A stretch of DNA of 64,000 nucleotides. Origin: Saprospira sp. CCB-QB6 (GTDB lineage: Bacteria; Bacteroidota; Bacteroidia; Chitinophagales; Saprospiraceae). Location of the stretch: NCBI RefSeq assembly GCF_028464065.1, contig NZ_CP116808.1:2001501-2065500 (forward strand). The letters run 5' to 3'. The translations under genes and the position numbers were made by a program. Shown here piece after piece: positions 1 through 64,000 of this stretch (position 1 is its first letter; every line of letters starts with the position of its first letter). Under the pieces are notes generated by a model. The model was not told the DNA's origin. It saw nothing but the letters and a program-made list of their open reading frames with translations, and ran no database searches.

Positions 1-1055
1 GAAAAGAAAAGGTAAAGCACTCCAAAGGCAGCAAAAAGTCCAAATCCAAAGGCTTTTTTTGGGCTGATGATTAAGCTCAGTAGTATACCAAGGGCCAAAA
101 AGATGAGATGAAAACTACTGCCATAAATGGTCCACAATTCCCTGAAATGAAATAAGAAATTGCCACTATGCCCTTCTAGGGCAGTAAATATATGTTCTCG
201 GTTAAAGGCATAACTTAAGCTACTTTCTAGAGGAAAACGCTTAATTATGTAAACTTGCCAAGGGCCAAAAGTGGCTAGACAACTAGCGGCCCCAAGGGCA
301 ATATGTCCCCAATATTTGAGCTGAAAACGCTTTTCTTTTTGGCCCAAAATATATAGTCCCCAACTGCCAAATACTAAAATTCCAGTTAACCATTTGACCA
401 AAACGCCAGCTCCTGCGAATAGTCCAATGGCAATAGCCCAAGGCCACTTTTTTTGACTTATGCTATATCGGCTAAAGGCCCAAAAGCTAGCCCCCACATA
501 AAAGGCAAAACTAACGTCATTTTGGTCCAAATTAAGACGGCCAGAGCTCAACTCTAGCTGAACAAAAGAAAAGCAGCTGAATAGAGCGACTAAGAAGGCC
601 CACTTTTTTTTCTGACTCCAAATGCGCATAAAGTCATAGCTCAATAGCACAGCTATAGCGCCCATCAAGGCAGAGGGAAGACGCATCGCCCAAACAGAAA
701 CCCCAAAAACTTTCATAGAAAGTGCCATCTGCCATAAAAACAAAGGTTGTTTATGCAGCCAAATATGATTACAACACCAAGCTGCTGGATCATAAGGGAG
801 TAGAGCTGTTTTATGTAGTAAAGGAGTAAAAGGTTGCTCAATCATATTTCTAGCAACAAGGGCATGAAAGCGTTCATCCCAATCTTGCAAAAAGGGATCA
901 ATTTGAATCATGTAAAGTCTTATTCCAAGGGCCAAAAAAAAGAGTAAACAAAGCTTTAACTTATTTACTTCTGTTTTTACTACCCAAAACCAAAGGAATA
1001 AGCCCAACCCCAAAAAGCTAGCTAATAGGTAAGGGGAAAAGGCAATAGGCAACAT
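1..1055 (-). CDS. GT39-type (ArnT/PMT-like) membrane glycosyltransferase, C-terminus outside window
   Basis: Read on the minus strand from an ATG at 1055, an uninterrupted frame of about 351 residues leaves the window at base 1, so the C-terminus is missing. The protein is hydrophobic with many membrane helices. An acidic DE motif (QDWDERFHALVARNM, around residues 57-71) is followed near residue 101 by HKQPLFLW, the arrangement of GT-C fold transferases of family 39. Known members move a sugar from a polyprenyl-phosphate donor to a lipid or protein on the outer face of the inner membrane; donor and acceptor cannot be told here. The start lies one base after the stop of the delta-prime gene, which suggests coupled translation. 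A second, different GT39-like gene is at 20725-22377. Confidence 0.75.
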   Translation of the reverse strand, partial: MLPIAFSPYLLASFLGLGLFLWFWVVKTEVNKLKLCLLFFLALGIRLYMIQIDPFLQDWDERFHALVARNMIEQPFTPLLHKTALLPYDPAAWCCNHIWLHKQPLFLWQMALSMKVFGVSVWAMRLPSALMGAIAVLLSYDFMRIWSQKKKWAFLVALFSCFSFVQLELSSGRLNLDQNDVSFAFYVGASFWAFSRYSISQKKWPWAIAIGLFAGAGVLVKWLTGILVFGSWGLYILGQKEKRFQLKYWGHIALGAASCLATFGPWQVYIIKRFPLESSLSYAFNREHIFTALEGHSGNFLFHFRELWTIYGSSFHLIFLALGILLSLIISPKKAFGFGLFAAFGVLYLFF

Positions 1056-1056
1056 A

Positions 1057-2214
1057 TTAGAGCGGCTTAAAAATGCGATGAATTTTAATGGAGAGGTCCA
1101 AAAATAAAACTTTGGGGTGAGCATTCCGCTCAATAAAATAAAGATGATCGTTAAAGAGCTGCTGTAACTCGTCAATAGCAGGCAAGGGAAGCAATTTTGC
1201 TAAGCCTTGGGCCGCCTTTTGGTCCTGCGCCGACAGGCGCAAACTATTAGCGGGAAAACCTGTTTGCAATAGGCTCAATTCTCTAAGAAAAAAGAGACCA
1301 TATTCTAAAAAGAGCAATTGTTCTTTGCGGCCAGTTTTACTGCCTTTTTTTCCTTCTTTAGGGTGGCTCCCCGTTACAAATTGCTCTACCCAATAGACCA
1401 TAGGAGCACGCCCCTGATAACAGGCGCGGAGCCAGCCCGCAAAAGCTTGTCCGAGTTGTTGTTCTCCCTGATCTTGTCCATGGGCCAATTGTTTGGCCTT
1501 GCGGAAGTTCCCCTCTGAGAGGTAGGCAATTTCCTGTGCATTTTGAGTGGGAAGGCCTTCTTGGACCAAGGCAGCTGTAATTTGCTCATCTTGTAAGGCG
1601 GGCAGTTTGAGCAACTGACAGCGAGATAGAATAGTATTGAGAATAAGCTCCGCTCGTTCGGCGACTAATAGAAAGACAGTATTGGGTTCGGGTTCTTCAA
1701 TGAGTTTGAGCAGGCGGTTCCCCTCCTTGTCCAAATATTCGGGCATCCAGAGTAAAAGGATTTTAAAGCGGCCCTCTACTCGAGTAAAGCTAAACTTGCG
1801 CACAATATCCACACACTCCCGCTTATTGATATTGCCCCTTTGATTGTTGGCTCCCAAATAAAAGAGCCAATCGTTCATATTGACATAAGGGCCTTTTTCT
1901 TCTAGCATTTTGCGCCATTCCTTAATATGGTCGCTACTTACGGCCTTGCTATCAATATTGGGGTAGGAAAAGTGGAGATCTGGATGAATATTTTTCTGGA
2001 CCTTTTTGCAGGCATTGCATTGCCCACAGGCATCGGCAATGCCGTTTTCATTTTTTTCGCAAAGGAGGTATTGACTATAGGCGAGGGCGAGCGCAAGTCC
2101 ACCTGCACCTTCTGGTCCAACAAAAATTTGAGCATGAGCGGTGCGCTCATGTTCATAAGAAACTTTGAGTTGCTCTATAGCGGCCTCTTGGCCCAATACG
2201 TCCTTAAATTGCAT
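1057..2214 (-). CDS. holB: DNA polymerase III subunit delta' (clamp-loader ATPase fold)
   Basis: 385 residues of AAA+ clamp-loader fold. The P-loop position (GPEGAGG, residues 33-39) lacks the catalytic lysine, which is typical of delta' rather than of the ATP-hydrolysing gamma/tau subunit. A cysteine cluster (C52, C63, C66, C69) forms the zinc module of this family. LLKLIEEPEPNTVF (about residues 167-180) and the SRC motif in ILSRCQLLKLP follow in the expected order. In the replisome delta' opens the sliding clamp together with delta and tau/gamma. The gene is followed, one base later, by the GT39-type gene. A repeat element separates it from the glucosaminidase upstream. DnaX is the main alternative, but it is longer and has an intact P-loop. 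Confidence 0.88.
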   Translation of the reverse strand: MQFKDVLGQEAAIEQLKVSYEHERTAHAQIFVGPEGAGGLALALAYSQYLLCEKNENGIADACGQCNACKKVQKNIHPDLHFSYPNIDSKAVSSDHIKEWRKMLEEKGPYVNMNDWLFYLGANNQRGNINKRECVDIVRKFSFTRVEGRFKILLLWMPEYLDKEGNRLLKLIEEPEPNTVFLLVAERAELILNTILSRCQLLKLPALQDEQITAALVQEGLPTQNAQEIAYLSEGNFRKAKQLAHGQDQGEQQLGQAFAGWLRACYQGRAPMVYWVEQFVTGSHPKEGKKGSKTGRKEQLLFLEYGLFFLRELSLLQTGFPANSLRLSAQDQKAAQGLAKLLPLPAIDELQQLFNDHLYFIERNAHPKVLFLDLSIKIHRIFKPL

Positions 2215-2250
2215 AGTACAAATTTCTTTTTGGCAAATCGGTCCGCTTTA

Positions 2251-2437
2251 TACGGCCGAAGGCCGTAAATGGCCTAGCGATGCGGCGGGGTGGCCGTCAG
2301 GCCAGACCGAGGCGGCAAAGCCGCCGCAGGGCCGAGCATACTTGCGAGCCCCAAAGCGACAACAAGCCCTTTAGGGCGCAGTTCGACGACCGAAGGGAGT
2401 AACCGCCGACGAGCGAAGCGAGGCGGAGGCCCCAAAA
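2251..2437 (+). repeat. GC-rich multi-hairpin dispersed element, copy 1 (forward)
   Basis: Reference copy of the family. Read 5' to 3' it has a head GGCCTAGCGATG, hairpin 1 (GGCC-loop-GGCC), the block AGACC, a variable hairpin 2, the block GCAGGGCCGAGC, a short loop closed by GCGAGC, and a tail hairpin ending GGCCCCAAAA. I call this direction forward. Here hairpin 2 is GGCGGC-AAA-GCCGCC, and an extra 60-base segment with a second GCGCAG/CGACGACC part precedes the tail. A palindrome TACGGCC-GAA-GGCCGTA (2251-2267) abuts the head. The tail ends 10 bases from the stop codon of the minus-strand glucosaminidase gene. Confidence 0.85.
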
Positions 2438-2447
2438 CTAGCAGCTA

Positions 2448-3488
2448 TTACTCCTTCTTCAATCTGATTTTATTACCCGTTTTGGGAAGGGTTTCGCGGT
2501 AGATCTTATTCAGTTTTTCGAGTGATTTTAGGCGGATGCCATAATACTGAGAAACGGCCCTCAAATCTTGTCCTTTTCGGAGGATATGAAAATGTTGATC
2601 GCCCGTATAGCGTTTCTTTTTGCGTTGGAGAAAGACATATTGCCCTGCTCTGGGGCAGCCTTGCTCGGCAAAATCGTTGTAGCGTTCTAGCTTTTTGAGT
2701 TTAATATTGGCTCTTTGGGCCAGTTCGTTTAGGCTTTCGCCGACTTGCAGGACCATGGCTTTGCGGCCATTGACCTCAATAATGCCCTTGGGCAATTCGA
2801 GCTCCACGGTATCCTTAACTTCTCCGAAGGGGTCGGGAATGCGAATCGCCAAGCGTTCCTCTGGTCCTTTGATGCTATCTTTGGGTGGTGGTTGCAGATT
2901 GAAAATGCTGTCTAATTCGCCTGGCGCCAGTTGTAAATCTTGAAAAGAGAGATGGTCTAGGCGGTAGAGCTCATAGCGTTCAATGATACTAATGAGGTTT
3001 TTGCTATAGGTTTTTGCGGTAGCGTAACCTGCCTTTTGCAAGCCTTTGGCCCAAGCTTTATAATCTGTTTTATCGAGATCGAACAGAAAACCGTAGCGCC
3101 AGGCCTTTTTGGGGTTGCGTAAAAACTCGCTATGGGCGATATAAGATTTCTCGGCTTGGTCATAAACTCGAAAGCAAGACTTGACCGTCTCATCGTCCCA
3201 GAGGTAAAAGCTAGGGCCGTCCCAATGCTTTTTTCCGCCGCATTTGATTCCAAAATGGTTGTTGGCTTGGATGGCCAGTTGGCTAGCGCCAGAACCTGAT
3301 TCTAGAATACCTTGGGCCATTTTGATACTGGCGGGAATACCCGCTCGGTCCATTTCAGCAATGGCGATATGCTGAAACTGCAAGATGTAAGCCTGCGTTT
3401 TGGCGGGGTCTAGGTCCTCAATAGAAAAAGGTTTGGCCCAGCTAGTAGCAAAGGAAAAAAGGCAAAGAAAAAAAGCAAGGGACTTCAT
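2448..3488 (-). CDS. Secreted GH73 N-acetylglucosaminidase with two LysM domains
   Basis: 346 residues. Residues 1-18 form a signal peptide ending SWA. Residues about 36-170 are a mannosyl-glycoprotein endo-beta-N-acetylglucosaminidase (GH73, FlgJ-like) domain; E63 in QGILESGSGAS is the expected general acid. NNHFGIKC and the C-terminal Y-rich segment also fit the family. Two LysM-type segments follow (about 245-292 and 300-345), which would bind peptidoglycan glycan chains. The role is therefore cell-wall hydrolysis outside the inner membrane, during growth or septation. It starts 6 bases after the polyprenyl synthase stop, so it is probably the last gene of the pheS-lipoprotein-prenyl synthase run. 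Confidence 0.88.
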   Translation of the reverse strand: MKSLAFFLCLFSFATSWAKPFSIEDLDPAKTQAYILQFQHIAIAEMDRAGIPASIKMAQGILESGSGASQLAIQANNHFGIKCGGKKHWDGPSFYLWDDETVKSCFRVYDQAEKSYIAHSEFLRNPKKAWRYGFLFDLDKTDYKAWAKGLQKAGYATAKTYSKNLISIIERYELYRLDHLSFQDLQLAPGELDSIFNLQPPPKDSIKGPEERLAIRIPDPFGEVKDTVELELPKGIIEVNGRKAMVLQVGESLNELAQRANIKLKKLERYNDFAEQGCPRAGQYVFLQRKKKRYTGDQHFHILRKGQDLRAVSQYYGIRLKSLEKLNKIYRETLPKTGNKIRLKKE

Positions 3489-3494
3489 GGCGCA

Positions 3495-4481
3495 TTAGTG
3501 TTGGCGTTGCATGATAAAATTGAGGAACTGATAAAGCGGGGCTTTATCGGTTGAGCTTTTGGGGAGTTGGTCCAAGAAAGAAATGGCTTTGAGGCGGTAA
3601 GTCTCTACCGCCTGGCCTAAGGCTGCCTTAGCGCCAGAGCGCTCAAAAATAGCCTTAACCGTTTCGATTTTCTCCTCTTCTTTTTCGTTTGGACAAGCTT
3701 GCTGATAAAGGGCTAACAACTGCTGTTTGTCTGCTTCTTCGGCTAGCTCAAGGGCCTTGATATAAAGCACCGTTTTCTTATTCTGCAAAATATCTCCGCC
3801 GATGCGTTTGCCAAAGGTGGCAGCATCGCCAAAGCTATCGAGATAATCGTCTTGGAGTTGGAAGGCGATGCCCATATTTCGGCCAAATTCGCCTAGCAGT
3901 TCTGCCTCTTCGGCTGGAGCTTGGCCAATGAGTGCCCCCATTTTCATAGCGCCATAGAGCAAGACCGATGTTTTGAGCTCAATCATTTTGATATAGCTTT
4001 CTAGGGCTACGCTCTGCATTTGCTCAAAGTTCATATCCATTTGCTGGCCTTCACAAACGCCAATAGCTGTTTCATTGTAGCAATCGAGCAAAGCGGGCAA
4101 ATTTCCTGCTGCCGATTGGGCTAAATACTTATAGCTATAGACCAACATCACATCTCCAGAAAGAATAGCCGTATTGGTATCAAACTTTTTGTGTACCGTG
4201 GCTTTTCCTCTGCGCAAATCGGCTTGGTCCATGATGTCATCATGCATTAATGAGAAATTATGGAAAAGCTCTATGGCATAGGCTGCAGGCAAGGCTGCCT
4301 CAATGTCTTGCCCTAGATAGAGTTCGGCGGCCATTAATAGCAAAATGGGCCGCATTTGTTTGCCGCCCAGAGAAAGAATATAATCTAGGGGCTGGTAAAG
4401 CTCCTGAGGTTGACCTTGGCCAAATTGTTCTTGAGCCGCATAGGCTCTATAAGCATTTTGGAGGCGTTGAAAAGCCTGCAT
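3495..4481 (-). CDS. Polyprenyl (isoprenyl) diphosphate synthase
   Basis: 328 residues from the chosen start. Both aspartate-rich motifs are present: DDIMD (residues 81-85) followed by the RRGKATVH segment, and DDYLDSFGD (211-219). The enzyme condenses isopentenyl diphosphate with allylic diphosphates; products could serve the quinone side chain or the C15-C20 pool, and chain length cannot be decided by eye. The open frame extends 20 codons upstream to 4541, but that would overlap the lipoprotein gene by 34 bases, whereas the methionine at 4481 (MQAFQRLQ) begins at the family's normal N-terminus just after that gene. It lies 6 bases before the glucosaminidase gene. Confidence 0.88.
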   Translation of the reverse strand: MQAFQRLQNAYRAYAAQEQFGQGQPQELYQPLDYILSLGGKQMRPILLLMAAELYLGQDIEAALPAAYAIELFHNFSLMHDDIMDQADLRRGKATVHKKFDTNTAILSGDVMLVYSYKYLAQSAAGNLPALLDCYNETAIGVCEGQQMDMNFEQMQSVALESYIKMIELKTSVLLYGAMKMGALIGQAPAEEAELLGEFGRNMGIAFQLQDDYLDSFGDAATFGKRIGGDILQNKKTVLYIKALELAEEADKQQLLALYQQACPNEKEEEKIETVKAIFERSGAKAALGQAVETYRLKAISFLDQLPKSSTDKAPLYQFLNFIMQRQH

Positions 4482-4507
4482 AAGCGATTGGATTGATGAG
4501 TGAGGGG

Positions 4508-4924
4508 TTAGTAGTTGTCCAATTTTGCAATAACTAGCCATTTGCCTTCTCTTTGGACCATTTCAATTTCTACCTCTTCTTGCTTGCTATTGCAGCAAAG
4601 TTTGCAGAAGGTACTGCCGTCTTTTTCTTGGCAGTCAAGTTGGCTAAAATCAAAACGGATTTTATCGAGCAGGGCTTCTTTTTTATCAGGTTTTGAGGCC
4701 TTGAGTTGAAGCTCTGTGGCAAAATAGCGCAGTTGTTCTTGGCTAGAGGGCTCACAAAAAGCCTCCGCTTTGGCAAAATCTTCTGCTGCCACAGCGGTAT
4801 AAAAGGCTTTGATAGCCGTTTGAGGATCTTGTTGTTCTTGGCTATAGTTTGGGCCTTCCTCCTGACAGGCGGTCAAGAGAGAAAGGCCCAAAATAAATAG
4901 CAAAATAGGCGTCCAATTAGGCAT
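4508..4924 (-). CDS. Small lipoprotein, DUF4878-like
   Basis: 138 residues. MPNWTPILLFILGLSLLTAC is a lipoprotein signal with the acylated cysteine at residue 20. The remaining ~118 residues have the pattern of a small alpha+beta fold of the NTF2/DUF4878 type (AIKAFYTAVAAEDFAKAEAFC ... EGKWLVIAKLDNY is recognisable in pieces), and contain several cysteines (CKLCC). The start at 4924 is preferred over an upstream one at 4987 because it puts the lipobox at the right place and overlaps the pheS stop by 8 bases, a normal coupling arrangement. The assignment to DUF4878 is by resemblance only; function unknown. Confidence 0.75.
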   Translation of the reverse strand: MPNWTPILLFILGLSLLTACQEEGPNYSQEQQDPQTAIKAFYTAVAAEDFAKAEAFCEPSSQEQLRYFATELQLKASKPDKKEALLDKIRFDFSQLDCQEKDGSTFCKLCCNSKQEEVEIEMVQREGKWLVIAKLDNY

Positions 4925-5954
4925 TGAGCACAGGGTTAAATTGCTTGAGAAAGCGTTGGTCATTTTCAAAAAATAGGCGAATATCATCTACCTCATATTT
5001 GAATAGCGCAATGCGTTCAATTCCAATACCAAAGGCAAAACCCGTGTATTCTTCGGGGTCAATGCCACAGTTTTCCAATACTTTGGGGTCTACCATACCA
5101 CAACCCAATACTTCTAGCCAACCTGTGCCCTTAGTCAGGCGGCGGTCGCGCTCTGTCTCTAGACCCAAATAAACATCCATTTCGGCACTAGGCTCTGTAA
5201 ATGGAAAATAAGAGGGGCGAAGGCGGATATTGGTGGCGCCAAACATTTCTTTGGCAAAATAGTAAAGGGTCTGACGAAGGTCGGCAAAGCTGACATCCTT
5301 GGCCACATAAAGTCCCTCAATCTGATGGAACTGGCAATGCGAACGAGCCGAAACAGTTTCGTTACGGTACACTCGGCCAGGCGCAACAATGCGCAAAGGG
5401 GGCTTTTGTTTGAGCATGCTCCGAATCTGTACAGGTGAAGTATGGGTGCGTAAAACCATTTTTTCAGGGTCTTTCACATAAAAAGTATCCTGCATATCGC
5501 GAGCGGGATGATCCTCTGGCGTGCCCAAAGCCGTAAAATTGGTCCAATCGTCCTCAATTTCACGCTCTTCGGCTACCGAAAAGCCAATGCGCTCAAAAAT
5601 TTGCAACATTTCTTCCATGACCAAGGCCACAGGATGGCGGCTACCCCAGTTTTCGGGCTGGGCAGGAGCCGTCAGGTCAATGCGCTCATAGTTTTTCAAT
5701 TCGGCCCGTTCTAGCTCTTCTTTTTTAGCATAAAACTTAGCCTCTGCCGCCTGCTTGATCTCATTCAGCAATTGGCCATATTCTTTTTTGCGTTCGTTGG
5801 GGACATTGCGCATCTCGCCAAAAAGGGGCTTGAGCTGATTTTTGGTCCCTAAAAATTTTAAACGAAACTGCTCTAGTTCTTCTTTATTCTGAGGCGCTGC
5901 TGCGGCCACTTCTTGGGCCAGCAGATTGGCCTTTTCAAAAGCCTCGATTTGCAT
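4917..5954 (-). CDS. pheS: Phenylalanyl-tRNA synthetase alpha subunit
   Basis: 345 residues, full length for the family. An N-terminal coiled-coil (about 1-90) is followed by the class II catalytic core: motif 2 around GRVYRNETVSARSHCQFHQIEG, the TEPSAEMDVY segment, and motif 3 with GFAFGIGIERIALFKY near residue 310. With PheT it charges tRNA-Phe. pheT is not in this window, so the two subunits are encoded apart, as is common in Bacteroidota. It heads the minus-strand run pheS-lipoprotein-polyprenyl synthase-glucosaminidase. Confidence 0.95.
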   Translation of the reverse strand: MQIEAFEKANLLAQEVAAAAPQNKEELEQFRLKFLGTKNQLKPLFGEMRNVPNERKKEYGQLLNEIKQAAEAKFYAKKEELERAELKNYERIDLTAPAQPENWGSRHPVALVMEEMLQIFERIGFSVAEEREIEDDWTNFTALGTPEDHPARDMQDTFYVKDPEKMVLRTHTSPVQIRSMLKQKPPLRIVAPGRVYRNETVSARSHCQFHQIEGLYVAKDVSFADLRQTLYYFAKEMFGATNIRLRPSYFPFTEPSAEMDVYLGLETERDRRLTKGTGWLEVLGCGMVDPKVLENCGIDPEEYTGFAFGIGIERIALFKYEVDDIRLFFENDQRFLKQFNPVLNA

Positions 5955-6087
5955 TTTTTCTGGTATTTGGTTACTTCTTGCGAAGATAATGAACTTGTGT
6001 TAAAACTAGAGGACCTAAGGACTAAATCTGGTTTTTGCCCCTTTCTAAGGCCTGAAAATCAGTGACCAATTCTTTTTTTAGGTTTTT

Positions 6088-6230
6088 GGGGCCCGCGGCC
6101 AGCTAGGCCTTTGGCCTAGATTGGCCGCCGCTATGCTTCGCCGCTCGCGCTCTGCTCGGCCCTGCGTTTTTTTCGCTGCGCTCAAAAAACTTGGTCTGGC
6201 CTTCGGCCACCCCGCCGCATCGCTAGGCCA
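6088..6230 (-). repeat. Dispersed multi-hairpin element, copy 2 (reverse)
   Basis: Same family as the 2251 copy, other orientation. Hairpin 2 here is an A/T stem (GTTTTTTT against AAAAAAC around CGCTGCGCTC), while the blocks on both sides are unchanged. The tail contains an extra palindrome CTAGGCC-TTT-GGCCTAG inside GGCC arms. It lies in the pheS 5' region. Confidence 0.85.
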
Positions 6231-6251
6231 AATTCCTCCTTTGTTTAAGCC

Positions 6252-6322
6252 TTAGCCACTGGGCCTAAACAACAACAACCGCCCTGCTGAGACGGTTGCT
6301 GGAAGAGCTCTCTAGTGGCTGA
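6252..6322. other. Nested stem-loop in the gap between pheS and the beta-flower gene
   Basis: TTAGCCACT (6252-6260) pairs with AGTGGCTGA (6314-6322) over 9 positions with one G-U, and encloses CAACAACCG (6273-6281) paired with CGGTTGCTG (6293-6301) with one mismatch. A palindrome AGAGCTCT follows. The 63 bases after it (6323-6385) hold nothing I recognise. Confidence 0.45.
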
Positions 6323-6385
6323 CTAGAAACGCTCTAAACACATAATTGGCATAACACAATTAAAATAGTTCTGCTGTTGCAAAGC

Positions 6386-6790
6386 CTAATGCAATTCTAA
6401 AATATAGAAAAAGTAAAAGGCCGCAATTCGCCATCTGGCAGCTCCACGAGCATTGCCCACCTTAGAGCCCTTATAATAGACATCGCCGTCTGACTCTACT
6501 TCTCCAATTTTAGAGCCCTTGTAATAGACATCTCCATCTGACTCAATTTCTCCAATCTTGGAGCCTTTGTAGTAGACATCTCCATCTGATTCTACCTCGC
6601 CAACTCGAGAGCCTTTGTAATAAATGTCTCCATCTGACTCAAATTCGGCCACTTTGGACCCCTTGTAGTACACATCTCCATCTGATTCAATTTCTCCAAC
6701 TTTAGAGCCTTTGTAATAAACAGATTGAGCTTGGGTGGCCGTGACCGCAAGGACCATCAATAGAGCCATGAAAAAAATACGCTTGAGCAT
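6386..6790 (-). CDS. Exported 5-fold beta-flower-type repeat protein
   Basis: 134 residues. A signal peptide (MLKRIFFMALLMVLAVTATQAQ, cut near 22) is followed by five full and one partial 16-residue repeats of the form YYKGSKVGEIESDGDV. The end, NARGAARWRIAAFYFFY, resembles the closing strand of the 5-fold beta-flower family of Bacteroidota, so I assign it there by resemblance. Start at 6790 is chosen for the signal peptide; the frame is open to 6862. The repeats are also close at DNA level (48-base unit), which allows expansion or contraction by recombination. Function of the family is unknown to me; it should be a small secreted or periplasmic protein. Confidence 0.7.
   Translation of the reverse strand: MLKRIFFMALLMVLAVTATQAQSVYYKGSKVGEIESDGDVYYKGSKVAEFESDGDIYYKGSRVGEVESDGDVYYKGSKIGEIESDGDVYYKGSKIGEVESDGDVYYKGSKVGNARGAARWRIAAFYFFYILELH
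6425..6725 (-). repeat. 48-base tandem repeat inside the beta-flower gene
   Basis: Six successive 48-base units encode the YYKGSK(V/I)GE(I/V)ESDGD(V/I) peptides. Units differ at a few codon positions, so this is an older array, not an identical one. Confidence 0.75.
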
Positions 6791-7081
6791 AAATCTATGG
6801 ATTGAATAAATGAATTGACCTTCTCCTAAAGGAAAAGCCATAGCGCAAAGACTTAGATTCATAAAATAAAGAACCTATTTCCCTTCTCCTACAAGCTAAA
6901 AGATCAAAAAATAATTTCTTATAATATACGGTTTATGCATTACTTCTGCCCAAAAAACAAGCTGGGATCGAATAAAAATCAGCTTTCTTTTTATTGTGTA
7001 CAATAAAGGTAGTAAACTATTTGGTAAACGCAAATAATTTTTGATTTTATTTTGGGTAGGCTAGGCAGCCCAGCTATTTAT

Positions 7082-7223
7082 AAAGGAGCGAAGCGACTTG
7101 GCTGAGGGATGGGCAGCAGTGGCCCGAAGGGCCAGACCCAGCCGCCGAAGGCGGCGCAGGGCCGAGCGAAGAGCGAGCTGCGAGACAGCCCGACCCGCCC
7201 GAAGGGCGGGGCAGCCCCAAAAA
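7082..7223 (+). repeat. Dispersed multi-hairpin element, copy 3 (forward)
   Basis: Head is GGCTGAGGGATGG in place of the GGCCTAGCGATG form, preceded by GGAGCGAAGCGAC. Hairpin 1 GGCCC-GAA-GGGCC, hairpin 2 GCCGCC-GAA-GGCGGC. The tail is of the second type: GGCCCGACCC, then CGCCC-GAA-GGGCG, then GCAGCCCCAAAAA. Confidence 0.85.
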
Positions 7224-7228
7224 GGCAT

Positions 7229-7261
7229 AAAAAAAGCCAGTCAAGCATAGAGCAGACTGGC
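7229..7261 (-). terminator. Rho-independent terminator of the 7271-7747 gene
   Basis: On the minus strand GCCAGTC and GACTGGC pair around a 12-base loop and are followed by seven T residues. It begins 10 bases after the stop codon. Confidence 0.75.
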
Positions 7262-7270
7262 AGGGTGGAT

Positions 7271-7747
7271 TTATTTTTTGGCCTTGGCCTCATTGAGTTG
7301 GAGTAAAAACTGCAGAAGGTCGGGATGTTTTTCTAGGTAATATTTCCAGTAGTGGCTACGGATAAAAGAGACCGATTGGCCGAACTGGCCTTTTTCTTTA
7401 AAGTGCAGGGTAACTCGGCTAAAGAGGAAAAGGTTGCTCTCCTCAAAATGCTCGAGGCTGCCGTAGCTATATTTTACTGATTTGAAATAATTGGAAACAT
7501 AGATATGTTCTTCATCTAGGCCCACCCAGAGGTTGCGCATAAAAAAGAGGTAGAACAGGCCCAGCATTGAGAGAAAAAAGGAGCTGAGAATGAGCTTGGC
7601 CGTTAGGGGCGAAAAGGGCTCTTGCAGTTGTTCTAGGGGCGAGAGCCAAACCACAAGGGTAAAGCCGCCGAAGAGAATGCACCAAAGGAAGGGCAAAATA
7701 ATTTTGGACAGAAAGGTCCAGCGAGAAGAAACAGTTTGTATAGCCAT
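7271..7747 (-). CDS. Small membrane protein of unknown function, two TM segments
   Basis: 158 residues. Two hydrophobic segments (about 14-35 and 47-70) are followed by a soluble part of some 85 residues (MRNLWVGLDEEHIYVSN... to SHYWKYYLEKHP) rich in beta-strand pattern, which could be a PH-like domain of the bacterial membrane-anchored kind. I do not recognise a named family. It is transcribed alone: a TATCTTTG promoter box lies 28 bases upstream and a clean terminator just downstream. Confidence 0.7.
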   Translation of the reverse strand: MAIQTVSSRWTFLSKIILPFLWCILFGGFTLVVWLSPLEQLQEPFSPLTAKLILSSFFLSMLGLFYLFFMRNLWVGLDEEHIYVSNYFKSVKYSYGSLEHFEESNLFLFSRVTLHFKEKGQFGQSVSFIRSHYWKYYLEKHPDLLQFLLQLNEAKAKK

Positions 7748-7774
7748 AATAGTGGGTGTCTGCTAAATAGGGGG

Positions 7775-7782
7775 CAAAGATA
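7775..7782 (-). promoter_or_regulatory. Bacteroidota -7 box (TATCTTTG) for the 7271-7747 gene
   Basis: Matches the TAnnTTTG consensus on the minus strand, 28 bases before the start codon. I see no convincing TTTG at -33, so this is a half match. Confidence 0.5.
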
Positions 7783-7795
7783 AGAAGAATTGCAT

Positions 7796-7830
7796 AAAAA
7801 AAGGCTGGCTACCAAAGTAGCCAACCTTTT
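7796..7830 (-). terminator. Terminator of the PorP/SprF gene
   Basis: On the minus strand a stem with TGGCTAC and GTAGCCA as its core, loop TTTG, extends through AAGG/CCTT and runs into seven T residues. It lies about 45 bases after the PorP-type stop codon. Confidence 0.7.
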
Positions 7831-7873
7831 AGTTGGGGGTGAACTTATAGTGTGCGTCTTTCCAAGGCGCTAA

Positions 7874-8830
7874 TTAGTGGCGGTAGTGCCAGCTATCCTT
7901 ATTTTTATTAAAGGTAAAGGAGAGGCCCAGCTCATGGCTTTGGCCAAGTTGGTAGCTATATTGGCCAAAGGGCTGTGTAAAGGTGTAGCCGACTTGGACT
8001 TGGCGGTTGTATCGGAAGCTAAAGTGGGTGAGGAAGCTGCCATTACTTACATAATTGGCTGAAATGCCCAGCATATTGTTCCAGATATAGCGCAGGCCTA
8101 AGTTTATCTGCATAGGGGCGTTGGCGGCATATTTTACCCAAACAGAAGGAAAGAGGACCGAAGGGGTTTGTTTTTCCTTATGCAATGGGATTCTTCCGCC
8201 CATTTGGAGTTGAACATGTGTAGCTCTTTGAATAATAGAGAACTGATTTTGATTGGCTGTTTCAAATTTGCTTTGCAGTTGTAGCAATTGGTTGGCCGAG
8301 ACGCCAAAATAGACATTATCGCCAATGTAGAGCAGGCCAGCGCTAGCATCGGGCAGGATAAGCTGGTCCTTTTGGCCCAAATCGACGGGGTCGCCAGCAT
8401 CATTAAAGCTTAGTTTAGCGCCATCCAGCTCATATTGTTGGGCTGAAAGAGAGAGGCCCAGCGCAATGCGGTTTCGGCTAAACTTGGCGCGTTTATCCTC
8501 ATCGCCAATTTGGATTTGGTAGGCATAGCTAGCCGAAATAGCGGTATAGGCGCTAGGGCCAGTCTGATCGCGAAGAATATGGCCAGCTAGGCCCATATTT
8601 TTCTTTTCCAAAAACTGTCGGTAGCCTAGGGCAAAGGTTTGCGGGGCTTCCTCAATCTGTGTCCACTGTTGGCGATAGCTAGCACTTAGAATTTGCTGTC
8701 CATCCCAGCCCGCCATAGCGGGGTTGATCACAAAAGAGTTTTCGCTATACTCATTGAAAAGAGGTAGCTGTTGAGCCTGTAGAGAGTTGGTCAAGAAGGC
8801 CACTCCCAAGAAAAAATAAAGAAACTTCAT
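7874..8830 (-). CDS. PorP/SprF family type IX secretion outer-membrane protein
   Basis: 318 residues with an N-terminal signal peptide ending LQAQ. It opens with QLPLFNEYSENSFVINPAMAG, the hallmark of the PorP/SprF family, and continues as an outer-membrane beta-barrel with alternating aromatic strands. Family members work next to T9SS-exported, CHU_C-type proteins and are thought to anchor or help export them; SprF is needed for SprB in Flavobacterium. Exactly this partner type is encoded 11 bases upstream (8842-10134), so the two form a two-gene unit. Confidence 0.88.
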   Translation of the reverse strand: MKFLYFFLGVAFLTNSLQAQQLPLFNEYSENSFVINPAMAGWDGQQILSASYRQQWTQIEEAPQTFALGYRQFLEKKNMGLAGHILRDQTGPSAYTAISASYAYQIQIGDEDKRAKFSRNRIALGLSLSAQQYELDGAKLSFNDAGDPVDLGQKDQLILPDASAGLLYIGDNVYFGVSANQLLQLQSKFETANQNQFSIIQRATHVQLQMGGRIPLHKEKQTPSVLFPSVWVKYAANAPMQINLGLRYIWNNMLGISANYVSNGSFLTHFSFRYNRQVQVGYTFTQPFGQYSYQLGQSHELGLSFTFNKNKDSWHYRH

Positions 8831-8841
8831 AGGAGTAGATT

Positions 8842-10134
8842 TTAGTTGCGAACAATAGTGACGGGGCCTGTAAGGCGGCCAAGGCTGCCCCCAAGGTTGA
8901 TCACATAATAATAGGTACCATCGGGCAGGCTTTGTCCGCCAAATTTCCCGTTCCAGTTATTTTGGTAATCGTCTGATTCAAAAACGATATCGCCCCAGCG
9001 GTTAAAGACTTGGACCTGTCGTTTTTCTTGTAGGCTAATCAAATCAATGACCCAAAGGTCATTAATGCCGTCATCATTGGGGCTAAAAGCAGAAGGGACG
9101 ACAAACTCAAAGTCAGCCTGACAATTATAGACCGTATAGAAGGTATAATCGGTAAAATTGTCTAGCCCCTCTCGCAGGCTCAATTGGCCGTTAGAGTTGC
9201 CCAACCCGCCACTAATAAAGGGCTGGCAGTTGCCCGTATTATCCCAAGCGCCAATTTCCTCCATAGAGGGGGCCCCTCCCAAATCATTGGGCCAAGTCCC
9301 AATATAGCGGACAATTTGCTGTTCGTTGGCATTAAAGTCGGGCCCTAGCATGCCGCTATTCGATTGCAGTTGTAGGCTAAGGTCGCTGCCGCCCATTTGC
9401 TCTTCTCGGATTTCCCAAGTTCGGCCAACAGAGGCATCATTGCGCAGGGCCCCCATCTCGCCATTTTCATAGACATTGGCAAAGAGACGGACCCAATAGG
9501 CGTCTACCTCGCCTTGGTTGCTAATTTGCGCGGGACTATATTCGCCAGCGGCTAGACCTAAGGGGAAATCTTTGCTTTCGCCATGACCTAGGCCCTCAAT
9601 AATGAGGAAGTCGCCATCGGTAGAGCCTGCAATGCCTTGACTCACCACAAAGCTGTTATCGCCATAGCTCCGTAGACTAGGGGCTTGGCCATTATCGCCC
9701 AAACGCAGGTTTTGCCCATCCAAAAAGAGCAAGCCCGCCTGAAGGTCGAGTTGTTGGCGCACATGGGCATCTTCTCCCAATAAATAGAGGCCATCGTTAT
9801 TGTTGAGCATTAATTTGGGCAAAGAGGCCGAGGCCGCCGCCAATTGTTGGCTCTGCTGTTGGTTATAAAGTGTATTGGGCTGAATAAACTGTATTTCGCC
9901 CTCTCCGGGCAGTTGAGCAGCAGGACCCTGCTGCCAGTTTTGGCCATAAAACTGCAGCTCTCCCTGAGCCGCAGAATGCAATTGCCCATCTAGTTGCATA
10001 TTGCCAAAAACGGCCATTTTATCTGCCGAACCAATACTCATCTGGGCATTATCCGCCACATAAATGGCCTCTTGTGCCCAAATTGCAGCCGGCAGGCTCA
10101 ATAAGGCCGAAAAAAGATAAGATCGTAATCGCAT
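8842..10134 (-). CDS. T9SS cell-surface protein with gliding-motility C-terminal (CHU_C) domain
   Basis: 430 residues. Signal peptide (residues 1-21, ending IWAQ). The central part is a beta-rich surface region with many Asn/Gly/Gln. The last ~90 residues (FVVPSAFSPNDDGINDLW ... VQVFNRWGDIVFES ... LPDGTYYYVINLGG ... GPVTIVRN) are a type-B T9SS sorting domain of the CHU_C/gliding-motility type. The protein should be exported by T9SS and attached to the outer surface. It sits directly upstream of a PorP/SprF gene, the usual partner. A hairpin at 10148-10180 lies in its leader. Confidence 0.88.
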   Translation of the reverse strand: MRLRSYLFSALLSLPAAIWAQEAIYVADNAQMSIGSADKMAVFGNMQLDGQLHSAAQGELQFYGQNWQQGPAAQLPGEGEIQFIQPNTLYNQQQSQQLAAASASLPKLMLNNNDGLYLLGEDAHVRQQLDLQAGLLFLDGQNLRLGDNGQAPSLRSYGDNSFVVSQGIAGSTDGDFLIIEGLGHGESKDFPLGLAAGEYSPAQISNQGEVDAYWVRLFANVYENGEMGALRNDASVGRTWEIREEQMGGSDLSLQLQSNSGMLGPDFNANEQQIVRYIGTWPNDLGGAPSMEEIGAWDNTGNCQPFISGGLGNSNGQLSLREGLDNFTDYTFYTVYNCQADFEFVVPSAFSPNDDGINDLWVIDLISLQEKRQVQVFNRWGDIVFESDDYQNNWNGKFGGQSLPDGTYYYVINLGGSLGRLTGPVTIVRN

Positions 10135-10147
10135 ATCATTTTATCTT

Positions 10148-10180
10148 AAAAAGGGGGATGAATCTATACTCAGCCCCCTT
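10148..10180 (-). terminator. Hairpin between the S74 gene and the CHU_C/PorP pair
   Basis: On the minus strand GGGGG and CCCCC, flanked by AA/TT, enclose a 16-base loop and are followed by five T residues, 14 bases before the CHU_C start. It can end transcripts coming from the S74 gene or act as an attenuator for the pair. Confidence 0.55.
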
Positions 10181-10209
10181 AGGTCTTAGAAAGAATAATC
10201 TCATTAAAG

Positions 10210-10507
10210 TTTTGGGGCGTTACTCCTTACAGTCGTCGAACTGCGGCTTGCAGCCTTGTTGTCCGCCTTCGGCGGGCGCTACGTTTACTCCCGTTGGTCG
10301 TCGAACTGTAGACTAAAGTCCTTGTTGTCGCAGCTCGCTGCTGTTTTGGGGCCTCCGCTGCGGCTTCGCCTTGCGGCGCTACGTTCCGCAGCTCGCTGTT
10401 CGCTCGGCCCTGCGCCGCCTTCGGCGGCTAGGTCTGCGGCTTCGCCGCACTGCTGCACATCGCTAGGCCAGGGCCCTTTTGGCCCTAGCGGGGGCTTGCC
10501 CCCGCTA
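10210..10507 (-). repeat. Dispersed multi-hairpin element, copy 4 (reverse, compound)
   Basis: The core (10343-10470) has hairpin 2 CGCCGCC-TTC-GGCGGC and a first hairpin GTCTGCGG-CTTC-GCCGCAC. A second partial tail unit (10210-10342) with TTTTGGGGC and GTCGTCGAACTG parts is joined at the GGGG end. On the head side a perfect 10-base stem TAGCGGGGGC-TT-GCCCCCGCTA (10486-10507) abuts the S74 stop codon. Confidence 0.8.
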
Positions 10508-10516
10508 GCTGAACCA

Positions 10517-12604
10517 CTACTTTTTGTCGTTGAGCAATTGCTCTAGGCGCTGCATACGCGCTTCCAAATCAGAAAGCTTTTTGCTTTGGGCCTCAATAGT
10601 AGCTGCTTGCTCATCAATAATGAGTTGTTGTTCTTTACTTACTTCAATCAAGATGGGAATCAAGCCCGTGTAGTTAACAAGGAAATGTCCTTGTTCACAT
10701 TTTTTGGCCAATTCAGGAGCTACAGCAGCTACTTCTTGGGCCATGATACCAATAGTAGGAACGGGCTTTTCTCCTTTGGCCAAATCGGCTTCTGATAATT
10801 TATGCTCATAACGGTAACCATTTAGTTGCATGAGCATAGAAACCGCATTAGTAATAGGTTGAATATTTTGTTTGAGATTGCGGTCTGAGGTCTGAAAATA
10901 TTGTCCACCAGTTTGCTCAATATAGGCTCTCTTGATATGGTTATCTTCTTCCCAGAACTGAATGAGATCGTTGTCACCGGGAGAGATCAAAATCAATTGG
11001 TCGCCATCAGTGAACATTCCCGTGTCTTCAAATGGGTTGGTTCCCCAGAATACCCCATTACCGAAACCAAAGCTGTCTCCATTCAAGTCAGAATCTCCAT
11101 GCTTAATTTCGGCAGCCAAAGGAAAGGCAGAAATTGCGTAGTGAGAACCAGCTGTAGTTGTGGTCCAAATAGAAGCAGTTGCAGCAGGTGATTGCCAGCT
11201 AGCCAAACCGTTGGCATCAGAGGTTAAAACGAGTCCTGCGGCGGCCCCTGTGCGCATGCGAATTTGGCCATCGACATCTAGGCGGGCTGTGGGAACTGTG
11301 GTGCCAAGTCCTAGGTCGCCAGCCTGAGTCAGTACCATGCGAGTGGCGGCTGTACGACCCGATGCAGTATTGATAAGATTGCCTAAGGCAAATTTGAGTT
11401 TATTTTGATCGCCTTCATCCATAAAAATAGAGGCATCTTCAGCTGCGGTGTTGGTATAGAAGCTATAGCCTGCCTGAGAGCTTCCGCCGCCATTCGCATT
11501 AACAAGGATACCTGCAAAGCCATTAGCGGTACTGTCACTAATTTCTACTGTAGACCAGTTTTCTGTACGGTTAGGGCCAATTGCCGTAAAGTAGGAGCTA
11601 GGCGATACATAGACTCTAGGCGTTCCATTGGTGCCAATTTGAAAGCCTGTGTTATCTGCTGTTCCCAGATAGTTGGAGCTATTGGTTCCTGTATTACCAT
11701 TTAGGCCCCAAGCAGTAGGCAAAGTGACCGTATTTCCTCCCGCAATGGAGAGGCTGTTCCCAGAAACAGAAAGCGTTTGGGCATCGGTATTGTCTAGGTA
11801 AGTACTAAGGTCAACCGAGTTAGCATTTTGGATAGAAAGGGTGTTTCCAGAAAGTGCGATAGTTTGGTTATCGGTATTATCTAGATAGGGCGTGAGGTCA
11901 ATGCTACCGCCATTAGAAACCGTAAGGGTATTTCCGCTAAGGGTAATTGTTTGGGCATCGGTATTGTCTAGATAAGGGCTAAGGTCGATGTTGTTTCCAT
12001 TAGAAATAGAGAGGGTGTTTCCTGTAAGGGTAACCGTTTGGTTATCGGTATTATCCAAATAAGGTGTAAGGTCTACCGAGTTAGCATTTTGGATAGAGAG
12101 TGTATTTCCCGTAATGCTAATAGTTTGTTGGTCATTATCGGCGTGGAGTGTAATTGTATTCCCGTTAGTAATGCTAATATCTTGGCCGTTGATACTTAAT
12201 GTTTGGGCATCGGTATTGTCTAGATAGGGCGTGAGATCAATGCTACCACCATTAGAGAGAGTGAGTGTATTTCCGCTAAGGGTAATTGTTTGGGCATCGG
12301 TATTATCCAAATAGGGTGTGAGATCTACCGAGTTAGCATTTTGGATAGAGAGTGTATTTCCGGCCAGGCTAAGGTTTTGGTTATCGCTACCAGCGGGTAG
12401 GGTAACGGCATTTCCGCCTGAGATAGAGAGCAGGCCATTGTTAAGTGTTAGCGTTTGAGCATCTTCAATAGTTAACCAGCTATTGGTCACAGTATTCCAA
12501 TATTGGAACTGATCGAGCTCAGCGTTGAAGATGAGGAGTGAGTTTGCATTTTGGGGGTCAAAGCCCGCTGCATTGCTAATTGCGTCTCGTTGAGCAGAGT
12601 TCAT
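10517..12604 (-). CDS. Peptidase S74 / endosialidase-chaperone surface protein with beta-repeat stalk (main frame)
   Basis: 695 residues from the first in-frame ATG. The N-terminal third is a stalk of about nine ~29-residue repeats such as DNTDAQTITLSGNTLTLSNG followed by SIDLTPYL. A globular middle follows. The C-terminal ~120 residues carry the intramolecular chaperone of endosialidase (S74): SDRNLKQNIQPI, NGYRYEHK, GIMAQEVAAVAPEL, then a coiled coil. In phage tail spikes this domain trimerises and cuts itself off; in Bacteroidota it occurs on surface proteins. The frame starts in mid-domain: 53 upstream codons, including a perfect signal peptide, lie in another frame (see 12605-12762), so the main frame as it stands has no export signal. 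Confidence 0.85.
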   Translation of the reverse strand: MNSAQRDAISNAAGFDPQNANSLLIFNAELDQFQYWNTVTNSWLTIEDAQTLTLNNGLLSISGGNAVTLPAGSDNQNLSLAGNTLSIQNANSVDLTPYLDNTDAQTITLSGNTLTLSNGGSIDLTPYLDNTDAQTLSINGQDISITNGNTITLHADNDQQTISITGNTLSIQNANSVDLTPYLDNTDNQTVTLTGNTLSISNGNNIDLSPYLDNTDAQTITLSGNTLTVSNGGSIDLTPYLDNTDNQTIALSGNTLSIQNANSVDLSTYLDNTDAQTLSVSGNSLSIAGGNTVTLPTAWGLNGNTGTNSSNYLGTADNTGFQIGTNGTPRVYVSPSSYFTAIGPNRTENWSTVEISDSTANGFAGILVNANGGGSSQAGYSFYTNTAAEDASIFMDEGDQNKLKFALGNLINTASGRTAATRMVLTQAGDLGLGTTVPTARLDVDGQIRMRTGAAAGLVLTSDANGLASWQSPAATASIWTTTTAGSHYAISAFPLAAEIKHGDSDLNGDSFGFGNGVFWGTNPFEDTGMFTDGDQLILISPGDNDLIQFWEEDNHIKRAYIEQTGGQYFQTSDRNLKQNIQPITNAVSMLMQLNGYRYEHKLSEADLAKGEKPVPTIGIMAQEVAAVAPELAKKCEQGHFLVNYTGLIPILIEVSKEQQLIIDEQAATIEAQSKKLSDLEARMQRLEQLLNDKK
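11750..12440 (-). repeat. ~87-base tandem repeats coding the stalk of the S74 protein
   Basis: About eight or nine units, each coding a peptide like LSGNTLTLSNGGSIDLTPYL flanked by DNTDAQT or DNTDNQT. Units alternate between two flavours (SIQNANSVDL and SNGGSIDL), which suggests duplication of pairs. Confidence 0.75.
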
Positions 12605-12762
12605 GCGAGGGATAAGAATACCCTTTTGTTGGCTTTCTAACTCGAGTAAAGAGCTTTGTTGAATGTTGTTGGGATTGGTACCAATTTTAACTTGAGCCTT
12701 GAGGGTTCCCCAGCAGAGACCTGCGGGGAGGAGAAGAGATAAGAGTAGTTTTTCGTTCTCAT
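12605..12762 (-). pseudogene. Signal peptide and first residues of the S74 protein, one base out of frame
   Basis: An ATG at 12760-12762 starts ATG AGA ACG, then a run of five A (12749-12753). With six A the frame would read MRTKKLLLSLLLPAGLCWGT and, further, LKAQVKIGTNPNNIQQSSLLE through to the methionine at 12604. This is a textbook signal peptide with an AQ cleavage site and the SLLELESQQKGILIPRM start seen in this class of surface proteins. With five A the ATG frame and the body are out of register by one base. No ATG exists in the body frame between a stop near 12778 and 12604. Full-length protein would be about 748 residues. Confidence 0.75.
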
Positions 12763-12802
12763 AGATTATTGATATTTATTGCTTTGCAGACTTTATTTTG
12801 GT

Positions 12803-12810
12803 CAAAAATA
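12803..12810 (-). promoter_or_regulatory. -7 box (TATTTTTG) upstream of the S74 signal-peptide start
   Basis: Fits TAnnTTTG on the minus strand, 41 bases before the ATG at 12762, which supports that ATG as the natural start. No good -33 box is seen. Confidence 0.35.
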
Positions 12811-12819
12811 GCTTCCGTT

Positions 12820-12852
12820 TTTTGTCATTAGTAATTCTGTTATATGACAAAA
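12820..12852. promoter_or_regulatory. 9-base inverted repeat, possible operator
   Basis: TTTTGTCAT (12820-12828) and ATGACAAAA (12844-12852) are exact inverted repeats 15 bases apart, just upstream of the S74 promoter box. The rest of the 12853-13086 gap is AT-rich without an ORF; it has one more short palindrome, TGCTTGC-GTA-GCAAGCA (12923-12940), followed by five T residues. Confidence 0.35.
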
Positions 12853-13086
12853 GGTAGACAAGGCAGACTTTTGTGAAATAATCTATGTTATGAATCTCCT
12901 TTTATGTTTAATTTGAAGTCGTTGCTTGCGTAGCAAGCATTTTTCAATAAGTCATGGTTGGGAGTTTTTGGGGAAAGCTAGATGCCCTATACTTTTTAAA
13001 TGAAAAGTTAATAGTTTGCTCATTAGTTAAGTAGTCTTGCCTGAATAAGCAGCTTAGGTTATTTGATAATATATACTAGGATGTAG

Positions 13087-13225
13087 AGGAGCGCAGCGAC
13101 TGGCTGAGGGGCTGTAGCAGGGCCGCCGAAGGCGGCAGACCAAAGGCCGAAGGCCTGCAGGGCCGAGCAGAACTGCGAGCTGCGCAATGGCCCGACCCGC
13201 CGCAGGGCGGGGCAGCCCCAAAAAA
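13087..13225 (+). repeat. Dispersed multi-hairpin element, copy 5 (forward)
   Basis: Head of the GGCTGAGGGGCTGTAGCAG type, hairpin 1 GGCCGCC-GAA-GGCGGC, hairpin 2 AAAGGCC-GAA-GGCCTG, tail of the second type ending GCAGCCCCAAAAA. It ends 47 bases before the sensor kinase start. Confidence 0.85.
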
Positions 13226-13272
13226 TTATTACAGCCATTTTCTTTTTATGATTTTCTAATCGAAGAGCAAGG

Positions 13273-15546
13273 ATGAAATCAATCTATATTGCCCTATTTC
13301 TGTTGTTTAGTTGTTCTTTTGAGGCGGGTTTAATGGCGCAAAAAGGTTTGGATAGCTTGTATCAGGAATATAATCAGCTGTCTTTTAGCTTAAAGGATCG
13401 AGAGCATAAGACTCAATTATTGGGACAGATTATCAATCAGGAAACCTATAGGCATCCTGCTCTGGCCCTTCGGCAAATTGACAGTTTAACGGCTATACAG
13501 TGTAAATATGGGAGTTTTCAGCAGTGCATGGATGCCAACTATCGAATTCGGGGAAGCTATTATGCGGCCTTGGGGCAAAAACTGCAGGCACTTAAATATT
13601 ATCGGACCTATATAGATTCGGCCGAGATTAGTAGTTGGAGTGGAGGCTACTTCCTTATAGATGTGGGCAATATTTATTATAATTTCAACTTAGATCCCTT
13701 GGCGCGGAAACTCTATGAGCGGGCCGAGAAAATTTTTAGGGAGGCGCAGCATCAAAAGGGCTTGTCTACTGTTTATGGCAACTATGGATTGTTGGCCTAT
13801 AAACAAGATAGTTTGCAGGCAGCCATCGCCTACACCAAGCAAGCCATTTATTATCAGTTGCAGGCCGATACGATTCCTATGCAGCTGGCCCATGCCTATA
13901 CTATTTTGGGAAAGATGTATGAGAAATCGGGGGACTATGAGAAGGCCGAAAAAGCGCTTAATAATGGTATTAAAACCTTTGAGAAGCATCAGGACATTAG
14001 CGAGTATCAACAGTTTAGAGCCTATCATTTAATAGCTTATGCCTACCTGATGGGAATTTATGAGAAGCAGGGCAAAAGCAAAAAGGTCCTTTATATTTTA
14101 GAGGACGTTTTGCCCCGTATGGAGCAAAAGACTATAGGGGTAGAAAATATCGATTACTATATCTCTATTGCGGATACGTATATGGAGGGAAACGACTTAG
14201 CGAAGGCCTATTTAAGTTTGCAGCAGGCGGAAAGTTTGTTGAAGGGAGAGGGGAGCAATTATTTGCGTCTGAGTCTAGATCAGGCCTGGGCCAAATACTA
14301 TCATCTTTCTGGGGAGGATAAGTTGGCGGCTAAAAAGTGGCAGGACAACTTCAATCAAATGAAGGAAATGCGCAAACAGGACAGCCACTCGCTTTCGCTG
14401 AGTGAGCTGTTGCTCCAACAGGAGAAAGATCATATGATCCAGCTGCAAAAGCAAGAGTTACAAAATGCAACGCAGCAAGGGTATTACTTCTTGGCCATTC
14501 TGCTAATTAGCTTGTTGGTTTTGCTGTTGACTAGTGTATTTCTTTGGAAAATCAAGACAAAAAATAAAATACTCAGCAATTACGCTCAAATTATTAGCCG
14601 ATCCAATGAGAATAAAAAAACCTTGTTGTCAGTGATTGGGCACGACCTCAGAACCCCCTTCAATTACTTGCTCCATCAAAGCCATATCTTGCTCGAGCGC
14701 TTCCAAAATGAGGAGGGGCTGGTCACTTATGCTGACTTACAACAGCTAGAGCAAAGTAGTAAGCAAATTTACCTGATGATGGAGGAGTTGCTCCAATGGG
14801 TTCGCTTAGAAGATCGAGACCTTAGCGCTCACTACCAAACAGAAAACCTGAGCCAGTTGCTCTTAGATGTGCTTGAGCAAGAAGATGACTTGCTCAAGCA
14901 ATCGGCCTTTAATCTAAATATTGAGTTGCCAAAAGCGATTTATCTAGAAACAGATGCTAATCTGCTCAAAATTATTTTCCGAAATATGCTGATGAATGCC
15001 GCTAAACATAGCCAGGCCCATGAGCAAATTCGCCTCAAGGCAGGCTTAGAGAATAATCAACTTCAGGTCGCTATCCAAAACCCAGGCTTATTACCTAGCC
15101 AAACGGTAGAGAATCTGCGCAAAGAAGAACAGCTCGAACGGGTGTTTAAGGGAGAAGGCCTTGGCCTGAGAATTATAAAGCAGCTAAGCCAACAACTAGG
15201 GCTAACATTTGAAATCAGTCAAGGCGAAAGAGGCTATGTGGCCGCTAGCCTTCGTTGGCCTCCTCACACGCCCATTAAGTTAGAAGAGGCGGCCCGTCAA
15301 GCGCATCAACTTGAAGACTCAAAAGAAACCTACTCTCCAAGGTTTTTAAGTACTTTACAGCAGCAAAATCTATTGCAATTCGAAATCTATGAGGCCCAAC
15401 CGCTCTATGCCGCTTTGCAAAAGGTACAACAAGAACAAGCCAATCCCGCCGATCAACGATTGTTTCAACTCTTGGAAGATGCCATCTATGAAGGAGACCG
15501 CCAAAAACTAGAAGAACTTTACGAAATTATTGAACATGCTCGCTAA
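13273..15546 (+). CDS. TPR-containing membrane sensor histidine kinase
   Basis: 757 residues. Signal peptide (1-22), then an extracytoplasmic TPR region (about 60-370), one membrane helix (about 403-425, GYYFLAILLISLLVLLLTSVFL), a HisKA dimerisation region with the phospho-acceptor H457 in VIGHDLRTPFNYLL, and a HATPase domain with N-box FRNMLMNAAKHS and G-box GEGLGLRIIKQL. The segment where DxGxG is expected reads VAIQNPGLLPS, so the D-box is degenerate. About 100 residues follow the HATPase domain and include a helical, Hpt-like-looking stretch near the end. It overlaps the response regulator gene by 17 bases, so the two are a co-translated pair. Confidence 0.88.
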   Translation: MKSIYIALFLLFSCSFEAGLMAQKGLDSLYQEYNQLSFSLKDREHKTQLLGQIINQETYRHPALALRQIDSLTAIQCKYGSFQQCMDANYRIRGSYYAALGQKLQALKYYRTYIDSAEISSWSGGYFLIDVGNIYYNFNLDPLARKLYERAEKIFREAQHQKGLSTVYGNYGLLAYKQDSLQAAIAYTKQAIYYQLQADTIPMQLAHAYTILGKMYEKSGDYEKAEKALNNGIKTFEKHQDISEYQQFRAYHLIAYAYLMGIYEKQGKSKKVLYILEDVLPRMEQKTIGVENIDYYISIADTYMEGNDLAKAYLSLQQAESLLKGEGSNYLRLSLDQAWAKYYHLSGEDKLAAKKWQDNFNQMKEMRKQDSHSLSLSELLLQQEKDHMIQLQKQELQNATQQGYYFLAILLISLLVLLLTSVFLWKIKTKNKILSNYAQIISRSNENKKTLLSVIGHDLRTPFNYLLHQSHILLERFQNEEGLVTYADLQQLEQSSKQIYLMMEELLQWVRLEDRDLSAHYQTENLSQLLLDVLEQEDDLLKQSAFNLNIELPKAIYLETDANLLKIIFRNMLMNAAKHSQAHEQIRLKAGLENNQLQVAIQNPGLLPSQTVENLRKEEQLERVFKGEGLGLRIIKQLSQQLGLTFEISQGERGYVAASLRWPPHTPIKLEEAARQAHQLEDSKETYSPRFLSTLQQQNLLQFEIYEAQPLYAALQKVQQEQANPADQRLFQLLEDAIYEGDRQKLEELYEIIEHAR

Positions 15547-16405
15547 TAACCATCAAATTCTTGCCGAAAAAACAATACTAATTGCTGAAGATGATCCCCG
15601 AAATCGGCGCGCAATTATTCAACTTTTTGCCAATTGGTCGCCAACTACCGAAATCCTAATGGCCCTAGATGGCCAACAGTGCCTAGATATCATGGCCCAA
15701 AGATCCGTAGACCTAATCTTACTCGATTGGGATATGCCCCGAATGAACGGCCTCGAATTGCTGCAAGAACTCCAAAAAGAAAAATATCTGCCCTATAAAA
15801 GTATTCCGATTGTGGTCTATACTGGTGCCATGACAGAAAGTCTGCATTTGGCCAAAGCACTAGAATACGGAGCCGTAGATTTTCTCAGAAAACCCGCTCC
15901 CCCTATCGAGTTGTTGGCCCGAATTAAGTCAATCCTCAAACAAAAAGAATGGCAACAACAAATGAAGGCCGCAGAGGCCGAAGTGAAAACCCTACAACTC
16001 AAGCAACTCCAAAAAGACTTACAACAGTCGCTGCTGGTGTTAGCCCACAAAAATGAGCTATTACTCCAACTGAAAACTAAAATAGAAGACCAGTCTATTC
16101 AACGCCCCCGCCTCCTACGCGAAGTTAATCAACTCATCGAGGCAGAGGATTATTGGCTGCCTTTCCTCCAACAGTTCCAACAAATGGAACCCGACTACCA
16201 ACAAAAGCTAATGCAAATTGCCCCAGATATCTCTCCCGCAGAACTTCGATTGGCTGTACTTATTCGGGCCGATCTCGATAGCAAAAGTATTGCTCAATTA
16301 CTCAATATTAGCCCGCATGGCGTGAAAAAAAGCCGTTATAGAATACGGAAAAAATTAAATTTAGCTACCCATGATAGCTTAGATAAGTACCTGAAAAATA
16401 TATAA
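15530..16405 (+). CDS. Response regulator with C-terminal LuxR-like HTH, partner of the TPR kinase
   Basis: 291 residues. REC domain about 14-135: acidic pair in ILIAEDDPRNRRA, phospho-acceptor aspartate in LILLDWDMPRMNG (about residue 65), conserved T in VVYTGA and K in FLRKPAPP. A coiled-coil linker follows (about 140-200). The end, SPAELRLAVLIRADLDSKSI plus AQLLNISPHGVKKSRYRIRKKL, is the HTH typical of Bacteroidota regulators linked to TPR kinases. Start is at 15530 or two codons later (15536). It ends with a terminator at 16533-16575. Target genes are unknown. Confidence 0.88.
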   Translation: MNMLANNHQILAEKTILIAEDDPRNRRAIIQLFANWSPTTEILMALDGQQCLDIMAQRSVDLILLDWDMPRMNGLELLQELQKEKYLPYKSIPIVVYTGAMTESLHLAKALEYGAVDFLRKPAPPIELLARIKSILKQKEWQQQMKAAEAEVKTLQLKQLQKDLQQSLLVLAHKNELLLQLKTKIEDQSIQRPRLLREVNQLIEAEDYWLPFLQQFQQMEPDYQQKLMQIAPDISPAELRLAVLIRADLDSKSIAQLLNISPHGVKKSRYRIRKKLNLATHDSLDKYLKNI

Positions 16406-16532
16406 CCTACTATTGTCCACTTCTTGTCTACTCCAGTTTTTTTGAAAGTGAACAAAAAGGACGGTTATTGTGCCTGACAATAATCCAATTAGCTTTTGCT
16501 ATGAGGATTAGGGTGTAGTGTAATTTTGCTTG

Positions 16533-16575
16533 GCATTATCTGTTTACAAAAGGGGCGGATAATGCTATTTTTTTG
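16533..16575 (+). terminator. Terminator of the sensor kinase-regulator pair
   Basis: GCATTATC and GATAATGC pair around a 17-base loop and are followed by TATTTTTTTG. A smaller hairpin TTATTGT-GCCTG-ACAATAA sits at 16465-16483. Confidence 0.65.
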
Positions 16576-16590
16576 CCCAAATAGAGCTGT

Positions 16591-16711
16591 TTTGGGGCTG
16601 CCCCGCCCTTTGGGCGGGTCGGGCCATTGCGCAGCTCGCTGTTCGCTCGGCCCTGCAGCCCTTCGGGCTTTGGTCTGCCGCCTGCGGCGGCCCTGCTACA
16701 GCCCCTCAGCC
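16591..16711 (-). repeat. Dispersed multi-hairpin element, copy 6a (reverse)
   Basis: Second-type tail (GGGGCTGCCCCGCCC-TTT-GGGCGGG), hairpin 2 CAGCCC-TTC-GGGCTTT, hairpin 1 GCCGCC-TGC-GGCGGC, head ending CCCCTCAGCC. It forms a head-to-head pair with copy 6b. Confidence 0.85.
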
Positions 16712-16751
16712 TGCGGCCCTCCGGGCCTGTAGGACGAAGAAGTCCAGATTA

Positions 16752-16917
16752 GCAGGCGGCGAAGCCGCCGCAAAGGAGCGAAGCGACTGGCCTAGGGATG
16801 GAAACTGGGGCGGCGCAGCCGCAGACCCAGGGGCTGAAGCGCAGCGAAAGGCCCGCAGGGCCGAGCAGACCTGCGAGCCAGTGCACAGCCCGGCCGCCGA
16901 AGGCGGCAGGCCCCAAA
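16752..16917 (+). repeat. Dispersed multi-hairpin element, copy 6b (forward)
   Basis: Begins with AGGCGGC-GAA-GCCGCCG and GGAGCGAAGCGAC, head GGCCTAGGGATGG, hairpin 1 GGCGGC-GCA-GCCGC, a longer imperfect hairpin 2 (GGGGCTGAAGCGCAGCGAAA), and ends GGCCCCAAAT two bases before the stop codon of the minus-strand RND gene. Confidence 0.8.
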
Positions 16918-16919
16918 TC

Positions 16920-19259
16920 CTAATCCTTATGAATGGCCCGCAACATGACAGGAATGATAAAGACATCGCAAATGAGGGCCGAAAATAGCGTCGAGCTAAT
17001 CAATAAACCAATGGTGACCGCCGGCGGATTGGAAGAAAAGAGCAGAATCAAAAAGCCAAAAAATAAAATGACCGAAGTTAAGGTAACCGCTTTGCCCGTC
17101 TCCCTTAAGGTCAGCTTTAAGGCCTCATCAGTGCTTAACCCCCTCCTTTTCATCAACTGATAACGACCCAAAATATGAATGGTGTCATCGACCGCAATGC
17201 CGAAAATAATGGCAAAAACAATGGCTACTCCAGCCTCTAAAGGAATCTGTAAATAGCCCAAAATAGCCCCAGCAATCAATAATGGCAAAATGTTGGGGAC
17301 CAAGGCCACCACAATCATCTTGAGGTTGCGATACAATAAAGCCATCAATAAACTAATGACCAAAATGGCAAATCCCAAACCCTTGAGTAAGGAGTCGCGC
17401 ACATAAATCGAGTTTTTGTCTACAATAACTCCTGTTCCCGTTTGCCGAAATTTAACCACATTCGTATCAATTTCCGTTTCCATAAAGGTTTGCATATCGG
17501 CCATAAAGGCCCGAATGCTATCGCCCCCAACATCGAGTAAACGGGCCGAAATCCGACCGTATTTTTGGTCCTCACTGACCAACATGCCCAGATTGTTGTT
17601 GTTCCCCAATTGCCCCGCCAACTTCTGGTATTTGAGAAAGTCTTTCTCCTTTTCAGGGAACTTAAAATAAGCCGATCGACCCGAATGAAAGGCCTGATGT
17701 AAGCTCTTATATAACCAACTAATAGAAGACGTGGATCGAATGGCTGGAGATTCCATCAGACGCTGCTCCACCTTGTCCATGGCCTGAATGACCTCAAAAT
17801 CTTCTAAACTATGATCGCCCTGAGCCATTACGGCCAACTCAAAAGGCCGAAACCCACTAAAGTTTTGCTCAAAGAAATGGAAGTCTTGGGTTACCTGCGC
17901 CCCCTTGGGCAAAATCTGCTTAATCTGGGTGTTGGTATTGACCTGCGCTACCCCAATTCCCGCCACAATAGCCACTGCGGCAATGCCTGCCACCACCCGC
18001 CAAGGATAGTTTTTGCTAGTAGCATGCACCCAATCAAAGAGACCATGCCATTGTTTGTTGCTTTCTCCCAATGGCCGCAATTTGATGATCTGATCCTTAT
18101 CAAAAAGGACCAAAAGTGTACAGCTAAACAGCATGACGGTCCCATAGGCTAACATCACTCCAATGGCCGCATTGACCCCAAAATTCTGAATGGGCCCCAA
18201 ACGAGAACTGAGTAGGGACAAAAAACCCACAGAGGTAGTAAAAGAGGTCAGAAAAACAGACATCCCAATCTCCTTGATGGTGGTTTGTATGGCTTCCGTT
18301 TTGCCCTTGCCCGCCGATAATTCATCTACATATTTGGACATGACGTGAATAACATCGGAGGTCCCAACGATAATCATGATAATAGGATAGAGCAGGGCCA
18401 TAGTGTCTAGCTCTCGGCCCAAAACGCCCAAAACCCCCACAAAGAGCAATAGCCCCAAAGCAATAGAAGTAAGGGAGATGAAAACGCCCCAAAATCGCCG
18501 AAAAATGAGCCACATGATCAGAAGAACCAAGAAAAAAGAGACCACCGTAGAGAGGATAAACTCCTTAATTTGCATCTGAACCAACTCGGTCTGAAAATTG
18601 GCCCGACCTAAAAAATGATAGTCCGAAAAGCCCATTTCCGCTAACTTGGCCCGCAAAGCAGCCATCAATTTTTCAGCCGGTGGCTGCTGAATGTTATCCA
18701 CCGTTTTGAGGATGACCACCAAGGTGTTGGCATCAGCCGAAATGAAGTTGTTGACCAAACGAGGGTCAGCCAATATTTTCTCTTTATCAGCAGCATAACG
18801 AGCCGTATCCTCCAAATGAATAGCGGGAATACTGGTAAAGGAAAAAGGCGTTTTTAACGGAAATTCAAGCTGCAAAAGAGAGTTGCTCTCTACAATGGGC
18901 CGCACTTTATAATGACCGTCTTCTTGCGTGAAAAGGGTTTTGCCCTCCTCCCAACGACTCAAACCAATTTTGGGTAGCTCAAATTCTATCGATCTGGCCG
19001 AAAGCGAAAACTCCCGCACTTTGGTCAAAAATTCTTGCTCAAATACCCCCTCTGGCCGATGCAAAGCCACCAATAAAAAGTTGTCGTCTGGCTCAAAACG
19101 CTGCTTAAATTCATTGTAAAATTCAAGGTCGGGGTCGCCCTTCGGAAAAAAGTCCTCAAAGTTAAAACTAAAGCCTAAACGACTACTAGCCGCCCAAGCC
19201 CCCAATAGCGAGAGGACCAAAAAACCGCTAATGATAATTTTTGGATAACGAATATACAT
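16920..19259 (-). CDS. RND/MMPL-type membrane exporter
   Basis: 779 residues arranged as two similar halves, each with one leading helix, a large extracytoplasmic loop and about five further helices. GTSDVIHVMSKYVDEL (first half) and FGIAVDDTIHILGRY (second half) carry the acidic residues of the predicted exporter group of the RND superfamily (MMPL/SSD type), used for proton-driven export of lipids or other hydrophobic compounds. There is no adaptor or outer-membrane channel gene beside it, which fits the single-component MMPL type. Substrate unknown. The 3' end touches repeat copy 6b and the 5' side faces copy 7. Confidence 0.85.
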   Translation of the reverse strand: MYIRYPKIIISGFLVLSLLGAWAASSRLGFSFNFEDFFPKGDPDLEFYNEFKQRFEPDDNFLLVALHRPEGVFEQEFLTKVREFSLSARSIEFELPKIGLSRWEEGKTLFTQEDGHYKVRPIVESNSLLQLEFPLKTPFSFTSIPAIHLEDTARYAADKEKILADPRLVNNFISADANTLVVILKTVDNIQQPPAEKLMAALRAKLAEMGFSDYHFLGRANFQTELVQMQIKEFILSTVVSFFLVLLIMWLIFRRFWGVFISLTSIALGLLLFVGVLGVLGRELDTMALLYPIIMIIVGTSDVIHVMSKYVDELSAGKGKTEAIQTTIKEIGMSVFLTSFTTSVGFLSLLSSRLGPIQNFGVNAAIGVMLAYGTVMLFSCTLLVLFDKDQIIKLRPLGESNKQWHGLFDWVHATSKNYPWRVVAGIAAVAIVAGIGVAQVNTNTQIKQILPKGAQVTQDFHFFEQNFSGFRPFELAVMAQGDHSLEDFEVIQAMDKVEQRLMESPAIRSTSSISWLYKSLHQAFHSGRSAYFKFPEKEKDFLKYQKLAGQLGNNNNLGMLVSEDQKYGRISARLLDVGGDSIRAFMADMQTFMETEIDTNVVKFRQTGTGVIVDKNSIYVRDSLLKGLGFAILVISLLMALLYRNLKMIVVALVPNILPLLIAGAILGYLQIPLEAGVAIVFAIIFGIAVDDTIHILGRYQLMKRRGLSTDEALKLTLRETGKAVTLTSVILFFGFLILLFSSNPPAVTIGLLISSTLFSALICDVFIIPVMLRAIHKD

Positions 19260-19290
19260 AGAATAGTTGTTAGTGTCTTTTTTGAAGGAT

Positions 19291-19446
19291 TTGGGGCCTC
19301 CTGCCTGCGGCAGGCGCTACGTTTACTCCCTTTGGTCGTCGAACTGCGGACTAAAGTCCTTGTTGTCGCAGCTCGCTGTTCGCTCGGCCCTTCGCCGCTT
19401 GCGGCTCGGTCTGGCCCTGCGGGCCACTGCTGCACATCGCTAGGCC
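19291..19446 (-). repeat. Dispersed multi-hairpin element, copy 7 (reverse)
   Basis: Carries an extra CGTCGAACTGCGGACTAAAG part in the tail, as in copies 4 and 14. Hairpin 2 CGCCGC-TTGC-GGCTCG, hairpin 1 GGCCC-TGC-GGGCC. A second CTTCGGTCGTTGAGCTGCAG fragment follows the head at 19450-19480. It lies between divergent genes. Confidence 0.85.
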
Positions 19447-19654
19447 ATTCAGTTACTCCCTTCGGTCGTTGAGCTGCAGCTTTTTTGGACCAAAAACAGC
19501 GGCCTCAAATCCGCAGTTTTAACAGCCGTTTAAGATAAAAGTCAAGACAAATTGAATTTTTTTTCAAAAAATTGCTTTTGCAGGGTAACAAAATCAGAAA
19601 AATGGCCATAAAGAGGCAGTAAAAGTTCTGATAAGTTAGTTAAGTTAGGTCTAA

Positions 19655-19692
19655 GGGAGTTTCCAAAACAAGTTTGGAAGTTCCCTTTTTTT
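19655..19692 (+). terminator. Orphan plus-strand terminator in an intergenic gap
   Basis: GGGAGTTTCCAAA (19655-19667) pairs along its full 13 positions (two wobble pairs) with TTTGGAAGTTCCC (19673-19685) and runs into seven T residues. No plus-strand gene lies upstream within the gap (19447-19654), which is AT-rich and has no ORF I would support. It may end a small RNA or attenuate the next gene, which starts 48 bases further. Confidence 0.7.
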
Positions 19693-19740
19693 ATGCCCTG
19701 ATCGTAAGAAAAAAACTTTTTTCTAAAAATAGAATATGAT

Positions 19741-20544
19741 ATGAAGGACTGTTTTTTACTAATTTTTTGCTCTTTGTTCTTGCCTCTGGGACTTTCCGCC
19801 CAGCAAAACCTCAGCTTTGAGGATTGGGCCCTAGATAGCCAAGGTATAGAACAACCGCTGGGCTGGCAGACCAATAATGTATATGTTCCCTTAATTTCAG
19901 TCAATAAAAGTAGTCTAGCTAGCGAGGGACAGTATAGCGTTCATCTTTCCTCAAATGCTTTTCCCCCAGAAGGGCGAGCGCCGGGGCATTTATATACTAG
20001 CTTTAGCCTAAACCAAGCCCTGCAAGGCTTATCTTTTGATTTGCAAGTAGACAGTCTCCGAGATGGGGCCTATATTGAGCTAAACATACAGGCTTATCAG
20101 CAAGGGCAGCTCGTTTATACAGATACCATTCAGTTTAATCGCTTGCAAACGAATTGGTCCAGACGCTATATCAATATTCCTCCGCAAACTATGGATAGTT
20201 TTCGTCTAGAGTTTATTGCAAAAACGTTCCAAACAGGCTTTGGCTATGAAGGCTATGCAAGCTGCTATATTGATGATATTCGTTTGTCTCAGGCTAGTAG
20301 CATTCGCTCTTTTGTAGAAAATACATTTTCTTTTTATCCACGCCCCGCCCAAGACAGAATCTGGCTCAAGGAGATCGAGCAGCTCGATTTTGAGCCCCGT
20401 TTATACAGTTTGCAAGGGCAGCTAATTCGCTCTTGGACCAAAAACAGCCAAGAACTAGATATATCAGGTTTGGCGGCAGGTCAGTATTTGCTAGTACTGC
20501 AAACGGCTAAAGGAGCCTATAGTCAAATTTTGCAGGTTCACTAG
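19741..20544 (+). CDS. Secreted protein with type-A T9SS sorting domain
   Basis: 267 residues. Signal peptide (1-20, ending LSAQ). Residues 22-180 form a carbohydrate-binding-like beta-sandwich (NLSFEDWALDSQGIEQPLGW ... YINIPPQ ... YIDDIRL), a pattern seen in PCMD/CBM-like exported proteins. Residues about 195-267 are a Por secretion C-terminal domain of type A (FSFYPRPAQDRIWLKE ... LYSLQGQLIRSW ... LDISGLAAGQYLLVLQT). It should be exported through T9SS and its tail cleaved. The gene is single. Confidence 0.82.
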   Translation: MKDCFLLIFCSLFLPLGLSAQQNLSFEDWALDSQGIEQPLGWQTNNVYVPLISVNKSSLASEGQYSVHLSSNAFPPEGRAPGHLYTSFSLNQALQGLSFDLQVDSLRDGAYIELNIQAYQQGQLVYTDTIQFNRLQTNWSRRYINIPPQTMDSFRLEFIAKTFQTGFGYEGYASCYIDDIRLSQASSIRSFVENTFSFYPRPAQDRIWLKEIEQLDFEPRLYSLQGQLIRSWTKNSQELDISGLAAGQYLLVLQTAKGAYSQILQVH

Positions 20545-20595
20545 TTGCTGTTTTACTAAGCGAAAGGTCCTTGCTGCGGGCTTTCCCGCAACATC

Positions 20596-20722
20596 GGCTG
20601 AGGGGCTGTAGCAGGGCCGCCGCAGGCGGCAGACCAAAGCGGCTTTGCCGCTGCAGGGCCGAGCAGACCTGCGAGCTGCGCAATGGCCCGACCCGCCCGC
20701 AGGGCGGGGCAGCCCCAAAAAA
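20596..20722 (+). repeat. Dispersed multi-hairpin element, copy 8 (forward)
   Basis: Head GGCTGAGGGGCTGTAGCAG, hairpin 1 GGCCGCC-GCA-GGCGGC, hairpin 2 AAAGCGGC-TTT-GCCGCTG, second-type tail. It fills the space between two convergent genes and ends 2 bases from the stop codon of the minus-strand gene. A palindrome GCGGG-CTTT-CCCGC precedes it. Confidence 0.85.
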
Positions 20723-20724
20723 CA

Positions 20725-22377
20725 CTAGTTCAATTTGTAGAGAATCAGCCGTTCATTGCGATAAATGACTTGATAGTGCTTAGCTAGGCTATCGGCAATG
20801 GGGCTAGAGACTTCATAATCTTCTGTATCGAGCAAAACATAGGGAAAATGAGGACCAAAATTGGCCTGCTCCTGACTGCCAGCAAAGGGCATGGGGCAGG
20901 CCAATTTGCGTTTGGCCCGCAAAAAATAGTATTGCAAAAGGGGCTTGTCATAACGGGCAAAACTATAGCAAACTTTAGCTTGAGGGTCGGCCAAAAGGAG
21001 TTGGGCAATCTTTTGGGCCTCGGCATCGAGGGGGCGGCTCCAATGCAAAAAATAATGTCCCCGACTAGCCCAAAATTGTAGCCCTAGAACTAACCCAAGG
21101 GGGAGAATAAATGCTTTTTTAAAGGGCCTTTTGGCCAAGGCCAAGCCCAAATAGGGCAAAAAAAACAAATAGAGATAGCAAAAAATGCGGTAGGGCCATT
21201 GTTGGTCCAAAAAAGGCAGCAAAATGGGCCAAAGCAGAGAAAAAGCTAGCCAATAGCCTCTTTTGTTTACTAAGGGCAAAAGGCCCAAAACAAGCAGTAA
21301 ATAGGGCCAAAAAAGCGGCAGGCCACGGCCCCAAAATTGCCAATCAATCAGGCGGTAGAGATAGAAGTAGGTAGAGCCTAGACTTTGTCCAGAATCCGCC
21401 GCGGCCCCCGCCAAAATCTGAGCCCCATTGGCCAAGATAAAAGGACTGTATAAAAGGAGGCTGCCCAAGGCAAACAAAAGCTGTTGGCGCCACCAATTGG
21501 CCTGCCCAAAGCGAGAAAGGGCCAGGCCCAAATAAGGCAAAACAAAAATGGGATTGCTGTAAATACCGCCCCAAGCCAAAAGGAGCAAAAGCGGCCAAAG
21601 TTGCTGCTTGTCTTGCCCATCAGCCCAAAGATAAGTCCCCAGAAAAAAGAGTAAGATGCCGTAACCACGGCCCAAAATGCCATAAATATAAATTGGAGGA
21701 GCTAGGGCCAAAAGCGCTAAAATAGCCAGCCCCCAGCGCCAGCCAAACAAGCGCCGATAATACCAATAACTAAAGAACAACAGCCCAAAAATAGCCCAAA
21801 AAGAAGGCAGTCGAAGGTCCCAAGGACCCGCTACACCCAACTGATGCAACAGACTACTGCAAAAGGTATAGAGGATGTGGTTGTTGTTGGGACTAATCAA
21901 ACTAAAGAGCGGCGAGCGGCTACTAAAATGCAAAAAGCTCCAGGCTTCATCGTATTCTATGGGCAGTTGCTGAATTTGGTAGAGCGTACTGAGGGACCAA
22001 AAGCATAAAATGGGCAAGAAAAAGGCCCATTCTATGGGCTTCGTTTGCCTAAACTCTTGGCGAATAAGTTGGCCCCAAAGACTCAGCTGCTGTACAGAAG
22101 CAGGCCGCCAAATTGCTCGTTTTTTGTAGGCATAAACCAAAAAAGTAAGATAGCCAAGAACCAAAAAGGGTAAACTATAGCCTACAAACAGCCAGCGGCT
22201 TTTGGGAAAATAATCTTGCTTAAAACGATCTAGCCAATCACTTTTACCGGCCCAAGCCAAAAGTAATTGAGCAAAGGCCTCATAGTCTAGCCCCCAAAAT
22301 AAATAGGCCAAAAGGGCAAATCCCCCTAGGCCTAATAGCGCCCCAAAAAGGGCCAAAGTAGTTAAGCATTTTTGCAT
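20725..22377 (-). CDS. GT39-like polytopic membrane glycosyltransferase
   Basis: 550 residues with about 12 hydrophobic segments. After the first extended loop comes PIEYDEAWSFLHFSS, with the DE pair of GT-C fold transferases, and later GPWDLRLPSFWAIFG, comparable with the RLPS motif in the gene at 1-1055. The C-terminal ~90 residues are soluble. It should transfer a sugar from a lipid-phosphate carrier outside the inner membrane; substrate unknown. Its start codon directly abuts the stop of the 102-residue coiled-coil gene, so it is the last gene of a recG-led run. Confidence 0.7.
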   Translation of the reverse strand: MQKCLTTLALFGALLGLGGFALLAYLFWGLDYEAFAQLLLAWAGKSDWLDRFKQDYFPKSRWLFVGYSLPFLVLGYLTFLVYAYKKRAIWRPASVQQLSLWGQLIRQEFRQTKPIEWAFFLPILCFWSLSTLYQIQQLPIEYDEAWSFLHFSSRSPLFSLISPNNNHILYTFCSSLLHQLGVAGPWDLRLPSFWAIFGLLFFSYWYYRRLFGWRWGLAILALLALAPPIYIYGILGRGYGILLFFLGTYLWADGQDKQQLWPLLLLLAWGGIYSNPIFVLPYLGLALSRFGQANWWRQQLLFALGSLLLYSPFILANGAQILAGAAADSGQSLGSTYFYLYRLIDWQFWGRGLPLFWPYLLLVLGLLPLVNKRGYWLAFSLLWPILLPFLDQQWPYRIFCYLYLFFLPYLGLALAKRPFKKAFILPLGLVLGLQFWASRGHYFLHWSRPLDAEAQKIAQLLLADPQAKVCYSFARYDKPLLQYYFLRAKRKLACPMPFAGSQEQANFGPHFPYVLLDTEDYEVSSPIADSLAKHYQVIYRNERLILYKLN

Positions 22378-22686
22378 CTACTTCTTTTTGAGCTCTTCTA
22401 TTATAATGCGTAATTGGTCAATCTCCTGTTTGAGGGCAATAGGTTGTTTGGGCGCCCAGTCTTGTTCACTGAAGCGGTCGTCCATGACAATATGCTCCAA
22501 ATTGGCCAATCGTTGTTCATATTCTTTTTGGGCTTTTTCTAGCTGTTCTAGCTTTTCGTCTAAGCGAGCAAAGAGGTCGACTTGCTCTTCGCGTTCTTTT
22601 TCTTTCTTAGAGGCTGGAACTACTATGATAATGAAGACAAAAATAATGACTGCCACCACAAAGGCTAAGAGTAGAATAGTAGGCAT
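22378..22686 (-). CDS. Small membrane-anchored coiled-coil protein A
   Basis: 102 residues: one N-terminal membrane helix (about 3-25, ILLLAFVVAVIIFVFIIIVV), a charged stretch KKEKEREEQ, then a coiled coil (about 38-65, LEQLEKAQKEYEQRLANLEH) and a second one at the end. The plan resembles PspB-type proteins, but I see no family signature. It sits 4 bases after the related gene at 22691-22969 and abuts the GT39-like start. Function unknown. Confidence 0.65.
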   Translation of the reverse strand: MPTILLLAFVVAVIIFVFIIIVVPASKKEKEREEQVDLFARLDEKLEQLEKAQKEYEQRLANLEHIVMDDRFSEQDWAPKQPIALKQEIDQLRIIIEELKKK

Positions 22687-22690
22687 AAGA

Positions 22691-22969
22691 TTACTTTTTA
22701 TCGGCTTTGCGCAAAATATCTAGCTCTTCTACTGAAAGCGAGATTTTGTCTTTTTCTCCAGCATTTTCTAGTTCTGCAATGCGCTCTTCTAACAATTCTT
22801 GCTGTTGAAAAAGGTGGCCAATTTGCCGTTTGAGTTGGTCAATTTCTTCTTGTTTGCCACCGCTGTTTAGTTCCATTTTTCGCATCTTACTTCTATAGGA
22901 TAAAAAGATGGCCAATAGCGGAATAGAGAAAACCATAACTACGGAGACCAAGCCGATAAGCTCTTCCAT
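22691..22969 (-). CDS. Small membrane-anchored coiled-coil protein B
   Basis: 92 residues: an N-terminal membrane helix (about 5-25), a basic stop-transfer segment (SYRSKMRKME), then a coiled coil (KQEEIDQLKRQIGHLFQQQE and onwards to 65). Same design as its downstream neighbour, so the two are probably ancient duplicates or partners. PspB-like in outline only. It lies 11 bases after recG. Confidence 0.65.
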   Translation of the reverse strand: MEELIGLVSVVMVFSIPLLAIFLSYRSKMRKMELNSGGKQEEIDQLKRQIGHLFQQQELLEERIAELENAGEKDKISLSVEELDILRKADKK

Positions 22970-22980
22970 AAAACTGGGGA

Positions 22981-25089
22981 TTAAGAGATTTTACTAAAGG
23001 TTCTTTGCTTTTGGGCATGCAAAAGCTCGCGTTTGAGCGGCAGGTTTTCGGGCTTTTCAAAGAGGGGATCTTGGGCCACAATTTCTTTGGCTAAGTTTCT
23101 GGCTGTTTGCAAAATTCGGCCATCTTTGGCCAAATCGGCTAGGCGCAAACTCAAGATACCCGACTGCTGAGTGCCGTCAATACTTCCCGGTCCTCTCAAT
23201 TTAAGGTCTGCTTCCGCAATTTCAAAACCATCTGTCGTTTTGCACATGGTTTTCATGCGAAAACGGCCTTCTTTTGACAATTTATAGCCCGTCATCAAAA
23301 TACAATAGGCCTCTCCACCTCCTCGGCCTACTCTTCCCCGAAGCTGATGTAGCTGGGCCAAACCAAAACGCTCGGCATTTTCAATGACCATTAGGGTCGC
23401 ATTGGGCACATTTACCCCAACTTCAATTACCGTAGTGGCCATGAGGATCTGTGTTTCGCCCTTAGCAAAACGCTGCATCTCATAATCTTTGTCCTCCGCT
23501 TTTTGGCGGCCATGTACCACACTAATTTGATATTGCGGCTGGGGAAATTCTCTTAAAATGCTCTCATAACCCTCCATCAAGTTTTTAATTTCGGCCAAGG
23601 CATCTGATTCCGATTCTTCAATTAATGGATAAACGATATAGACCTGATGGCCCTTGGCAATTTGCTCTTTTATTTGCCCAAATACCCAAAGTCGACTACT
23701 CTCAAATTTGTGGGAGGTCTGAATAGGCAAACGGCCCGGAGGCATTTCATCAATAGCCGAAACCTCTAAGTCGCCATAAACCGTCATGGCCAAGGTGCGA
23801 GGAATGGGCGTGGCGGTCATGACCAAAATATGAGGCGGTCCAGCCGCATTTTTTTTCCACATTTTGGCCCTTTGCATCACCCCAAAACGGTGTTGCTCAT
23901 CAATAATGACAAGACCCAAGTTCTTAAATACTACAGCATCCTCAATTAATGCGTGGGTGCCAATGAGAATATGGATGCGCCCCTCGGCCAAATCTTCTAG
24001 CAATTCTCTGCGCTGAACGCCCTTGATAGAACCCGTGAGCAACTCAATCCGAATATCAAGTCCCTCGGCCATTTTGAGCAGGGACTCAAAGTGCTGCTGG
24101 GCCAAAATTTCGGTAGGCGCCATTAATGCCGCCTGAAAGTCGTTGTCTAGCGCCATAAGCATCGACATAAAGCCGACCACGGTTTTTCCACTGCCCACAT
24201 CGCCTTGCAAAAGGCGGTTCATCTGCTGGCCCGAGCCAAGGTCCTTGCGGATTTCTCGAAGCACTCGCTTTTGAGCGCCAGTCAGCTCAAATTTGAGGTT
24301 GTTTTGGTAAAAGCCATTGAAAAAGTCGCCAATAAGGGGAAACAAATGCCCTTTGGTCTCCAGTTGTTTGAGGCTTTTGCGTTGCAAAATGCGCAATTGC
24401 AAAAAGAAGAGTTCCTCAAAAATAAAGCGTTTGCGAGCAAGGTCTTTTTGGGCCAGGGTTTTAGGAAAATGAATGCCAATCAGCGCATCCATACGGCTGG
24501 GCAGCTTCATGCTATCGAGCAAATATTGGGGCAGGGTTTCGGGCAAATGCTCAGGTTCCTTATAAATTGGAATCAGGGCATTGCGGATAATTTTATGCAG
24601 GTCCTTAGACTTAATCCGCTTGCTGGCCATTTTTTCCGTCACCCGATAAACGGCATCCATCCGAGGCGCTAGGCTACTATTTTTGGTGGTTAGCGGCTCC
24701 AATTCGGGATGAGTAATGCTTAGGTTGCGGCCAAACTGCTGCACCTTGCCATAAATCACGTATTCAATGCCCGTTTGCAGTTGTTTCACCCAATTTAGGC
24801 CCCTAAACCAAACCAGCTCAATTTGGCCCGTATCATCTCTAAAAATGCCGACCATCCGCTTTTTTGCGCCCTCGCCATGGCTATCAATTCGGCGCAAAAT
24901 TCCTCGAATTTGCACCGGGGTTTCATTGGCCTCCAACTCCCCAATTTTATGAAAAACGCTACGGTCAATATAGCGAAAAGGGTAGTTCATGAGCAGTTGC
25001 TCTAGGGTGAAAATCCCCAGCTCCTTTTTGAGTAAATCGGCCTTTTGTGGCCCAACTCCCTTGACGTATTCTATAGATTTTTCTAACAT
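22981..25089 (-). CDS. recG: ATP-dependent DNA helicase RecG
   Basis: 702 residues, the normal length. Wedge/OB domain in the first ~270 residues, then helicase motifs: LLQGDVGSGKT (motif I, about 295), IIDEQHRFG (motif II), TATPIPRTLAMT (motif III), and QLRGRVGRGG (motif VI). It remodels stalled forks and Holliday junctions. The frame is open 44 codons further upstream to 25221, but those codons lie inside repeat copy 9; the methionine at 25089 (MLEKSIEYVKGVG) gives the standard N-terminus. It is the first gene of a run with two coiled-coil proteins and a GT39-like gene. Confidence 0.95.
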   Translation of the reverse strand: MLEKSIEYVKGVGPQKADLLKKELGIFTLEQLLMNYPFRYIDRSVFHKIGELEANETPVQIRGILRRIDSHGEGAKKRMVGIFRDDTGQIELVWFRGLNWVKQLQTGIEYVIYGKVQQFGRNLSITHPELEPLTTKNSSLAPRMDAVYRVTEKMASKRIKSKDLHKIIRNALIPIYKEPEHLPETLPQYLLDSMKLPSRMDALIGIHFPKTLAQKDLARKRFIFEELFFLQLRILQRKSLKQLETKGHLFPLIGDFFNGFYQNNLKFELTGAQKRVLREIRKDLGSGQQMNRLLQGDVGSGKTVVGFMSMLMALDNDFQAALMAPTEILAQQHFESLLKMAEGLDIRIELLTGSIKGVQRRELLEDLAEGRIHILIGTHALIEDAVVFKNLGLVIIDEQHRFGVMQRAKMWKKNAAGPPHILVMTATPIPRTLAMTVYGDLEVSAIDEMPPGRLPIQTSHKFESSRLWVFGQIKEQIAKGHQVYIVYPLIEESESDALAEIKNLMEGYESILREFPQPQYQISVVHGRQKAEDKDYEMQRFAKGETQILMATTVIEVGVNVPNATLMVIENAERFGLAQLHQLRGRVGRGGGEAYCILMTGYKLSKEGRFRMKTMCKTTDGFEIAEADLKLRGPGSIDGTQQSGILSLRLADLAKDGRILQTARNLAKEIVAQDPLFEKPENLPLKRELLHAQKQRTFSKIS

Positions 25090-25110
25090 AAAGCGCTGCT
25101 TTTCTATTTT

Positions 25111-25275
25111 TTTTGGGGCCTCCGCTGCGGCTACGCCTTGCGGCGCTCCCTTTCGTGGCTCGCAGGTCTGCTCGGCCCTTCGGCAGCAAAGCTGCCTCGG
25201 TCTGCCGCTTTGCGGCACCACTACAGGCAGCTAGGCCAGTCGCTTCGCTCCTTTGCGGCGGCTTAGCCGCCTGCT
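25111..25275 (-). repeat. Dispersed multi-hairpin element, copy 9 (reverse)
   Basis: First-type tail with GGGGCCTCCGC, hairpin 2 CGGCAGC-AAA-GCTGCCTC, first hairpin TGCCGC-TTT-GCGGCA, and GTCGCTTCGCTCC plus GGCGGC-TTA-GCCGCC after the head. It lies immediately upstream of recG. Confidence 0.85.
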
Positions 25276-25402
25276 AAACGTCTTTGGACCAACTTGCTGT
25301 AGTTCAAAAATAAGCCTACAACAAAATAAACGCAAGTTTTAAATTGATTTTGTCTTTTGGGGGCAATAAAAAAGAGAGCAAAGTCCATCTTTTGCTCTCT
25401 AG

Positions 25403-25557
25403 AGAGGGGGCGAAGCCCCCTTTGGCCCAGCGCTGCGAAGGGGGGCGGCATAGCCGCAGACCGAGGGCGAAACGCAGTGAAGCCCGAAGGGCCGAGCGAA
25501 TAGCGAGCCCCGCAGCATAGCGGCGGCCAGCATTGCTGGCCGCGGGCCCCAAAAAAA
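25403..25557 (+). repeat. Dispersed multi-hairpin element, copy 10 (forward)
   Basis: Starts with GGGGGC-GAA-GCCCCC, has a GCGGC-ATA-GCCGC first hairpin, an enlarged hairpin 2 (GAGGGC ... GCCCGA), and a third-type tail with GCGGCGGCCAGC-ATT-GCTGGCCGC ending GGGCCCCAAAAAAA, two bases from a stop codon. Confidence 0.8.
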
Positions 25558-25559
25558 CA

Positions 25560-26000
25560 CTAAAGGTCCCAAAAAGATTTTGGGCGGTTGATATAATCTT
25601 GGAGTTGTCGGATGCTGGTCCAGAAATAATGCCCAGCAAAATAGAGGGCCACCAAGCAAATCACCCAATGCAAAATATGCAAACTGAAGATGAAGAAGGG
25701 GGCCAAAAAGCCAAAGCTAGCCAGCAGCATAAACAGGCCAATGCCGATCGTAATTAGGCTATAGGCTAGCAATTGCCGCATATTTTGTAAATATTGTTTG
25801 CGGTGCCAATCTTGGTGCTTGCGGACCACATAAAAGGCGTGTAGAAGTTGCCAGGCGCTGAGTAAAAGGACAAAAATACTGCTGTAGTAAAGTACCCCAA
25901 AATAGCTAAAGTGTAGGGCAGCTTGAACCGCCCAAAGGATAAAAAGAATCAATTGGATAGATAAATCGAGGAGTAGGCGGTATTTGGTAATGCGAAGCAT
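25560..26000 (-). CDS. Four-helix small membrane protein, paralogue 1
   Basis: 146 residues, four hydrophobic segments (about 14-32, 35-55, 78-98, 102-124) and a short basic tail. It resembles the next gene upstream in size, helix spacing and in the positions of charged residues (RLLLDLSIQLILFILW against HLYLDCFIQFVLLLYF). The family is unknown to me; such small polytopic proteins occur widely in this phylum. It lies 3 bases after its neighbour at 26004-26420. Confidence 0.6.
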   Translation of the reverse strand: MLRITKYRLLLDLSIQLILFILWAVQAALHFSYFGVLYYSSIFVLLLSAWQLLHAFYVVRKHQDWHRKQYLQNMRQLLAYSLITIGIGLFMLLASFGFLAPFFIFSLHILHWVICLVALYFAGHYFWTSIRQLQDYINRPKSFWDL

Positions 26001-26003
26001 ACA

Positions 26004-26420
26004 TTAAATCGTTTTGTAAACCGCAAAATAGAGGTCTCGGAAACAAAGGCCCAAATAACCAAGGGCAATAATGCCCGCCAAAAAAGGCAAAATGGTTACT
26101 GTGAGCGGGATGGCGGCCGTAACAACAGGCAGTAAAAAACTGTATAATCCTGGAATGTGGAAAGCCATCCAGATTAGGCCCCAAAAAGCGGCAATCAGTA
26201 TAATAGTATAAAAACTATACTTCAAAAAAGTTCGACGGCTATGCTGTTCAAAAAAGCGATCGTAGATCAGTCCATTGGGCAGTTGCCAAGCCAAAAAGAC
26301 AAAGGGAATGACCGCTAAGAGCTCAAAAAAGTTTTCGGCCTTTCCCATTAAAAAGCCAAAATAGAGGAGCAAGACAAACTGAATAAAGCAGTCGAGATAG
26401 AGATGTTGACGGGCATTCAT
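26004..26420 (-). CDS. Four-helix small membrane protein, paralogue 2
   Basis: 138 residues from the start at 26420, which lies 24 bases after a TAACTTTG box; the frame is open to 26447, but that longer start would begin inside the promoter. Four membrane helices with a DRFFEQHSRR loop between helices 2 and 3. Paralogue of both neighbours. Function unknown. Confidence 0.6.
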   Translation of the reverse strand: MNARQHLYLDCFIQFVLLLYFGFLMGKAENFFELLAVIPFVFLAWQLPNGLIYDRFFEQHSRRTFLKYSFYTIILIAAFWGLIWMAFHIPGLYSFLLPVVTAAIPLTVTILPFLAGIIALGYLGLCFRDLYFAVYKTI

Positions 26421-26444
26421 AAGGCAAAAGGGATTAGTTTGGGG

Positions 26445-26452
26445 CAAAGTTA
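26445..26452 (-). promoter_or_regulatory. -7 box (TAACTTTG) for the two downstream small membrane genes
   Basis: Exact TAnnTTTG on the minus strand, 24 bases before the start at 26420. No TTTG at -33. Confidence 0.5.
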
Positions 26453-26462
26453 GGGAGAAAGT

Positions 26463-26984
26463 TTAGAAGTTGGTGCTGCGGGCTCTTTGTCTTTGTTGAA
26501 TCTCTAATAAAGTGCGCTCATCCTCATCCAATTCGTCTAAAACAAGGCTATCTCTTTCGGGGAAGAGGTGGGGGCTTCCTTCTTCTTCAAAGCGGCCAGT
26601 AAGTTGGCGGTAGGTGAGCCAATAGTACCAACTGGCAATAATCATGGGAGGGATAATGAGGACCCCAACAAGTATAAAATCAGCAGCGGCTATACTTGCC
26701 ACGGCAAAAAGGACGGCAAAATAGACCACACAAAGGAGCAGGTATTTTTTGCGGATGGGGCTGCCATGTCGAATACTGCGGACCAAGCCACTCAATACTT
26801 GTGTTACTCCTAACGGAATTTGCATGAGGAGGCCCAAAATAAAGACTTCTTCGAATCCATCGGCAAATGGAGAAAACTCGTGCAAAATAGAAAGGGCATA
26901 AAGCAAAACCGTCGGAATGTAGACCAATGACTGCATAATAAGGTCAAATTGCAGCATGCCTTTTGTTGGCGTTTTCATAAGCAT
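26463..26984 (-). CDS. Four-helix small membrane protein, paralogue 3 with acidic tail
   Basis: 173 residues. Four hydrophobic segments as in the two genes that follow, then a soluble acidic tail (about 140-173, DSLVLDELDEDERTLLEIQQ). The first helix region (FDLIMQSLVYIPTVLLYALS) matches the (L/F)D..IQ...L pattern of the other two. Start is at 26984 or two codons later. Function unknown. Confidence 0.6.
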   Translation of the reverse strand: MLMKTPTKGMLQFDLIMQSLVYIPTVLLYALSILHEFSPFADGFEEVFILGLLMQIPLGVTQVLSGLVRSIRHGSPIRKKYLLLCVVYFAVLFAVASIAAADFILVGVLIIPPMIIASWYYWLTYRQLTGRFEEEGSPHLFPERDSLVLDELDEDERTLLEIQQRQRARSTNF

Positions 26985-27106
26985 AGGGTTGAGATGAGCG
27001 ATAGATTTTATCCTTAATGGGCTAAAGTCATATAAGTTAGGCCTTTTTGAGCAAAACTAGCGCAATGATTTTCTATTTTTACGGAAGAAAAGCAAATTAG
27101 TTTCAG

Positions 27107-27130
27107 AACTTTCAATTTTTATTGAAAGTT
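27107..27130. other. 10-base perfect hairpin next to the fabI terminator
   Basis: AACTTTCAAT-TTTT-ATTGAAAGTT. It lies in the 200-base gap between fabI and the third small membrane gene; otherwise the gap is AT-rich without ORFs. Confidence 0.5.
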
Positions 27131-27144
27131 TGATTTAGGACCTA

Positions 27145-27173
27145 AAAAAGGCGCAGGATTCCTGCGCCTTTTT
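27145..27173. terminator. Terminator after fabI, usable in both directions
   Basis: AAAAAGGCGCAGG-ATT-CCTGCGCCTTTTT: a 13-base perfect stem with A and T tracts on both sides, 12 bases after the fabI stop. Confidence 0.85.
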
Positions 27174-27185
27174 GGCTAATCGCCT

Positions 27186-27989
27186 TTATTGAGGTTCTTC
27201 GCCCATCATGATTTCGCTCATGCCCATATTAGAAAAACCGCCATCATGATAGAGGTTTTGTAGGGTCACATAGCGGGTTTGATCAGAGAAAAGCGAGAGA
27301 CAGTAATCTGCGCAAGCTTCTGCGGGGGCGTTGCCTAGGGGCGACATTTTGTCGGCATAATCTAGGAATTTGTCAAAGCCTTTTACGCCGGTACCTGCGG
27401 TAGTTGGCGTGGGAGATTGTGAAATCGTGTTTACACGGACCTTATTGCGAACGCCAAAATGGTAGCCAAAACTGCGGGCAAAAGACTCGAGTAGGGCCTT
27501 AGATTCTGACATTTCGCTATAGTGAGGAAATACTCTTTGGGCGCCGATATAGCTAAGGGCGAGAATAGAGCCCCATTCTGCCATAGCATCTTTTTGCCAA
27601 AGGGTTTGCATGAGTTTGTGGAAAGAGATAGCAGAGATATCAAAGGTCTTCTGCATCCAGTCGTATTTGAGGTCTGTATAGGCTTTGTTCTTACGAATAT
27701 TGACCGACATACCGATAGAGTGCAAAACGAAATCAATTTTGCCGCCCAAGATTTCTTGGCTTTTTTCTACCAAGGCTTCTAGGTCTTCCAATTTGGTGGC
27801 ATCGGCAGGAATAGCCTGGCAGTCTAGCTCCTTGGCTAGTTCATCAATTTGGCCCATTCTGAATGCAATGGGCGCATTGGTCAATACAATATCTGCCCCG
27901 GCGGCCTTGGCCTGCTGGGCTACTTTCCAGGCAATCGATTGCTCATTGAGTGCGCCGAAAATGATTCCTTTTTTTCCTTTCAAAAGCAT
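27186..27989 (-). CDS. fabI: Enoyl-[acyl-carrier-protein] reductase (NADH), FabI
   Basis: 267 residues. Short-chain dehydrogenase fold with the FabI-type cofactor start GIIFGALNEQSIAWKVA, and the catalytic pair Y-x6-K in HYSEMSESKALLESF preceded by LSYIGAQRVFP. It performs the last reduction in each round of fatty-acid elongation and is the usual target of triclosan. The frame is open 27 codons further upstream, but MLLKGKKGIIFG at 27989 is the family's natural start. Confidence 0.93.
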   Translation of the reverse strand: MLLKGKKGIIFGALNEQSIAWKVAQQAKAAGADIVLTNAPIAFRMGQIDELAKELDCQAIPADATKLEDLEALVEKSQEILGGKIDFVLHSIGMSVNIRKNKAYTDLKYDWMQKTFDISAISFHKLMQTLWQKDAMAEWGSILALSYIGAQRVFPHYSEMSESKALLESFARSFGYHFGVRNKVRVNTISQSPTPTTAGTGVKGFDKFLDYADKMSPLGNAPAEACADYCLSLFSDQTRYVTLQNLYHDGGFSNMGMSEIMMGEEPQ

Positions 27990-28182
27990 AGAATCAAGTT
28001 TGTTTTGTGTACAAATTTTGGCCTCTTGGCCTTTGGGGGTGATTCTGCTAGCAAAACTAGCAAACTTCAAGGGCTTTGCTTGTTTTTTGGGTTAAAATTT
28101 ATTGGAGGGGCCTTTAATCAGATGATAAAGCTAGGCCCCTTTGTTGGTTGAGGGGTTCCACCTACAGGCAGAGATACAGATA

Positions 28183-28330
28183 GCAGGCGGCGAAGCCGCC
28201 GCAGGCTGAGGGGCTGTAGCAGGGCCGCCGAAGGCGGCAGACCGAGGCGCTTTGCGCCGAAGGGCCGAGCAGACCTGCGAGCTGCGCAATGGCCCGACCC
28301 AGCCAAAGGCTGGGGCAGCCCCAAAAAAAA
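28183..28330 (+). repeat. Dispersed multi-hairpin element, copy 11 (forward)
   Basis: AGGCGGC-GAA-GCCGCC precedes the head GGCTGAGGGGCTGTAGCAG; hairpin 1 GGCCGCC-GAA-GGCGGC, hairpin 2 GAGGCGC-TTT-GCGCCGA, tail CCAGCC-AAA-GGCTGG with GCAGCCCCAAAAA. Here the tail stem differs from the usual CGCCC-GGGCG but still pairs. It abuts the typA terminator. Confidence 0.85.
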
Positions 28331-28363
28331 ACGTCCCTTTCAGCAAACTGAAAAGGACGTTAT
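28328..28363 (-). terminator. Terminator of typA
   Basis: On the minus strand AACGTCC-TTTTCAG pairs with CTGAAAG-GGACGTT and is followed by at least seven T residues, 18 bases after the typA stop. The T tract doubles as the A tract of repeat copy 11. Confidence 0.75.
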
Positions 28364-28381
28364 ATAAAGGCCGTTATTGGC

Positions 28382-30205
28382 TTATTTAATCACCACATTG
28401 GCGGCATTGCTTGCGCGTTTACGCTCATGCTCTTTCAAGAAGATTTTGCGTAGGCGAAGGCTTTCGGGCGTAATTTCTAGGTACTCATCTTCCCCAACAT
28501 ACTCCATGTATTGCTCCAAAGAGAACTGCAAGGGGGGAGGCAACTTGGCTTTATCATCGGCACCAGAAGAGCGCATGTTCGTGAGCTTCTTCGTTTTGGT
28601 AATGTTGATAACGAGGTCATTTTCACGGCTGTGTTCGCCAATGATTTGGCCTTCGTAGATATCTACACCGGGAGAAATGAAGAAAACACCGCGATCTTTT
28701 AGTTTGTCCATAGCGTAAGGAATGGCCGTACCATTTTCCAAAACGATTAATGAACCCTTGTTACGAGAAGGCAATTCGCCTTTCCAAGGAGCGTATTCTA
28801 CAAAGCGGTGGTTCATGATTGCTTGGCCAGCAGTAGAGTTGAGGACCAAGGTACGCAAACCGATAATTCCGCGAGAAGGAATCATAAATTCGAGGTGCAT
28901 CAAATCGCCTTTGGGCTCCATGATCGTCATATCGCCTTTGCGCTGAGTCACCAACTCGATAATTTTACCAGAAAACTCATCGGGTACATCAACAGAAAGC
29001 AATTCGACGGGCTCCATTTTTTGGTCGTCAATTACTTTTACGATTACCTGAGGTTTACCTACTTGGAACTCATAACCCTCACGGCGCATGCTCTCAATCA
29101 ATACAGAAAGGTGCATTACACCACGGCCAAAGACCATGTAAGAATCGGGGCTTTCGGTTTCTTGAACACGAAGGGCCAAGTTTTTCTCTAGCTCTTTGTG
29201 TAGGCGATCGCGAAGGTGGCGAGAAGTAACAAATTTACCTTCTTTACCAAAGAAAGGCGAATCGTTAATCGTGAAGAGCATACTCATGGTAGGCTCGTCA
29301 ATTTTCATGGGCGTAAGGCCTTCGGGCGCTTCAAAATCGGCGATAGTATCTCCAATCTCAAAGTTTTCAATCCCTACAACGGCACAAAGGTCACCATTGA
29401 TTACAGTTTCGGTTTCGGCTTTGCCCAAACCATCAAAAGTATAGAGTTTACGTACTCTTGACTTCTCGATGCTGCCATCGCGTTTCACTACAGAAACGGG
29501 TTGGTTAACCGAAAGGCTACCACGGTGAACGCGGCCAATCGCCATACGGCCTACATACTGAGAGTAGTCCAAGCTCGTAATTTGCATCTGCAAGCTACCC
29601 TCATTTTGGGCAGGAGCAGGAATATCTTCTAGTACGCGATCGAGTAGGTAAGAAACATCCTCCGTTTGCGTTTTCCAGTCAGGACCCATCCAATCGTTCT
29701 TGGCCGATCCATAAACGGTATTAAAGTCAAGCTGCTCTTCGCTAGCATCCAAGTTGAACATCAAGTCAAAGACATCCTCTTGCACCTCATCAGGGCGGCA
29801 GTTGTCCTTATCTACTTTGTTCACCACTACCACAATCGCCTTACCGAGCTCAATAGCTTTGCTTAATACATAACGAGTCTGAGGCATAGGACCTTCAAAG
29901 GCATCCACCAAAAGCAATACGCCATCGGCCATATTGAGTACTCGCTCTACCTCACCACCAAAGTCGGCGTGACCAGGAGTGTCAATAATGTTAATCTTGG
30001 TTCCTTTGTAATTGACCGAAACGTTTTTGGCCAAAATGGTAATTCCCCGCTCCCGCTCTTGGTCGTTATTGTCCAAAATCAGCTCTCCTGTTTCTTGATG
30101 AGCATGAAAAAGGCGGCAATGGTGAAGAATTTTGTCTACCAGGGTGGTTTTTCCGTGGTCTACGTGCGCAATGATAGCGATGTTCCGTAGGTTCTGCTTT
30201 TGCAT
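28382..30205 (-). CDS. typA: Translational GTPase TypA/BipA
   Basis: 607 residues, full length. G1 AHVDHGKTTLVDKIL, G3 DTPGHADFGGEV, G4 NKVDKDNCRPDEV, then EF-Tu-like domain II, EF-G-like domains and the BipA-specific C-terminal part (GQIIGEHSRENDLVIN ... TKKLTNMRSSG). It acts on ribosome assembly and stress adaptation. Upstream lie a hairpin and repeat copy 12. Confidence 0.95.
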   Translation of the reverse strand: MQKQNLRNIAIIAHVDHGKTTLVDKILHHCRLFHAHQETGELILDNNDQERERGITILAKNVSVNYKGTKINIIDTPGHADFGGEVERVLNMADGVLLLVDAFEGPMPQTRYVLSKAIELGKAIVVVVNKVDKDNCRPDEVQEDVFDLMFNLDASEEQLDFNTVYGSAKNDWMGPDWKTQTEDVSYLLDRVLEDIPAPAQNEGSLQMQITSLDYSQYVGRMAIGRVHRGSLSVNQPVSVVKRDGSIEKSRVRKLYTFDGLGKAETETVINGDLCAVVGIENFEIGDTIADFEAPEGLTPMKIDEPTMSMLFTINDSPFFGKEGKFVTSRHLRDRLHKELEKNLALRVQETESPDSYMVFGRGVMHLSVLIESMRREGYEFQVGKPQVIVKVIDDQKMEPVELLSVDVPDEFSGKIIELVTQRKGDMTIMEPKGDLMHLEFMIPSRGIIGLRTLVLNSTAGQAIMNHRFVEYAPWKGELPSRNKGSLIVLENGTAIPYAMDKLKDRGVFFISPGVDIYEGQIIGEHSRENDLVINITKTKKLTNMRSSGADDKAKLPPPLQFSLEQYMEYVGEDEYLEITPESLRLRKIFLKEHERKRASNAANVVIK

Positions 30206-30262
30206 ACAGCTAAGTTGAAAAAGATCTGTAAGAACAAACTCATAAGACTATGGACCCGCTTA

Positions 30263-30387
30263 TTTTTTTGGGGCCTCCGCAGCAAAGCTGCGGCGCTACG
30301 TTTCGGGGCTCGCTATTCGCTCGGCCCTTCGGCGGCAAAGCCGCCTCGGTCTGGCCCTAGGGGCCACCCCTGCACATCGCTAGGCCA
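30263..30387 (-). repeat. Dispersed multi-hairpin element, copy 12 (reverse)
   Basis: Tail CCGCAGC-AAA-GCTGCGG, hairpin 2 CGGCGGC-AAA-GCCGCCTC, hairpin 1 GGCCC-TAG-GGGCC, head CCTGCACATCGCTAGGCCA. It lies in the typA 5' region. Confidence 0.85.
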
Positions 30388-30419
30388 ATTGGGAGCCGCC
30401 AACTTTTGGCTTTCCCAAT
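30387..30419. other. Interrupted stem-loop after repeat copy 12
   Basis: ATTGGGA and TCCCAAT enclose GCCAA-CTT-TTGGC. It may be an added hairpin module of the element or a separate structure upstream of typA. Confidence 0.4.
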
Positions 30420-30451
30420 GACCCTCTAGTCATAAGTCGCTCTAAATGAAT

Positions 30452-30485
30452 AAAAAAAGCAGCCCCTCGGGGAGCCGCCTAAGCT
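30452..30485 (-). terminator. Possible terminator of the 30543-32441 gene
   Basis: On the minus strand a GC-rich imperfect stem (CTCCCCGAGGGGCTGC region) runs into seven T residues, about 60 bases after the stop. The stem is short and imperfect. Confidence 0.4.
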
Positions 30486-30542
30486 GCCGCAAAAGTACAG
30501 CTAAATCTTTGAGTAATAAAGTTTTTTAAAGTTATTTTTAGG

Positions 30543-32441
30543 CTATTTTTCTTTAATTGGCTCTATTTCATTGAGTTTCTCGACCGCCTTGCGCAGCTCA
30601 GCCAAATTATCTAAGGGCTTAAATCTCAATTTATAGGGCAGTTTGTTGGCCCGCTCGGCCGATAAGTTGAGGTAGATTTTGCCTTCTTCCTCATAAAATG
30701 CAAAGAGCCAAATGGGCGCTTCTGCCTGCAAATTCGGAAAATTGAGGTTTTCGATATCTGTGGTCTGACTGCGCACCGCATATTGACTCGCCCGCTCTAT
30801 GGCGATGCCTTGCATTTTGTAGGTGGGCAGCTCTTGCCCAAAGGTAAAGGCTTTGTAGGTCAGCGGCGCTTTGGGCGCTGCTTTTTCACCCAAGGCCAAT
30901 AGGCCCAATCGCTTGCTCGGCCACCACAAATAATGAACATCTTGCCCAAAAAGATCGGGCTGAAAGGCCCTAGCCGCCAGTTGCGGATTTAACGCTTTTA
31001 GGGCTTTGGCCAATTGCTTTTGCTCTTGGGGAGCGTATTGCTGCCAAGCTTTGCGCAAGTGCTCCGCCTCGTAGTTTTGGACCTTAGGGAGGCTGTCTCT
31101 AGCGTCTTGCCAACGCCGCAGGGCTTTGAGGTAGATTTGTTGCAAACTATCTCGCTCTTTACTATAAGCCAAGTACCGCTGCTCATAAGCACCTTTGATT
31201 TGGGCCAAACTATCCGAAAAGCTTTGCAAAATGGCTGCTTGTTGGGCCTCATTTTTCTTTTGGCGCTTGAGCAAAATCTCTAACTCCCTTTGGAATTCCA
31301 TTTTTTCTTGGGCCTTTTTCTTTTTCCCCCGCCAACGCTTTTTTTCTTTTTCTGCATAACGAGCCTTGCAATCTTTGATGAGGCCTGCATATAACTCGGC
31401 TTCTTTGAGCAAGGGCCGCAAAGTTTGGCTATCTAGCTTGGGGTATTGCGGTTTATTGGGCGCTACTGGAAAACTAGGCGGGCTGGGTTTGGCCGGCAAA
31501 GCCAAATCTCGATAAACAAAAAGGCTATCATTTTGGGCCAAATGCAAGGGCAGAGAAATGGCTTGGCTATTGGGCCAGCTGCCAAGCTCCAAACGTCCCC
31601 ACTTTAAGCCTTCTTCTTGGTCACTAGCGGCATAAAGCCCCAAGTTTTCTTGATGCTGGACCGTTGGTAAGAAAAAGGAAATACTTTGGTTGGGGGCCAA
31701 TTTGAGGGCTTGTCCAGCCCGCTCTGCTTGCACTTCTACAATAGGACCAAGGGCCAAGTTTTGGTTTTGACTCGCCAGCCAATAGGGTAAGAGCTCAGAT
31801 TTGCGCAAAGCCAACTTTAGTTTAATCTGAATGGGATCGCCAGTTGGACCAAAAGCTTGGGCAGGAATAAAGATTAATGCTCCTTCTTTGGTACTAAAAC
31901 TAGCGGCCTGTCCCGGATAAAACAAAAAGCTTTGGTCTTGTAAACTAGCCATCCATTGGGCCAAAATGGCGCGGCGGCTCTGAAAAAAGTTGGGGGCGGG
32001 CCCATCTTCTAAGCTTAAGGTATCTATAGGTATATTTTCTGCCGCGCGCTGACCTATACGCAAATGGATAATATGTCCCTCTGTTTTGGGCAAATTAGCT
32101 TGAGTCAAGGCTTTGCTCTCAAAGCGTATCCGCTCTTTGGGCCATTGGCAGCGATCCAAAATTTGCTGTAGTAGATAGCTGCGCTTACGGACCAAATCGT
32201 AGTAGGATTGCTTTTCTTCAAAGTAGTTCATTTGGCGTTCTACTACAATCCAGCTGCTATCTATTTGCTGTGCATTTTGGACCAATGTGCGAATACTGTC
32301 TACCCAAGCTTGTTCGGGTAGGGCATCAGATGTAGGCGCAAAAGCAATGCGCAATTCTTGGCCCCAAAGAGCGGGAGCCGAAAGCAGGAAAATAAAAAGC
32401 CAGCCCCAAATTGGAGCTAGCTTGCAAAAAGGTAAATTCAT
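30543..32441 (-). CDS. Large exported protein of unknown function with charged coiled-coil region
   Basis: 632 residues. Signal peptide (about 1-27, ending LWGQ). Residues 150-290 look beta-rich and contain IFIPAQAFGPTGDPIQIKLK, which recalls the beta-sandwich found in exported Bacteroidota proteins that also carry carboxypeptidase-like regions. Residues 330-450 are highly charged and helical (EKEKKRWRGKKKKAQEKME ... RYLAYSKERDSLQQIYL), a probable coiled coil. I do not recognise the family. It begins 23 bases after the ferritin stop, so it is probably on the ferritin transcript; a link to iron is only an inference. Confidence 0.6.
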   Translation of the reverse strand: MNLPFCKLAPIWGWLFIFLLSAPALWGQELRIAFAPTSDALPEQAWVDSIRTLVQNAQQIDSSWIVVERQMNYFEEKQSYYDLVRKRSYLLQQILDRCQWPKERIRFESKALTQANLPKTEGHIIHLRIGQRAAENIPIDTLSLEDGPAPNFFQSRRAILAQWMASLQDQSFLFYPGQAASFSTKEGALIFIPAQAFGPTGDPIQIKLKLALRKSELLPYWLASQNQNLALGPIVEVQAERAGQALKLAPNQSISFFLPTVQHQENLGLYAASDQEEGLKWGRLELGSWPNSQAISLPLHLAQNDSLFVYRDLALPAKPSPPSFPVAPNKPQYPKLDSQTLRPLLKEAELYAGLIKDCKARYAEKEKKRWRGKKKKAQEKMEFQRELEILLKRQKKNEAQQAAILQSFSDSLAQIKGAYEQRYLAYSKERDSLQQIYLKALRRWQDARDSLPKVQNYEAEHLRKAWQQYAPQEQKQLAKALKALNPQLAARAFQPDLFGQDVHYLWWPSKRLGLLALGEKAAPKAPLTYKAFTFGQELPTYKMQGIAIERASQYAVRSQTTDIENLNFPNLQAEAPIWLFAFYEEEGKIYLNLSAERANKLPYKLRFKPLDNLAELRKAVEKLNEIEPIKEK

Positions 32442-32464
32442 CTATTAGATAAGTTCATAATTAA

Positions 32465-32983
32465 TTAAGCATCGGCGGCATCAGCGGGCCGGCTTTCATT
32501 AATCTGTTGTAACTCCTTGTCGATATAATAAAGGCTTTGAGGGCCATCGCCAATGAGTTTGATTTTGTCTAAAATATCGCGGACCATTGCCTCTTCTTCT
32601 CTTTGCTCGGCTACATACCATTGCAAAAATACCATAGTTGAATGATCTTTTTCTTCTTGGCTAAGGCTCATAAGCTCATTGATAGAAGCGGTAACCGCCT
32701 TTTCTTGCTTATAAGACTTTTTGAAGACCTTTTGGACCGATTCGAATTCGGTTTCGGGTTGCTCCAAAGCAGGCACGATAGCATGGCCGTCCATTTCGTT
32801 AATGTAGTGCACAATTTTGAGCATATGCATCCGCTCTTCATCTGATTGAGCGTAGAAAAATTGGGCACAATTACCGAGGCCTTCGCGGTCGCACCAAGAG
32901 GCCATTGCTAGATAGGCTGCAGAGGCAGCGGATTCCTGAGCAATTTGGGCATTGAGTGCAGTAGTTATTTTTTTAGATAGCAT
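32465..32983 (-). CDS. ftnA: Bacterial non-haem ferritin
   Basis: 172 residues, the usual length. All ferroxidase ligands are at the E. coli FtnA positions: E17, E50, H53, E94, Q127 and E130. It oxidises Fe(II) and stores it in a 24-subunit shell in the cytoplasm. A well-formed promoter lies at 33110-33140, giving a leader of roughly 120 bases. A large exported protein gene follows 23 bases later. Confidence 0.93.
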   Translation of the reverse strand: MLSKKITTALNAQIAQESAASAAYLAMASWCDREGLGNCAQFFYAQSDEERMHMLKIVHYINEMDGHAIVPALEQPETEFESVQKVFKKSYKQEKAVTASINELMSLSQEEKDHSTMVFLQWYVAEQREEEAMVRDILDKIKLIGDGPQSLYYIDKELQQINESRPADAADA

Positions 32984-33109
32984 AGGAGTCTAATTTTGAA
33001 GAATGATAACAAACTAAGCCATTGTTGGCCAGTTTTAAAAAGAACAGTAGATGTGCTTTTCAAGTTTATTCAAAAATAGGACAGACAGCTCAAAGCCCCA
33101 ATAATAGGG

Positions 33110-33140
33110 CAAAGTTAGTTCTATTTTAGAATTAGTTCAA
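33110..33140 (-). promoter_or_regulatory. Ferritin promoter, TTG-N20-TAACTTTG
   Basis: On the minus strand TTG (33138-33140) and TAACTTTG (33110-33117) stand 20 bases apart, a good fit to the Bacteroidota primary sigma consensus. The leader is AT-rich; I see no obvious iron-regulator box. Confidence 0.65.
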
Positions 33141-33154
33141 TTTTAAAATAGAAA

Positions 33155-33550
33155 TTAAGCCTTTTTGGATAGGCGTTCGAGGAGTTCAAAATTTTCGACT
33201 AGGGCGAGGGTCAGCGAGTTGATTGATCCTTCTAACTCATTAAGGTCCAAGTTTTCAAGTTCTAGGGTATCGCGATAAATGAGTTGCTCGCCAGATTCGT
33301 CTAGGACAAAGGCGCCAAAAAGCAGGTAGCGATTAGCTTTTAGGAGCTCTTGGCATTCTTGGGCCGAGAGTGATTTTAGTGCTAAGAGTTTTTGTTCGAT
33401 GATGAGCAAATCATCTTCGCAGTCTAAAATCATTTGGTGGATACCTCGGTCTTCATTAGAGATGATGAGGATTTCCTCTTCGGGGATTTCAGTTAGGATT
33501 TCGCAATCTAGCTCTTGGATAAGGCCTTTGAGTTGGTTGTAGTGCGACAT
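33155..33550 (-). CDS. YbjN/Tir-chaperone-like small protein
   Basis: 131 residues, acidic. The segment ANRYLLFGAFVLDESGEQLI followed by YRDTLELENLDLNELEGSIN is characteristic of a Bacteroidota protein group with the YbjN / type III secretion-chaperone fold, often annotated as molecular chaperone Tir and often found near pspA. No pspA is in view here. The gene has its own promoter (33601-33631). It is probably cytosolic; its partner is unknown. Confidence 0.75.
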   Translation of the reverse strand: MSHYNQLKGLIQELDCEILTEIPEEEILIISNEDRGIHQMILDCEDDLLIIEQKLLALKSLSAQECQELLKANRYLLFGAFVLDESGEQLIYRDTLELENLDLNELEGSINSLTLALVENFELLERLSKKA

Positions 33551-33600
33551 ATTGGTAGATTATTTTTAGTTCATGGACTAGGCTGTTTTTAGCTAGCAAC

Positions 33601-33631
33601 CAAAGCTAAGGATTTAATTGTTTTTATCAAA
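33601..33631 (-). promoter_or_regulatory. Promoter of the YbjN-like gene, TTTG-N19-TAGCTTTG
   Basis: On the minus strand TTTG (33628-33631) and TAGCTTTG (33601-33608) are 19 bases apart, a full match to the Bacteroidota consensus; the start codon is 51 bases further. Confidence 0.75.
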
Positions 33632-33668
33632 TTTTGCCTGCTTATCGGCTAAAGAAGGGGAGGGGGGT

Positions 33669-33804
33669 GGCCCAGCGCTGCGCAGCCGTGGCCCGAAGGG
33701 CCAGACCCAGGCGGCAAAGCCGCCGCAGGGCCGAGCAGGCTTGCGAGCGGCGAAGCATAGCGGCGGCCGACCTAGGCGAAGCCTAGCCGGCCGCGGGCCC
33801 CAAA
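33669..33804 (+). repeat. Dispersed multi-hairpin element, copy 13 (forward)
   Basis: Head shortened to GGCCCAGCGCTGCGCAGCCG, hairpin 1 GGCCC-GAA-GGGCC, hairpin 2 GGCGGC-AAA-GCCGCC, third-type tail GCGGCGGCC with inner stem CTAGGC-GAA-GCCTAG, ending GGGCCCCAAAA. Confidence 0.85.
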
Positions 33805-33850
33805 ATAAAAAGAAAACGCCCTACTCTAGCGAACTAGAATAAGGCGTTTT
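33803..33850 (-). terminator. Terminator of the 33869-34234 gene
   Basis: AAAACGCC (33813-33820) and GGCGTTTT (33843-33850) enclose a second stem CTAG/CTAG region; on the minus strand a T-rich tract follows, overlapping the end of repeat copy 13. Confidence 0.7.
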
Positions 33851-33868
33851 AATAGCGAGAAGTATAGC

Positions 33869-34234
33869 TTACAAAGGCAAGATTTCTGCAGGAATTTGGT
33901 TTGTCTCAATCAAGCGTTTGGCAAAAGCCTTATGGCCGTGAGGAGCAAAAATAAACAAACGACCTTGTTTGGCGCTGCTCAGATGCGATAGCAACTTCCA
34001 TTTGTTGATAACTTGTCGCTTATCAGAAGACTTGAGCGCAATCTCAAAGTAACATTTGCGGCCCATTGAAACAGCAGTGATATCAGGAGCAATAGAGTCA
34101 TTTGTAGAGCTTTGGGTAAAAGACTTGGGGTCTTCGTATCCCTCTACAGCAGCTTTAATGTTGCTATATCCTTTTTTCTCTACCCATTCTACGGCCTTCT
34201 CGATAAATGGAATTTTTTCTTCAGCTACGGTCAT
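33869..34234 (-). CDS. Small protein of unknown function, nuclease-fold-like pattern
   Basis: 121 residues. Helix (KIPFIEKAVEWVEKKGYSNI), then APDITAVSMGRKCYFEIALKSSDK, then KWKLLSHLSSAKQGRLFIFA. The order helix - D - strand with E...K - helix - strand resembles the core of PD-(D/E)xK folds, but the E and K are not in a strict E-x-K spacing, so catalysis is doubtful. I recognise no family. A TATCTTTG box at 34391-34398 might drive it with a long leader. Confidence 0.6.
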   Translation of the reverse strand: MTVAEEKIPFIEKAVEWVEKKGYSNIKAAVEGYEDPKSFTQSSTNDSIAPDITAVSMGRKCYFEIALKSSDKRQVINKWKLLSHLSSAKQGRLFIFAPHGHKAFAKRLIETNQIPAEILPL

Positions 34235-34325
34235 GATGCTTTTGCAGTTTTGGAGGCTAATCCCTCTTGTGTACGAAACTTTTAAAAATTCTTGTTGTCT
34301 ACAGTTATATAGCTATAAAAAACAA

Positions 34326-34347
34326 AAGCCCCTTTGAAAGGGGTTAA
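34326..34347 (-). terminator. Minus-strand hairpin-T structure 1 in the 34235-34654 gap
   Basis: On the minus strand AACCCC-TTTCAAA-GGGGCTT is followed by TTGTTTTTT. It lies between the TATCTTTG box (34391) and the 33869-34234 gene, so it could attenuate that gene or end a short RNA. Confidence 0.55.
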
Positions 34348-34390
34348 TTTTCATTTTTTATTAGCGGTAATCTGTGGCTTTAAACTATAG

Positions 34391-34398
34391 CAAAGATA
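34391..34398 (-). promoter_or_regulatory. -7 box (TATCTTTG) in the 34235-34654 gap
   Basis: Exact TAnnTTTG on the minus strand, 157 bases before the gene at 34234 and about 45 bases before hairpin 34326-34347. No clear -33 box. Confidence 0.45.
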
Positions 34399-34445
34399 CG
34401 GAGAGTTCCCTTATTTTGGAAATTCTTAACGCAATCAAAATAAAA

Positions 34446-34474
34446 AAGGTCCTTGTGGACGAGACAAGGACCTT
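34446..34474 (-). terminator. Minus-strand terminator 2 in the 34235-34654 gap
   Basis: AAGGTCCTTGT and ACAAGGACCTT form a perfect 11-base stem with a 7-base loop; on the minus strand six T in a row follow. Upstream of it (34501-34523) GCTCCT pairs with AGGAGC around an 11-base loop. No ORF I would support precedes it after the flavohaemoprotein terminator. Confidence 0.75.
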
Positions 34475-34592
34475 CAACAATCATAAAACTGACGATATTC
34501 TGCTCCTATATGGACGGGAGGAGCTTTATTTGTTATTGTAAACGGCCCAAAATAAATTTTGGATGAGTACTTTTTGTAAATATTTTAAAAAA

Positions 34593-34630
34593 AAATGGAA
34601 AAGCCAATGATTTAACTGACTTTTCCATTT
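34593..34630 (-). terminator. Terminator of the flavohaemoprotein gene
   Basis: AAATGGAAAAG and CTTTTCCATTT form an 11-base stem; on the minus strand a run of nine T follows. It is 25 bases after the stop codon. Confidence 0.85.
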
Positions 34631-34654
34631 AAACAGAATTTTTTTCCGCAATAC

Positions 34655-35827
34655 TTAACTGAGCTGTAGTTGAACAGGGTTAAATTCTTCTAAGTGAATT
34701 TGTGCATCGGGAATGCCTGCTTCACGAAGCTGTTTTCTTTGGGCTTCCATGAAGCCCGCTGGGCCACAGAGGTAATAATTGGCGGCCAAACCAAAGGGCG
34801 CTGCCAAGGCTTTTTCGAGTTGCATCTGCCCGTTTTGGTCTTCATAAAAATGAATTTGCTGAAGCTCCGTTTTTAGACTGGCTAACTCTTCGGCAAAAAG
34901 CTGCTCCTGAGCCGAACGATAAGCATCCATCCAAAGAATGGGCTGCTCCGTTTTGCTTTCAATTAGGGCTTGGAGTAAGCCCCAAAGTGGACTCACGCCC
35001 ACGCCTGCGCCCAAAAATACGCTGGGTCTCGGACTTTGTTCTAGATGAAAATTACCCGCAGGCACCGTCAATTCTACTTCATCTCCAGCTTGTAGCGATT
35101 GGTGCAAGGCATTGCTCAAACGGCCCATAGGACAGCCAGCCGCCGCTTTTTGAGCCTTTACAGTAATGCGGTAATAATCGCTATTGGGCCGAGAGTTGAG
35201 GCTGTATTGCCGCGCCTGATGAAAGCCCAATTCCTTGAAGAACAAACGCAAAGAAACATATTGGCCAGGACGGTGCAAGGGGATTTGTCCCCCATCGGCT
35301 GGAGCCAAGTAAAAATGATAGACGTTGGGCGCCAACTCTTCTTTTTTGAGCAATTTGAATTTTCGCCAACCACTCCAAGCCGCATCGGGCTCTTCCGCAG
35401 CTGCATACATTTTGGCCTCCATATCAATCAATATATCCGCTAATTGCTGATAAGCCCGTCCCCAAGCCCCTAAAATAGGCGCATCATCAGGCAAATCGAG
35501 CAATTCTTGCAAGGCCCCCAACAAATGCTCCCCCACAATAGGATATTGCTCAGGCAATACCTGCAAACTGCGGTGTTTGTGCCCAATCAACTCCAATGCA
35601 GGCAACAAAACCTCTGGATGCTCAATGTGTTTGGCATAAGCCAAAACCGATAAAGCCAAACTTTTTTGCTGCTGCCCCAAAGCCTGATTGGCCAAGTTAA
35701 AGATGTTCTTGAGCTCGGGATGAGCCCCCAACATGTTTTTATAAAACAAACGAGTCAAATCTTCAGCATGCGCCTCCAAAATAGGCACAGAAGACTGAAC
35801 TAAGCGGATATCTTCCTGATTCATCAT
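34655..35827 (-). CDS. hmp: Flavohaemoprotein / nitric oxide dioxygenase
   Basis: 390 residues. Globin domain 1-140 with B10 tyrosine Y29 (LTRLFYKNML) and proximal histidine H85 (GHKHRSL). The reductase follows: FAD-binding barrel (HRPGQYVSLRLFF ... RQYSLNSRPNSDYYRITVK) and NAD domain (GAGVGVSPLWGLL, then DAYRSAQEQLF, YLCGPAGFMEAQ). It turns NO into nitrate with O2 and NAD(P)H, protecting from nitrosative stress. The Rrf2-type regulator gene lies directly upstream, separated by a terminator, and an imperfect palindrome (35845-35864) stands in the hmp leader. Start at 35827 or the next codon. Confidence 0.93.
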   Translation of the reverse strand: MMNQEDIRLVQSSVPILEAHAEDLTRLFYKNMLGAHPELKNIFNLANQALGQQQKSLALSVLAYAKHIEHPEVLLPALELIGHKHRSLQVLPEQYPIVGEHLLGALQELLDLPDDAPILGAWGRAYQQLADILIDMEAKMYAAAEEPDAAWSGWRKFKLLKKEELAPNVYHFYLAPADGGQIPLHRPGQYVSLRLFFKELGFHQARQYSLNSRPNSDYYRITVKAQKAAAGCPMGRLSNALHQSLQAGDEVELTVPAGNFHLEQSPRPSVFLGAGVGVSPLWGLLQALIESKTEQPILWMDAYRSAQEQLFAEELASLKTELQQIHFYEDQNGQMQLEKALAAPFGLAANYYLCGPAGFMEAQRKQLREAGIPDAQIHLEEFNPVQLQLS

Positions 35828-35844
35828 TTCTTATATTGTTAAAG

Positions 35845-35864
35845 GATAAAAAGATATTTTTCTC
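35845..35864. promoter_or_regulatory. Candidate Rrf2-type operator in front of hmp
   Basis: GATAAAAAGATATTTTTCTC matches its own reverse complement at 16 of 20 positions and lies 17 bases before the hmp start. The preceding TAAAGGATA also occurs upstream of the regulator gene itself (minus strand, around 36406-36414). Confidence 0.4.
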
Positions 35865-35882
35865 TCTTATTTAGACTGGATC

Positions 35883-35906
35883 AAAAAAAACCGCTAAGGC
35901 TAGCGG
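35883..35906 (-). terminator. Terminator of the rrf2 gene
   Basis: On the minus strand CCGCTA-GCCT-TAGCGG is followed by eight T residues, just after the rrf2 stop and before hmp. It implies hmp has its own promoter or depends on read-through. Confidence 0.8.
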
Positions 35907-35914
35907 CCAATTTT

Positions 35915-36352
35915 CTAGGTATCCAGAAAATAGTCTATTTTTAATAAATTGTCTCGAAAATCGCCAATGGTCTGATTTTCCAGCATTTTAGTAATTTTGT
36001 TCCGAATAAAACCAAAATCATTGTGCAAGGGGCAAGGCTTTTTGGCCGAGCATTTTTTCAACCCCATGGCACAACCCTCAAATAAACTGCGTCCATCTAT
36101 GGCCTCTACTACCTTGGCCAAACTGAGGTCCAAAGCCGATTTTTCAATGTAAAAACCACCTCCAGGTCCCTTAGTAGAAGATAAAATACCTTGTTTACTA
36201 AGGTTTTGTAAAATCTTAGCCAAAAAATGCACAGGAGAATCAATTTCTTCTGCCACTTCTTTTACTCCCACTTTGCGGCCCTCCGCAGAGGCATCGGCAA
36301 CATAAACTACCGCCCGCAAACCATATTCACAACTTTTAGAAAAAATGCCCAT
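35915..36352 (-). CDS. Rrf2 family regulator, probable NsrR-like NO sensor
   Basis: 145 residues. Winged-helix N-terminus (YGLRAVVYVADASAEG ... VKEVAEEIDSPVHFLAKILQ, KGPGGGFYI wing) and a C-x6-C-x5-C cluster (C94, C101, C107) that fits an iron-sulphur cluster as in NsrR and IscR. Placement directly before hmp makes an NO-responsive repressor the best guess. IscR-type function is less likely because no isc or suf genes are near. A complete promoter is at 36372-36403. Confidence 0.85.
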   Translation of the reverse strand: MGIFSKSCEYGLRAVVYVADASAEGRKVGVKEVAEEIDSPVHFLAKILQNLSKQGILSSTKGPGGGFYIEKSALDLSLAKVVEAIDGRSLFEGCAMGLKKCSAKKPCPLHNDFGFIRNKITKMLENQTIGDFRDNLLKIDYFLDT

Positions 36353-36371
36353 CCTTATTTTTTTGACTGCT

Positions 36372-36403
36372 CAAATCTAAAACCTTTTCTAATAAAAGAC
36401 AAA
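36372..36403 (-). promoter_or_regulatory. Promoter of rrf2, TTTG-N20-TAGATTTG
   Basis: On the minus strand TTTG (36400-36403) and TAGATTTG (36372-36379) are 20 bases apart; the start codon is 20 bases downstream, so the leader is very short. Confidence 0.75.
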
Positions 36404-36480
36404 CATATCCTTTATTTTTTTCGCTTCTTTTCGGACTACTCTCCTAACTTCCTTATCTTAGGGGCCGTTAGAAGGTAAAT

Positions 36481-36730
36481 AAGGAGGGGGCTCCCGCTTT
36501 TGGCGGGCGTTTATTCCCTTCGGTCATCGAACTGCGGCCTAAAGGCCTTGTTGTCGTTTACTTCGTCGAACTGGCGCCTCTTTGAGGCTAGTTGTCGCAG
36601 CTCGCTGCTGTTTTGGGGCCTCCCGCCTTTGGCGGGCGCTACGTTTCGCAGCTCGCTATTCGCTCGGCCCTGCGGCGGCTTTGCCGCCTTGGTCTGGCCC
36701 TTTGGGCCACTGCTGCACATCGCTAGGCCA
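36481..36730 (-). repeat. Dispersed multi-hairpin element, copy 14 (reverse, compound)
   Basis: Core 36611-36730: tail CCCGCC-TTT-GGCGGG, hairpin 2 GCGGCGGC-TTT-GCCGCC, hairpin 1 GGCCC-TTT-GGGCC. A second tail unit with three GTCGTC/GTCATCGAACTG parts and stems GCGGCC-TAAA-GGCC and GCCTC-TTT-GAGGC is joined (36481-36610). It sits between the divergent rrf2 and porX genes. Confidence 0.85.
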
Positions 36731-36793
36731 ATTGCTCCTTTCTTTCCCCATTTTCCTTTATTGGAGTTCAACAAATTAAGCCATTCCATATTT

Positions 36794-38356
36794 ATGAGTA
36801 CAATAAGAATCCTTTGGGCCGATGATGAGCAAAAATTGCTCAAGCCCCAAATCATGTTTTTAGAAAAAAAGGGCTACGAGGTCGTTCCCGTGACCAATGG
36901 CCATGATGCCATTGAAGAGATTTCTGAAAATATGGGCCATTTTGATATCGTCTTTCTAGATGAGAGTATGCCTGGCCTTACTGGCCTAGAAACCCTAGAC
37001 CGCATTAAGGAGATGGCTCCTCATCTGCCCGTTGTGATGATTACTAAAAATGAAGCAGAAGACGTAATGGAACAGGCTATTGGGTCCAAAATTAGCGATT
37101 ATCTGCTCAAACCCGTAAATCCATTGCAAGTGCTGTCTACTCTACGCAAATTGGTAGATGGCGACCGCCTAGTCCAAGAAGAAACTCGCATGAAATACCA
37201 ACAGGAGTTTCGCAATATCCTCATGGCGATTAACAATAGCATGGATGCCCACGAATGGGCCGAAGTCTATAAAAAAATCATTTATTGGGAGCTCAAGCTA
37301 GATGCCTCTAAAACGGCTAGCATGGCCGATATTTTGGCCTCGCAAAAAGACTCGGCCAATGCGGAGTTTTCTAAGTTTATCGATCGCAATTATGTGGATT
37401 GGCTCAACAATGAGCAAAATCCTCCCGTCATGTCGCATGATCTGCTCCGCTCTATGGTTTTTCCAGATGTGGACCGCAGCCGACCTACGGTTTTCCTGCT
37501 GCTCGATAATCTCCGCTTTGATCAATGGAAAATGATTGAACCCATTATTTCTCGCTATTTCAAGGTAGAAGAAGAGGATTACTTTTACAGCATTTTGCCC
37601 ACGACCACTCAATATAGCCGCAATGCTATTTTCAGTGGGATGATGCCTGGTGAAATTGCCAAACGCCATCCCGATCTTTGGCTAAATGACAACGAAAAAG
37701 GCGGCAAAAACCTACATGAAGCAGAGCTTTTGGGCCATCAAATTCAACGGGTGTTTCGCAAGCCGATTCAATATGGCTACTATAAGGTGACCAATATGGA
37801 TGGCGGCAAACATTTGGTGGATAATATCCACAACTATATCCAAAATAACGACCTCTTCTGTATTGTCTATAACTTCATCGACATGCTATCGCATGCACGG
37901 ACCGAAATGGACATCCTCAAGGAGTTGGCCGCAGATGAAAAAGCCTACCGCTCGCTCACGGTCTCTTGGTTTGAACATTCTCCACTTTGGGAGGCGCTCA
38001 AATCTATTGCCCAACAAGATGTGCAGCTCTTTATTGCCACAGATCACGGAAGTATTCGGGTGCATCAACCTTCTAAGGTGGTGGGCGACCGAGAAACCAC
38101 TACAAATCTGCGCTATAAGGTGGGCCGTAATTTACAATACGACCGCAAAGATGTCTTTGATATCCGTCGACCTGAAGATGGTAAGTTGCCTCGCCCGAAT
38201 GTGAGCTCTACCTTTATCTTTGCCAAAAACGACCGCTTTTTCTTGTATCCCAATAATTATAACCACTACAATAATTATTACAGCAATACTTTTCAGCATG
38301 GGGGAATTTCTCTAGAGGAAATCATTTGTCCCATTATCAAATTGCGTTCAAAATAA
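36794..38356 (+). CDS. porX: PorX: response regulator with PglZ domain, T9SS regulator
   Basis: 520 residues. REC domain 1-120 with acidic pair D10-D11 (ILWADDEQ), phospho-acceptor near D56 (IVFLDESMPG) and K in YLLKPVNP. A helical linker leads to a PglZ (alkaline-phosphatase-fold) domain, about 210-520, with DNLRFDQWK, TTTQYSRNAIFSGMMP and FIATDHGSIRVH as metal and nucleophile segments. PorX with the kinase PorY controls type IX secretion in other members of the phylum; porY is not in the window. The frame is open 98 codons upstream through repeat copy 14, but MSTIRILWADDE at 36794 is the family start. rnhA follows after 6 bases. Confidence 0.93.
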   Translation: MSTIRILWADDEQKLLKPQIMFLEKKGYEVVPVTNGHDAIEEISENMGHFDIVFLDESMPGLTGLETLDRIKEMAPHLPVVMITKNEAEDVMEQAIGSKISDYLLKPVNPLQVLSTLRKLVDGDRLVQEETRMKYQQEFRNILMAINNSMDAHEWAEVYKKIIYWELKLDASKTASMADILASQKDSANAEFSKFIDRNYVDWLNNEQNPPVMSHDLLRSMVFPDVDRSRPTVFLLLDNLRFDQWKMIEPIISRYFKVEEEDYFYSILPTTTQYSRNAIFSGMMPGEIAKRHPDLWLNDNEKGGKNLHEAELLGHQIQRVFRKPIQYGYYKVTNMDGGKHLVDNIHNYIQNNDLFCIVYNFIDMLSHARTEMDILKELAADEKAYRSLTVSWFEHSPLWEALKSIAQQDVQLFIATDHGSIRVHQPSKVVGDRETTTNLRYKVGRNLQYDRKDVFDIRRPEDGKLPRPNVSSTFIFAKNDRFFLYPNNYNHYNNYYSNTFQHGGISLEEIICPIIKLRSK

Positions 38357-38362
38357 GGGGAA

Positions 38363-38992
38363 ATGGCCAAGAAGAAATATTATGTCGTTTGGGAAGGCCA
38401 TGAAACGGGAATTTTTAATTCTTGGGCTGATTGCGAAGCGCAAATCAAGGGCTATCCCCAAGCAAAGTATAAAAGCTATACGAGTTTGAGCGAAGCCCAA
38501 GAAGCCTTGGCGGGAAACTATTGGGCGGCAGTAGGCAGCGGAAAAAAGAAGAGCAGCAGCCAACCTTCTACAGAGATGGAAAAGGAGGTGGTCTGGCATA
38601 GCCTTTCGGTAGATGCGGCCTGTAGTGGCAACCCTGGCGTCATGGAATACCAAGGCGTAGACACGCAGACGGGCCGTCGCATTTTTCATCAGAAGTTTGC
38701 TTTGGGGACCAACAACATTGGGGAGTTTTTGGCCCTAGTGCATGGCTTGGCCTATCTGCAAAAAGAAGAATTGCCCAATTTGCCAATTTATACTGATTCT
38801 CGAACGGCAATGAGCTGGTTGCGGAACAAAAAAGTGAAAACGAATTTGGTCCAAAATGCCAGAACCAAACAACTTTTTGTCCTCATTCAGCGGGCAGAAA
38901 ATTGGCTAAAAAACAACAGCTATGAAAATCCTATTTTGAAATGGGATACTGAAAACTGGGGCGAAATCCCCGCCGATTTTGGCCGAAAATAA
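38363..38992 (+). CDS. rnhA: Ribonuclease H with N-terminal viroplasmin domain
   Basis: 209 residues. N-terminal hybrid-binding (viroplasmin-like) domain 4-48 (KYYVVWEGHETGIFNSWADC ... YKSYTSLSEAQEAL), linker, then RNase H fold with LSVDAACSGNPG, NNIGEFLALVHGL, IYTDSRTAMSWL and a late aspartate in LKWDTENWG (D-E-D-D set). It removes RNA from RNA-DNA hybrids. It is co-transcribed with porX by spacing. Confidence 0.93.
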   Translation: MAKKKYYVVWEGHETGIFNSWADCEAQIKGYPQAKYKSYTSLSEAQEALAGNYWAAVGSGKKKSSSQPSTEMEKEVVWHSLSVDAACSGNPGVMEYQGVDTQTGRRIFHQKFALGTNNIGEFLALVHGLAYLQKEELPNLPIYTDSRTAMSWLRNKKVKTNLVQNARTKQLFVLIQRAENWLKNNSYENPILKWDTENWGEIPADFGRK

Positions 38993-39026
38993 AGGGCTTG
39001 GTCCAGAAGGGCGCGAAGCGCCCGCC

Positions 39027-39149
39027 GGCCTAGCGATGCGGCGGGGTGGCCGTAAGGCCAGACCCAGCGGGCGAAGCCGGCGCAGGGCCGAGCAGACCTG
39101 CGAGCCCCAAAGCGTAGCGCCGCAGCTTTGCTGCGGAGGCCCCAAAAAC
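39027..39149 (+). repeat. Dispersed multi-hairpin element, copy 15 (forward)
   Basis: GGGCGC-GAA-GCGCCC precedes the head GGCCTAGCGATGCGGCGGGG; hairpin 1 GGCC-GTAA-GGCC, hairpin 2 GCGGGC-GAA-GCCGGC (one mismatch), tail GCCGCAGC-TTT-GCTGCGG ending GGCCCCAAAAA, 18 bases before the TraB-family start. Confidence 0.85.
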
Positions 39150-39167
39150 AACAGAAAAAAAACATTC

Positions 39168-40112
39168 ATGCAAAACAGAACATCAGCATTATGGCTCAGT
39201 TGGAGTTTGAGCCTTCTATTTTTATTGTCTACGGCTTGCAAAACGGCCGAAAAAGTACAAATTGATCCTAGTCAGCGCCTAGAAAACTCCTTGCTTTGGG
39301 AGATCAAGGGCAAGGGCATCAAAACCTCTTATTTGTTTGGGACCATTCACATGATTGGCGAAAAAGACTATAGTTTCAGTGAAAAAGCGGAGGCGGCTTT
39401 GGATAAAAGCAAGCGCTTAGTTTTAGAAATTGATATGTCGAATATGATGCAAATGGGGATGCAAATGTTGAGCTTGGCGCCCATGCAAGATGGCAAAAAG
39501 CTAAAAGATTTGTTGCCTGCGGAAGACTATGAACTGATCAAAACCTATTTTACGGAAGAGGCGACGAATCCAGAATTGAAGATGATGCCTTTTTCGATGA
39601 TTGAGGGCTGGAAACCGATGTTGTTGCAATCATTTCTGTATCAAGATATGATTGAGGGCGCGACCAAAGCCTATGAGATGGAATTGATGGCCATGGCCAA
39701 AAAACGCAACATGAGTTTTGGGGGATTGGAGACCATTGCGGACCAAATGAATGTCTTTGAAAAGATTCCGTATAAAGATCAAGCTCAGGCTTTGTTGGAA
39801 GGCGTAAAAGGCTTGAAAAATGGCGATGAATCGGGAAAAACAGAATTTGCTCAATTGGTAGAACTCTATAAAAAAGCCGATGTAGATGGTTTGATTGAGA
39901 GCAGCAGCGAGCAGATGGAAGAAATGGAAAACTCTGAAGAAGAGCTTTTGATTAAGCGCAACAACAACTGGATTCCCCTCATCAAAGAGTTTTCTAAAAA
40001 AGAAGCTTGTTTTTATGCGGTGGGAGCGGCCCATTTGGGTGGCCCACATGGGGTTATTCGTTTATTGCGCAAAGAGGGCTATCAACTTACGCCCATTGAT
40101 ATCAAAAATTAA
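39168..40112 (+). CDS. TraB/GumN family lipoprotein-like exported protein
   Basis: 314 residues from the start at 39168, which gives a signal sequence ending LLFLLSTAC (acylated cysteine about residue 20). The body carries the TraB/GumN (Tiki-like) landmarks: SYLFGTIHMIGEKDY, KRLVLEIDMSN, GGLETIADQM and FYAVGAAHLGGPHGVIRLLR. Related proteins are membrane-associated metalloprotease-like; conserved H and E residues are present here. The frame is open upstream into repeat copy 15, which I exclude. The next gene follows after 3 bases. Confidence 0.85.
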   Translation: MQNRTSALWLSWSLSLLFLLSTACKTAEKVQIDPSQRLENSLLWEIKGKGIKTSYLFGTIHMIGEKDYSFSEKAEAALDKSKRLVLEIDMSNMMQMGMQMLSLAPMQDGKKLKDLLPAEDYELIKTYFTEEATNPELKMMPFSMIEGWKPMLLQSFLYQDMIEGATKAYEMELMAMAKKRNMSFGGLETIADQMNVFEKIPYKDQAQALLEGVKGLKNGDESGKTEFAQLVELYKKADVDGLIESSSEQMEEMENSEEELLIKRNNNWIPLIKEFSKKEACFYAVGAAHLGGPHGVIRLLRKEGYQLTPIDIKN

Positions 40113-40115
40113 GAG

Positions 40116-40574
40116 ATGAGAATTATTAAACCGCCTTATTCCTTTGAAAAAGGACCTCAGGAAAAGCTACTTTTTTTGGCGGGGAGTATAGATATGGGAA
40201 AAGCTCAAGATTGGCAATCTTGGGTGGGCTATCAACTGCTAAAAGAAGATTTGCTCATTCTGAATCCCCGCAGAGATGGTTGGGACAACAGTTGGGAACA
40301 AAGCATTGAACATCCTAAATTCAAGGCGCAGGTAGATTGGGAACTCAAGGGCTTAGAAGAGGCTGATTTTAGACTTTTTCACTTTGAGCCGCATACCCAA
40401 TCGCCAATTACCTTAATGGAATTGGGTTTGTTTGGACCAAAAAAGGGCAGCATTGTTCATTGCCCCAAAGACTTTTGGCGAAAAGGCAATGTCGATATCG
40501 TCTGCCAACGCTATGGGATTCCCCAAGTGGATAGTTTAGAGGCCGCACTCGATCAAATTCGAGCTTGGCTGTAG
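40116..40574 (+). CDS. Nucleoside 2-deoxyribosyltransferase-like protein
   Basis: 152 residues. LLFLAGSIDMGKAQDWQSWV, LILNPRRDGWDNSWEQS, QVDWELKGLEEADFRLFHFE and ITLMELGLFG make up the nucleoside 2-deoxyribosyltransferase-like (Rossmann) family with the catalytic glutamate probably in LMELG. It could hydrolyse or transfer the deoxyribose of nucleosides or nucleotides; substrate unknown. Coupled to the TraB-family gene and followed by a strong terminator. Confidence 0.8.
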   Translation: MRIIKPPYSFEKGPQEKLLFLAGSIDMGKAQDWQSWVGYQLLKEDLLILNPRRDGWDNSWEQSIEHPKFKAQVDWELKGLEEADFRLFHFEPHTQSPITLMELGLFGPKKGSIVHCPKDFWRKGNVDIVCQRYGIPQVDSLEAALDQIRAWL

Positions 40575-40579
40575 TTCTT

Positions 40580-40613
40580 AAAGGGAGGTTAAGCCTCCCT
40601 TTGGTCTTTTTTT
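40580..40613 (+). terminator. Terminator of the TraB-deoxyribosyltransferase unit
   Basis: AAAGGGAGG-TTAAG-CCTCCCTTT followed by GGTCTTTTTTT, 5 bases after the stop codon. Confidence 0.9.
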
Positions 40614-40652
40614 AGCTTGCTAAAAGTCGTATTTTCTAAAAAACAATTGCTT

Positions 40653-41942
40653 ATGCGTACTAGCATTTTTATTCTTTGCTTTTGGCTCACTGCCCTTGGC
40701 CTTCGGGCCCAAGGTTACATCCTGCTCCCTATGGATGAGGCCCAAAGCAATCACCTAAAAGCCTATGGAATTACCTATAAGGTTTTAGAACTAAAACAGG
40801 AGGCTTGGTGGCTGCTCAACTATCGGGGCGGAAGTTTTGCTTTTCCCTATTCTGATGTCTTCAAAAAGGAGTGCATTACCCGTGGGGTGCGCTTTGAGAT
40901 TTTGGCCGAAGCCAAATTCAATAATATCCTCAACCAAATTGCCGATCCAGAGGTCAATATGGAGGCCATGAAGCTAGAGGTTCCCCCAAAAATTGCCGTT
41001 TATAGCCCTACCGTAAATGCCCGTGGAAAAGAAATTCAGCCCTGGGATGATGCGGTGACCTTGGTCCTCACTTATGCCGAAATCCCCTACGATTTGGTCT
41101 ATGATGATGAGGTGCTCGATATGAAATTGCCCGAATACGATTGGCTGCACCTCCACCACGAGGATTTTACGGGCCAATACGGAAAATTCTACGCCAGCTA
41201 TAACAATCAGCAATGGTACCGAGAATATGTCCGAAATATGGAAAATCTCGCCCAAAAACACGGCTTTAATAAGGTTTCTCAACTCAAATTGGCCGTAGTA
41301 AAACGCATCCAAGAGTTTGTGGCTGGCGGCGGCTTTATGTTTGCCATGTGCTCGGCTACCGATACCTATGATATCGCTTTGGCCGCCGAGGGAGTCGATA
41401 TTTGCGACCATATGTATGATGGCGATCCCGCAGATCCTCAGGCCCAATCTAAACTCGATTTTAGCAAAACCTTTGCCTTCAAAGATTTTCAATTGGTCCG
41501 AGATCCCTATAAATACGAGTATTCTACTATCGATGCCTCGCCCATGACGGCCCCCGCCCGCCGAGTGCAAGACAAACAAGATTACTTCAATCTCTTTGAG
41601 TTCTCGGCCAAATGGGACCCGGTTCCCAGCATGCTCACGCAATGCCACAACCGCACCGTTAAGGGCTTTATGGGCCAAACGACGGCCTTCCGAAAAACAC
41701 AATTGAAGTCAAATGTGCTGGTCCTTGGCGAAAATAAGGCAGCCAATGAGGCCCGCTACATTCACGGCACTTTCCAAAAAGGCTTTTTTAGCTTTTATGG
41801 CGGCCACGATCCCGAGGATTACCGCCATTTTGTGCATGATCCCGCCACCGACCTCAATCTACACCCCAACTCAGAGGGCTACCGATTGATCCTCAATAAT
41901 GTGCTTTTTCCTGCCGCTAAAAAGAAAAAACGCAAAACTTAA
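40653..41942 (+). CDS. Exported conserved Bacteroidota protein, commonly misnamed asparagine synthetase B
   Basis: 429 residues with a signal peptide (1-20, ending LRAQ). Text such as YILLPMDEAQSNHLKAYGIT, LLNYRGGSF, LHLHHEDFTGQYGKFYASYN, GGGFMFAMCSATDTYDIALA and GFFSFYGGHDPEDYRH is near-invariant in this phylum. Automatic annotation calls it asparagine synthetase B, but neither an N-terminal Cys-type glutaminase nor an ATP pyrophosphatase motif is visible, and an exported location does not fit. The GGGFMFAMCSATD region recalls a class I glutamine amidotransferase-like nucleophile elbow. True function unknown. Start at 40653 for the signal peptide; the frame is open to 40617. A terminator follows. 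Confidence 0.8.
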   Translation: MRTSIFILCFWLTALGLRAQGYILLPMDEAQSNHLKAYGITYKVLELKQEAWWLLNYRGGSFAFPYSDVFKKECITRGVRFEILAEAKFNNILNQIADPEVNMEAMKLEVPPKIAVYSPTVNARGKEIQPWDDAVTLVLTYAEIPYDLVYDDEVLDMKLPEYDWLHLHHEDFTGQYGKFYASYNNQQWYREYVRNMENLAQKHGFNKVSQLKLAVVKRIQEFVAGGGFMFAMCSATDTYDIALAAEGVDICDHMYDGDPADPQAQSKLDFSKTFAFKDFQLVRDPYKYEYSTIDASPMTAPARRVQDKQDYFNLFEFSAKWDPVPSMLTQCHNRTVKGFMGQTTAFRKTQLKSNVLVLGENKAANEARYIHGTFQKGFFSFYGGHDPEDYRHFVHDPATDLNLHPNSEGYRLILNNVLFPAAKKKKRKT

Positions 41943-41952
41943 TTCGATAATG

Positions 41953-41980
41953 ATAGTCTGCTTTTGCAGACTATTTTTTT
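41953..41980 (+). terminator. Terminator after the exported AsnB-like gene
   Basis: ATAGTCTGC-TTTT-GCAGACTAT followed by at least six T residues, 11 bases after the stop. Its T tract is at the same time the TTTTGGG end of repeat copy 16. Confidence 0.9.
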
Positions 41981-42095
41981 GGGCCTCCCGCCTGCGGCGG
42001 GCGCTACGCTTTGGGGCTCGCAGGTCTGCTCGGCCCTGCGGCGCTTCGCCGGCTGGGTCTGGCCCTACGGGCCACCCCGCCGCATCGCTAGGCCA
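41974..42095 (-). repeat. Dispersed multi-hairpin element, copy 16 (reverse)
   Basis: Tail CCCGCC-TGC-GGCGGG, hairpin 2 GGCGC-TTC-GCCGGC (imperfect), hairpin 1 GGCCC-TAC-GGGCC, head ACCCCGCCGCATCGCTAGGC. The remaining gap to 42278 has only a TATCTTTG box. Confidence 0.85.
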
Positions 42096-42178
42096 AATGG
42101 AGCAGCTCCGCTTTAAGCCTTTACGCCTAGACGAATCAGCCTCTTCCTATTCAACAACAAAAATTGTCTTTGAATAGC

Positions 42179-42186
42179 TATCTTTG
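42179..42186 (+). promoter_or_regulatory. -7 box (TATCTTTG) upstream of the DUF4837 gene
   Basis: Exact TAnnTTTG 93 bases before the start codon, without a well-placed -33 box. Confidence 0.45.
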
Positions 42187-42278
42187 CCGCAAACCATTCT
42201 AAGCCCAACTTGCATCTACTGAGGTGAATGGCTCTTGGCCAAGATCTTCAATAAGCTTAAAACAGATAGCCTTTAACT

Positions 42279-43361
42279 ATGCGTATATTTTACTTTCTCA
42301 GTCTTCTTTCACTTCCTCTTTTCTTGTTGAGCTCCTGCTCACAAGACCAACTCAAACGTTTGGAAGTTACGCCCACTGCTTATGGTAGTGTGGACCAAAT
42401 GTACTTTGTTTGTGATGAATACCTTTGGGATAAATCGCCCATCGGAGATAGCGTCCGCCAATATTTTGAGGCGCTTTATCCCATCACGCCACAACCCGAG
42501 CCTATTTTGGACCTGCGGCATGTAGAGAGCCGAGAATTTAATAAGGTCCTCAAAACACATCGCTCTATTGTCATTCTAGTTGACCTTTCTGATGAGGATG
42601 AGGCTGGAACTGATTTGGTTCGCCAAGCGCTAGGCGACAAAAAGGTCCAAAAAGCATTTAGTGACCCGACTTACCGCATTGCCGTGCAACGCGATCGCTG
42701 GGCCAAGGACCAAACGGTTATTTTTTGGTTCGCTCCTGATCGCCAAAGCTTATTTGAAACCGTTTGCCGAGATTACCAAAAGGTAATCAATATTTTACAT
42801 GAAAAGGATACCGAAAAACTGGTCAAACAGATCTATTTTTCAGGCCAATCGGAAGAAATAGAAGCAGATATTAGCAAGGGATTGGACCTCAGTATTAGTG
42901 TTCCTAAAGGCTATAAAATAGCCCATCAAGATTCGGTGGCCTGCTGGTTGCGCAAAGAAACCAATAAGGTGAGTAGCAATATCTTTATTTATAGTATTGA
43001 AAATCCAGCAGCCAACACCTTGAGTCCAGATAGCCTAAAGGCCATCCGCAACCGATTGACCAAGGATTATTTCTCTAGCTGGCAAGAAGGCTCTTACATG
43101 CAAATTGATGATGTGAACTTGCCCACTTATTACGAAAAGATTGATTTTGGACAAAGAGAAGCCCTACAAGCTCGAGGGATTTGGTTTATGGCCAATGATT
43201 TTATGGGAGGACCTTTTGTTACCTATCTCATTCCCGATCCAGATAATAATCGAATCATTTTGCTCGATGGCTTTATTCATGCCCCTGGCCAAAAGAAACG
43301 GCCCGAAATGCGCAAACTGGATGTGATATTTTCCACCTTTGCCCTAAAGACTAAAAAGTAA
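42279..43361 (+). CDS. DUF4837 family lipoprotein
   Basis: 360 residues. Lipoprotein signal ending FLLSSC (cysteine about 20). YGSVDQMYFVCDEYLWDKSP at the N-terminus, a central SVPKGYKIAHQDSVACWLRK and a C-terminal GIWFMANDFMGGPFVTYLIP are the landmarks of DUF4837, a family of Bacteroidota outer-membrane or periplasmic lipoproteins of unknown role. Its single gene unit ends in a 15-base perfect terminator stem. Confidence 0.85.
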   Translation: MRIFYFLSLLSLPLFLLSSCSQDQLKRLEVTPTAYGSVDQMYFVCDEYLWDKSPIGDSVRQYFEALYPITPQPEPILDLRHVESREFNKVLKTHRSIVILVDLSDEDEAGTDLVRQALGDKKVQKAFSDPTYRIAVQRDRWAKDQTVIFWFAPDRQSLFETVCRDYQKVINILHEKDTEKLVKQIYFSGQSEEIEADISKGLDLSISVPKGYKIAHQDSVACWLRKETNKVSSNIFIYSIENPAANTLSPDSLKAIRNRLTKDYFSSWQEGSYMQIDDVNLPTYYEKIDFGQREALQARGIWFMANDFMGGPFVTYLIPDPDNNRIILLDGFIHAPGQKKRPEMRKLDVIFSTFALKTKK

Positions 43362-43365
43362 ATGT

Positions 43366-43398
43366 AAAGGCCCCAAAACCTAAGGTTTTGGGGCCTTT
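43366..43398 (+). terminator. Strong hairpin after the DUF4837 gene
   Basis: AAAGGCCCCAAAACC-TAA-GGTTTTGGGGCCTTT, a 15-base perfect stem, 4 bases after the stop. The T tract is short. The arm contains the GGCCCCAAAA sequence that ends the dispersed elements, so it may have been built from one. Confidence 0.75.
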
Positions 43399-43427
43399 CT
43401 GCGTTTAGTAGGCCCGATAGTGCCGCT

Positions 43428-43545
43428 GGCTGAGGGATGGAGAGGGTGGCCGCAGGCCAGACCGAGCCAGCTTGCTGGCGAAGGGCCGAGCAGACCTGCG
43501 AGCTGCGCAATGGCCCGACCCGCCCGTAGGGCGGGGCAGCCCCAA
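43428..43545 (+). repeat. Dispersed multi-hairpin element, copy 17 (forward)
   Basis: Head GGCTGAGGGATGGAGAGGG, hairpin 1 GGCC-GCA-GGCC, hairpin 2 GAGCCAGC-TT-GCTGGCG, second-type tail with CGCCC-GTA-GGGCG, ending GCAGCCCCAAC 3 bases from the mutS stop codon. Confidence 0.85.
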
Positions 43546-43548
43546 CTC

Positions 43549-46203
43549 CTAATTATCTTCCTCGCCTAGCATTTTTTTAATTTCCAGTAGCTTGAGCATA
43601 GATTCAATGGGCGTCATGCGATTGAGATCTAGGGCCTCTACATAGTCCCGCATTTTCTCGAAACGGGGATCGGGAGCGGCATCAAAGATATTGAGCTGCA
43701 TGGCCTGTACATTTTGGACCGCCTTGAGTTTGTCGCCTAGACTTTCGGCTTTTTCCTCTTGGGCCGAGCGTTGCTCTTCGAGCTGGGCCAAAATTTCGCT
43801 GGCACGCAAAATGAGCTGAGGCGGCATGCCCGCCATTTTGGCCACATGAATCCCAAAGCTGTGCTCGGAGCCGCCCGCCTTGAGCTTGCGCAAAAAGATG
43901 ACCTTTTTGCCGACTTCTTTGGTGGCCACATGAAAATTCTTGATGCGGTCAAACTGTTGGGCCAACTCATTGAGCTCGTGATAATGGGTGGCAAAGAGCG
44001 TTTTGGGCCGCGCATTGGGGTTATTATGCAGATATTCGGCAATGGCCCAAGCAATAGAAATGCCGTCATAGGTGCTGGTTCCCCGCCCAATTTCATCCAA
44101 TAAAATGAGGCTGCGGTTCGAGATATTATTGAGAATGCTGGCCGTTTCGTTCATTTCCACCATAAAGGTTGACTCGCCCGAAGAGATATTATCGGAGGCG
44201 CCTACTCGGGTGAAAATGCGGTCAATCATGCCCAATTTAGCGCTATCGGCAGGGACAAAGGCGCCCATTTGGGCCATCAGGGAAATTAAGGCCGTTTGTC
44301 GCAAAAGGGCCGATTTACCCGACATATTTGGGCCAGTAATCATTAAAATCTGCTGCCGCTCATTATCTAAAAAGATATCGTTGGGTACATAAAGTTCTCC
44401 CGCTTTGAGTTGTTGCTCAATCACGGGATGACGGCCCGCCTTAATCTCGATTTCGAGCCCCTCATGCATTTCGGGCCGGCAGTAATTCTGCTCCAAGGCC
44501 AAAAGATGATAGCTATGCAGGCAATCCAATTGGGCCACTAGTTGGGCATTGGTTTGTACTGGACGGATATAATCATTGAGGAAAAAGACCAATTCTCCAA
44601 ATAGCTTTTGCTCTAAGGCAATAATTTTCTCTTCGGCAGAAAGGATTTTCCCCTCCAACTTCTTCAGCTCCTCACTAATGTAGCGCTCAGAATTGGTCAG
44701 GGTTTGTTTGCGCACCCAATGATCGGGAATCAGGTCCTTATCTTTATAGCGATTGGTTACTTCTAGGTAGTAGCCAAAAACATTATTGAAGCCAATTTTG
44801 AGCTTATCGATGCCCGTTTCTTTGGCTTCTTTCACCCGAATGCGTTCTAAGTGTTCGCGGCTATTGGCGATCAGATCGCGCAATTCATCTAGCTCTTCCG
44901 ACACGCCCTGGCTAATAAAACCGCCCTTATCCGTTTTGACCGCAGGATCTTCTTTTAGCCAATTCTCTACTCTTTGGCAGAGTAGGGGACAAAGCTGCAT
45001 GCGCTCGGCAATAGATTGCAATTGGGGCTGTTGTTCTTGGGCCAAAACCTCTTTAATTGGGGCCAAAGCAAGAATAGAGCGCTGCAATTGGCGTACCTCT
45101 CTAGGGTTGATTTTTCCTAGGGGAATTTTGGCCACCAAGCGTTCTAAATCGCCTAGTTGCTGCAATTGTTCCGCAATCACTAGGGCCAAGTTGGGCTGAT
45201 CGATAAAGGCTTGGACCACCTCATGCCGACTTTGCACCGCCTTGATATCTTTACGAGGCATCAAGACCCATTTGCGGAGCAAACGGCTCCCCATCGGCGA
45301 AATGGTTTTGTCCATGACATCCAATAAACTTACGCCAGAACTATAGGCGCTGCCCACCAACTCTAAGTTGCGAATGGTGAAACTATCCATCCATACATAG
45401 CGATCGGTGGGAATCCGAGCAATCTGCACAATATGCTTGAGATTTTTGTTCTCGGTGGTTTGTACATAATGCAAAATAGCCCCCGCGGCAATTTGGGCCA
45501 TTTCCAATTGCTCAATCCCAAAGCCTTTTAAGGAGCTTACCTCAAATTGCTCCAGCAGTTTTTCTCGGCTATAATCAGGCATAAATACCCAATCTTCTAT
45601 ACCATAAGTATAATAACGCTCGCCAAAACGCTCCAAAAGTTCTTTCTTCTGGTTTTTGGCATAAATGAGCTCGGCGGGCTGAAAATTTTGCAGCAGTTTC
45701 TCTATACTGCTCGTATTTCCCTCTACCACCAAAAACTCAGCAGTAGAAATATCGAGCAGAGCCAAACCCAACTGATCTTTGCGCCCAATGTGCAGGGCCG
45801 CCAAAAAGTTGTTGCTTTTGTGGTCCAGAATATTATCGTTGGTGGTAATACCAGGCGTAACCAGCTCCACAACTCCCCGCTTTACAATCTTATTTTGCTT
45901 AGAGGGCTTTTCCAGCTGGTCGCAAACCGCCACCCGATAACCTGCCCGCACCAATTTGGGCAAATAAGTATCTAAGGAATGATGCGGAAAACCCGCTAGC
46001 TCAATCTTCGAAGAGCCATTGTTCCTTGCCGTCAGCGTAATGCCCAAAACTTTGGCGGCAAGCACTGCATCGCTGCCAAAAGTTTCATAAAAATCACCTA
46101 CTCGAAAGAGCAGCACCGCATCAGGATATTTTTGCTTAAAATCATTGTATTGCGCCATTAAAGGCGTCACTTTGGTCTTTTTACTAGACTTGGCCAATTT
46201 CAT
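43549..46203 (-). CDS. mutS: DNA mismatch repair protein MutS
   Basis: 884 residues, full length MutS1. The mismatch-reading motif is VLLFRVGDFYETFGSDA (F-x-E near residue 40); connector and lever domains follow; Walker A GPNMSGKSALLRQ (about 620), then Walker B LILLDEIGRGTSTYDG and the C-terminal helix-turn-helix. It recognises base mismatches and small loops together with MutL (not in the window). Confidence 0.95.
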   Translation of the reverse strand: MKLAKSSKKTKVTPLMAQYNDFKQKYPDAVLLFRVGDFYETFGSDAVLAAKVLGITLTARNNGSSKIELAGFPHHSLDTYLPKLVRAGYRVAVCDQLEKPSKQNKIVKRGVVELVTPGITTNDNILDHKSNNFLAALHIGRKDQLGLALLDISTAEFLVVEGNTSSIEKLLQNFQPAELIYAKNQKKELLERFGERYYTYGIEDWVFMPDYSREKLLEQFEVSSLKGFGIEQLEMAQIAAGAILHYVQTTENKNLKHIVQIARIPTDRYVWMDSFTIRNLELVGSAYSSGVSLLDVMDKTISPMGSRLLRKWVLMPRKDIKAVQSRHEVVQAFIDQPNLALVIAEQLQQLGDLERLVAKIPLGKINPREVRQLQRSILALAPIKEVLAQEQQPQLQSIAERMQLCPLLCQRVENWLKEDPAVKTDKGGFISQGVSEELDELRDLIANSREHLERIRVKEAKETGIDKLKIGFNNVFGYYLEVTNRYKDKDLIPDHWVRKQTLTNSERYISEELKKLEGKILSAEEKIIALEQKLFGELVFFLNDYIRPVQTNAQLVAQLDCLHSYHLLALEQNYCRPEMHEGLEIEIKAGRHPVIEQQLKAGELYVPNDIFLDNERQQILMITGPNMSGKSALLRQTALISLMAQMGAFVPADSAKLGMIDRIFTRVGASDNISSGESTFMVEMNETASILNNISNRSLILLDEIGRGTSTYDGISIAWAIAEYLHNNPNARPKTLFATHYHELNELAQQFDRIKNFHVATKEVGKKVIFLRKLKAGGSEHSFGIHVAKMAGMPPQLILRASEILAQLEEQRSAQEEKAESLGDKLKAVQNVQAMQLNIFDAAPDPRFEKMRDYVEALDLNRMTPIESMLKLLEIKKMLGEEDN

Positions 46204-46235
46204 TCGGCTTTAAGAGGTCAATATAATAGGCCCTT

Positions 46236-46337
46236 TCAAAAAACGCTCTTTTTGAAAAGTAGAGGCTGTTCTTCCGTCAAAAAACGCCTTTTTTGACGGA
46301 GGGGGGCTGTTCTTCCGTCAAAAAACGCTCTTTTTGA
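46236..46337. repeat. Three 41-base-spaced hairpin repeats between Fic and mutS
   Basis: TCAAAAAACGC with TTTTTTGA or CTTTTTGA recurs at 46236, 46277 and 46318, exactly 41 bases apart, separated by GGGGCTGTTCTTCCG-type spacers. The middle copy is the best hairpin: CCGTCAAAAAA against TTTTTTGACGG (46274-46299). They may serve as terminators for the Fic gene (minus) or lie in the mutS leader. Confidence 0.75.
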
Positions 46338-46360
46338 AGGAAGGGGGCTGAAAATAAGGT

Positions 46361-47425
46361 TTAAATCTTAGTGAGTAGACTAAAAAGTCTAGGGTTAATA
46401 TAAATATGACTATTTGCATACTCTCTTTTTTCCAGGAAGCCTAGCTCAAATAGTTGCTCTAAGTACCTGCGAGCAGTAGATTCACTTTTTCCAATAGCTA
46501 ATTGTAAATGTTCTACCTTAGTATAAACATGTTTAAACAAATGCTCTAACAGATCTTTGCTATATATTCTAGGTAGTGCAGCCTGAACTTGATTTTTATA
46601 GTCTTTCATTAGCCCTAATATGGCTTGAATATTTTGGATTGTACTTCTAGCGGTTTGAATAACACCTTCTAAGATATAAAGCACCCAAGAATCCCAGTCA
46701 CCATGATCCCGAACAGCTTGTATGCGTTCATAGTAAGCAGCTTTTGTAGCAATAATATATTTACTGAGATAAAGAATAGGATAGTCTAAAAGTCCTTGGG
46801 TACATAGATATAAAATGTTAATAATCCGCCCAGTCCTCCCATTACCATCATAAAAAGGATGAATACTTTCAAACTGAAAGTGAATCACGGCCATCTTTAT
46901 TAAAGGGTCTAAATGATCCATTTCGGGCTCATTGATATAGGCCTCTAAGTTAGACATCAGGTCCTTTATCTCTTTTGCATCTTGAGGGGGCATGTAGATT
47001 AAATTGCCGTAAGCATCTCGCAAACTAGTGCCCGCCTGTGTCCGAAACCCAGCATTATTGGCTTCCAATTCTTCCTGAATTTGTAGGATGTGACGGTTGA
47101 GTAATAAACCCTGCTCTTGTATTAAAGCAAAACCCATTTTTAGAGCCGAAGCATAATTTAATACTTCTTTGGTGCTCAAATTAGCTACTTCTTGTGTAGA
47201 ACGAGCCGAATAAAGCGCATCATGAGTGGTAACAATATTCTCCACGGCAGAGCTTTCTTTGGCCTCTGTTAAAATCAAACTATCTACTAGAATGCTAGCA
47301 TTGGGCAGTGTTCCAGTTACTCCCTTTAGTTCCGCTAATACACGGTTGGCCTCAATGGCTTTTTTCAATAAGGGAATAGTCTCTAGCTCTTCTCTAGGAG
47401 GTAATTTTAATACTTGATAGCTCAT
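46361..47425 (-). CDS. Fic domain protein (probable AMP-transferase) with N-terminal inhibitory helix
   Basis: 354 residues. The Fic core motif HPFYDGNGRTGR is intact (about residues 194-205), so transfer of AMP or another nucleotide monophosphate to a target hydroxyl is expected. SSAVENI near residue 58 is the (S/T)xxxE inhibitory motif placed N-terminally, so this is a class II, self-inhibited Fic protein. The last ~65 residues form a winged-helix domain (HVYTKVEHLQLAIGKSEST ... YLEQLFELGFLEK). No antitoxin gene is adjacent, in line with the built-in inhibitor. Repeat copy 18 begins 22 bases before its start codon. Confidence 0.9.
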   Translation of the reverse strand: MSYQVLKLPPREELETIPLLKKAIEANRVLAELKGVTGTLPNASILVDSLILTEAKESSAVENIVTTHDALYSARSTQEVANLSTKEVLNYASALKMGFALIQEQGLLLNRHILQIQEELEANNAGFRTQAGTSLRDAYGNLIYMPPQDAKEIKDLMSNLEAYINEPEMDHLDPLIKMAVIHFQFESIHPFYDGNGRTGRIINILYLCTQGLLDYPILYLSKYIIATKAAYYERIQAVRDHGDWDSWVLYILEGVIQTARSTIQNIQAILGLMKDYKNQVQAALPRIYSKDLLEHLFKHVYTKVEHLQLAIGKSESTARRYLEQLFELGFLEKREYANSHIYINPRLFSLLTKI

Positions 47426-47447
47426 CTCTTGCTCTTTTTTTGATTTC

Positions 47448-47565
47448 TTGGGGCCTCCTGCCTGCGGCAGGCGCTACGTTCCGCAGCTCGCTATTCGCTC
47501 GGCCCTTCGCCGCTTTTAGCGGCTCGGTCTGGCCCTGCGGGCCACTGCTGCACATCGCTAGGCCA
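47448..47565 (-). repeat. Dispersed multi-hairpin element, copy 18 (reverse)
   Basis: Tail CCTGCC-TGC-GGCAGG, hairpin 2 CGCCGC-TTTTA-GCGGCTCG, hairpin 1 GGCCC-TGC-GGGCC. It bridges the Fic start and the GNAT stop (5 bases away). Confidence 0.85.
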
Positions 47566-47570
47566 GCCAG

Positions 47571-48089
47571 CTACAACTGCTTACGGTACCAAAAGCTATC
47601 TTGCTCAATAGGAGAGGCGCCTAATATTCTAAACTGATAATGGGCCAGCAAGCGCTTTGAGGCTTCATTATCTCGATGCGTGTGGGCATGAACATAGCGC
47701 AAGCCCAATTGCTCATTGGCATATTCAAGGACCAATTTTAAGGCGGCTTTCATTAGGCCTTGTCGCTGTACGTTGGGGTGTAGTTCATAGCCGACTTCTG
47801 CTTCTTTGCGGTCATCCGAAAAGCTAAATAGGCAAATAGCCCCCAGCATTCTGGGGTGCCCAGGCAAAGAAATGGCCCAACTAATACTTTTTCCCGTTTC
47901 AATATGCTCTTGGAGCATTTCAATATGGGCCAAGCTTTCGGCTTCAGATTGATGCAAAGGCCGATTGACATAGCGCATTTGCTCGGCATCGGAGCGCAAC
48001 TGAAACAGCGCTCTGGCATCTTCTTCCTCCATATAACGCAAAAGTAGTTGGTCGTTTTGGAGCATCGGAAAAGGCTTAAAATAACTCAT
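47571..48089 (-). CDS. GNAT family N-acetyltransferase (RimJ/RimL type)
   Basis: 172 residues. LLLRYMEEEDARALFQLRSD and MRYVNRPLHQSEAES open the domain; the acetyl-CoA loop is VGYELHPNVQRQGLMKAALK; the end has VHAHTHRDNEASKRLLAHYQF and F-(R)-x-LG. It should acetylate an amino group of a protein N-terminus or small molecule. Its start overlaps the GT9 stop by 14 bases. Confidence 0.85.
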   Translation of the reverse strand: MSYFKPFPMLQNDQLLLRYMEEEDARALFQLRSDAEQMRYVNRPLHQSEAESLAHIEMLQEHIETGKSISWAISLPGHPRMLGAICLFSFSDDRKEAEVGYELHPNVQRQGLMKAALKLVLEYANEQLGLRYVHAHTHRDNEASKRLLAHYQFRILGASPIEQDSFWYRKQL

Positions 48090-49074
48090 GGGCTAGCTGT
48101 TTTAGTGGAGCCAAGAGGGGCATTGCTGCAATTTGGCCACAGTTGAAATGGGCTTTGGGACAGGCGGTATAGCCATGCGAGCCACAAGGCCAGCAGGCCG
48201 GAGCCGGTTGCTGATGAATAATAAATTGCGTTTTGGACAAAGGGCCAAAACCATAGCTGGGCGAGGTAGAGCAAAAAACAGCCGCTACGGGCGCATCTAT
48301 GGCCGAACAAATGTGCAAGGGCGCAGAATCTAATACATAATTGAGTTTTGCGCCTTTCATTAAGGCCACATCTTGCAAAAAGCTGTGCTGCCCCGCCAAA
48401 TTGTGCAAATTGGGGCGACTGGCCAATTGGACCAAAGCCTGAGCATGTTCCCGATCGGCTGGGCCACCTAAAATATAAACATAGAGTGATTTGGGCAATT
48501 GTTGAATCAATTCGGCCCAAACGGCTAAAGGCAGGCGTTTGGTCTCCCACAAAGAGGCTGGCGAAATCGTAATATAAGGCTTTTGCCCATAATTTTCTGC
48601 TACAAAATCCCAATCTTCTGCGCTGGGGTAGAGCTTGGGCATGGCGGCTTCTTTATCGGTAAAAGCGGCAATTAGACGATGGTTTCTATAGACCTCTTGT
48701 TCGGCCCAAATATGCTCCTCTGCTTGGTTAAAGGCCCAAGAAAAAGGATTTTTCTTAAAGCCTACTACTTTTTTCCCTTTAGAGAGGCTGGCTAAGAGGC
48801 CAGCAGTAAAATGCCGGTGGCAATTGACGACCAGATCGTAGTTTTGGGGCCGAATATGGGCCAAAAGTTGCCGAATAGAGCGCCATTTATTGCTGCGATC
48901 TAGCTCTAGCAATTGATGAATATGTGGATGGCCTTTGAGGATACGGCCTTGGCCCTTGCGGATCAAGAGATCAATTTGGGACGAAGGGTAATACGCCTTG
49001 AGTTTTTCGATCAGGGCAGTGGCCAGAATAAGGTCGCCTAAAAAGGCGGGTTGAATAATGAGTATTTTGTCCAT
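48076..49074 (-). CDS. Glycosyltransferase family 9 (heptosyltransferase-like)
   Basis: 332 residues. Two Rossmann domains: N-terminal KILIIQPAFLGDLILATALI and C-terminal YITISPASLWETKRLPLAVW ... YVLDSAPLHICSAIDAPVAA with AVFCSTSPSYGFGPL, the ADP-heptose-binding half. A role in lipopolysaccharide core or surface glycan assembly is expected. The methionine at 49074 is preferred; the longer frame begins in a repeat fragment. It is translationally coupled with the GNAT gene. Four cysteines near the end (ACWPCGSHGYTACPKAHFNC) are of a kind seen in some GT9 proteins. Confidence 0.87.
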   Translation of the reverse strand: MDKILIIQPAFLGDLILATALIEKLKAYYPSSQIDLLIRKGQGRILKGHPHIHQLLELDRSNKWRSIRQLLAHIRPQNYDLVVNCHRHFTAGLLASLSKGKKVVGFKKNPFSWAFNQAEEHIWAEQEVYRNHRLIAAFTDKEAAMPKLYPSAEDWDFVAENYGQKPYITISPASLWETKRLPLAVWAELIQQLPKSLYVYILGGPADREHAQALVQLASRPNLHNLAGQHSFLQDVALMKGAKLNYVLDSAPLHICSAIDAPVAAVFCSTSPSYGFGPLSKTQFIIHQQPAPACWPCGSHGYTACPKAHFNCGQIAAMPLLAPLKQLAHELF

Positions 49075-49136
49075 AATCGTATTGAGGTCCAGCAAGGCGC
49101 GCAGCGCCTTAATTTGACGACCGAAGGGAGGCAAAT

Positions 49137-49324
49137 GGCCTAGCGATGTGCAGCAGTGGCCCGCAGGGCCAGACCGAGCCGCTGAAAGCGGCTAAGGGCC
49201 GAGCGAATAGCGAGCTGCGAAACGTAGCGCCGACGAGCGTAGCGAGGCGGAGGCCCAAAAACAGCAGCGAGCCGCGACAAGCAGCCTCGGTAGCGTCTTA
49301 GCTTTGCTTTGGAGGCCCCAAAAT
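49137..49324 (+). repeat. Dispersed multi-hairpin element, copy 19 (forward, compound)
   Basis: Hairpin 1 GGCCC-GCA-GGGCC, hairpin 2 GAGCCGCT-GAA-AGCGGCT. It has two successive tails, one ending GGAGGCCCAAAAA (49242-49262) and one ending GGAGGCCCCAAAA (49312-49323). A promoter-like box lies just outside it on the minus strand, so the element would be in the GT9 leader. Confidence 0.85.
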
Positions 49325-49331
49325 AAAAGCA

Positions 49332-49339
49332 CAAAGTTA
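49332..49339 (-). promoter_or_regulatory. -7 box (TAACTTTG) upstream of repeat 19 and GT9
   Basis: Exact TAnnTTTG on the minus strand; predicted RNA would start near 49325 and contain the whole element in a leader of about 250 bases. No -33 box. Confidence 0.4.
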
Positions 49340-49443
49340 GTAAACTGCATGGAGATGAAAAGGAGTTTGGCCCCTATTTAAAAATTGAACAAAAAAGGCG
49401 ATATTTGCCCCAAAGTATTTTCCCCCAATAAATTGGACTACTT

Positions 49444-52212
49444 ATGTCATCAGAAAATAAACCGGCAGTGGCCGCTTCGGAGTTGACTTATCGTCAGCAA
49501 CACAAAAAAAGCTTCAAGCGCATTATGCGTTGGGTTTGGGGTATTTTTTTGCTGGGCTTTGTCTCTGTCTTTAGTCTTTTTGCTTATCTCTCTACACAGC
49601 TTCCTTCTTTTGATCAGTTGGAGAATCCCCAGTTGCGTTTGGCCTCGGAGGTCTATAGTAGTGATGGAGAGCTTTTGGGCAAGTATTATATTGAGAATCG
49701 GACCTTAGTGACTTATGATAGCATTGCGCCAGCGGTGGTCAATGCTTTGGTGGCTACAGAAGATGCTCGTTTTTATAGCCATTCGGGCATTGATCCTGAG
49801 GCTTTGGCGCGGGTGTTGGTCAAAACCATCGTTTTTCAGCAGCGGAATGCGGGAGGAGGAAGTACGATCTCGCAGCAGTTGTCTAAACTGCTGGTGGGGC
49901 GGCCAGATACACGAGGCATGGGGACCGTAGAGCGGCTTTGGACCATTTTGCAGGTGAAGCTCAAAGAGTGGTTGACGGCTGTGAAATTAGAGCGTTCTTA
50001 TACCAAAAAAGAGATCATCACGAATTATCTCAATGAGTTTGACTTCTTGTATAATGCTCATGGTATTCGTTCGGCTGCTGAAACTTACTTTCAGAAAAGA
50101 CCTAGTGAACTGAGCGTGCCAGAGGCGGCTATGTTAGTTCGGATGCTGAAAAATCCAGCATTATTCAATTACCGCCGAGATATGGAAAAGGCCTTAAAAG
50201 GCCGAGAGGTGGTGTTGAAAAATATGCAGATGGCGGGGCATATCACAGAGGCCGAATATCATAAATACCGCCAAGAAAAAATCAATAAGGGCAGCTTTCA
50301 GGTCTTGAACCACAATGAGGGGCAGGCCACCTATTTCCGCGAATATTTGCGGGAGTACGTCAAGGAGGTATTGAGTCGACCAGAAAACCTCAAGCCCAAT
50401 GGCGAAGCCTATGATGTTTATCGCGATGGCTTGAAAATTTATACCACTATTGATTCTAGAGCCCAGCGCAATGCGGAGCAAGCTGTTTGGGATCACCTCA
50501 GTCAGCATCAAGAAAAGCTATTTAAGCATTGGAAAGATTGGAACATGGTAGATCCGCCGATTGGCTACAGCAAATACAATCCTTGGACCTACAAAACGCA
50601 TAAAAACACAGAAGATGAAATCCAGTTGCGTTTGCGGGCCTTGGATCGTTTAATTTGGAACTCTGAGCGCTATCAGGCGGTCCGTGAGGACTATCTTAAA
50701 ACCGCGGCAAAATATGAATTGCGAGATATTGATATTTCTCGTTTGCAAACCTTAGAGCGAGCCAATAAAAAACGCAATAAAAAGGAACAGGCCGAGGCCA
50801 TTCTTGCTAGTTGGGAAAAAGAGGGTTATGCAACTAAAAAGCAGGTCGCTCTTTATCGAGATTTGCTCAAATCGGGCAAATGGGAAGCGATTAAAGGCGA
50901 ATATCAGGAACTGCTTAAGTATATGCAGACCCCTGTAGAAATGCGCATTTTTGCCTATCAGAAAAATGGAGAACATTGGGGGCCAGGAACCAAGGATACC
51001 TTGATGAGTCCGCTAGATTCTATCCGCTATCACCGTATGTTCTTACAAACGGGTTCTGTTTCTATAGAGCCGCAAACAGGACATGTAAAAGCTTGGGTAG
51101 GGGGGATTGACCATCACTACTTTAAGCTCGATCACGTAAGTATGGGGGGATTATATGTTCATCCCAACAAGCAACGTCCTGGACAAAGCTATACCAAAGC
51201 AGGCCGTCAGGTGGGCTCTAGTATGAAGCCCTTTCTTTATGCACTCAACATTGATTTGAGAGGCTATTCGCCCTGCTATGAGGTGGAAGATGTAAAAATT
51301 ACGATTGAAAAAGGCTATGGCGATTTTGGCTTAATTAAAAACTGGACCCCAAAAAATGCCAATGGCAAATATAGCGGACAGCGCCTAACTCTAACACAAG
51401 CACTTCGCCAGTCACTCAACTCTGTTTCTGCTCAACTGATGAAAGACTTGGGCAGTACCGAACGCTTTAGATCCTTTTTGCATGAGGCGGGAATTGATAC
51501 CGCTAAAGTGCCTGCTTCGCCAACAATTTGTTTGGGAACACCTGATTTAACGCCTTTAGAAATGGCCGCCGCTTATTGCATCTTTGCTAATCAAGGGGTG
51601 TATAATGAACCTGTATTTGTAGAGCGTATTGAGGACCGCCACGGTAACCTCATCTATAACTCTGCCGATCAAATCACCCAACAAGTATTGACAGAAGGAA
51701 GCGCCTACGTGATGAGCCAAATGCTCAAAAGTGTACAAGCTGGAGCGCCCGGCTTCCAAGGCATCAAAAGTACTTATGGAGGAAAAACAGGAACTACAAA
51801 CTTCCAAGCCGATGGTTGGTTTATGGGCATTACGCCCAATCTTGTGGTTGGCACTTGGGTAGGTTGCGATGATCGCTTTATTCGCTTTCGTAGCCTACAA
51901 TACGGTCAAGGGGGAAGTATGGCCCGCCCGATCTTCCAAAATGTTCTTCGTTACCTAGAAGCAGATGAAGCCTTTGGGCTAGATACTAAGGCCAGGTTTG
52001 CCGAGCCAGAGCGTATCGACCGCGAAATGAATTGCCTTAAATATGCACAGTTTGGCCGTGGCGATACCTTTGATGAAGAAGGTGAAGATATGACTAACCA
52101 AGATGAAATTTACAATCAAGATTATGACGACTTAGAGGCCGCACCGGCCACTAAGAAACAGCTTAAGGATAAACCACAGCAGCCGCCTAGCAATCAGGAT
52201 GGCAGCCGGTAG
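49444..52212 (+). CDS. mrcA: Penicillin-binding protein 1A (bifunctional glycosyltransferase/transpeptidase)
   Basis: 922 residues. Cytoplasmic tail, one membrane helix (about 32-53), GT51 domain with VATEDARFYSHSGIDP (catalytic glutamate about 106) and GGGSTISQQLSKLL, then the transpeptidase with SSMKPFLY (serine about 592), SLN (about 657) and KTGTT (about 781). It polymerises and cross-links peptidoglycan. A long insert (about 340-510) between the domains is rich in charged helices, and the C-terminus is acidic and Gln/Pro-rich. Single gene ended by a terminator at 52237-52277. Confidence 0.93.
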   Translation: MSSENKPAVAASELTYRQQHKKSFKRIMRWVWGIFLLGFVSVFSLFAYLSTQLPSFDQLENPQLRLASEVYSSDGELLGKYYIENRTLVTYDSIAPAVVNALVATEDARFYSHSGIDPEALARVLVKTIVFQQRNAGGGSTISQQLSKLLVGRPDTRGMGTVERLWTILQVKLKEWLTAVKLERSYTKKEIITNYLNEFDFLYNAHGIRSAAETYFQKRPSELSVPEAAMLVRMLKNPALFNYRRDMEKALKGREVVLKNMQMAGHITEAEYHKYRQEKINKGSFQVLNHNEGQATYFREYLREYVKEVLSRPENLKPNGEAYDVYRDGLKIYTTIDSRAQRNAEQAVWDHLSQHQEKLFKHWKDWNMVDPPIGYSKYNPWTYKTHKNTEDEIQLRLRALDRLIWNSERYQAVREDYLKTAAKYELRDIDISRLQTLERANKKRNKKEQAEAILASWEKEGYATKKQVALYRDLLKSGKWEAIKGEYQELLKYMQTPVEMRIFAYQKNGEHWGPGTKDTLMSPLDSIRYHRMFLQTGSVSIEPQTGHVKAWVGGIDHHYFKLDHVSMGGLYVHPNKQRPGQSYTKAGRQVGSSMKPFLYALNIDLRGYSPCYEVEDVKITIEKGYGDFGLIKNWTPKNANGKYSGQRLTLTQALRQSLNSVSAQLMKDLGSTERFRSFLHEAGIDTAKVPASPTICLGTPDLTPLEMAAAYCIFANQGVYNEPVFVERIEDRHGNLIYNSADQITQQVLTEGSAYVMSQMLKSVQAGAPGFQGIKSTYGGKTGTTNFQADGWFMGITPNLVVGTWVGCDDRFIRFRSLQYGQGGSMARPIFQNVLRYLEADEAFGLDTKARFAEPERIDREMNCLKYAQFGRGDTFDEEGEDMTNQDEIYNQDYDDLEAAPATKKQLKDKPQQPPSNQDGSR

Positions 52213-52236
52213 ACTATTGGCTGTATACAAGATTCC

Positions 52237-52277
52237 AAAACGGGCGGCTTCCAAATCGGGAGGCCGCCCATTTTGTT
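52237..52277 (+). terminator. Terminator between PBP1A and lysA
   Basis: GGGCGGC (52242-52248) and GCCGCCC (52263-52269) extended by AAAA/TTTT with one mismatch, followed by GTTTT. It lies 25 bases after the PBP1A stop and 27 bases before lysA. Confidence 0.7.
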
Positions 52278-52303
52278 TTAATTCACTATTTATTTCTAAT
52301 CCT

Positions 52304-53545
52304 ATGCAATGGAATGATGCGCTAGAGCGCTACGAATTGGGCCAAGTTGCCCTAGAAGATTTAGTTCAAGAGTTTGGTAGCCCGCTATTTGTCTATGATA
52401 GCGAAAAAATTAAATCTCAATATCTGAAGATGGAGCAAGCCCTATCCGCCTGCCCCTCCGTTAAAATTAACTATGCTTGTAAGGCCCTAAGCAACCTGAC
52501 GGTCCTCAAGCTATTACGTAGCCTTGGCGCTGGACTAGATGCCGTTTCCTATCAAGAAATTAAGTTGGGCTTGGCCGCTGGCTTCGCTCCCGAAGATATC
52601 ATTTATACCCCAAATTCAGTAGGTGCAGAGGAGCTAGAAGCCGCCCTCGCTCTAGGCGTCAAACTCAATATCGATAATATCGAAATGCTAGAGTATTTGG
52701 GCCACAAATATCCCGGTCAAGCTTTTTGTATCCGAATTAACCCCCATATTATGGCTGGTGGAAATGCAAAAATTTCTGTGGGCCATATCGACTCTAAATT
52801 TGGCATTTCTATCCACCAAATGCCCCTGGTCGAACGAATTGTAAGCAGCCTCAAGCTCAATATTGAAGGGGTGCACATGCACACGGGCTCCGATATTTTG
52901 AATGTGGAGGTCTTTTCTATGGCTGCCGATATTCTCTTCAATATTGCCCGCAAATTCGATACGCTCCGCTATATAGATCTGGGCAGTGGCTTTAAAGTGA
53001 AGTACAAAGAAAGCGATATCGAAACCGATATGCAGGAGTTTGGCCAAGAGATTTCTCAACGCTTTAATGCCCTTTGCGAGGAGTTGGGCCGAGAACTTAC
53101 CCTGATGTTTGAACCCGGAAAGTATTTGGTCAGCGAATCAGGCTGCTTTTTGGCCCAAGCTAATGTGATTAAACAAACAATTTCTACCATTTTTGTCGGT
53201 ATAGATAGCGGCTTTAACCACCTTATCCGCCCCATGTTCTACGATGCCTATCACGAGATTGTCAATATCTCGAACCCCACGGGCAAACCCAAAATTTATA
53301 CGGTGGTGGGCTACATTTGCGAGACCGATACTTTTGGCTATAACCGCAAACTGGCCGAGGTCCGAGAAGGCGATATTTTGGCCTTCAAAAATGCAGGTGC
53401 CTACTGCTTTTCTATGGCCTCCAATTACAATTCTCGCTACCGCCCTGCAGAGGTCCTCTTGCACGAAGGCAAGGCTTATCTCATCCGCGAGCGAGAAACT
53501 TTTGAAGATCTGATTCGCCTACAAGCTGATTTAGATATTTTTTAG
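52304..53545 (+). CDS. lysA: Diaminopimelate decarboxylase
   Basis: 413 residues. PLP lysine in INYACKALSNLTVLKLL (about 58), substrate-site segments HMHTGSDIL, DLGSGFKVKY, FEPGKYLVSESG and CETDTFGYNRKL, C-terminal AGAYCFSMASNYNSR. It makes lysine from meso-diaminopimelate, the last step of the pathway that also feeds peptidoglycan. Start at 52304 (MQWNDALERYEL) is chosen because the upstream frame runs through the terminator hairpin. The stop codon is followed without a gap by repeat copy 20. Confidence 0.92.
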   Translation: MQWNDALERYELGQVALEDLVQEFGSPLFVYDSEKIKSQYLKMEQALSACPSVKINYACKALSNLTVLKLLRSLGAGLDAVSYQEIKLGLAAGFAPEDIIYTPNSVGAEELEAALALGVKLNIDNIEMLEYLGHKYPGQAFCIRINPHIMAGGNAKISVGHIDSKFGISIHQMPLVERIVSSLKLNIEGVHMHTGSDILNVEVFSMAADILFNIARKFDTLRYIDLGSGFKVKYKESDIETDMQEFGQEISQRFNALCEELGRELTLMFEPGKYLVSESGCFLAQANVIKQTISTIFVGIDSGFNHLIRPMFYDAYHEIVNISNPTGKPKIYTVVGYICETDTFGYNRKLAEVREGDILAFKNAGAYCFSMASNYNSRYRPAEVLLHEGKAYLIRERETFEDLIRLQADLDIF

Positions 53546-53665
53546 GGGCCCGCGTCCAGCAAGCTGGCCGCCGCTATGCTCCGCAGCTCGCTGCTCGCTC
53601 GGCCCTGCGGCGGCATAGCCGCCTAGGTCTGGCCCTGCGGGCCACTGCTGCACATCGCTAGGCCA
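53546..53665 (-). repeat. Dispersed multi-hairpin element, copy 20 (reverse)
   Basis: Third-type tail (GGGGCCCGCG, CCAGC-AA-GCTGG, CCGCCGCTATG), hairpin 2 GCGGCGGC-ATA-GCCGCCTA, hairpin 1 GGCCC-TGC-GGGCC. It starts directly at the lysA stop codon and lacks the usual T tract. Confidence 0.85.
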
Positions 53666-53718
53666 TTTGCCCCATCTTCGCTCAAACGGCTAAGAAGGTC
53701 AATCAGGTTGTTTGGGCC

Positions 53719-53754
53719 AAAAAAAGGGGAGCCGCTAGCGGCTCCCCTTTTTTT
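53719..53754. terminator. Perfect-palindrome bidirectional terminator
   Basis: AAAAAAAGGGGAGCCGCT and AGCGGCTCCCCTTTTTTT form one long stem between the convergent lysA unit and the CBS gene; the CBS stop codon lies in the T tract. Confidence 0.9.
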
Positions 53755-54418
53755 ACATATTGAGGTAACGCATTAACCCCTCATAACGATCTCGCAAATC
53801 GTCTAAATATTCTGATTCATAAAAGGATTCTACCTCATAACCAAAACGCTCTAAAGTCGCTACCACATGCTTAAGATCTTGCCGATTCAGCTTGAGCGTC
53901 AACTCTAAATGAGCATCTGTTGGAGCCGAAGAAATAAAACAACTCAAAACCTTGCAGTTTTCCGTTTCAATCAAACGGGCAATCTCGGCCAAAGAGTAAT
54001 CACGAGCAGGCATGCGGACCAGCAACATGCCCCCAGGATGAGAAATCGCTCCCGTTTCAGCAAAATGCCGAAGCAAGTTCTCTAAGGTAATTAAACCCAA
54101 ATAATTTTGTTCTTGGTCCAAAACAGGAACCACCGTCAAATTGGTGTCTACAATCAGTTTCATCACCTCAAAAAGGTGCTGACCAGGCTCTACACTCTTA
54201 TGCAGCAAAATGGGCTCATTCTCCAAAATGCTTTCTTCTGGTGCATTAAAGTTGAGTAGCTCATCCTCAGAAAGGATGCCCAAAAGCTGTCGATCCTCTA
54301 CAATAGGGAGGTGTCGAACATGGAAATCACTCATCCAATTAAGGGCTTTTTCGCCACTATCGCTGGCCCGCAAAGGGGGCACGGCATAAGAGATCAAATT
54401 GGCTGCAAGCATAAGCAT
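53753..54418 (-). CDS. CBS-domain pair protein with C-terminal ACT-like domain
   Basis: 221 residues. Two CBS motifs (about 5-60, MSDFHVRHLPIVEDRQLLGI; and 75-130, LIVDTNLTVVPVLDQEQNYLGLI) bind adenosine ligands in known relatives. The last ~80 residues (LLVRMPARDYSLAEIARLIE ... VLSCFISSA ... VVATLERFGYEV) have the beta-alpha-beta pattern of an ACT domain, as in AcuB-type proteins. It is the last gene of the yqeY-cvpA-trpG/pabA run, 1 base after the amidotransferase stop. Ligand and target unknown. Confidence 0.82.
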   Translation of the reverse strand: MLMLAANLISYAVPPLRASDSGEKALNWMSDFHVRHLPIVEDRQLLGILSEDELLNFNAPEESILENEPILLHKSVEPGQHLFEVMKLIVDTNLTVVPVLDQEQNYLGLITLENLLRHFAETGAISHPGGMLLVRMPARDYSLAEIARLIETENCKVLSCFISSAPTDAHLELTLKLNRQDLKHVVATLERFGYEVESFYESEYLDDLRDRYEGLMRYLNM

Positions 54419-54419
54419 A

Positions 54420-55001
54420 TTATTTTGTGAGGGCCAGATAGCGGAGCCAGTTGGCCAAAAGTGAGAGTCCCTGAGGGCTAAGTATTGATTCTGGATGAAA
54501 TTGTACTCCCCAAACTGGGGCCAATTTATCCCGTAATGCCATAATTTCCCCGCTTGGGCTAAAAGCCGTGGCTTCTAGACGACTAGGCAAATTTTCTAAA
54601 ATGAGCGAATGGTAACGCATCACCGACATTGGCTGAGGCAAATCTTCAAAAAGACCATTTCCCTGATGACTAATCTCAGAGACCTTGCCATGCATGGGCA
54701 ATTTGGCCCGCTCTAAGTCCGCCCCCCATTTTAAACCAATGGCCTGATGTCCTAAACAAATGCCCAAAGTGGGAATTTTCAAGGCATAGGCCAAATCTAG
54801 GGCAGCCATGAGTTGCCCCGCTTTTTCGGGCCGTTCTGGACCAGGAGAAAGGAGTAAACCATCCCAATTACCTTGGGCCAATTGCGACAGCAAATCCGCC
54901 GCATCATTTCTAATGACCTCTACCTTACATTCTAAACGTAAGAAGTAATCATAAAGATTAAAGGTAAAGGAATCATAATTATCTATTAGCAATAAACGCA
55001 T
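54420..55001 (-). CDS. Anthranilate / aminodeoxychorismate synthase glutaminase subunit
   Basis: 193 residues, class I glutamine amidotransferase. IDNYDSFTFNLYDYF opens it; LLLSPGPERPEKAG, LGICLGHQAIG (nucleophilic cysteine about 80) and VQFHPESILSPQG (catalytic His-Glu) follow. It provides ammonia to TrpE or PabB; neither partner is in the window, so TrpG and PabA cannot be told apart. Its start abuts the CvpA stop. Confidence 0.9.
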   Translation of the reverse strand: MRLLLIDNYDSFTFNLYDYFLRLECKVEVIRNDAADLLSQLAQGNWDGLLLSPGPERPEKAGQLMAALDLAYALKIPTLGICLGHQAIGLKWGADLERAKLPMHGKVSEISHQGNGLFEDLPQPMSVMRYHSLILENLPSRLEATAFSPSGEIMALRDKLAPVWGVQFHPESILSPQGLSLLANWLRYLALTK

Positions 55002-55673
55002 TTAGTCTTCTTCTTCAGTATTCAAGCTAGAACTATCTGGTTTTGGGGCTGGGGAAGGCTTCTTTTTGAGGCTATCTAGACTATAATCTTCTTTGATAAA
55101 CAAATCATCTAAGCGAGGGCCATCATCTTCTTTGTAGGCGCCACCTTCCCGCAATTGGTCCAATGACTTTTTCATGTACTTGGTAAAGCTTCCCACATAG
55201 GGGGCAATCCGTTCCAATACGGCTGTTCCTACATTGGGGATCTTTTGAACATAGGGATAAAAAAAGGAGCTATGCTCCAGCTTTTCAGGTCTTAAAACAT
55301 GGGCTTGGCTAAAAAAAGTGACTAGGACCGAAAACAAAAAGCTAAACATGCCCGACATCATAAATCCACCCACCGCTCGTGTAAACTGATTGACCCTTTT
55401 GCTGGTTACATTTTTGTCAAAGAGCAAAAAGAGAATGCGCGCAATGGCCATAATGCCAAAAAGAGAGACTAAAAAGGCCACAAAAGGCAAAAAGGCCGAG
55501 TCAATTTCTATGGTTAAGCTGATTAAATCGCTTAAGGCAGGGGTAATATACATAGATACGCCTAAGGCCACAATAAGGGAGATTATAAATAGTACTACCT
55601 TAATGAGACCATAGACGTAGCCAAAATAAAAGCCATAGGCTACCATGATAATAAAAACGATATCAACGCCCAT
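55002..55673 (-). CDS. CvpA family membrane protein
   Basis: 223 residues. Four membrane helices in the first 125 residues (GVDIVFIIMVAYGFYFGYVY GL at the N-terminus, VGGFMMSGMFSFLFSV later) match CvpA / colicin V production proteins. The C-terminal ~70 residues are soluble and charged. Members are linked to envelope integrity. It lies 10 bases after yqeY. Confidence 0.82.
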   Translation of the reverse strand: MGVDIVFIIMVAYGFYFGYVYGLIKVVLFIISLIVALGVSMYITPALSDLISLTIEIDSAFLPFVAFLVSLFGIMAIARILFLLFDKNVTSKRVNQFTRAVGGFMMSGMFSFLFSVLVTFFSQAHVLRPEKLEHSSFFYPYVQKIPNVGTAVLERIAPYVGSFTKYMKKSLDQLREGGAYKEDDGPRLDDLFIKEDYSLDSLKKKPSPAPKPDSSSLNTEEED

Positions 55674-55683
55674 GCTTCTTTAT

Positions 55684-56130
55684 TTATCCGAGTAGTTGCT
55701 TGACTGTAGCCGAAATGCTTTTGCCATCGGCTTTACCCAGCAATTTTTTGCTGGCGATGCCCATAACACGGCCCATATCTTTCATGCTGCTTGCGCCAGC
55801 TTCTTCAATGATGGTCTTAATTTCAGCAACCAAAGCATCACCTTCTAGTTGTGCGGGCAAAAATTCTTTAATGATGGCGATTTCTTCCGCTTCAATTTGC
55901 GCAAGTTCTTCGCGGCCTTGTTCTTGATAAGTAGCTAGAGATTCTTCTCTTTGCTTAGCCATCGTTTGCAACATTTTGAGCTCACGCTCTTCCGTAATTT
56001 CGGCTCCAGTGCCGTCGGTTTGCATCAGGAGAAGTTGTGCCTTAATGGCGCGAATGGTCCGTTTACGGGCCTCATCCTTGTTCTTCATGGCCGTTTTTAG
56101 GCCCTCTTTGATGCGTTCACTAAGTGACAT
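55684..56130 (-). CDS. yqeY: GatB/YqeY domain protein
   Basis: 148 residues, the standard length. SLSERIKEGLKTAMKNKDEA, RTIRAIKAQLLLM, AEIEAEEIAIIKEFLPAQL-like text and MGRVMGIASKKLLGKADGK are characteristic. The tRNA-binding YqeY fold is shared with the tail of GatB; stand-alone function is unsettled. It is the first gene of a four-gene minus-strand run. A structured leader is at 56160-56225. Confidence 0.9.
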   Translation of the reverse strand: MSLSERIKEGLKTAMKNKDEARKRTIRAIKAQLLLMQTDGTGAEITEERELKMLQTMAKQREESLATYQEQGREELAQIEAEEIAIIKEFLPAQLEGDALVAEIKTIIEEAGASSMKDMGRVMGIASKKLLGKADGKSISATVKQLLG

Positions 56131-56159
56131 AAATTTATTTTTTGCAGATTAAAAATTAC

Positions 56160-56225
56160 TTGGGCTAACTCACTGAAGCGCTGAATAGTTCAGGCCCTCA
56201 GCAAAGTTCGGCTAAACTAGCCCAA
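56160..56225. other. Stem-loop structure in the yqeY leader
   Basis: TTGGGCTA (56160-56167) pairs exactly with TAGCCCAA (56218-56225) and encloses CTGAA (56173-56177) paired with TTCAG (56189-56193). It begins 30 bases upstream of the yqeY start. Confidence 0.35.
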
Positions 56226-56301
56226 TAAACTAATAGATTTCTGCTTAAATTTGTAATAGTTCATCTATGGATTTTGGGGAACTAGGGCGCTTGGTCCAAA
56301 T

Positions 56302-56427
56302 GGCCTAGCGATCTGCAGCAGTGGCCGCAGGCCAGACCTAGGCGGCAAAGCCGCCGCAGGGCCGAGCGAGCAGCGAGCTGCGGAAGGTAGCGCCGACGAG
56401 CGAAGCGAGGCGGAGGCCCCAAAAAAA
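56302..56427 (+). repeat. Dispersed multi-hairpin element, copy 21 (forward)
   Basis: Head GGCCTAGCGATCTGCAGCAG, hairpin 1 GGCC-GCA-GGCC, hairpin 2 TAGGCGGC-AAA-GCCGCCG, first-type tail with GACGAGC-GAA-GCGAGGC. It lies between divergent genes, 19 bases before the thioredoxin-fold gene. Confidence 0.85.
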
Positions 56428-56445
56428 TAAAAAATAATCAATCTT

Positions 56446-57552
56446 ATGTACAGACTAGTTTCCACTTTTGGCTGTTTGGCCCTTTTGTTTTTGCAACAAG
56501 CGGCTTTTGGGCAAATTGAGTTTTTTCAGGGCAGTTTTGCCGAGGCCCAAGCTTTGGCTAAAAAAGAACACAAAATCATTTTTTTGGATGCTTATGCTAG
56601 CTGGTGCGGCCCCTGTAAACGCATGGCTAAAACCGTGTTTTCGCAGGCAGAAGCAGGCGATTTTTACAATAAGCATTTTGTCAATTTGAAAATTGATATG
56701 GAAAAAGGGGAGGGGCCAACTTTGGCTAGAAAGTATCAGGTTTCGGCTTATCCCACCCTACTTTTTATTGATGCAGAAGGGGAATTGGTCCATTATCAAA
56801 GAGGAGGTCTGCCTATTGATCGCTTTTTGCAGTTGGGGCAAACGGCCTTGTCTAAAATTGACCATAGTGGCGAGTTTGAGGCCCGTTATGAGGAGGGCGA
56901 CCGCAGCCCAGAATTGCTGCGTGCCTATGCCTATTCGCTTTTGATGAGCGCTAAGCCCAGCCTCAAAATTGCCAATGAATATATTCGGACCCAAGAAGAT
57001 TGGACAACTAAGGAGAACCTAGATTTTCTCTTTGATTTTGCTTTGGAAGCCGATTGTACAGCCTTTGAACTGCTGCTCGAACAGCAACAAAAAGCAATTG
57101 CACAAAAAGGAGAGGAGGAATTCCAAAATCAACTGTTGGCCGCCTGCCGAAGCACTGCCAAAAAGGCCCAAGAGTTCCAAGCGCCTGAACTAATTAAGGA
57201 GGCGAGTAAAAAACTAAAAAAAGTAGATGCCAAACTGGCCAAAGAATTTGAAGCCAAGGCTTGGGCCGATTACTACATTGGCCTAAAAGATTGGGCACAA
57301 GCGCTAAAATATAGCAAAAAACGCCTCAAGAAATATGGCGATGCCAAAATGCAGCATGAGTATGCCCGCATTTTTGGAGAGGCGCAAACAGAAGAAAAAT
57401 ATACAGCAGAAGCCCTAAAATGGGCTAAATCTGCCTTTGAAGCTCAACCTTCTCAAGAGTATGGCCAAACCTACCTTTACCTATTGCGCAAACTGAAAAA
57501 AGAAGAAGAAGCAAAGAAATTGATTCAAGAGCTTCATAAAATAGGGCATTAG
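56446..57552 (+). CDS. Exported thioredoxin-fold protein with helical C-terminal region
   Basis: 368 residues. Signal peptide (1-22, ending AFG). Thioredoxin domain 25-135 with the redox motif ASWCGPCKRMAKTVF and cis-proline segment VSAYPTLLFIDAEG. Residues 150-368 are helical and TPR-like (EYARIFGEAQTEEKYTAEAL ... EYGQTYLYLLRKLKKEEEA). It should act as a periplasmic thiol oxidoreductase, possibly with a bound partner. The gene starts just after repeat copy 21 and ends before a small palindrome (57560-57582). Confidence 0.83.
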   Translation: MYRLVSTFGCLALLFLQQAAFGQIEFFQGSFAEAQALAKKEHKIIFLDAYASWCGPCKRMAKTVFSQAEAGDFYNKHFVNLKIDMEKGEGPTLARKYQVSAYPTLLFIDAEGELVHYQRGGLPIDRFLQLGQTALSKIDHSGEFEARYEEGDRSPELLRAYAYSLLMSAKPSLKIANEYIRTQEDWTTKENLDFLFDFALEADCTAFELLLEQQQKAIAQKGEEEFQNQLLAACRSTAKKAQEFQAPELIKEASKKLKKVDAKLAKEFEAKAWADYYIGLKDWAQALKYSKKRLKKYGDAKMQHEYARIFGEAQTEEKYTAEALKWAKSAFEAQPSQEYGQTYLYLLRKLKKEEEAKKLIQELHKIGH

Positions 57553-57559
57553 ATGTCAC

Positions 57560-57582
57560 TTTAACAGCCTAAAACTGTTAAA
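57560..57582. other. 8-base perfect inverted repeat
   Basis: TTTAACAG-CCTAAAA-CTGTTAAA, 8 bases after the thioredoxin-fold gene. It lacks a T tract, so an operator is as likely as a terminator. Confidence 0.4.
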
Positions 57583-57669
57583 ATATGTCTCTGAGAAGGA
57601 GCAAACTTGATTTGGAACAATAGTTGGCTTATTTTAGTAGTTCTAAATCAAGAATGTAAAACAAGAACT

Positions 57670-58128
57670 ATGAAACAACTCTTCCCCCTTAGTTTGTTAC
57701 TAAGTTTACTATTTTTAGGTCAAGCACTTATTGCTCAGGATGTTAGTGGGATGAATTATCAGTCTTTTCGGCCCTCTATGGCTTGTGAAATTTTGAACTT
57801 AGACTTGCCTGAAGGTGCCGAAATTTCGGTCAAATATGCAAGAGGTACTCGTCTACGTATAGATCAAGTGATTACACTAGGAGACGGAGCTAGCCTCCGC
57901 GTATTGGAATTTTTAATCAAAAAAGGACGTTACGAACTCAAAGGAGAAGAACAACTACAAGAGCAGGTTTTCCTTGTCACAATGGCCCAAGAACGAAGCG
58001 ATTTGGTCTTGGCTAAAAAAAGCTGCTCCGAAAGTTTTCGCTACGATATCACGCTTCCCCCTCACATCAAATATGTGCAATATAACGGACAGACCCTGGA
58101 TCTAGAGCTTTCTGCCTCTAAACACTAA
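57670..58128 (+). CDS. Small exported protein of unknown function
   Basis: 152 residues from the start at 57670, which gives a clear signal peptide (MKQLFPLSLLLSLLFLGQAL, cut after AQ near 23). The mature part is beta-rich (CEILNLDLPEGAEISVKYAR ... RYDITLPPHIKYVQYNGQTL) and recalls the auto-transporter-adhesin-like DUF4097 pattern, with two cysteines. I do not recognise a specific family. Frame open to 57607. Confidence 0.6.
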   Translation: MKQLFPLSLLLSLLFLGQALIAQDVSGMNYQSFRPSMACEILNLDLPEGAEISVKYARGTRLRIDQVITLGDGASLRVLEFLIKKGRYELKGEEQLQEQVFLVTMAQERSDLVLAKKSCSESFRYDITLPPHIKYVQYNGQTLDLELSASKH

Positions 58129-58160
58129 TCTCGTCCCTCGTTTTCCTAACTTTGCTAACG

Positions 58161-58195
58161 GCTGTTTCTCTTTCTTAGAGAGACAGCTTTTTTTA
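58161..58195 (+). terminator. Terminator of the small exported gene
   Basis: GCTGTTTCTCT and AGAGAGACAGC pair (one G-U) around a 5-base loop, followed by seven T residues. Confidence 0.8.
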
Positions 58196-58205
58196 TTTTT
58201 GGCCC

Positions 58206-59282
58206 ATGAAAAATTCTCCTCTATCAGGGCATGTCTATTGTTTTTTGCCCTACAACCTTTCTTGCCCTAGTGCTCGCTATCGGGCCTATTTCCCACTTAG
58301 TAATTTACGGGAATCAGGCCAACTTACTGTAGATTTTATGCAGCCATCGGCCAGTTGGAAAAAACGAATTGCCTTTCTCTGCATTTATTTAGAGGCCCTA
58401 ATTTGGCCTAAAAGAAATAGCCGAATTTTTATTCAGAAGGTTTGTTCTACTCGCTATTATGGCTATCTATTGCGCTTTTTGGTTTTTTGCCGTCCCAATA
58501 TCAGTTTTTTTGACTTAGACGATGCCGAAAACTATAGACAGCCAACTCAAAATATGCACTTTTTTTTGCGTAAGGCTAAAGCTTGTAGCCTCGGTAGCCA
58601 AGCTCTAAAAGATTATGCGCTTGCTTTTAACGCCAATTGCCGTATTCACACTTCTGCCGTTCCTCAACAAAGTTTGCAAACAGGACCAAAACATCAAGTA
58701 TTGCGCTTGGTTTGGCTAGGAGATCTCGGAGATGGCCGCAAAAAATCAAAGGCATTCTCGCATAAAACAAATGTCTATAAGCTGCTTTTTCCAGCACTCA
58801 AAAAACTCCAATTTCCAATAGAATTACACCTTTTGGGCGTGAAAAAAAAGAGCGACATTCCCGAAATTCAAGCTTATTTTGCTTCATCTCCTCATATTCA
58901 TTTAGTGATTCCTCAAAACTTAAATTGGGTGGAGGATGATTGGGTGTATACTTACCTGGCTAAGATGGATTTGGGCCTAGCGCCTCTGGTCGATCACCCC
59001 TTTAATCAGGCTAAATCAGCCTTTAAAGCAAAGCAATATCTTGCTGTGGGTTTGCCCGTTTTAGCTAGCGATATTGGCGAAAATAGCCGCTTTGTTCAAG
59101 AGGGCAAAAATGGCTTCCTTTTCCGAAAAGAGGCCGAATTACTTCAAGCTTTGACCTTCTTTCAAGAACTAGATGCTAAGCAGATGCAAGCATTTCAACT
59201 GGCCGCTAAAGCTAGCTTTCAACAATTTAGTATGACCCGCTATGAACAGCAGTTGATGAACATGTTGTTTGATGTGGATTAG
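58206..59282 (+). CDS. Glycosyltransferase, GT4/GT-B-like
   Basis: 358 residues. C-terminal Rossmann half: LRLVWLGDLGDGRKK, IELHLLGVKKKSDIPEIQAY, MDLGLAPLVDHPFNQAKSAF, KAKQYLAVGLPVLASDIGEN and FVQEGKNGFLF, which is the usual donor-binding part with the E-x7-E-like region replaced by KSAFKAKQYLA. The N-terminal half begins PYNLSCPSARYRAYFPL. Sugar and acceptor unknown; surface polysaccharide or glycoprotein synthesis is likely. The stop codon touches repeat copy 22. Confidence 0.82.
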   Translation: MKNSPLSGHVYCFLPYNLSCPSARYRAYFPLSNLRESGQLTVDFMQPSASWKKRIAFLCIYLEALIWPKRNSRIFIQKVCSTRYYGYLLRFLVFCRPNISFFDLDDAENYRQPTQNMHFFLRKAKACSLGSQALKDYALAFNANCRIHTSAVPQQSLQTGPKHQVLRLVWLGDLGDGRKKSKAFSHKTNVYKLLFPALKKLQFPIELHLLGVKKKSDIPEIQAYFASSPHIHLVIPQNLNWVEDDWVYTYLAKMDLGLAPLVDHPFNQAKSAFKAKQYLAVGLPVLASDIGENSRFVQEGKNGFLFRKEAELLQALTFFQELDAKQMQAFQLAAKASFQQFSMTRYEQQLMNMLFDVD

Positions 59283-59436
59283 GGGCTGCCCCTCGCTTTG
59301 CTCGGGTCGGGCTGTGTCAGGGCTCGCTGGTCGCTCGGCCCTGCGCGGGCTACGCCCGCTGGGTCTGGCCTTCGGCCACCCTTTTCCATCCCTCAGCCAG
59401 TCGCTGCGCTCCTTTGCGGCGGCTTCGCCGCCTGCT
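59282..59436 (-). repeat. Dispersed multi-hairpin element, copy 22 (reverse)
   Basis: Tail GGGGCTGCCCCTCGCTTTG, a CGCGGGC-TAC-GCCCGCTG hairpin 2, hairpin 1 GGCC-TTC-GGCC, head ending TCCCTCAGCC, followed by GTCGCTGCGCTCC and GGCGGC-TTC-GCCGCC. It begins inside the stop codon of the glycosyltransferase and lacks the usual T tract. Confidence 0.85.
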
Positions 59437-59544
59437 GGACCAAAAAAATATACAGCAGCTTTAGTTTTAATGACTAAACTGAACATCTTGGAAAAAAAAA
59501 CCTATTTTATCAATTCTCTATGGTAGCAGATTTGAATAATCCCT

Positions 59545-61002
59545 ATGACTAAACGATCTCTTTATCTTCTTTTGGGCCTTTTCGCACTTTTGGGCCTGAG
59601 CTTTTTGCCTCTGGGTATTGCAGCTCCCTTGCTTTATGCCCTTCGCTTGGGCTTGCTCGTGGCCGCTAGCCAACTAGCCCTAAAACCTCTACACCTTCCC
59701 CGCCGATTTTTTATAATCTTAGGCAGTTTGGTGGTCTTTTTAGCTCTAGGCTTGGCCGCTAACTGGCTGTTTGTTGCTGCACAAGTTGCCGTTTTTCTCT
59801 TTTTTACCTTGGTTTTGGTAGATGCTATTTTGCTTTTTCACCCCAAAATTAAACTTAAAGGAGAACGCAAACTACCCAAGCTGTTTTCACTCAGCGATCC
59901 CAATCCAATCAAATTAGAACTGCAGAACCAATCGCCCGTTAGTCTACAATTAGAGATTATTGATGAGATTCCCGTTCAATTTCAAAAGCGAGATTTTCAG
60001 CTTTTTCATCAATTGCCAGCTGGCGAAAAAGATACTTTGGTCTATGAACTTAAGCCCTTAGAACGAGGCGAATATGTCTTTAGAAATATCAACTTTTTTC
60101 TGCGCTCTAAATTGGGCCTGATTGAACGGCATATTGTGGTTGAGCAAGAACAAACAATTCCTGTTTATCCCTCAATTATCCAAATGCGGAAATATGAACT
60201 TTTGGCCCTAGCCAGAATTTCTATTTTTCCAGGGGTAAAGAAAATGCGAAGATTGGGCAATAGCTACGAGTTTGAGCAAATCCGCAATTATGTAAAAGGA
60301 GATGATTTTAGAAGCATTAACTGGAAGGCCACTAGCCGTCGAAATGAGCTGATGGTCAACCAATATGAAGATGAACGCTCTCAGCAGGTTTTTTGTGTGA
60401 TTGACAAGGGGCGCTCTATGAAAATGCCTTTTGAGGGTCTTAGCTTGATGGATTATGCCATTAATAGTAGCTTGGTCATTTTGAATATTGCCCTGCAAAA
60501 GCACGATAAGGCGGGCCTGATGAGCTTTTCGGACAAAATTGGAAGTACCGTAAAAGCAGAAAGTGGTCCCAAACATTTACGGACCATATTGGAGGCCCTT
60601 TATCGAGAAAAAGAGCGAAACTTTGAAGCCAACTACGAACTCCTCTTTCAGGCTTCTCGCCGTTTTATTCGCCGCCGCAGCCTAATTTTTCTATACACCA
60701 ACTTTGAAAGCTTTTCGGCCATGCAGCGGGTTTTGCCCATTTTGCGGCGCATTAACCATTTGCATTTGTTGGTAGTCGTCTTTTTTGAGAATACCGAAAT
60801 TCAGGATTATGCCAAGCAAGAGGCGCTCGATACCGAAATGATTTACAATCGGACGATTGCCCAAAAGTTTGTCGAAGAAAAGCAACGGATTGTTCGAGAA
60901 CTACGGCAATATGGAATTCAATCTATTTTGACTCGGCCCGAAGATCTTTCCATTAACACCGTGAATAAATATTTAGAGCTCAAAGCAAGGGGCTTGATTT
61001 AA
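59545..61002 (+). CDS. DUF58 / von Willebrand-like membrane protein
   Basis: 485 residues. Three membrane helices in the first ~95 residues, a beta-domain, then DUF58 core RRLGNSYEFEQIRNYVKGDD followed by FRSINWKATSRRNELMVNQY and a VWA-like part (VFCVIDKGRSMKMPFEGLSL; DxGRSM replaces the DxSxS metal site). Such proteins usually sit in MoxR-DUF58 operons; no moxR gene is adjacent here. It may act in envelope assembly or stress, as for relatives. Single gene ended by a bidirectional terminator. Confidence 0.87.
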   Translation: MTKRSLYLLLGLFALLGLSFLPLGIAAPLLYALRLGLLVAASQLALKPLHLPRRFFIILGSLVVFLALGLAANWLFVAAQVAVFLFFTLVLVDAILLFHPKIKLKGERKLPKLFSLSDPNPIKLELQNQSPVSLQLEIIDEIPVQFQKRDFQLFHQLPAGEKDTLVYELKPLERGEYVFRNINFFLRSKLGLIERHIVVEQEQTIPVYPSIIQMRKYELLALARISIFPGVKKMRRLGNSYEFEQIRNYVKGDDFRSINWKATSRRNELMVNQYEDERSQQVFCVIDKGRSMKMPFEGLSLMDYAINSSLVILNIALQKHDKAGLMSFSDKIGSTVKAESGPKHLRTILEALYREKERNFEANYELLFQASRRFIRRRSLIFLYTNFESFSAMQRVLPILRRINHLHLLVVVFFENTEIQDYAKQEALDTEMIYNRTIAQKFVEEKQRIVRELRQYGIQSILTRPEDLSINTVNKYLELKARGLI

Positions 61003-61007
61003 TACTC

Positions 61008-61044
61008 AAAAAAGGGGGAATAGCTGCAGCTATTCCCCCCCTTT
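61008..61044. terminator. Long palindromic terminator after the DUF58 gene
   Basis: AAAAAAGGGGGAATAGC-TGCA-GCTATTCCCCCCCTTTT, an almost perfect stem with A and T tracts on both sides, 5 bases after the stop. Confidence 0.9.
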
Positions 61045-61074
61045 TGTTGCGCTAGGCCCAGAGGGCGTTTTCTT

Positions 61075-61193
61075 GGCCTAGCGATGTGGAGGGGTGGCCG
61101 AAGGCCAGACCAAGCGGGCGAAGCCCGCGCAGGGCCGAGCGAGCAGCGAGCCCCGAAACGTAGCGCCGCAGCTTTGCTGCGGAGGCCCCAAAA
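61075..61193 (+). repeat. Dispersed multi-hairpin element, copy 23 (forward)
   Basis: Head GGCCTAGCGATGTGGAGGGG, hairpin 1 GGCC-GAA-GGCC, hairpin 2 AAGCGGGC-GAA-GCCCGCG, tail CCGCAGC-TTT-GCTGCGG ending GGCCCCAAAA. It lies between the DUF58 terminator and the uvrA promoter. Confidence 0.85.
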
Positions 61194-61233
61194 CAATAAC
61201 TTCAAGAAAGTTCTCATCTTTTTTAGGGCCCTA

Positions 61234-61265
61234 TTGTTTGGAGGGGATAAGACTTATTATCTTTG
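61234..61265 (+). promoter_or_regulatory. Promoter of uvrA, TTG-N21-TATCTTTG
   Basis: TTG (61234-61236) and TATCTTTG (61258-61265) are 21 bases apart; the start codon is 29 bases after the box. I see no LexA-like palindrome. Confidence 0.65.
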
Positions 61266-61294
61266 CCACTTATTCTGAATTAGAAACGCCAATC

Positions 61295-64000
61295 ATGAGC
61301 CAGCAAGAGTCAAAAGAGCAAGAATTTATGGAAATTTGGGGCGCCTCAGAGCACAACCTCAAAAAAATCGACTTGCGTATTCCCCGCAACCAATTAGTCG
61401 TCATTACGGGAGTGAGTGGCAGCGGAAAATCCTCCCTGGCCTTTGATACCATTTATGCCGAGGGCCAAAGACGCTATATGGAGACCTTTTCTTCTTATGC
61501 GCGTCAGTTTATTGGGAATATGGAGCGGCCCGATGTAGAGAAAATAGAGGGCTTGAGTCCTGTTATTGCCATTGAGCAAAAAACGACCAGCAAAAATCCT
61601 CGTTCTACGGTAGGGACCGTGACCGAAATCTATGACTTTTTGCGTCTCCTCTACGCCCGTGCTAGTGATGCTTATTCCTATAAGACGGGCAAAAAGATGC
61701 AGCGCTATAGCGAAGAGCAGATTATTGAGCATATTTTTCAGAATTTTGAGGGTCAAAAGGGGATTTTATTGGCCCCTTTGGTGCGGGCCAGAAAAGGGCA
61801 TTATCGCGAGCTATTTGAGCAGATGCGCAAACAGGGCTTTGCCAAAATGCGCATAGATGGCTACATGATTGACCTAGAGCCGGGCATGCAAATCGACCGC
61901 TACAAAACGCATGATATTGAGTTGGTGGTGGATCGTTTGACGGTAACGGAAAAACGCCGAGATCGCTTTGAACTCTCCCTAAAAACGGCGCTTCGACATG
62001 GGGATGGTTTTGTGATGTTTATGGAACATGAGGGAAATCGAATCCATCAGTATAGTAAGCATTTAATGTGTACCGAGTCGGGTATTTCTTATGAGGAACC
62101 CTCGCCCAATAGTTTTTCTTTCAATACGCCTTATGGAGCTTGTCCGCATTGTAAGGGCTTGGGCGAACTGCATGAGGTAGACCTCGATCTAGTGATTCCC
62201 GATGATAGTAAAAGTATTAATGAGCAGGGCATTGTGCCCCTAGGTGAGGTGCGTAAAAACCTCACCTTTAAGCAGCTTCGAGCCTTATCTAAGAAATATA
62301 AATTTAGTTTTTCGACTCCTATCAAGGAGATTCCAGAAGAGGCACTAAGAACTATTTTGTATGGGGGCGATGGGAGCTTTGATGCTCGTAATTTTGGGCG
62401 AGAAGAGCTATCGCATAACTTGGCGGATGAGGGTTTGGTGCGTATGCTCAAGCATTATTATAAGAGTTCGAGCTCGGAGAAAATCCGCTCTTGGGCCGAG
62501 GAGTTCATGCGGGTCATTGACTGCCCCCAATGTGAGGGCAGTCGTTTGCGCAAGGAGTCGCTTTACTTCAAGTTGGCAGAAAAGAACATTGCAGAATTAG
62601 CCCAAATGGATATTCGCTCGCTATATGATTGGCTAGAAGAGCTGCCAGGCAAGTTGAGCAAGCGACAGCAGTTGATTGGCGCCGACATTATCAAGGAATT
62701 GCGTTTGCGTCTAGGCTTTTTGCTAGAGGTAGGTCTAGATTATTTGCAACTGAACCGCCCTGCCCGAACGCTTTCGGGGGGAGAGTCGCAGCGGATCCGC
62801 TTGGCCACTCAAATTGGTTCTCAATTGACGGGAATTACCTATGTGTTGGATGAGCCTAGCATTGGTTTGCACCAAAGAGATAATGAACAACTCATTGTTG
62901 CGCTTAGAGAATTGACAGATATTGGCAATTCTGTTTTGGTGGTGGAGCATGATAAGGATATTATGCTGGCTTCGGACTACCTGATAGATCTAGGTCCAAA
63001 AGCGGGAAAGCTAGGTGGCGAGATTGTAGCCGAAGGCAAACCAGAAGACTTTTTAACGCAATCGGGAATTACGGCCGATTATCTAGCCAATCGCCTCAAG
63101 ATCTTGACGCCTACTGAACGTCGGGCAGGAAATGGAGAGTTTTTGCGCTTGCAAGGCGCTAAGGGCAACAACCTCAAGTCTGTTAATTTGAACTTGCCCC
63201 TAGGGACCTTAATCTGTGTGACGGGGGTTTCGGGTAGTGGAAAATCGACCTTGGTTAATGAAACCCTTTATCCCATTTTGCGGCAGCACTTCTACAATTC
63301 CATCCAAAAACCTTTGGCCTACGATAGCATTGAGGGCATAGAACATATTGACAAGGTCATAGAGATTGATCAGCAGCCTATTGGGCGCACGCCCCGCTCC
63401 AATCCAGCTACTTATATTGGTGTCTTTGATGAGATTCGGAAGCTCTTTGCGGCTATTCCCGAAGCCAAAATTAGAGGCTATAAGCCTGGGCGCTTTTCTT
63501 TTAATGTATCGGGTGGGCGATGTGAAGACTGTGGTGGTAGTGGCTATCGTTTGATCGAAATGCAGTTTTTGCCCAATGTTGAGGTGGAATGTGAGACTTG
63601 CAAGGGCAAGCGCTACAATCGGGAGACCTTAGAGATCATTTATAAGAAGAAAAATATTACGGAGGTCTTAGAAATGTCGGTAGATGAGGCCAGTGAATTC
63701 TTTAGTGATCTGCCAAAAATCCATCGTAAAATTGCCACCCTACAAGATGTGGGCTTGGGCTATATCACCTTGGGCCAATCGGCCACGACCTTATCTGGAG
63801 GGGAGGCCCAGCGTATCAAATTGGCTAAGGAACTTTCTAAACGGGATACGGGCAAGACCTTTTATATTTTGGATGAGCCGACCACGGGCTTGCATTTTGC
63901 TGACATTCGTTTATTGCTCAATGTCCTGAATATGTTGGTAGAGCGGGGCAATACGGTTTTGGTCATTGAGCACAACATGGATGTGATTAAGGTAGCTGAT
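61295..64000 (+). CDS. uvrA: UvrABC system protein A, 3' end outside window
   Basis: 902 codons are present and the frame runs off the window, so the last few dozen residues are missing. Start at 61295 gives EFMEIWGASEHNLKKIDLRI. First ABC half: TGVSGSGKSSLAFDTIYAEG, zinc pairs CPHC and later CPQC, signature TLSGGESQRIRLATQIGS. Second half: TGVSGSGKSTLVNETLYPIL, CEDCGGSG and CETCKG zinc module, signature TLSGGEAQRIKLAKEL and FYILDEPTTGLHFADIR. It scans DNA for bulky damage and loads UvrB. Confidence 0.95.
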   Translation, partial: MSQQESKEQEFMEIWGASEHNLKKIDLRIPRNQLVVITGVSGSGKSSLAFDTIYAEGQRRYMETFSSYARQFIGNMERPDVEKIEGLSPVIAIEQKTTSKNPRSTVGTVTEIYDFLRLLYARASDAYSYKTGKKMQRYSEEQIIEHIFQNFEGQKGILLAPLVRARKGHYRELFEQMRKQGFAKMRIDGYMIDLEPGMQIDRYKTHDIELVVDRLTVTEKRRDRFELSLKTALRHGDGFVMFMEHEGNRIHQYSKHLMCTESGISYEEPSPNSFSFNTPYGACPHCKGLGELHEVDLDLVIPDDSKSINEQGIVPLGEVRKNLTFKQLRALSKKYKFSFSTPIKEIPEEALRTILYGGDGSFDARNFGREELSHNLADEGLVRMLKHYYKSSSSEKIRSWAEEFMRVIDCPQCEGSRLRKESLYFKLAEKNIAELAQMDIRSLYDWLEELPGKLSKRQQLIGADIIKELRLRLGFLLEVGLDYLQLNRPARTLSGGESQRIRLATQIGSQLTGITYVLDEPSIGLHQRDNEQLIVALRELTDIGNSVLVVEHDKDIMLASDYLIDLGPKAGKLGGEIVAEGKPEDFLTQSGITADYLANRLKILTPTERRAGNGEFLRLQGAKGNNLKSVNLNLPLGTLICVTGVSGSGKSTLVNETLYPILRQHFYNSIQKPLAYDSIEGIEHIDKVIEIDQQPIGRTPRSNPATYIGVFDEIRKLFAAIPEAKIRGYKPGRFSFNVSGGRCEDCGGSGYRLIEMQFLPNVEVECETCKGKRYNRETLEIIYKKKNITEVLEMSVDEASEFFSDLPKIHRKIATLQDVGLGYITLGQSATTLSGGEAQRIKLAKELSKRDTGKTFYILDEPTTGLHFADIRLLLNVLNMLVERGNTVLVIEHNMDVIKVAD

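What the first reader, a model, noticed from the sequence alone, without database searches (positions are those of the whole stretch)
6088..6230. One element has its second hairpin rebuilt as an A/T stem
In this copy hairpin 2 is GTTTTTTT paired with AAAAAAC around CGCTGCGCTC, while all other copies use GC stems. The blocks on both sides (GGCCCTGC and GGTCTGGCC in this orientation) are unchanged. So pairing, and not GC content, appears to be what is kept at this site. It is the single most informative copy.
Basis: seen in the sequence. Interest (0 to 1): 0.68.

Follow-up and report, generated by a model that had tools for sequence, protein, structure and literature searches.

The report
Alternating folded DNA repeats, swappable hairpins
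The odd A/T hairpin is one ordinary version of a replaceable hairpin in a folded DNA repeat that sits between genes more than 1,200 times in this marine Saprospira genome, and, unexpectedly, neighbouring copies in the parts examined nearly always point in opposite directions.

Summary
The A/T stem is real (GTTTTTT/AAAAAAC, 6166-6190), sits between the two named blocks, and is more than chance. It is not unique: in an 864-kb sample 38 of 273 copies have A/T-rich hairpin-2 arms, all 38 fully paired, and this hairpin type has 32 genomic matches (9 with exactly these letters). Three related species also carry A/T stems at this site, giving two different versions in all, so "pairing, not GC content" is supported. 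It is not the most informative copy: it is a chimera with another helix (P5) broken.

The element is an intergenic multi-hairpin repeat of about 110-140 nt (1,280 core matches, reversed control 0) with covarying closing helices, no G-T pairs in hairpin 2, and GNA triloops almost only on the bottom strand (502 versus 5). That fits a folding single DNA strand better than RNA. Positions are conserved between species, yet hairpin 2 is replaced wholesale at 54 of 67 orthologous sites (~86% identity).

Unexpected: copies alternate in orientation along the sampled chromosome (229 opposite, 25 same neighbours), even across genes, whatever the gene direction. I know of no described system that does this. 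Its cause is not established; an inverted-pair origin or a role in chromosome organisation are the leading ideas.

The parts
6073..6087 (+). T-rich tract on the left side of the element (TTTTTTTAGGTTTTT)
   Evidence: 75-85% T in the 5 bases before GGGGC/GGGCC in 248 refined copies, whatever the direction of the left gene
6088..6229 (+). whole element copy, type C 5' half with type A 3' half
   Evidence: HMM hit of 79 bits starting at 6072; comparison with three other species
6090..6094 (+). P1 5' strand GGCCC; partner 6225-6229 AGGCC (4 of 5 pairs in this copy)
   Evidence: P1 pairs 5 of 5 (G-T allowed) in 215 of 229 copies, mean 4.93 against 4.30 shuffled
6095..6128 (+). hairpin 1, GCGGCCA...TGGCCGC with inner CTAGGCC TTT GGCCTAG
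   Evidence: (I20)
6140..6143 (+). P5 5' strand GCCG; would-be partner 6210-6213 is CCCC here (broken), CGGC in the three other species
   Evidence: P5 fully paired (G-T allowed) in 228 of 256 copies
6144..6159 (+). constant middle hairpin CTCGC-GCTCT-GCTCGG
   Evidence: CTCGC-N(3-7) precedes the core in 263 of 275 copies
6164..6192 (+). hairpin 2 slot; A/T stem 6166-6172 / 6184-6190, loop TCGCTGCGCTC
6193..6197 (+). conserved GGTCT block
   Evidence: part of the core pattern
6197..6209 (+). hairpin 3 TGGCC-TTC-GGCCA
6225..6229 (+). P1 3' strand AGGCC, right end of the element

Best explanation
What it is: one of well over a thousand copies of a folded, extragenic DNA element of the genus Saprospira, sharing sequence blocks with a wider Bacteroidia repeat. 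The fold is P1 enclosing hairpin 1 and P5, with P5 enclosing a constant hairpin, hairpin 2 and hairpin 3 (P1, P5 and hairpin 2 shown by covariation; the nesting is read from them). The bottom strand is probably the one that folds, as single-stranded DNA (inferred from loop types, absence of G-T pairs in hairpin 2 and independence of gene direction). Hairpin 2 is a swappable slot: it is replaced as a block, often by a hairpin seen in other copies, and usually both versions pair (replacement shown; the route, short-tract ectopic conversion or template switching at a hairpin, inferred). Copies stay put between species, and orientation alternates along the sampled chromosome and plasmid (shown): + then -, with no gene between (52 of 120) or genes, usually of one direction (63 of 68). 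Most likely use (inferred, weak): paired boundary or anchor sites read on the folded strand, or the fixed remains of an inverted-pair mobile element.
For: 1,280 core matches, reversed control 0; 1,079 of a longer pattern, control 0; 960-1,020 in each of three congeners. 0 of 275 cores overlap a called gene. P5 fully paired in 228 of 256 copies with at least 7 letter combinations, P1 in 215 of 229. Hairpin 2: 1,477 Watson-Crick pairs, 0 G-T, 58 other. GNA triloops 502 on bottom, 5 on top strand, of 826; bottom strand has the lower or equal DNA folding energy in 58 of 60 sampled copies. d(GNA) loops closed by C-G are a stable DNA motif (PMC5815330, passages). Hairpin 2 replaced at 54 of 67 orthologous sites; 53 of the 62 changed sites have at least 4 perfect pairs in both species; replaced at 11 of 24 sites even at 96.8% identity. 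76 of 80 mapped copies in the same place and orientation in a second species. Alternation: 229 of 254 neighbours, 123 of 131 solitary gene-separated neighbours, 116 of 130 in a second species; 20 kb of the plasmid: + - + - + - + -.
Against: No function was shown. Single-strand folding is inferred only; RNA parameters also favour the bottom strand (48 of 60), and in the three copies whose DNA folds were printed the program did not return exactly my nested structure. Some GNNA loops are GNRA (37 of 91), and P5 has a few G-T pairs (7 cells). 25 of 254 neighbours break the alternation. The HMM was trained on 140 copies of the same sample. Partners of a + - pair do not share types clearly more than expected (29 of 52 far pairs, 6 of 21 near pairs, expectation 0.42). 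In other Bacteroidia the few neighbours on one stretch of the wider repeat do not alternate (3 opposite, 5 same, sparse).
Confidence: 0.6

Rival explanations
1. RNA element: the fold acts in mRNA as terminator, attenuator or 3'-end stabiliser.
For: Strong hairpins; a T tract at one end; the T side lies close to stop codons where a gene end faces it (median 37 nt); convergent gaps hold an element somewhat more often (48 of 84) than co-directional (131 of 361) or divergent ones (39 of 77), though many co-directional gaps are very short.
Against: Orientation is unrelated to gene direction: left/right genes (-,-) 77, (+,+) 69, (+,-) 60, (-,+) 44 of 250. The T tract precedes the hairpins and is present whatever the gene direction. 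No G-T pair among the hairpin-2 pairs. No Rfam match at gathering score in the window; nothing over the two copies in 5980-7300 at E up to 5.
Confidence: 0.15
2. REPIN/MITE-like mobile element: an inverted pair moved by a Y1 (HUH) transposase; alternation is a relic, because every inverted pair reads + - from either direction.
For: Two neighbouring copies with no gene between are + - in 52 of 55 cases, same strand in 3, never - +. REP doublets are inverted pairs predicted to form hairpins in ssDNA or mRNA (PMC3116915, passages). Y1_Tnp genes are present in all six genus genomes searched.
Against: Positions conserved (76 of 80); genes inside + - intervals are as conserved as those in - + intervals (40 of 43 against 90 of 95). 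Y1_Tnp genes also occur in the two congeners without the element; of 6 such loci read from element-bearing genomes 4 have one copy and none has two within about 1.5 kb. Solitary copies separated by genes alternate as well (123 of 131).
Confidence: 0.3
3. The A/T stem is a recent insertion of unrelated poly-T/poly-A.
For: The letters are low-complexity.
Against: The same stem with a loop and a flank change stands at this site in G001, and a different A/T stem (ACAAAAC/GTTTTGT) in G002 and G005; 32 matches of this hairpin type genome-wide.
Confidence: 0.02
4. Double-stranded DNA landmark: a protein binds the conserved blocks in duplex form and the hairpins are only spacers kept palindromic by template-switch repair.
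For: Near-exact palindromes without G-T pairs; orientation-specific alternation.
Against: Does not explain the covarying P5 and P1 helices between distant strands or the GNA strand bias.
Confidence: 0.2

Closest known systems
REP sequences / REPINs / BIMEs (repetitive extragenic palindromes and inverted REP doublets)
   Same: Extragenic, high copy number, inverted doublets, alternating orientation inside clusters, hairpins predicted in ssDNA or mRNA (PMC2817692, PMC3116915, PMC3733652: passages).
   Different: Here about 110-140 nt with four or more hairpins and long-range helices, alternation over kilobases across genes, hairpins swapped as blocks. REPs are 20-40 bp, most with a GTAG or CGTC tag (PMC3733652, abstract passage).
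IS200/IS605-derived ends and palindrome-associated elements
   Same: Structured ends read on one DNA strand (PMC6006769, abstract in a listing); a T-rich left flank as possible target (recalled similarity).
   Different: No linked transposase found in the loci read; copies inverted to each other; positions fixed.
Bacteroidia repeat GGTCGGGCTNTNC...ATCCCTNACGC (motif recalled from memory, then tested)
   Same: T tract, GGGCG left end, GGTCGGGC and ATCCCT blocks; type B copies of this genome carry GGTCGGGCTGT...CCATCCCTCAGCC. 68 of 295 class genomes match, reversed control 0.
   Different: At most 44 matches in any of those genomes with this pattern; the window's own genome has 0, since its copies end in other letters. 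Relation rests on shared blocks, not on a tree. I know no published name.

Membership tests
REP/REPIN | GTAG or CGTC tag next to the palindrome | tested here: not met
   GTAG stands beside hairpin 1 on the bottom strand in 96 of 229 full copies, mostly type A; ATAG in 32, neither in 101. CGTC was not counted
REP/REPIN | short (20-40 bp) palindrome | tested here: not met
   227 of 229 full copies are 110 nt or longer
REP/REPIN | inverted doublets | tested here: met
   52 of 55 neighbour pairs without a gene between are + -; but most copies are solitary, 188 of 295
REP/REPIN | linked RAYT (Y1 transposase) flanked by the repeats | tested here: inconclusive
   Y1_Tnp genes present; 0 of 6 loci read from element-bearing genomes has copies on both sides within about 1.5 kb, 4 have one; one further match in the window's genome was not read
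Described structured RNA (Rfam) | match to a curated family | tested here: not met
   0 at gathering score in 64 kb; nothing over the two copies in 5980-7300 at E<=5
Integron attC sites (definition recalled) | sites in one orientation in a cassette array | tested here: not met
   Orientation alternates
Integron attC sites (definition recalled) | tyrosine integrase IntI in the genome | not tested
   No search made
Intrinsic terminators | hairpin followed by T run on the transcribed strand | tested here: not met
   The T run precedes the hairpins in element orientation and is independent of gene direction
Bacteroidia GGTCGGGC...ATCCCT repeat | T tract, left end pairing with right end, GGTCGGGC and ATCCCT blocks | tested here: inconclusive
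   Blocks shared by type B copies and seen in other genera; own genome 0 with the exact pattern; no tree or profile comparison made

The most novel reading that the evidence does not exclude
The chromosome is punctuated by over a thousand folded-strand boundary elements laid down as alternating inverted sites, so that successive segments lie between inverted pairs; the orientation pattern, not the letters, is what selection keeps, while the hairpins themselves are traded among copies faster than ordinary substitutions accumulate. Such a pattern would suit a protein or pairing system that folds the chromosome in a zig-zag.
Probability: 0.3. Interest if true: 0.9.

Novelty: new variant of a known kind. 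Interest (0 to 1): 0.72.

Why it matters
It gives a natural experiment in which the pairing of a DNA element is kept while its letters are exchanged, in many replicates across sister species. The alternation of orientation is unexplained: if functional, it points to an organising principle of a bacterial chromosome; if a relic, it records how a repeat family spread. Both are testable in a marine bacterium not known to me as a pathogen.

Tried and rejected
Rejected: recent poly-T/poly-A insertion; known Rfam family (weak Flavo-1 hits in L138 and L139 lie outside the element); accessory cassettes bounded by + - pairs (genes inside equally conserved); orientation as a proxy for gene direction; replication-strand polarity (both orientations in similar numbers in most stretches, with exceptions such as L010, 7 and 4); pairs sharing types. 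Doublets alone as the cause of alternation (134 opposite of 147 solitary neighbours with doublets skipped; shuffle mean 89.5, maximum 110 of 20,000). One distant search of phage records with this copy: no match. One search compared the wrong side of pheS for L056 and L057 and is disregarded; one search replaces it. The two-mismatch search was useless (253 hits in its reversed control against 634). A test of alternation in other genera was too sparse: 26 copies in 20 stretches, neighbours on one stretch 3 opposite and 5 same, which does not show alternation there. Papers: the Lewin and Sa g1 genome papers are not held; the WH-T announcement was read whole and mentions no such repeat. PMC2817692, PMC3116915, PMC3733652, PMC8049555, PMC5815330 and PMC11101458 were seen as passages; all other papers only in listings. 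That I found no description of this element rests on paper searches only (in one search only 10 of 96 papers were listed); subscription journals are mostly not covered.

Full report
The observation. The A/T stem is present at 6166-6190 (GTTTTTT / AAAAAAC around an 11-nt loop). The flanking blocks GGCCCTGC and GGTCTGGCC are present and strongly over-represented in the window (27 and 16 matches against 4.3 and 0.3 expected). Among the window's copies it is the only A/T-stem one.

The family. A core pattern (GCTCGGCCCT, 14-26 nt, GGTCT) has 558 + 521 matches in this 4.24-Mb genome and none in the reversed control; a second core has 638 + 642, control none. Of 40 genomes searched (this one and 39 relatives) three congeners have 960, 1,020 and 1,016 matches, two congeners (63% and 90% complete) have none, and three other-genus genomes have 2, 4 and 1, the first with 1 in its control as well. 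An HMM finds none at 20 bits or more in 386 kb of the element-free congener G004.

What the slot holds. I read 864 kb (the window plus 40 stretches, one of them plasmid). 275 copies have the core; 44 have hairpin-2 segments under 55% GC and the exact letters of the flagged copy occur three times, itself included. With arms of six, 197 of 273 pair completely against at most 25 in 500 arm shuffles; 38 of 273 are A/T-rich and all 38 pair completely (two short segments left out). A pattern for this hairpin type has 32 genomic matches, 9 with exactly these letters.

The same site in other species. Upstream of pheS the element is present in all four element-bearing species. This genome has GTTTTTT/AAAAAAC; G001 has the same stem with a changed loop and flank; G002 and G005 have ACAAAAC/GTTTTGT. 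So the site keeps an A/T stem, in two versions. In this genome alone the 3' part of the element and the right flank differ: the copy joins a type C left half to a type A right half, pairs P1 at 4 of 5 positions, and cannot form P5 (GCCG against CCCC, the only such combination among 256). I read it as a recombinant copy.

Fold. P1 pairs 5 of 5 in 215 of 229 full copies (GGCCT/AGGCC 118, GGCTG/CAGCC 64, GGCCC/GGGCC 22; mean 4.93, shuffled 4.30). P5 pairs 4 of 4 in 228 of 256 (GCAG/CTGC, GGGG/CCCC, AGGG/CCCT, GTGG/CCAC, GCCG/CGGC, GCGG/CCGC, CTGG/CCAG and others; mean 3.83, shuffled 2.94). In both counts G-T was allowed as a pair. 263 of 275 copies had the constant hairpin and 256 of these a readable hairpin 3; the others were left out. 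Hairpin-2 pairs: 1,477 Watson-Crick, 0 G-T, 58 others (8 of 256 copies gave no stem by my parse).

Which strand, which polymer. Inside elements 826 triloop hairpins (stem of at least 5) were counted; 502 read GNA on the bottom strand, 5 on the top strand. Hairpin-3 loops of four read mostly GTCA (18) and GTTA (10) on the bottom strand, not GNRA; over the whole element 37 of 91 bottom-strand GNNA loops are GNRA. d(GNA) loops closed by C-G are a known stable DNA motif (PMC5815330, passages; the Hirao and Yoshizawa papers were seen only as references). DNA energies favour the bottom strand in 58 of 60 copies, RNA energies in 48 of 60. Together with the lack of G-T pairs in hairpin 2 and of any link to gene direction this favours single-stranded DNA, but does not prove it.

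Place. None of the 275 cores overlaps a called gene (my own crude gene caller). The T tract stands left of the element whether the left neighbour is a gene end or start. Gene strands around copies, in element orientation: (-,-) 77, (+,+) 69, (+,-) 60, (-,+) 44 of 250, with 25 more at stretch edges. Gaps holding an element: 48 of 84 convergent, 131 of 361 co-directional, 39 of 77 divergent.

Alternation. In the window 24 copies run - + - + with one exception. A strict pattern in 864 kb gives 209 opposite and 35 same neighbours. With the HMM (295 copies at 20 bits or more; best reversed control 11.5 bits; trained on 140 copies of the same sample) neighbours are opposite 229 times and the same 25 times; at lag two the same 168 and opposite 45 (binomial p about 1e-42, which ignores dependence). 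Neighbours without a gene between are + - in 52 cases, same-strand in 3, - + in 0; those separated by genes are opposite 177 times and the same 22 times. Solitary, gene-separated neighbours: 123 opposite, 8 same. The second species gives 116 and 14 in 477 kb, 80-kb stretches of the other two 23:2 and 22:0, the sampled 20 kb of the plasmid eight copies in perfect alternation. + to - distances are shorter (median 1,123) than - to + (3,422). About a fifth of the genome was examined; the rest was not.

Turnover. Of 101 copies in stretches with synteny to G005, 20 were unmapped and 1 off the end; of the other 80, 76 have a copy in the same place and orientation, 3 none, 1 opposite (at an inversion breakpoint). 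Of 67 site pairs that could be parsed, hairpin 2 is identical in 5, changed by at most 3 letters in 8 and replaced in 54; 53 of 62 changed pairs have at least 4 perfect pairs in both species. A/T and GC stems replace one another at other sites. Between G002 and G005, 96.8% identical, 11 of 24 are replaced; in one of these the 45 nt to the left and 40 nt to the right are unchanged. So replacement is by block, at least sometimes of only a few tens of bases.

Mechanism. Shown: helices by covariation, block replacement, conserved positions, alternation in the sample. Inferred: folding of the bottom strand in vivo; short-tract conversion or template switching; the role. An inverted-pair origin explains alternation simply, since a + - pair reads + - from either side, but does not easily explain the pairs that enclose conserved genes. 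A role in chromosome organisation would explain the maintenance but has no direct evidence here.

Known kinds. REP/REPIN/BIME elements are nearest; the tag and size tests are not met, the linked-transposase test is inconclusive, the inverted-doublet test is met. A Bacteroidia repeat with blocks GGTCGGGC and ATCCCT (motif recalled, then tested) matches in 68 of 295 genomes, control none, and in the window's own genome 0, because its copies end differently; type B copies share those blocks. Relatives of the element in other genera were found as one to a few copies per genome, with HMM scores of 13 to 29 bits. In 20 stretches of other Bacteroidia the wider repeat was too sparse to test alternation, and its few neighbours (3 opposite, 5 same) do not show it.

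Noticed in passing
61002-61186: An inversion breakpoint of this genome against three relatives falls on the element copy at 61073-61206, as expected for recombination between inverted copies.
   Followed up: partly
copies with cores at 2336 (-) and 19383 (+); G001 at the pheS site (L058): A second module, TTACTCCCTTCGGTCGTCGAACTGCG...TTGTTGTCGC, stands in the linker between hairpin 1 and P5 of some copies.
   Followed up: no
7098-7240 against G001: G001 has only the first letters of this copy, apparently after a deletion between short GCCGCCT repeats.
   Followed up: no
7878-13188: This block has no aligned counterpart at the site in G001 and G002, where a truncated copy (P1 and hairpin 1 part) stands at the junction.
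   Followed up: no
L026, L031 and L036, left of copies at 16477 (-), 13039 (-) and 10907 (+): A different upstream module (ATCGCTTTGCGAAGC...ATGAGGGT..AAACCCTCATGA) stands where the T tract and the start of hairpin 1 usually are.
   Followed up: no
hairpin-2 slot ends, 256 copies: First and last letters of the slot go together without pairing (G..T/G/A or T..C); on the bottom strand T..C reads 5'-GA..GA-3', like tandem sheared G-A pairs (the G-A reading is recalled knowledge).
   Followed up: partly
L165-L204 and the listing: In the wider Bacteroidia repeat the letter after GGTCGGGCT and the letter before ATCCCT seem to covary (A/T, T/A, G/C), seen by eye only.
   Followed up: no
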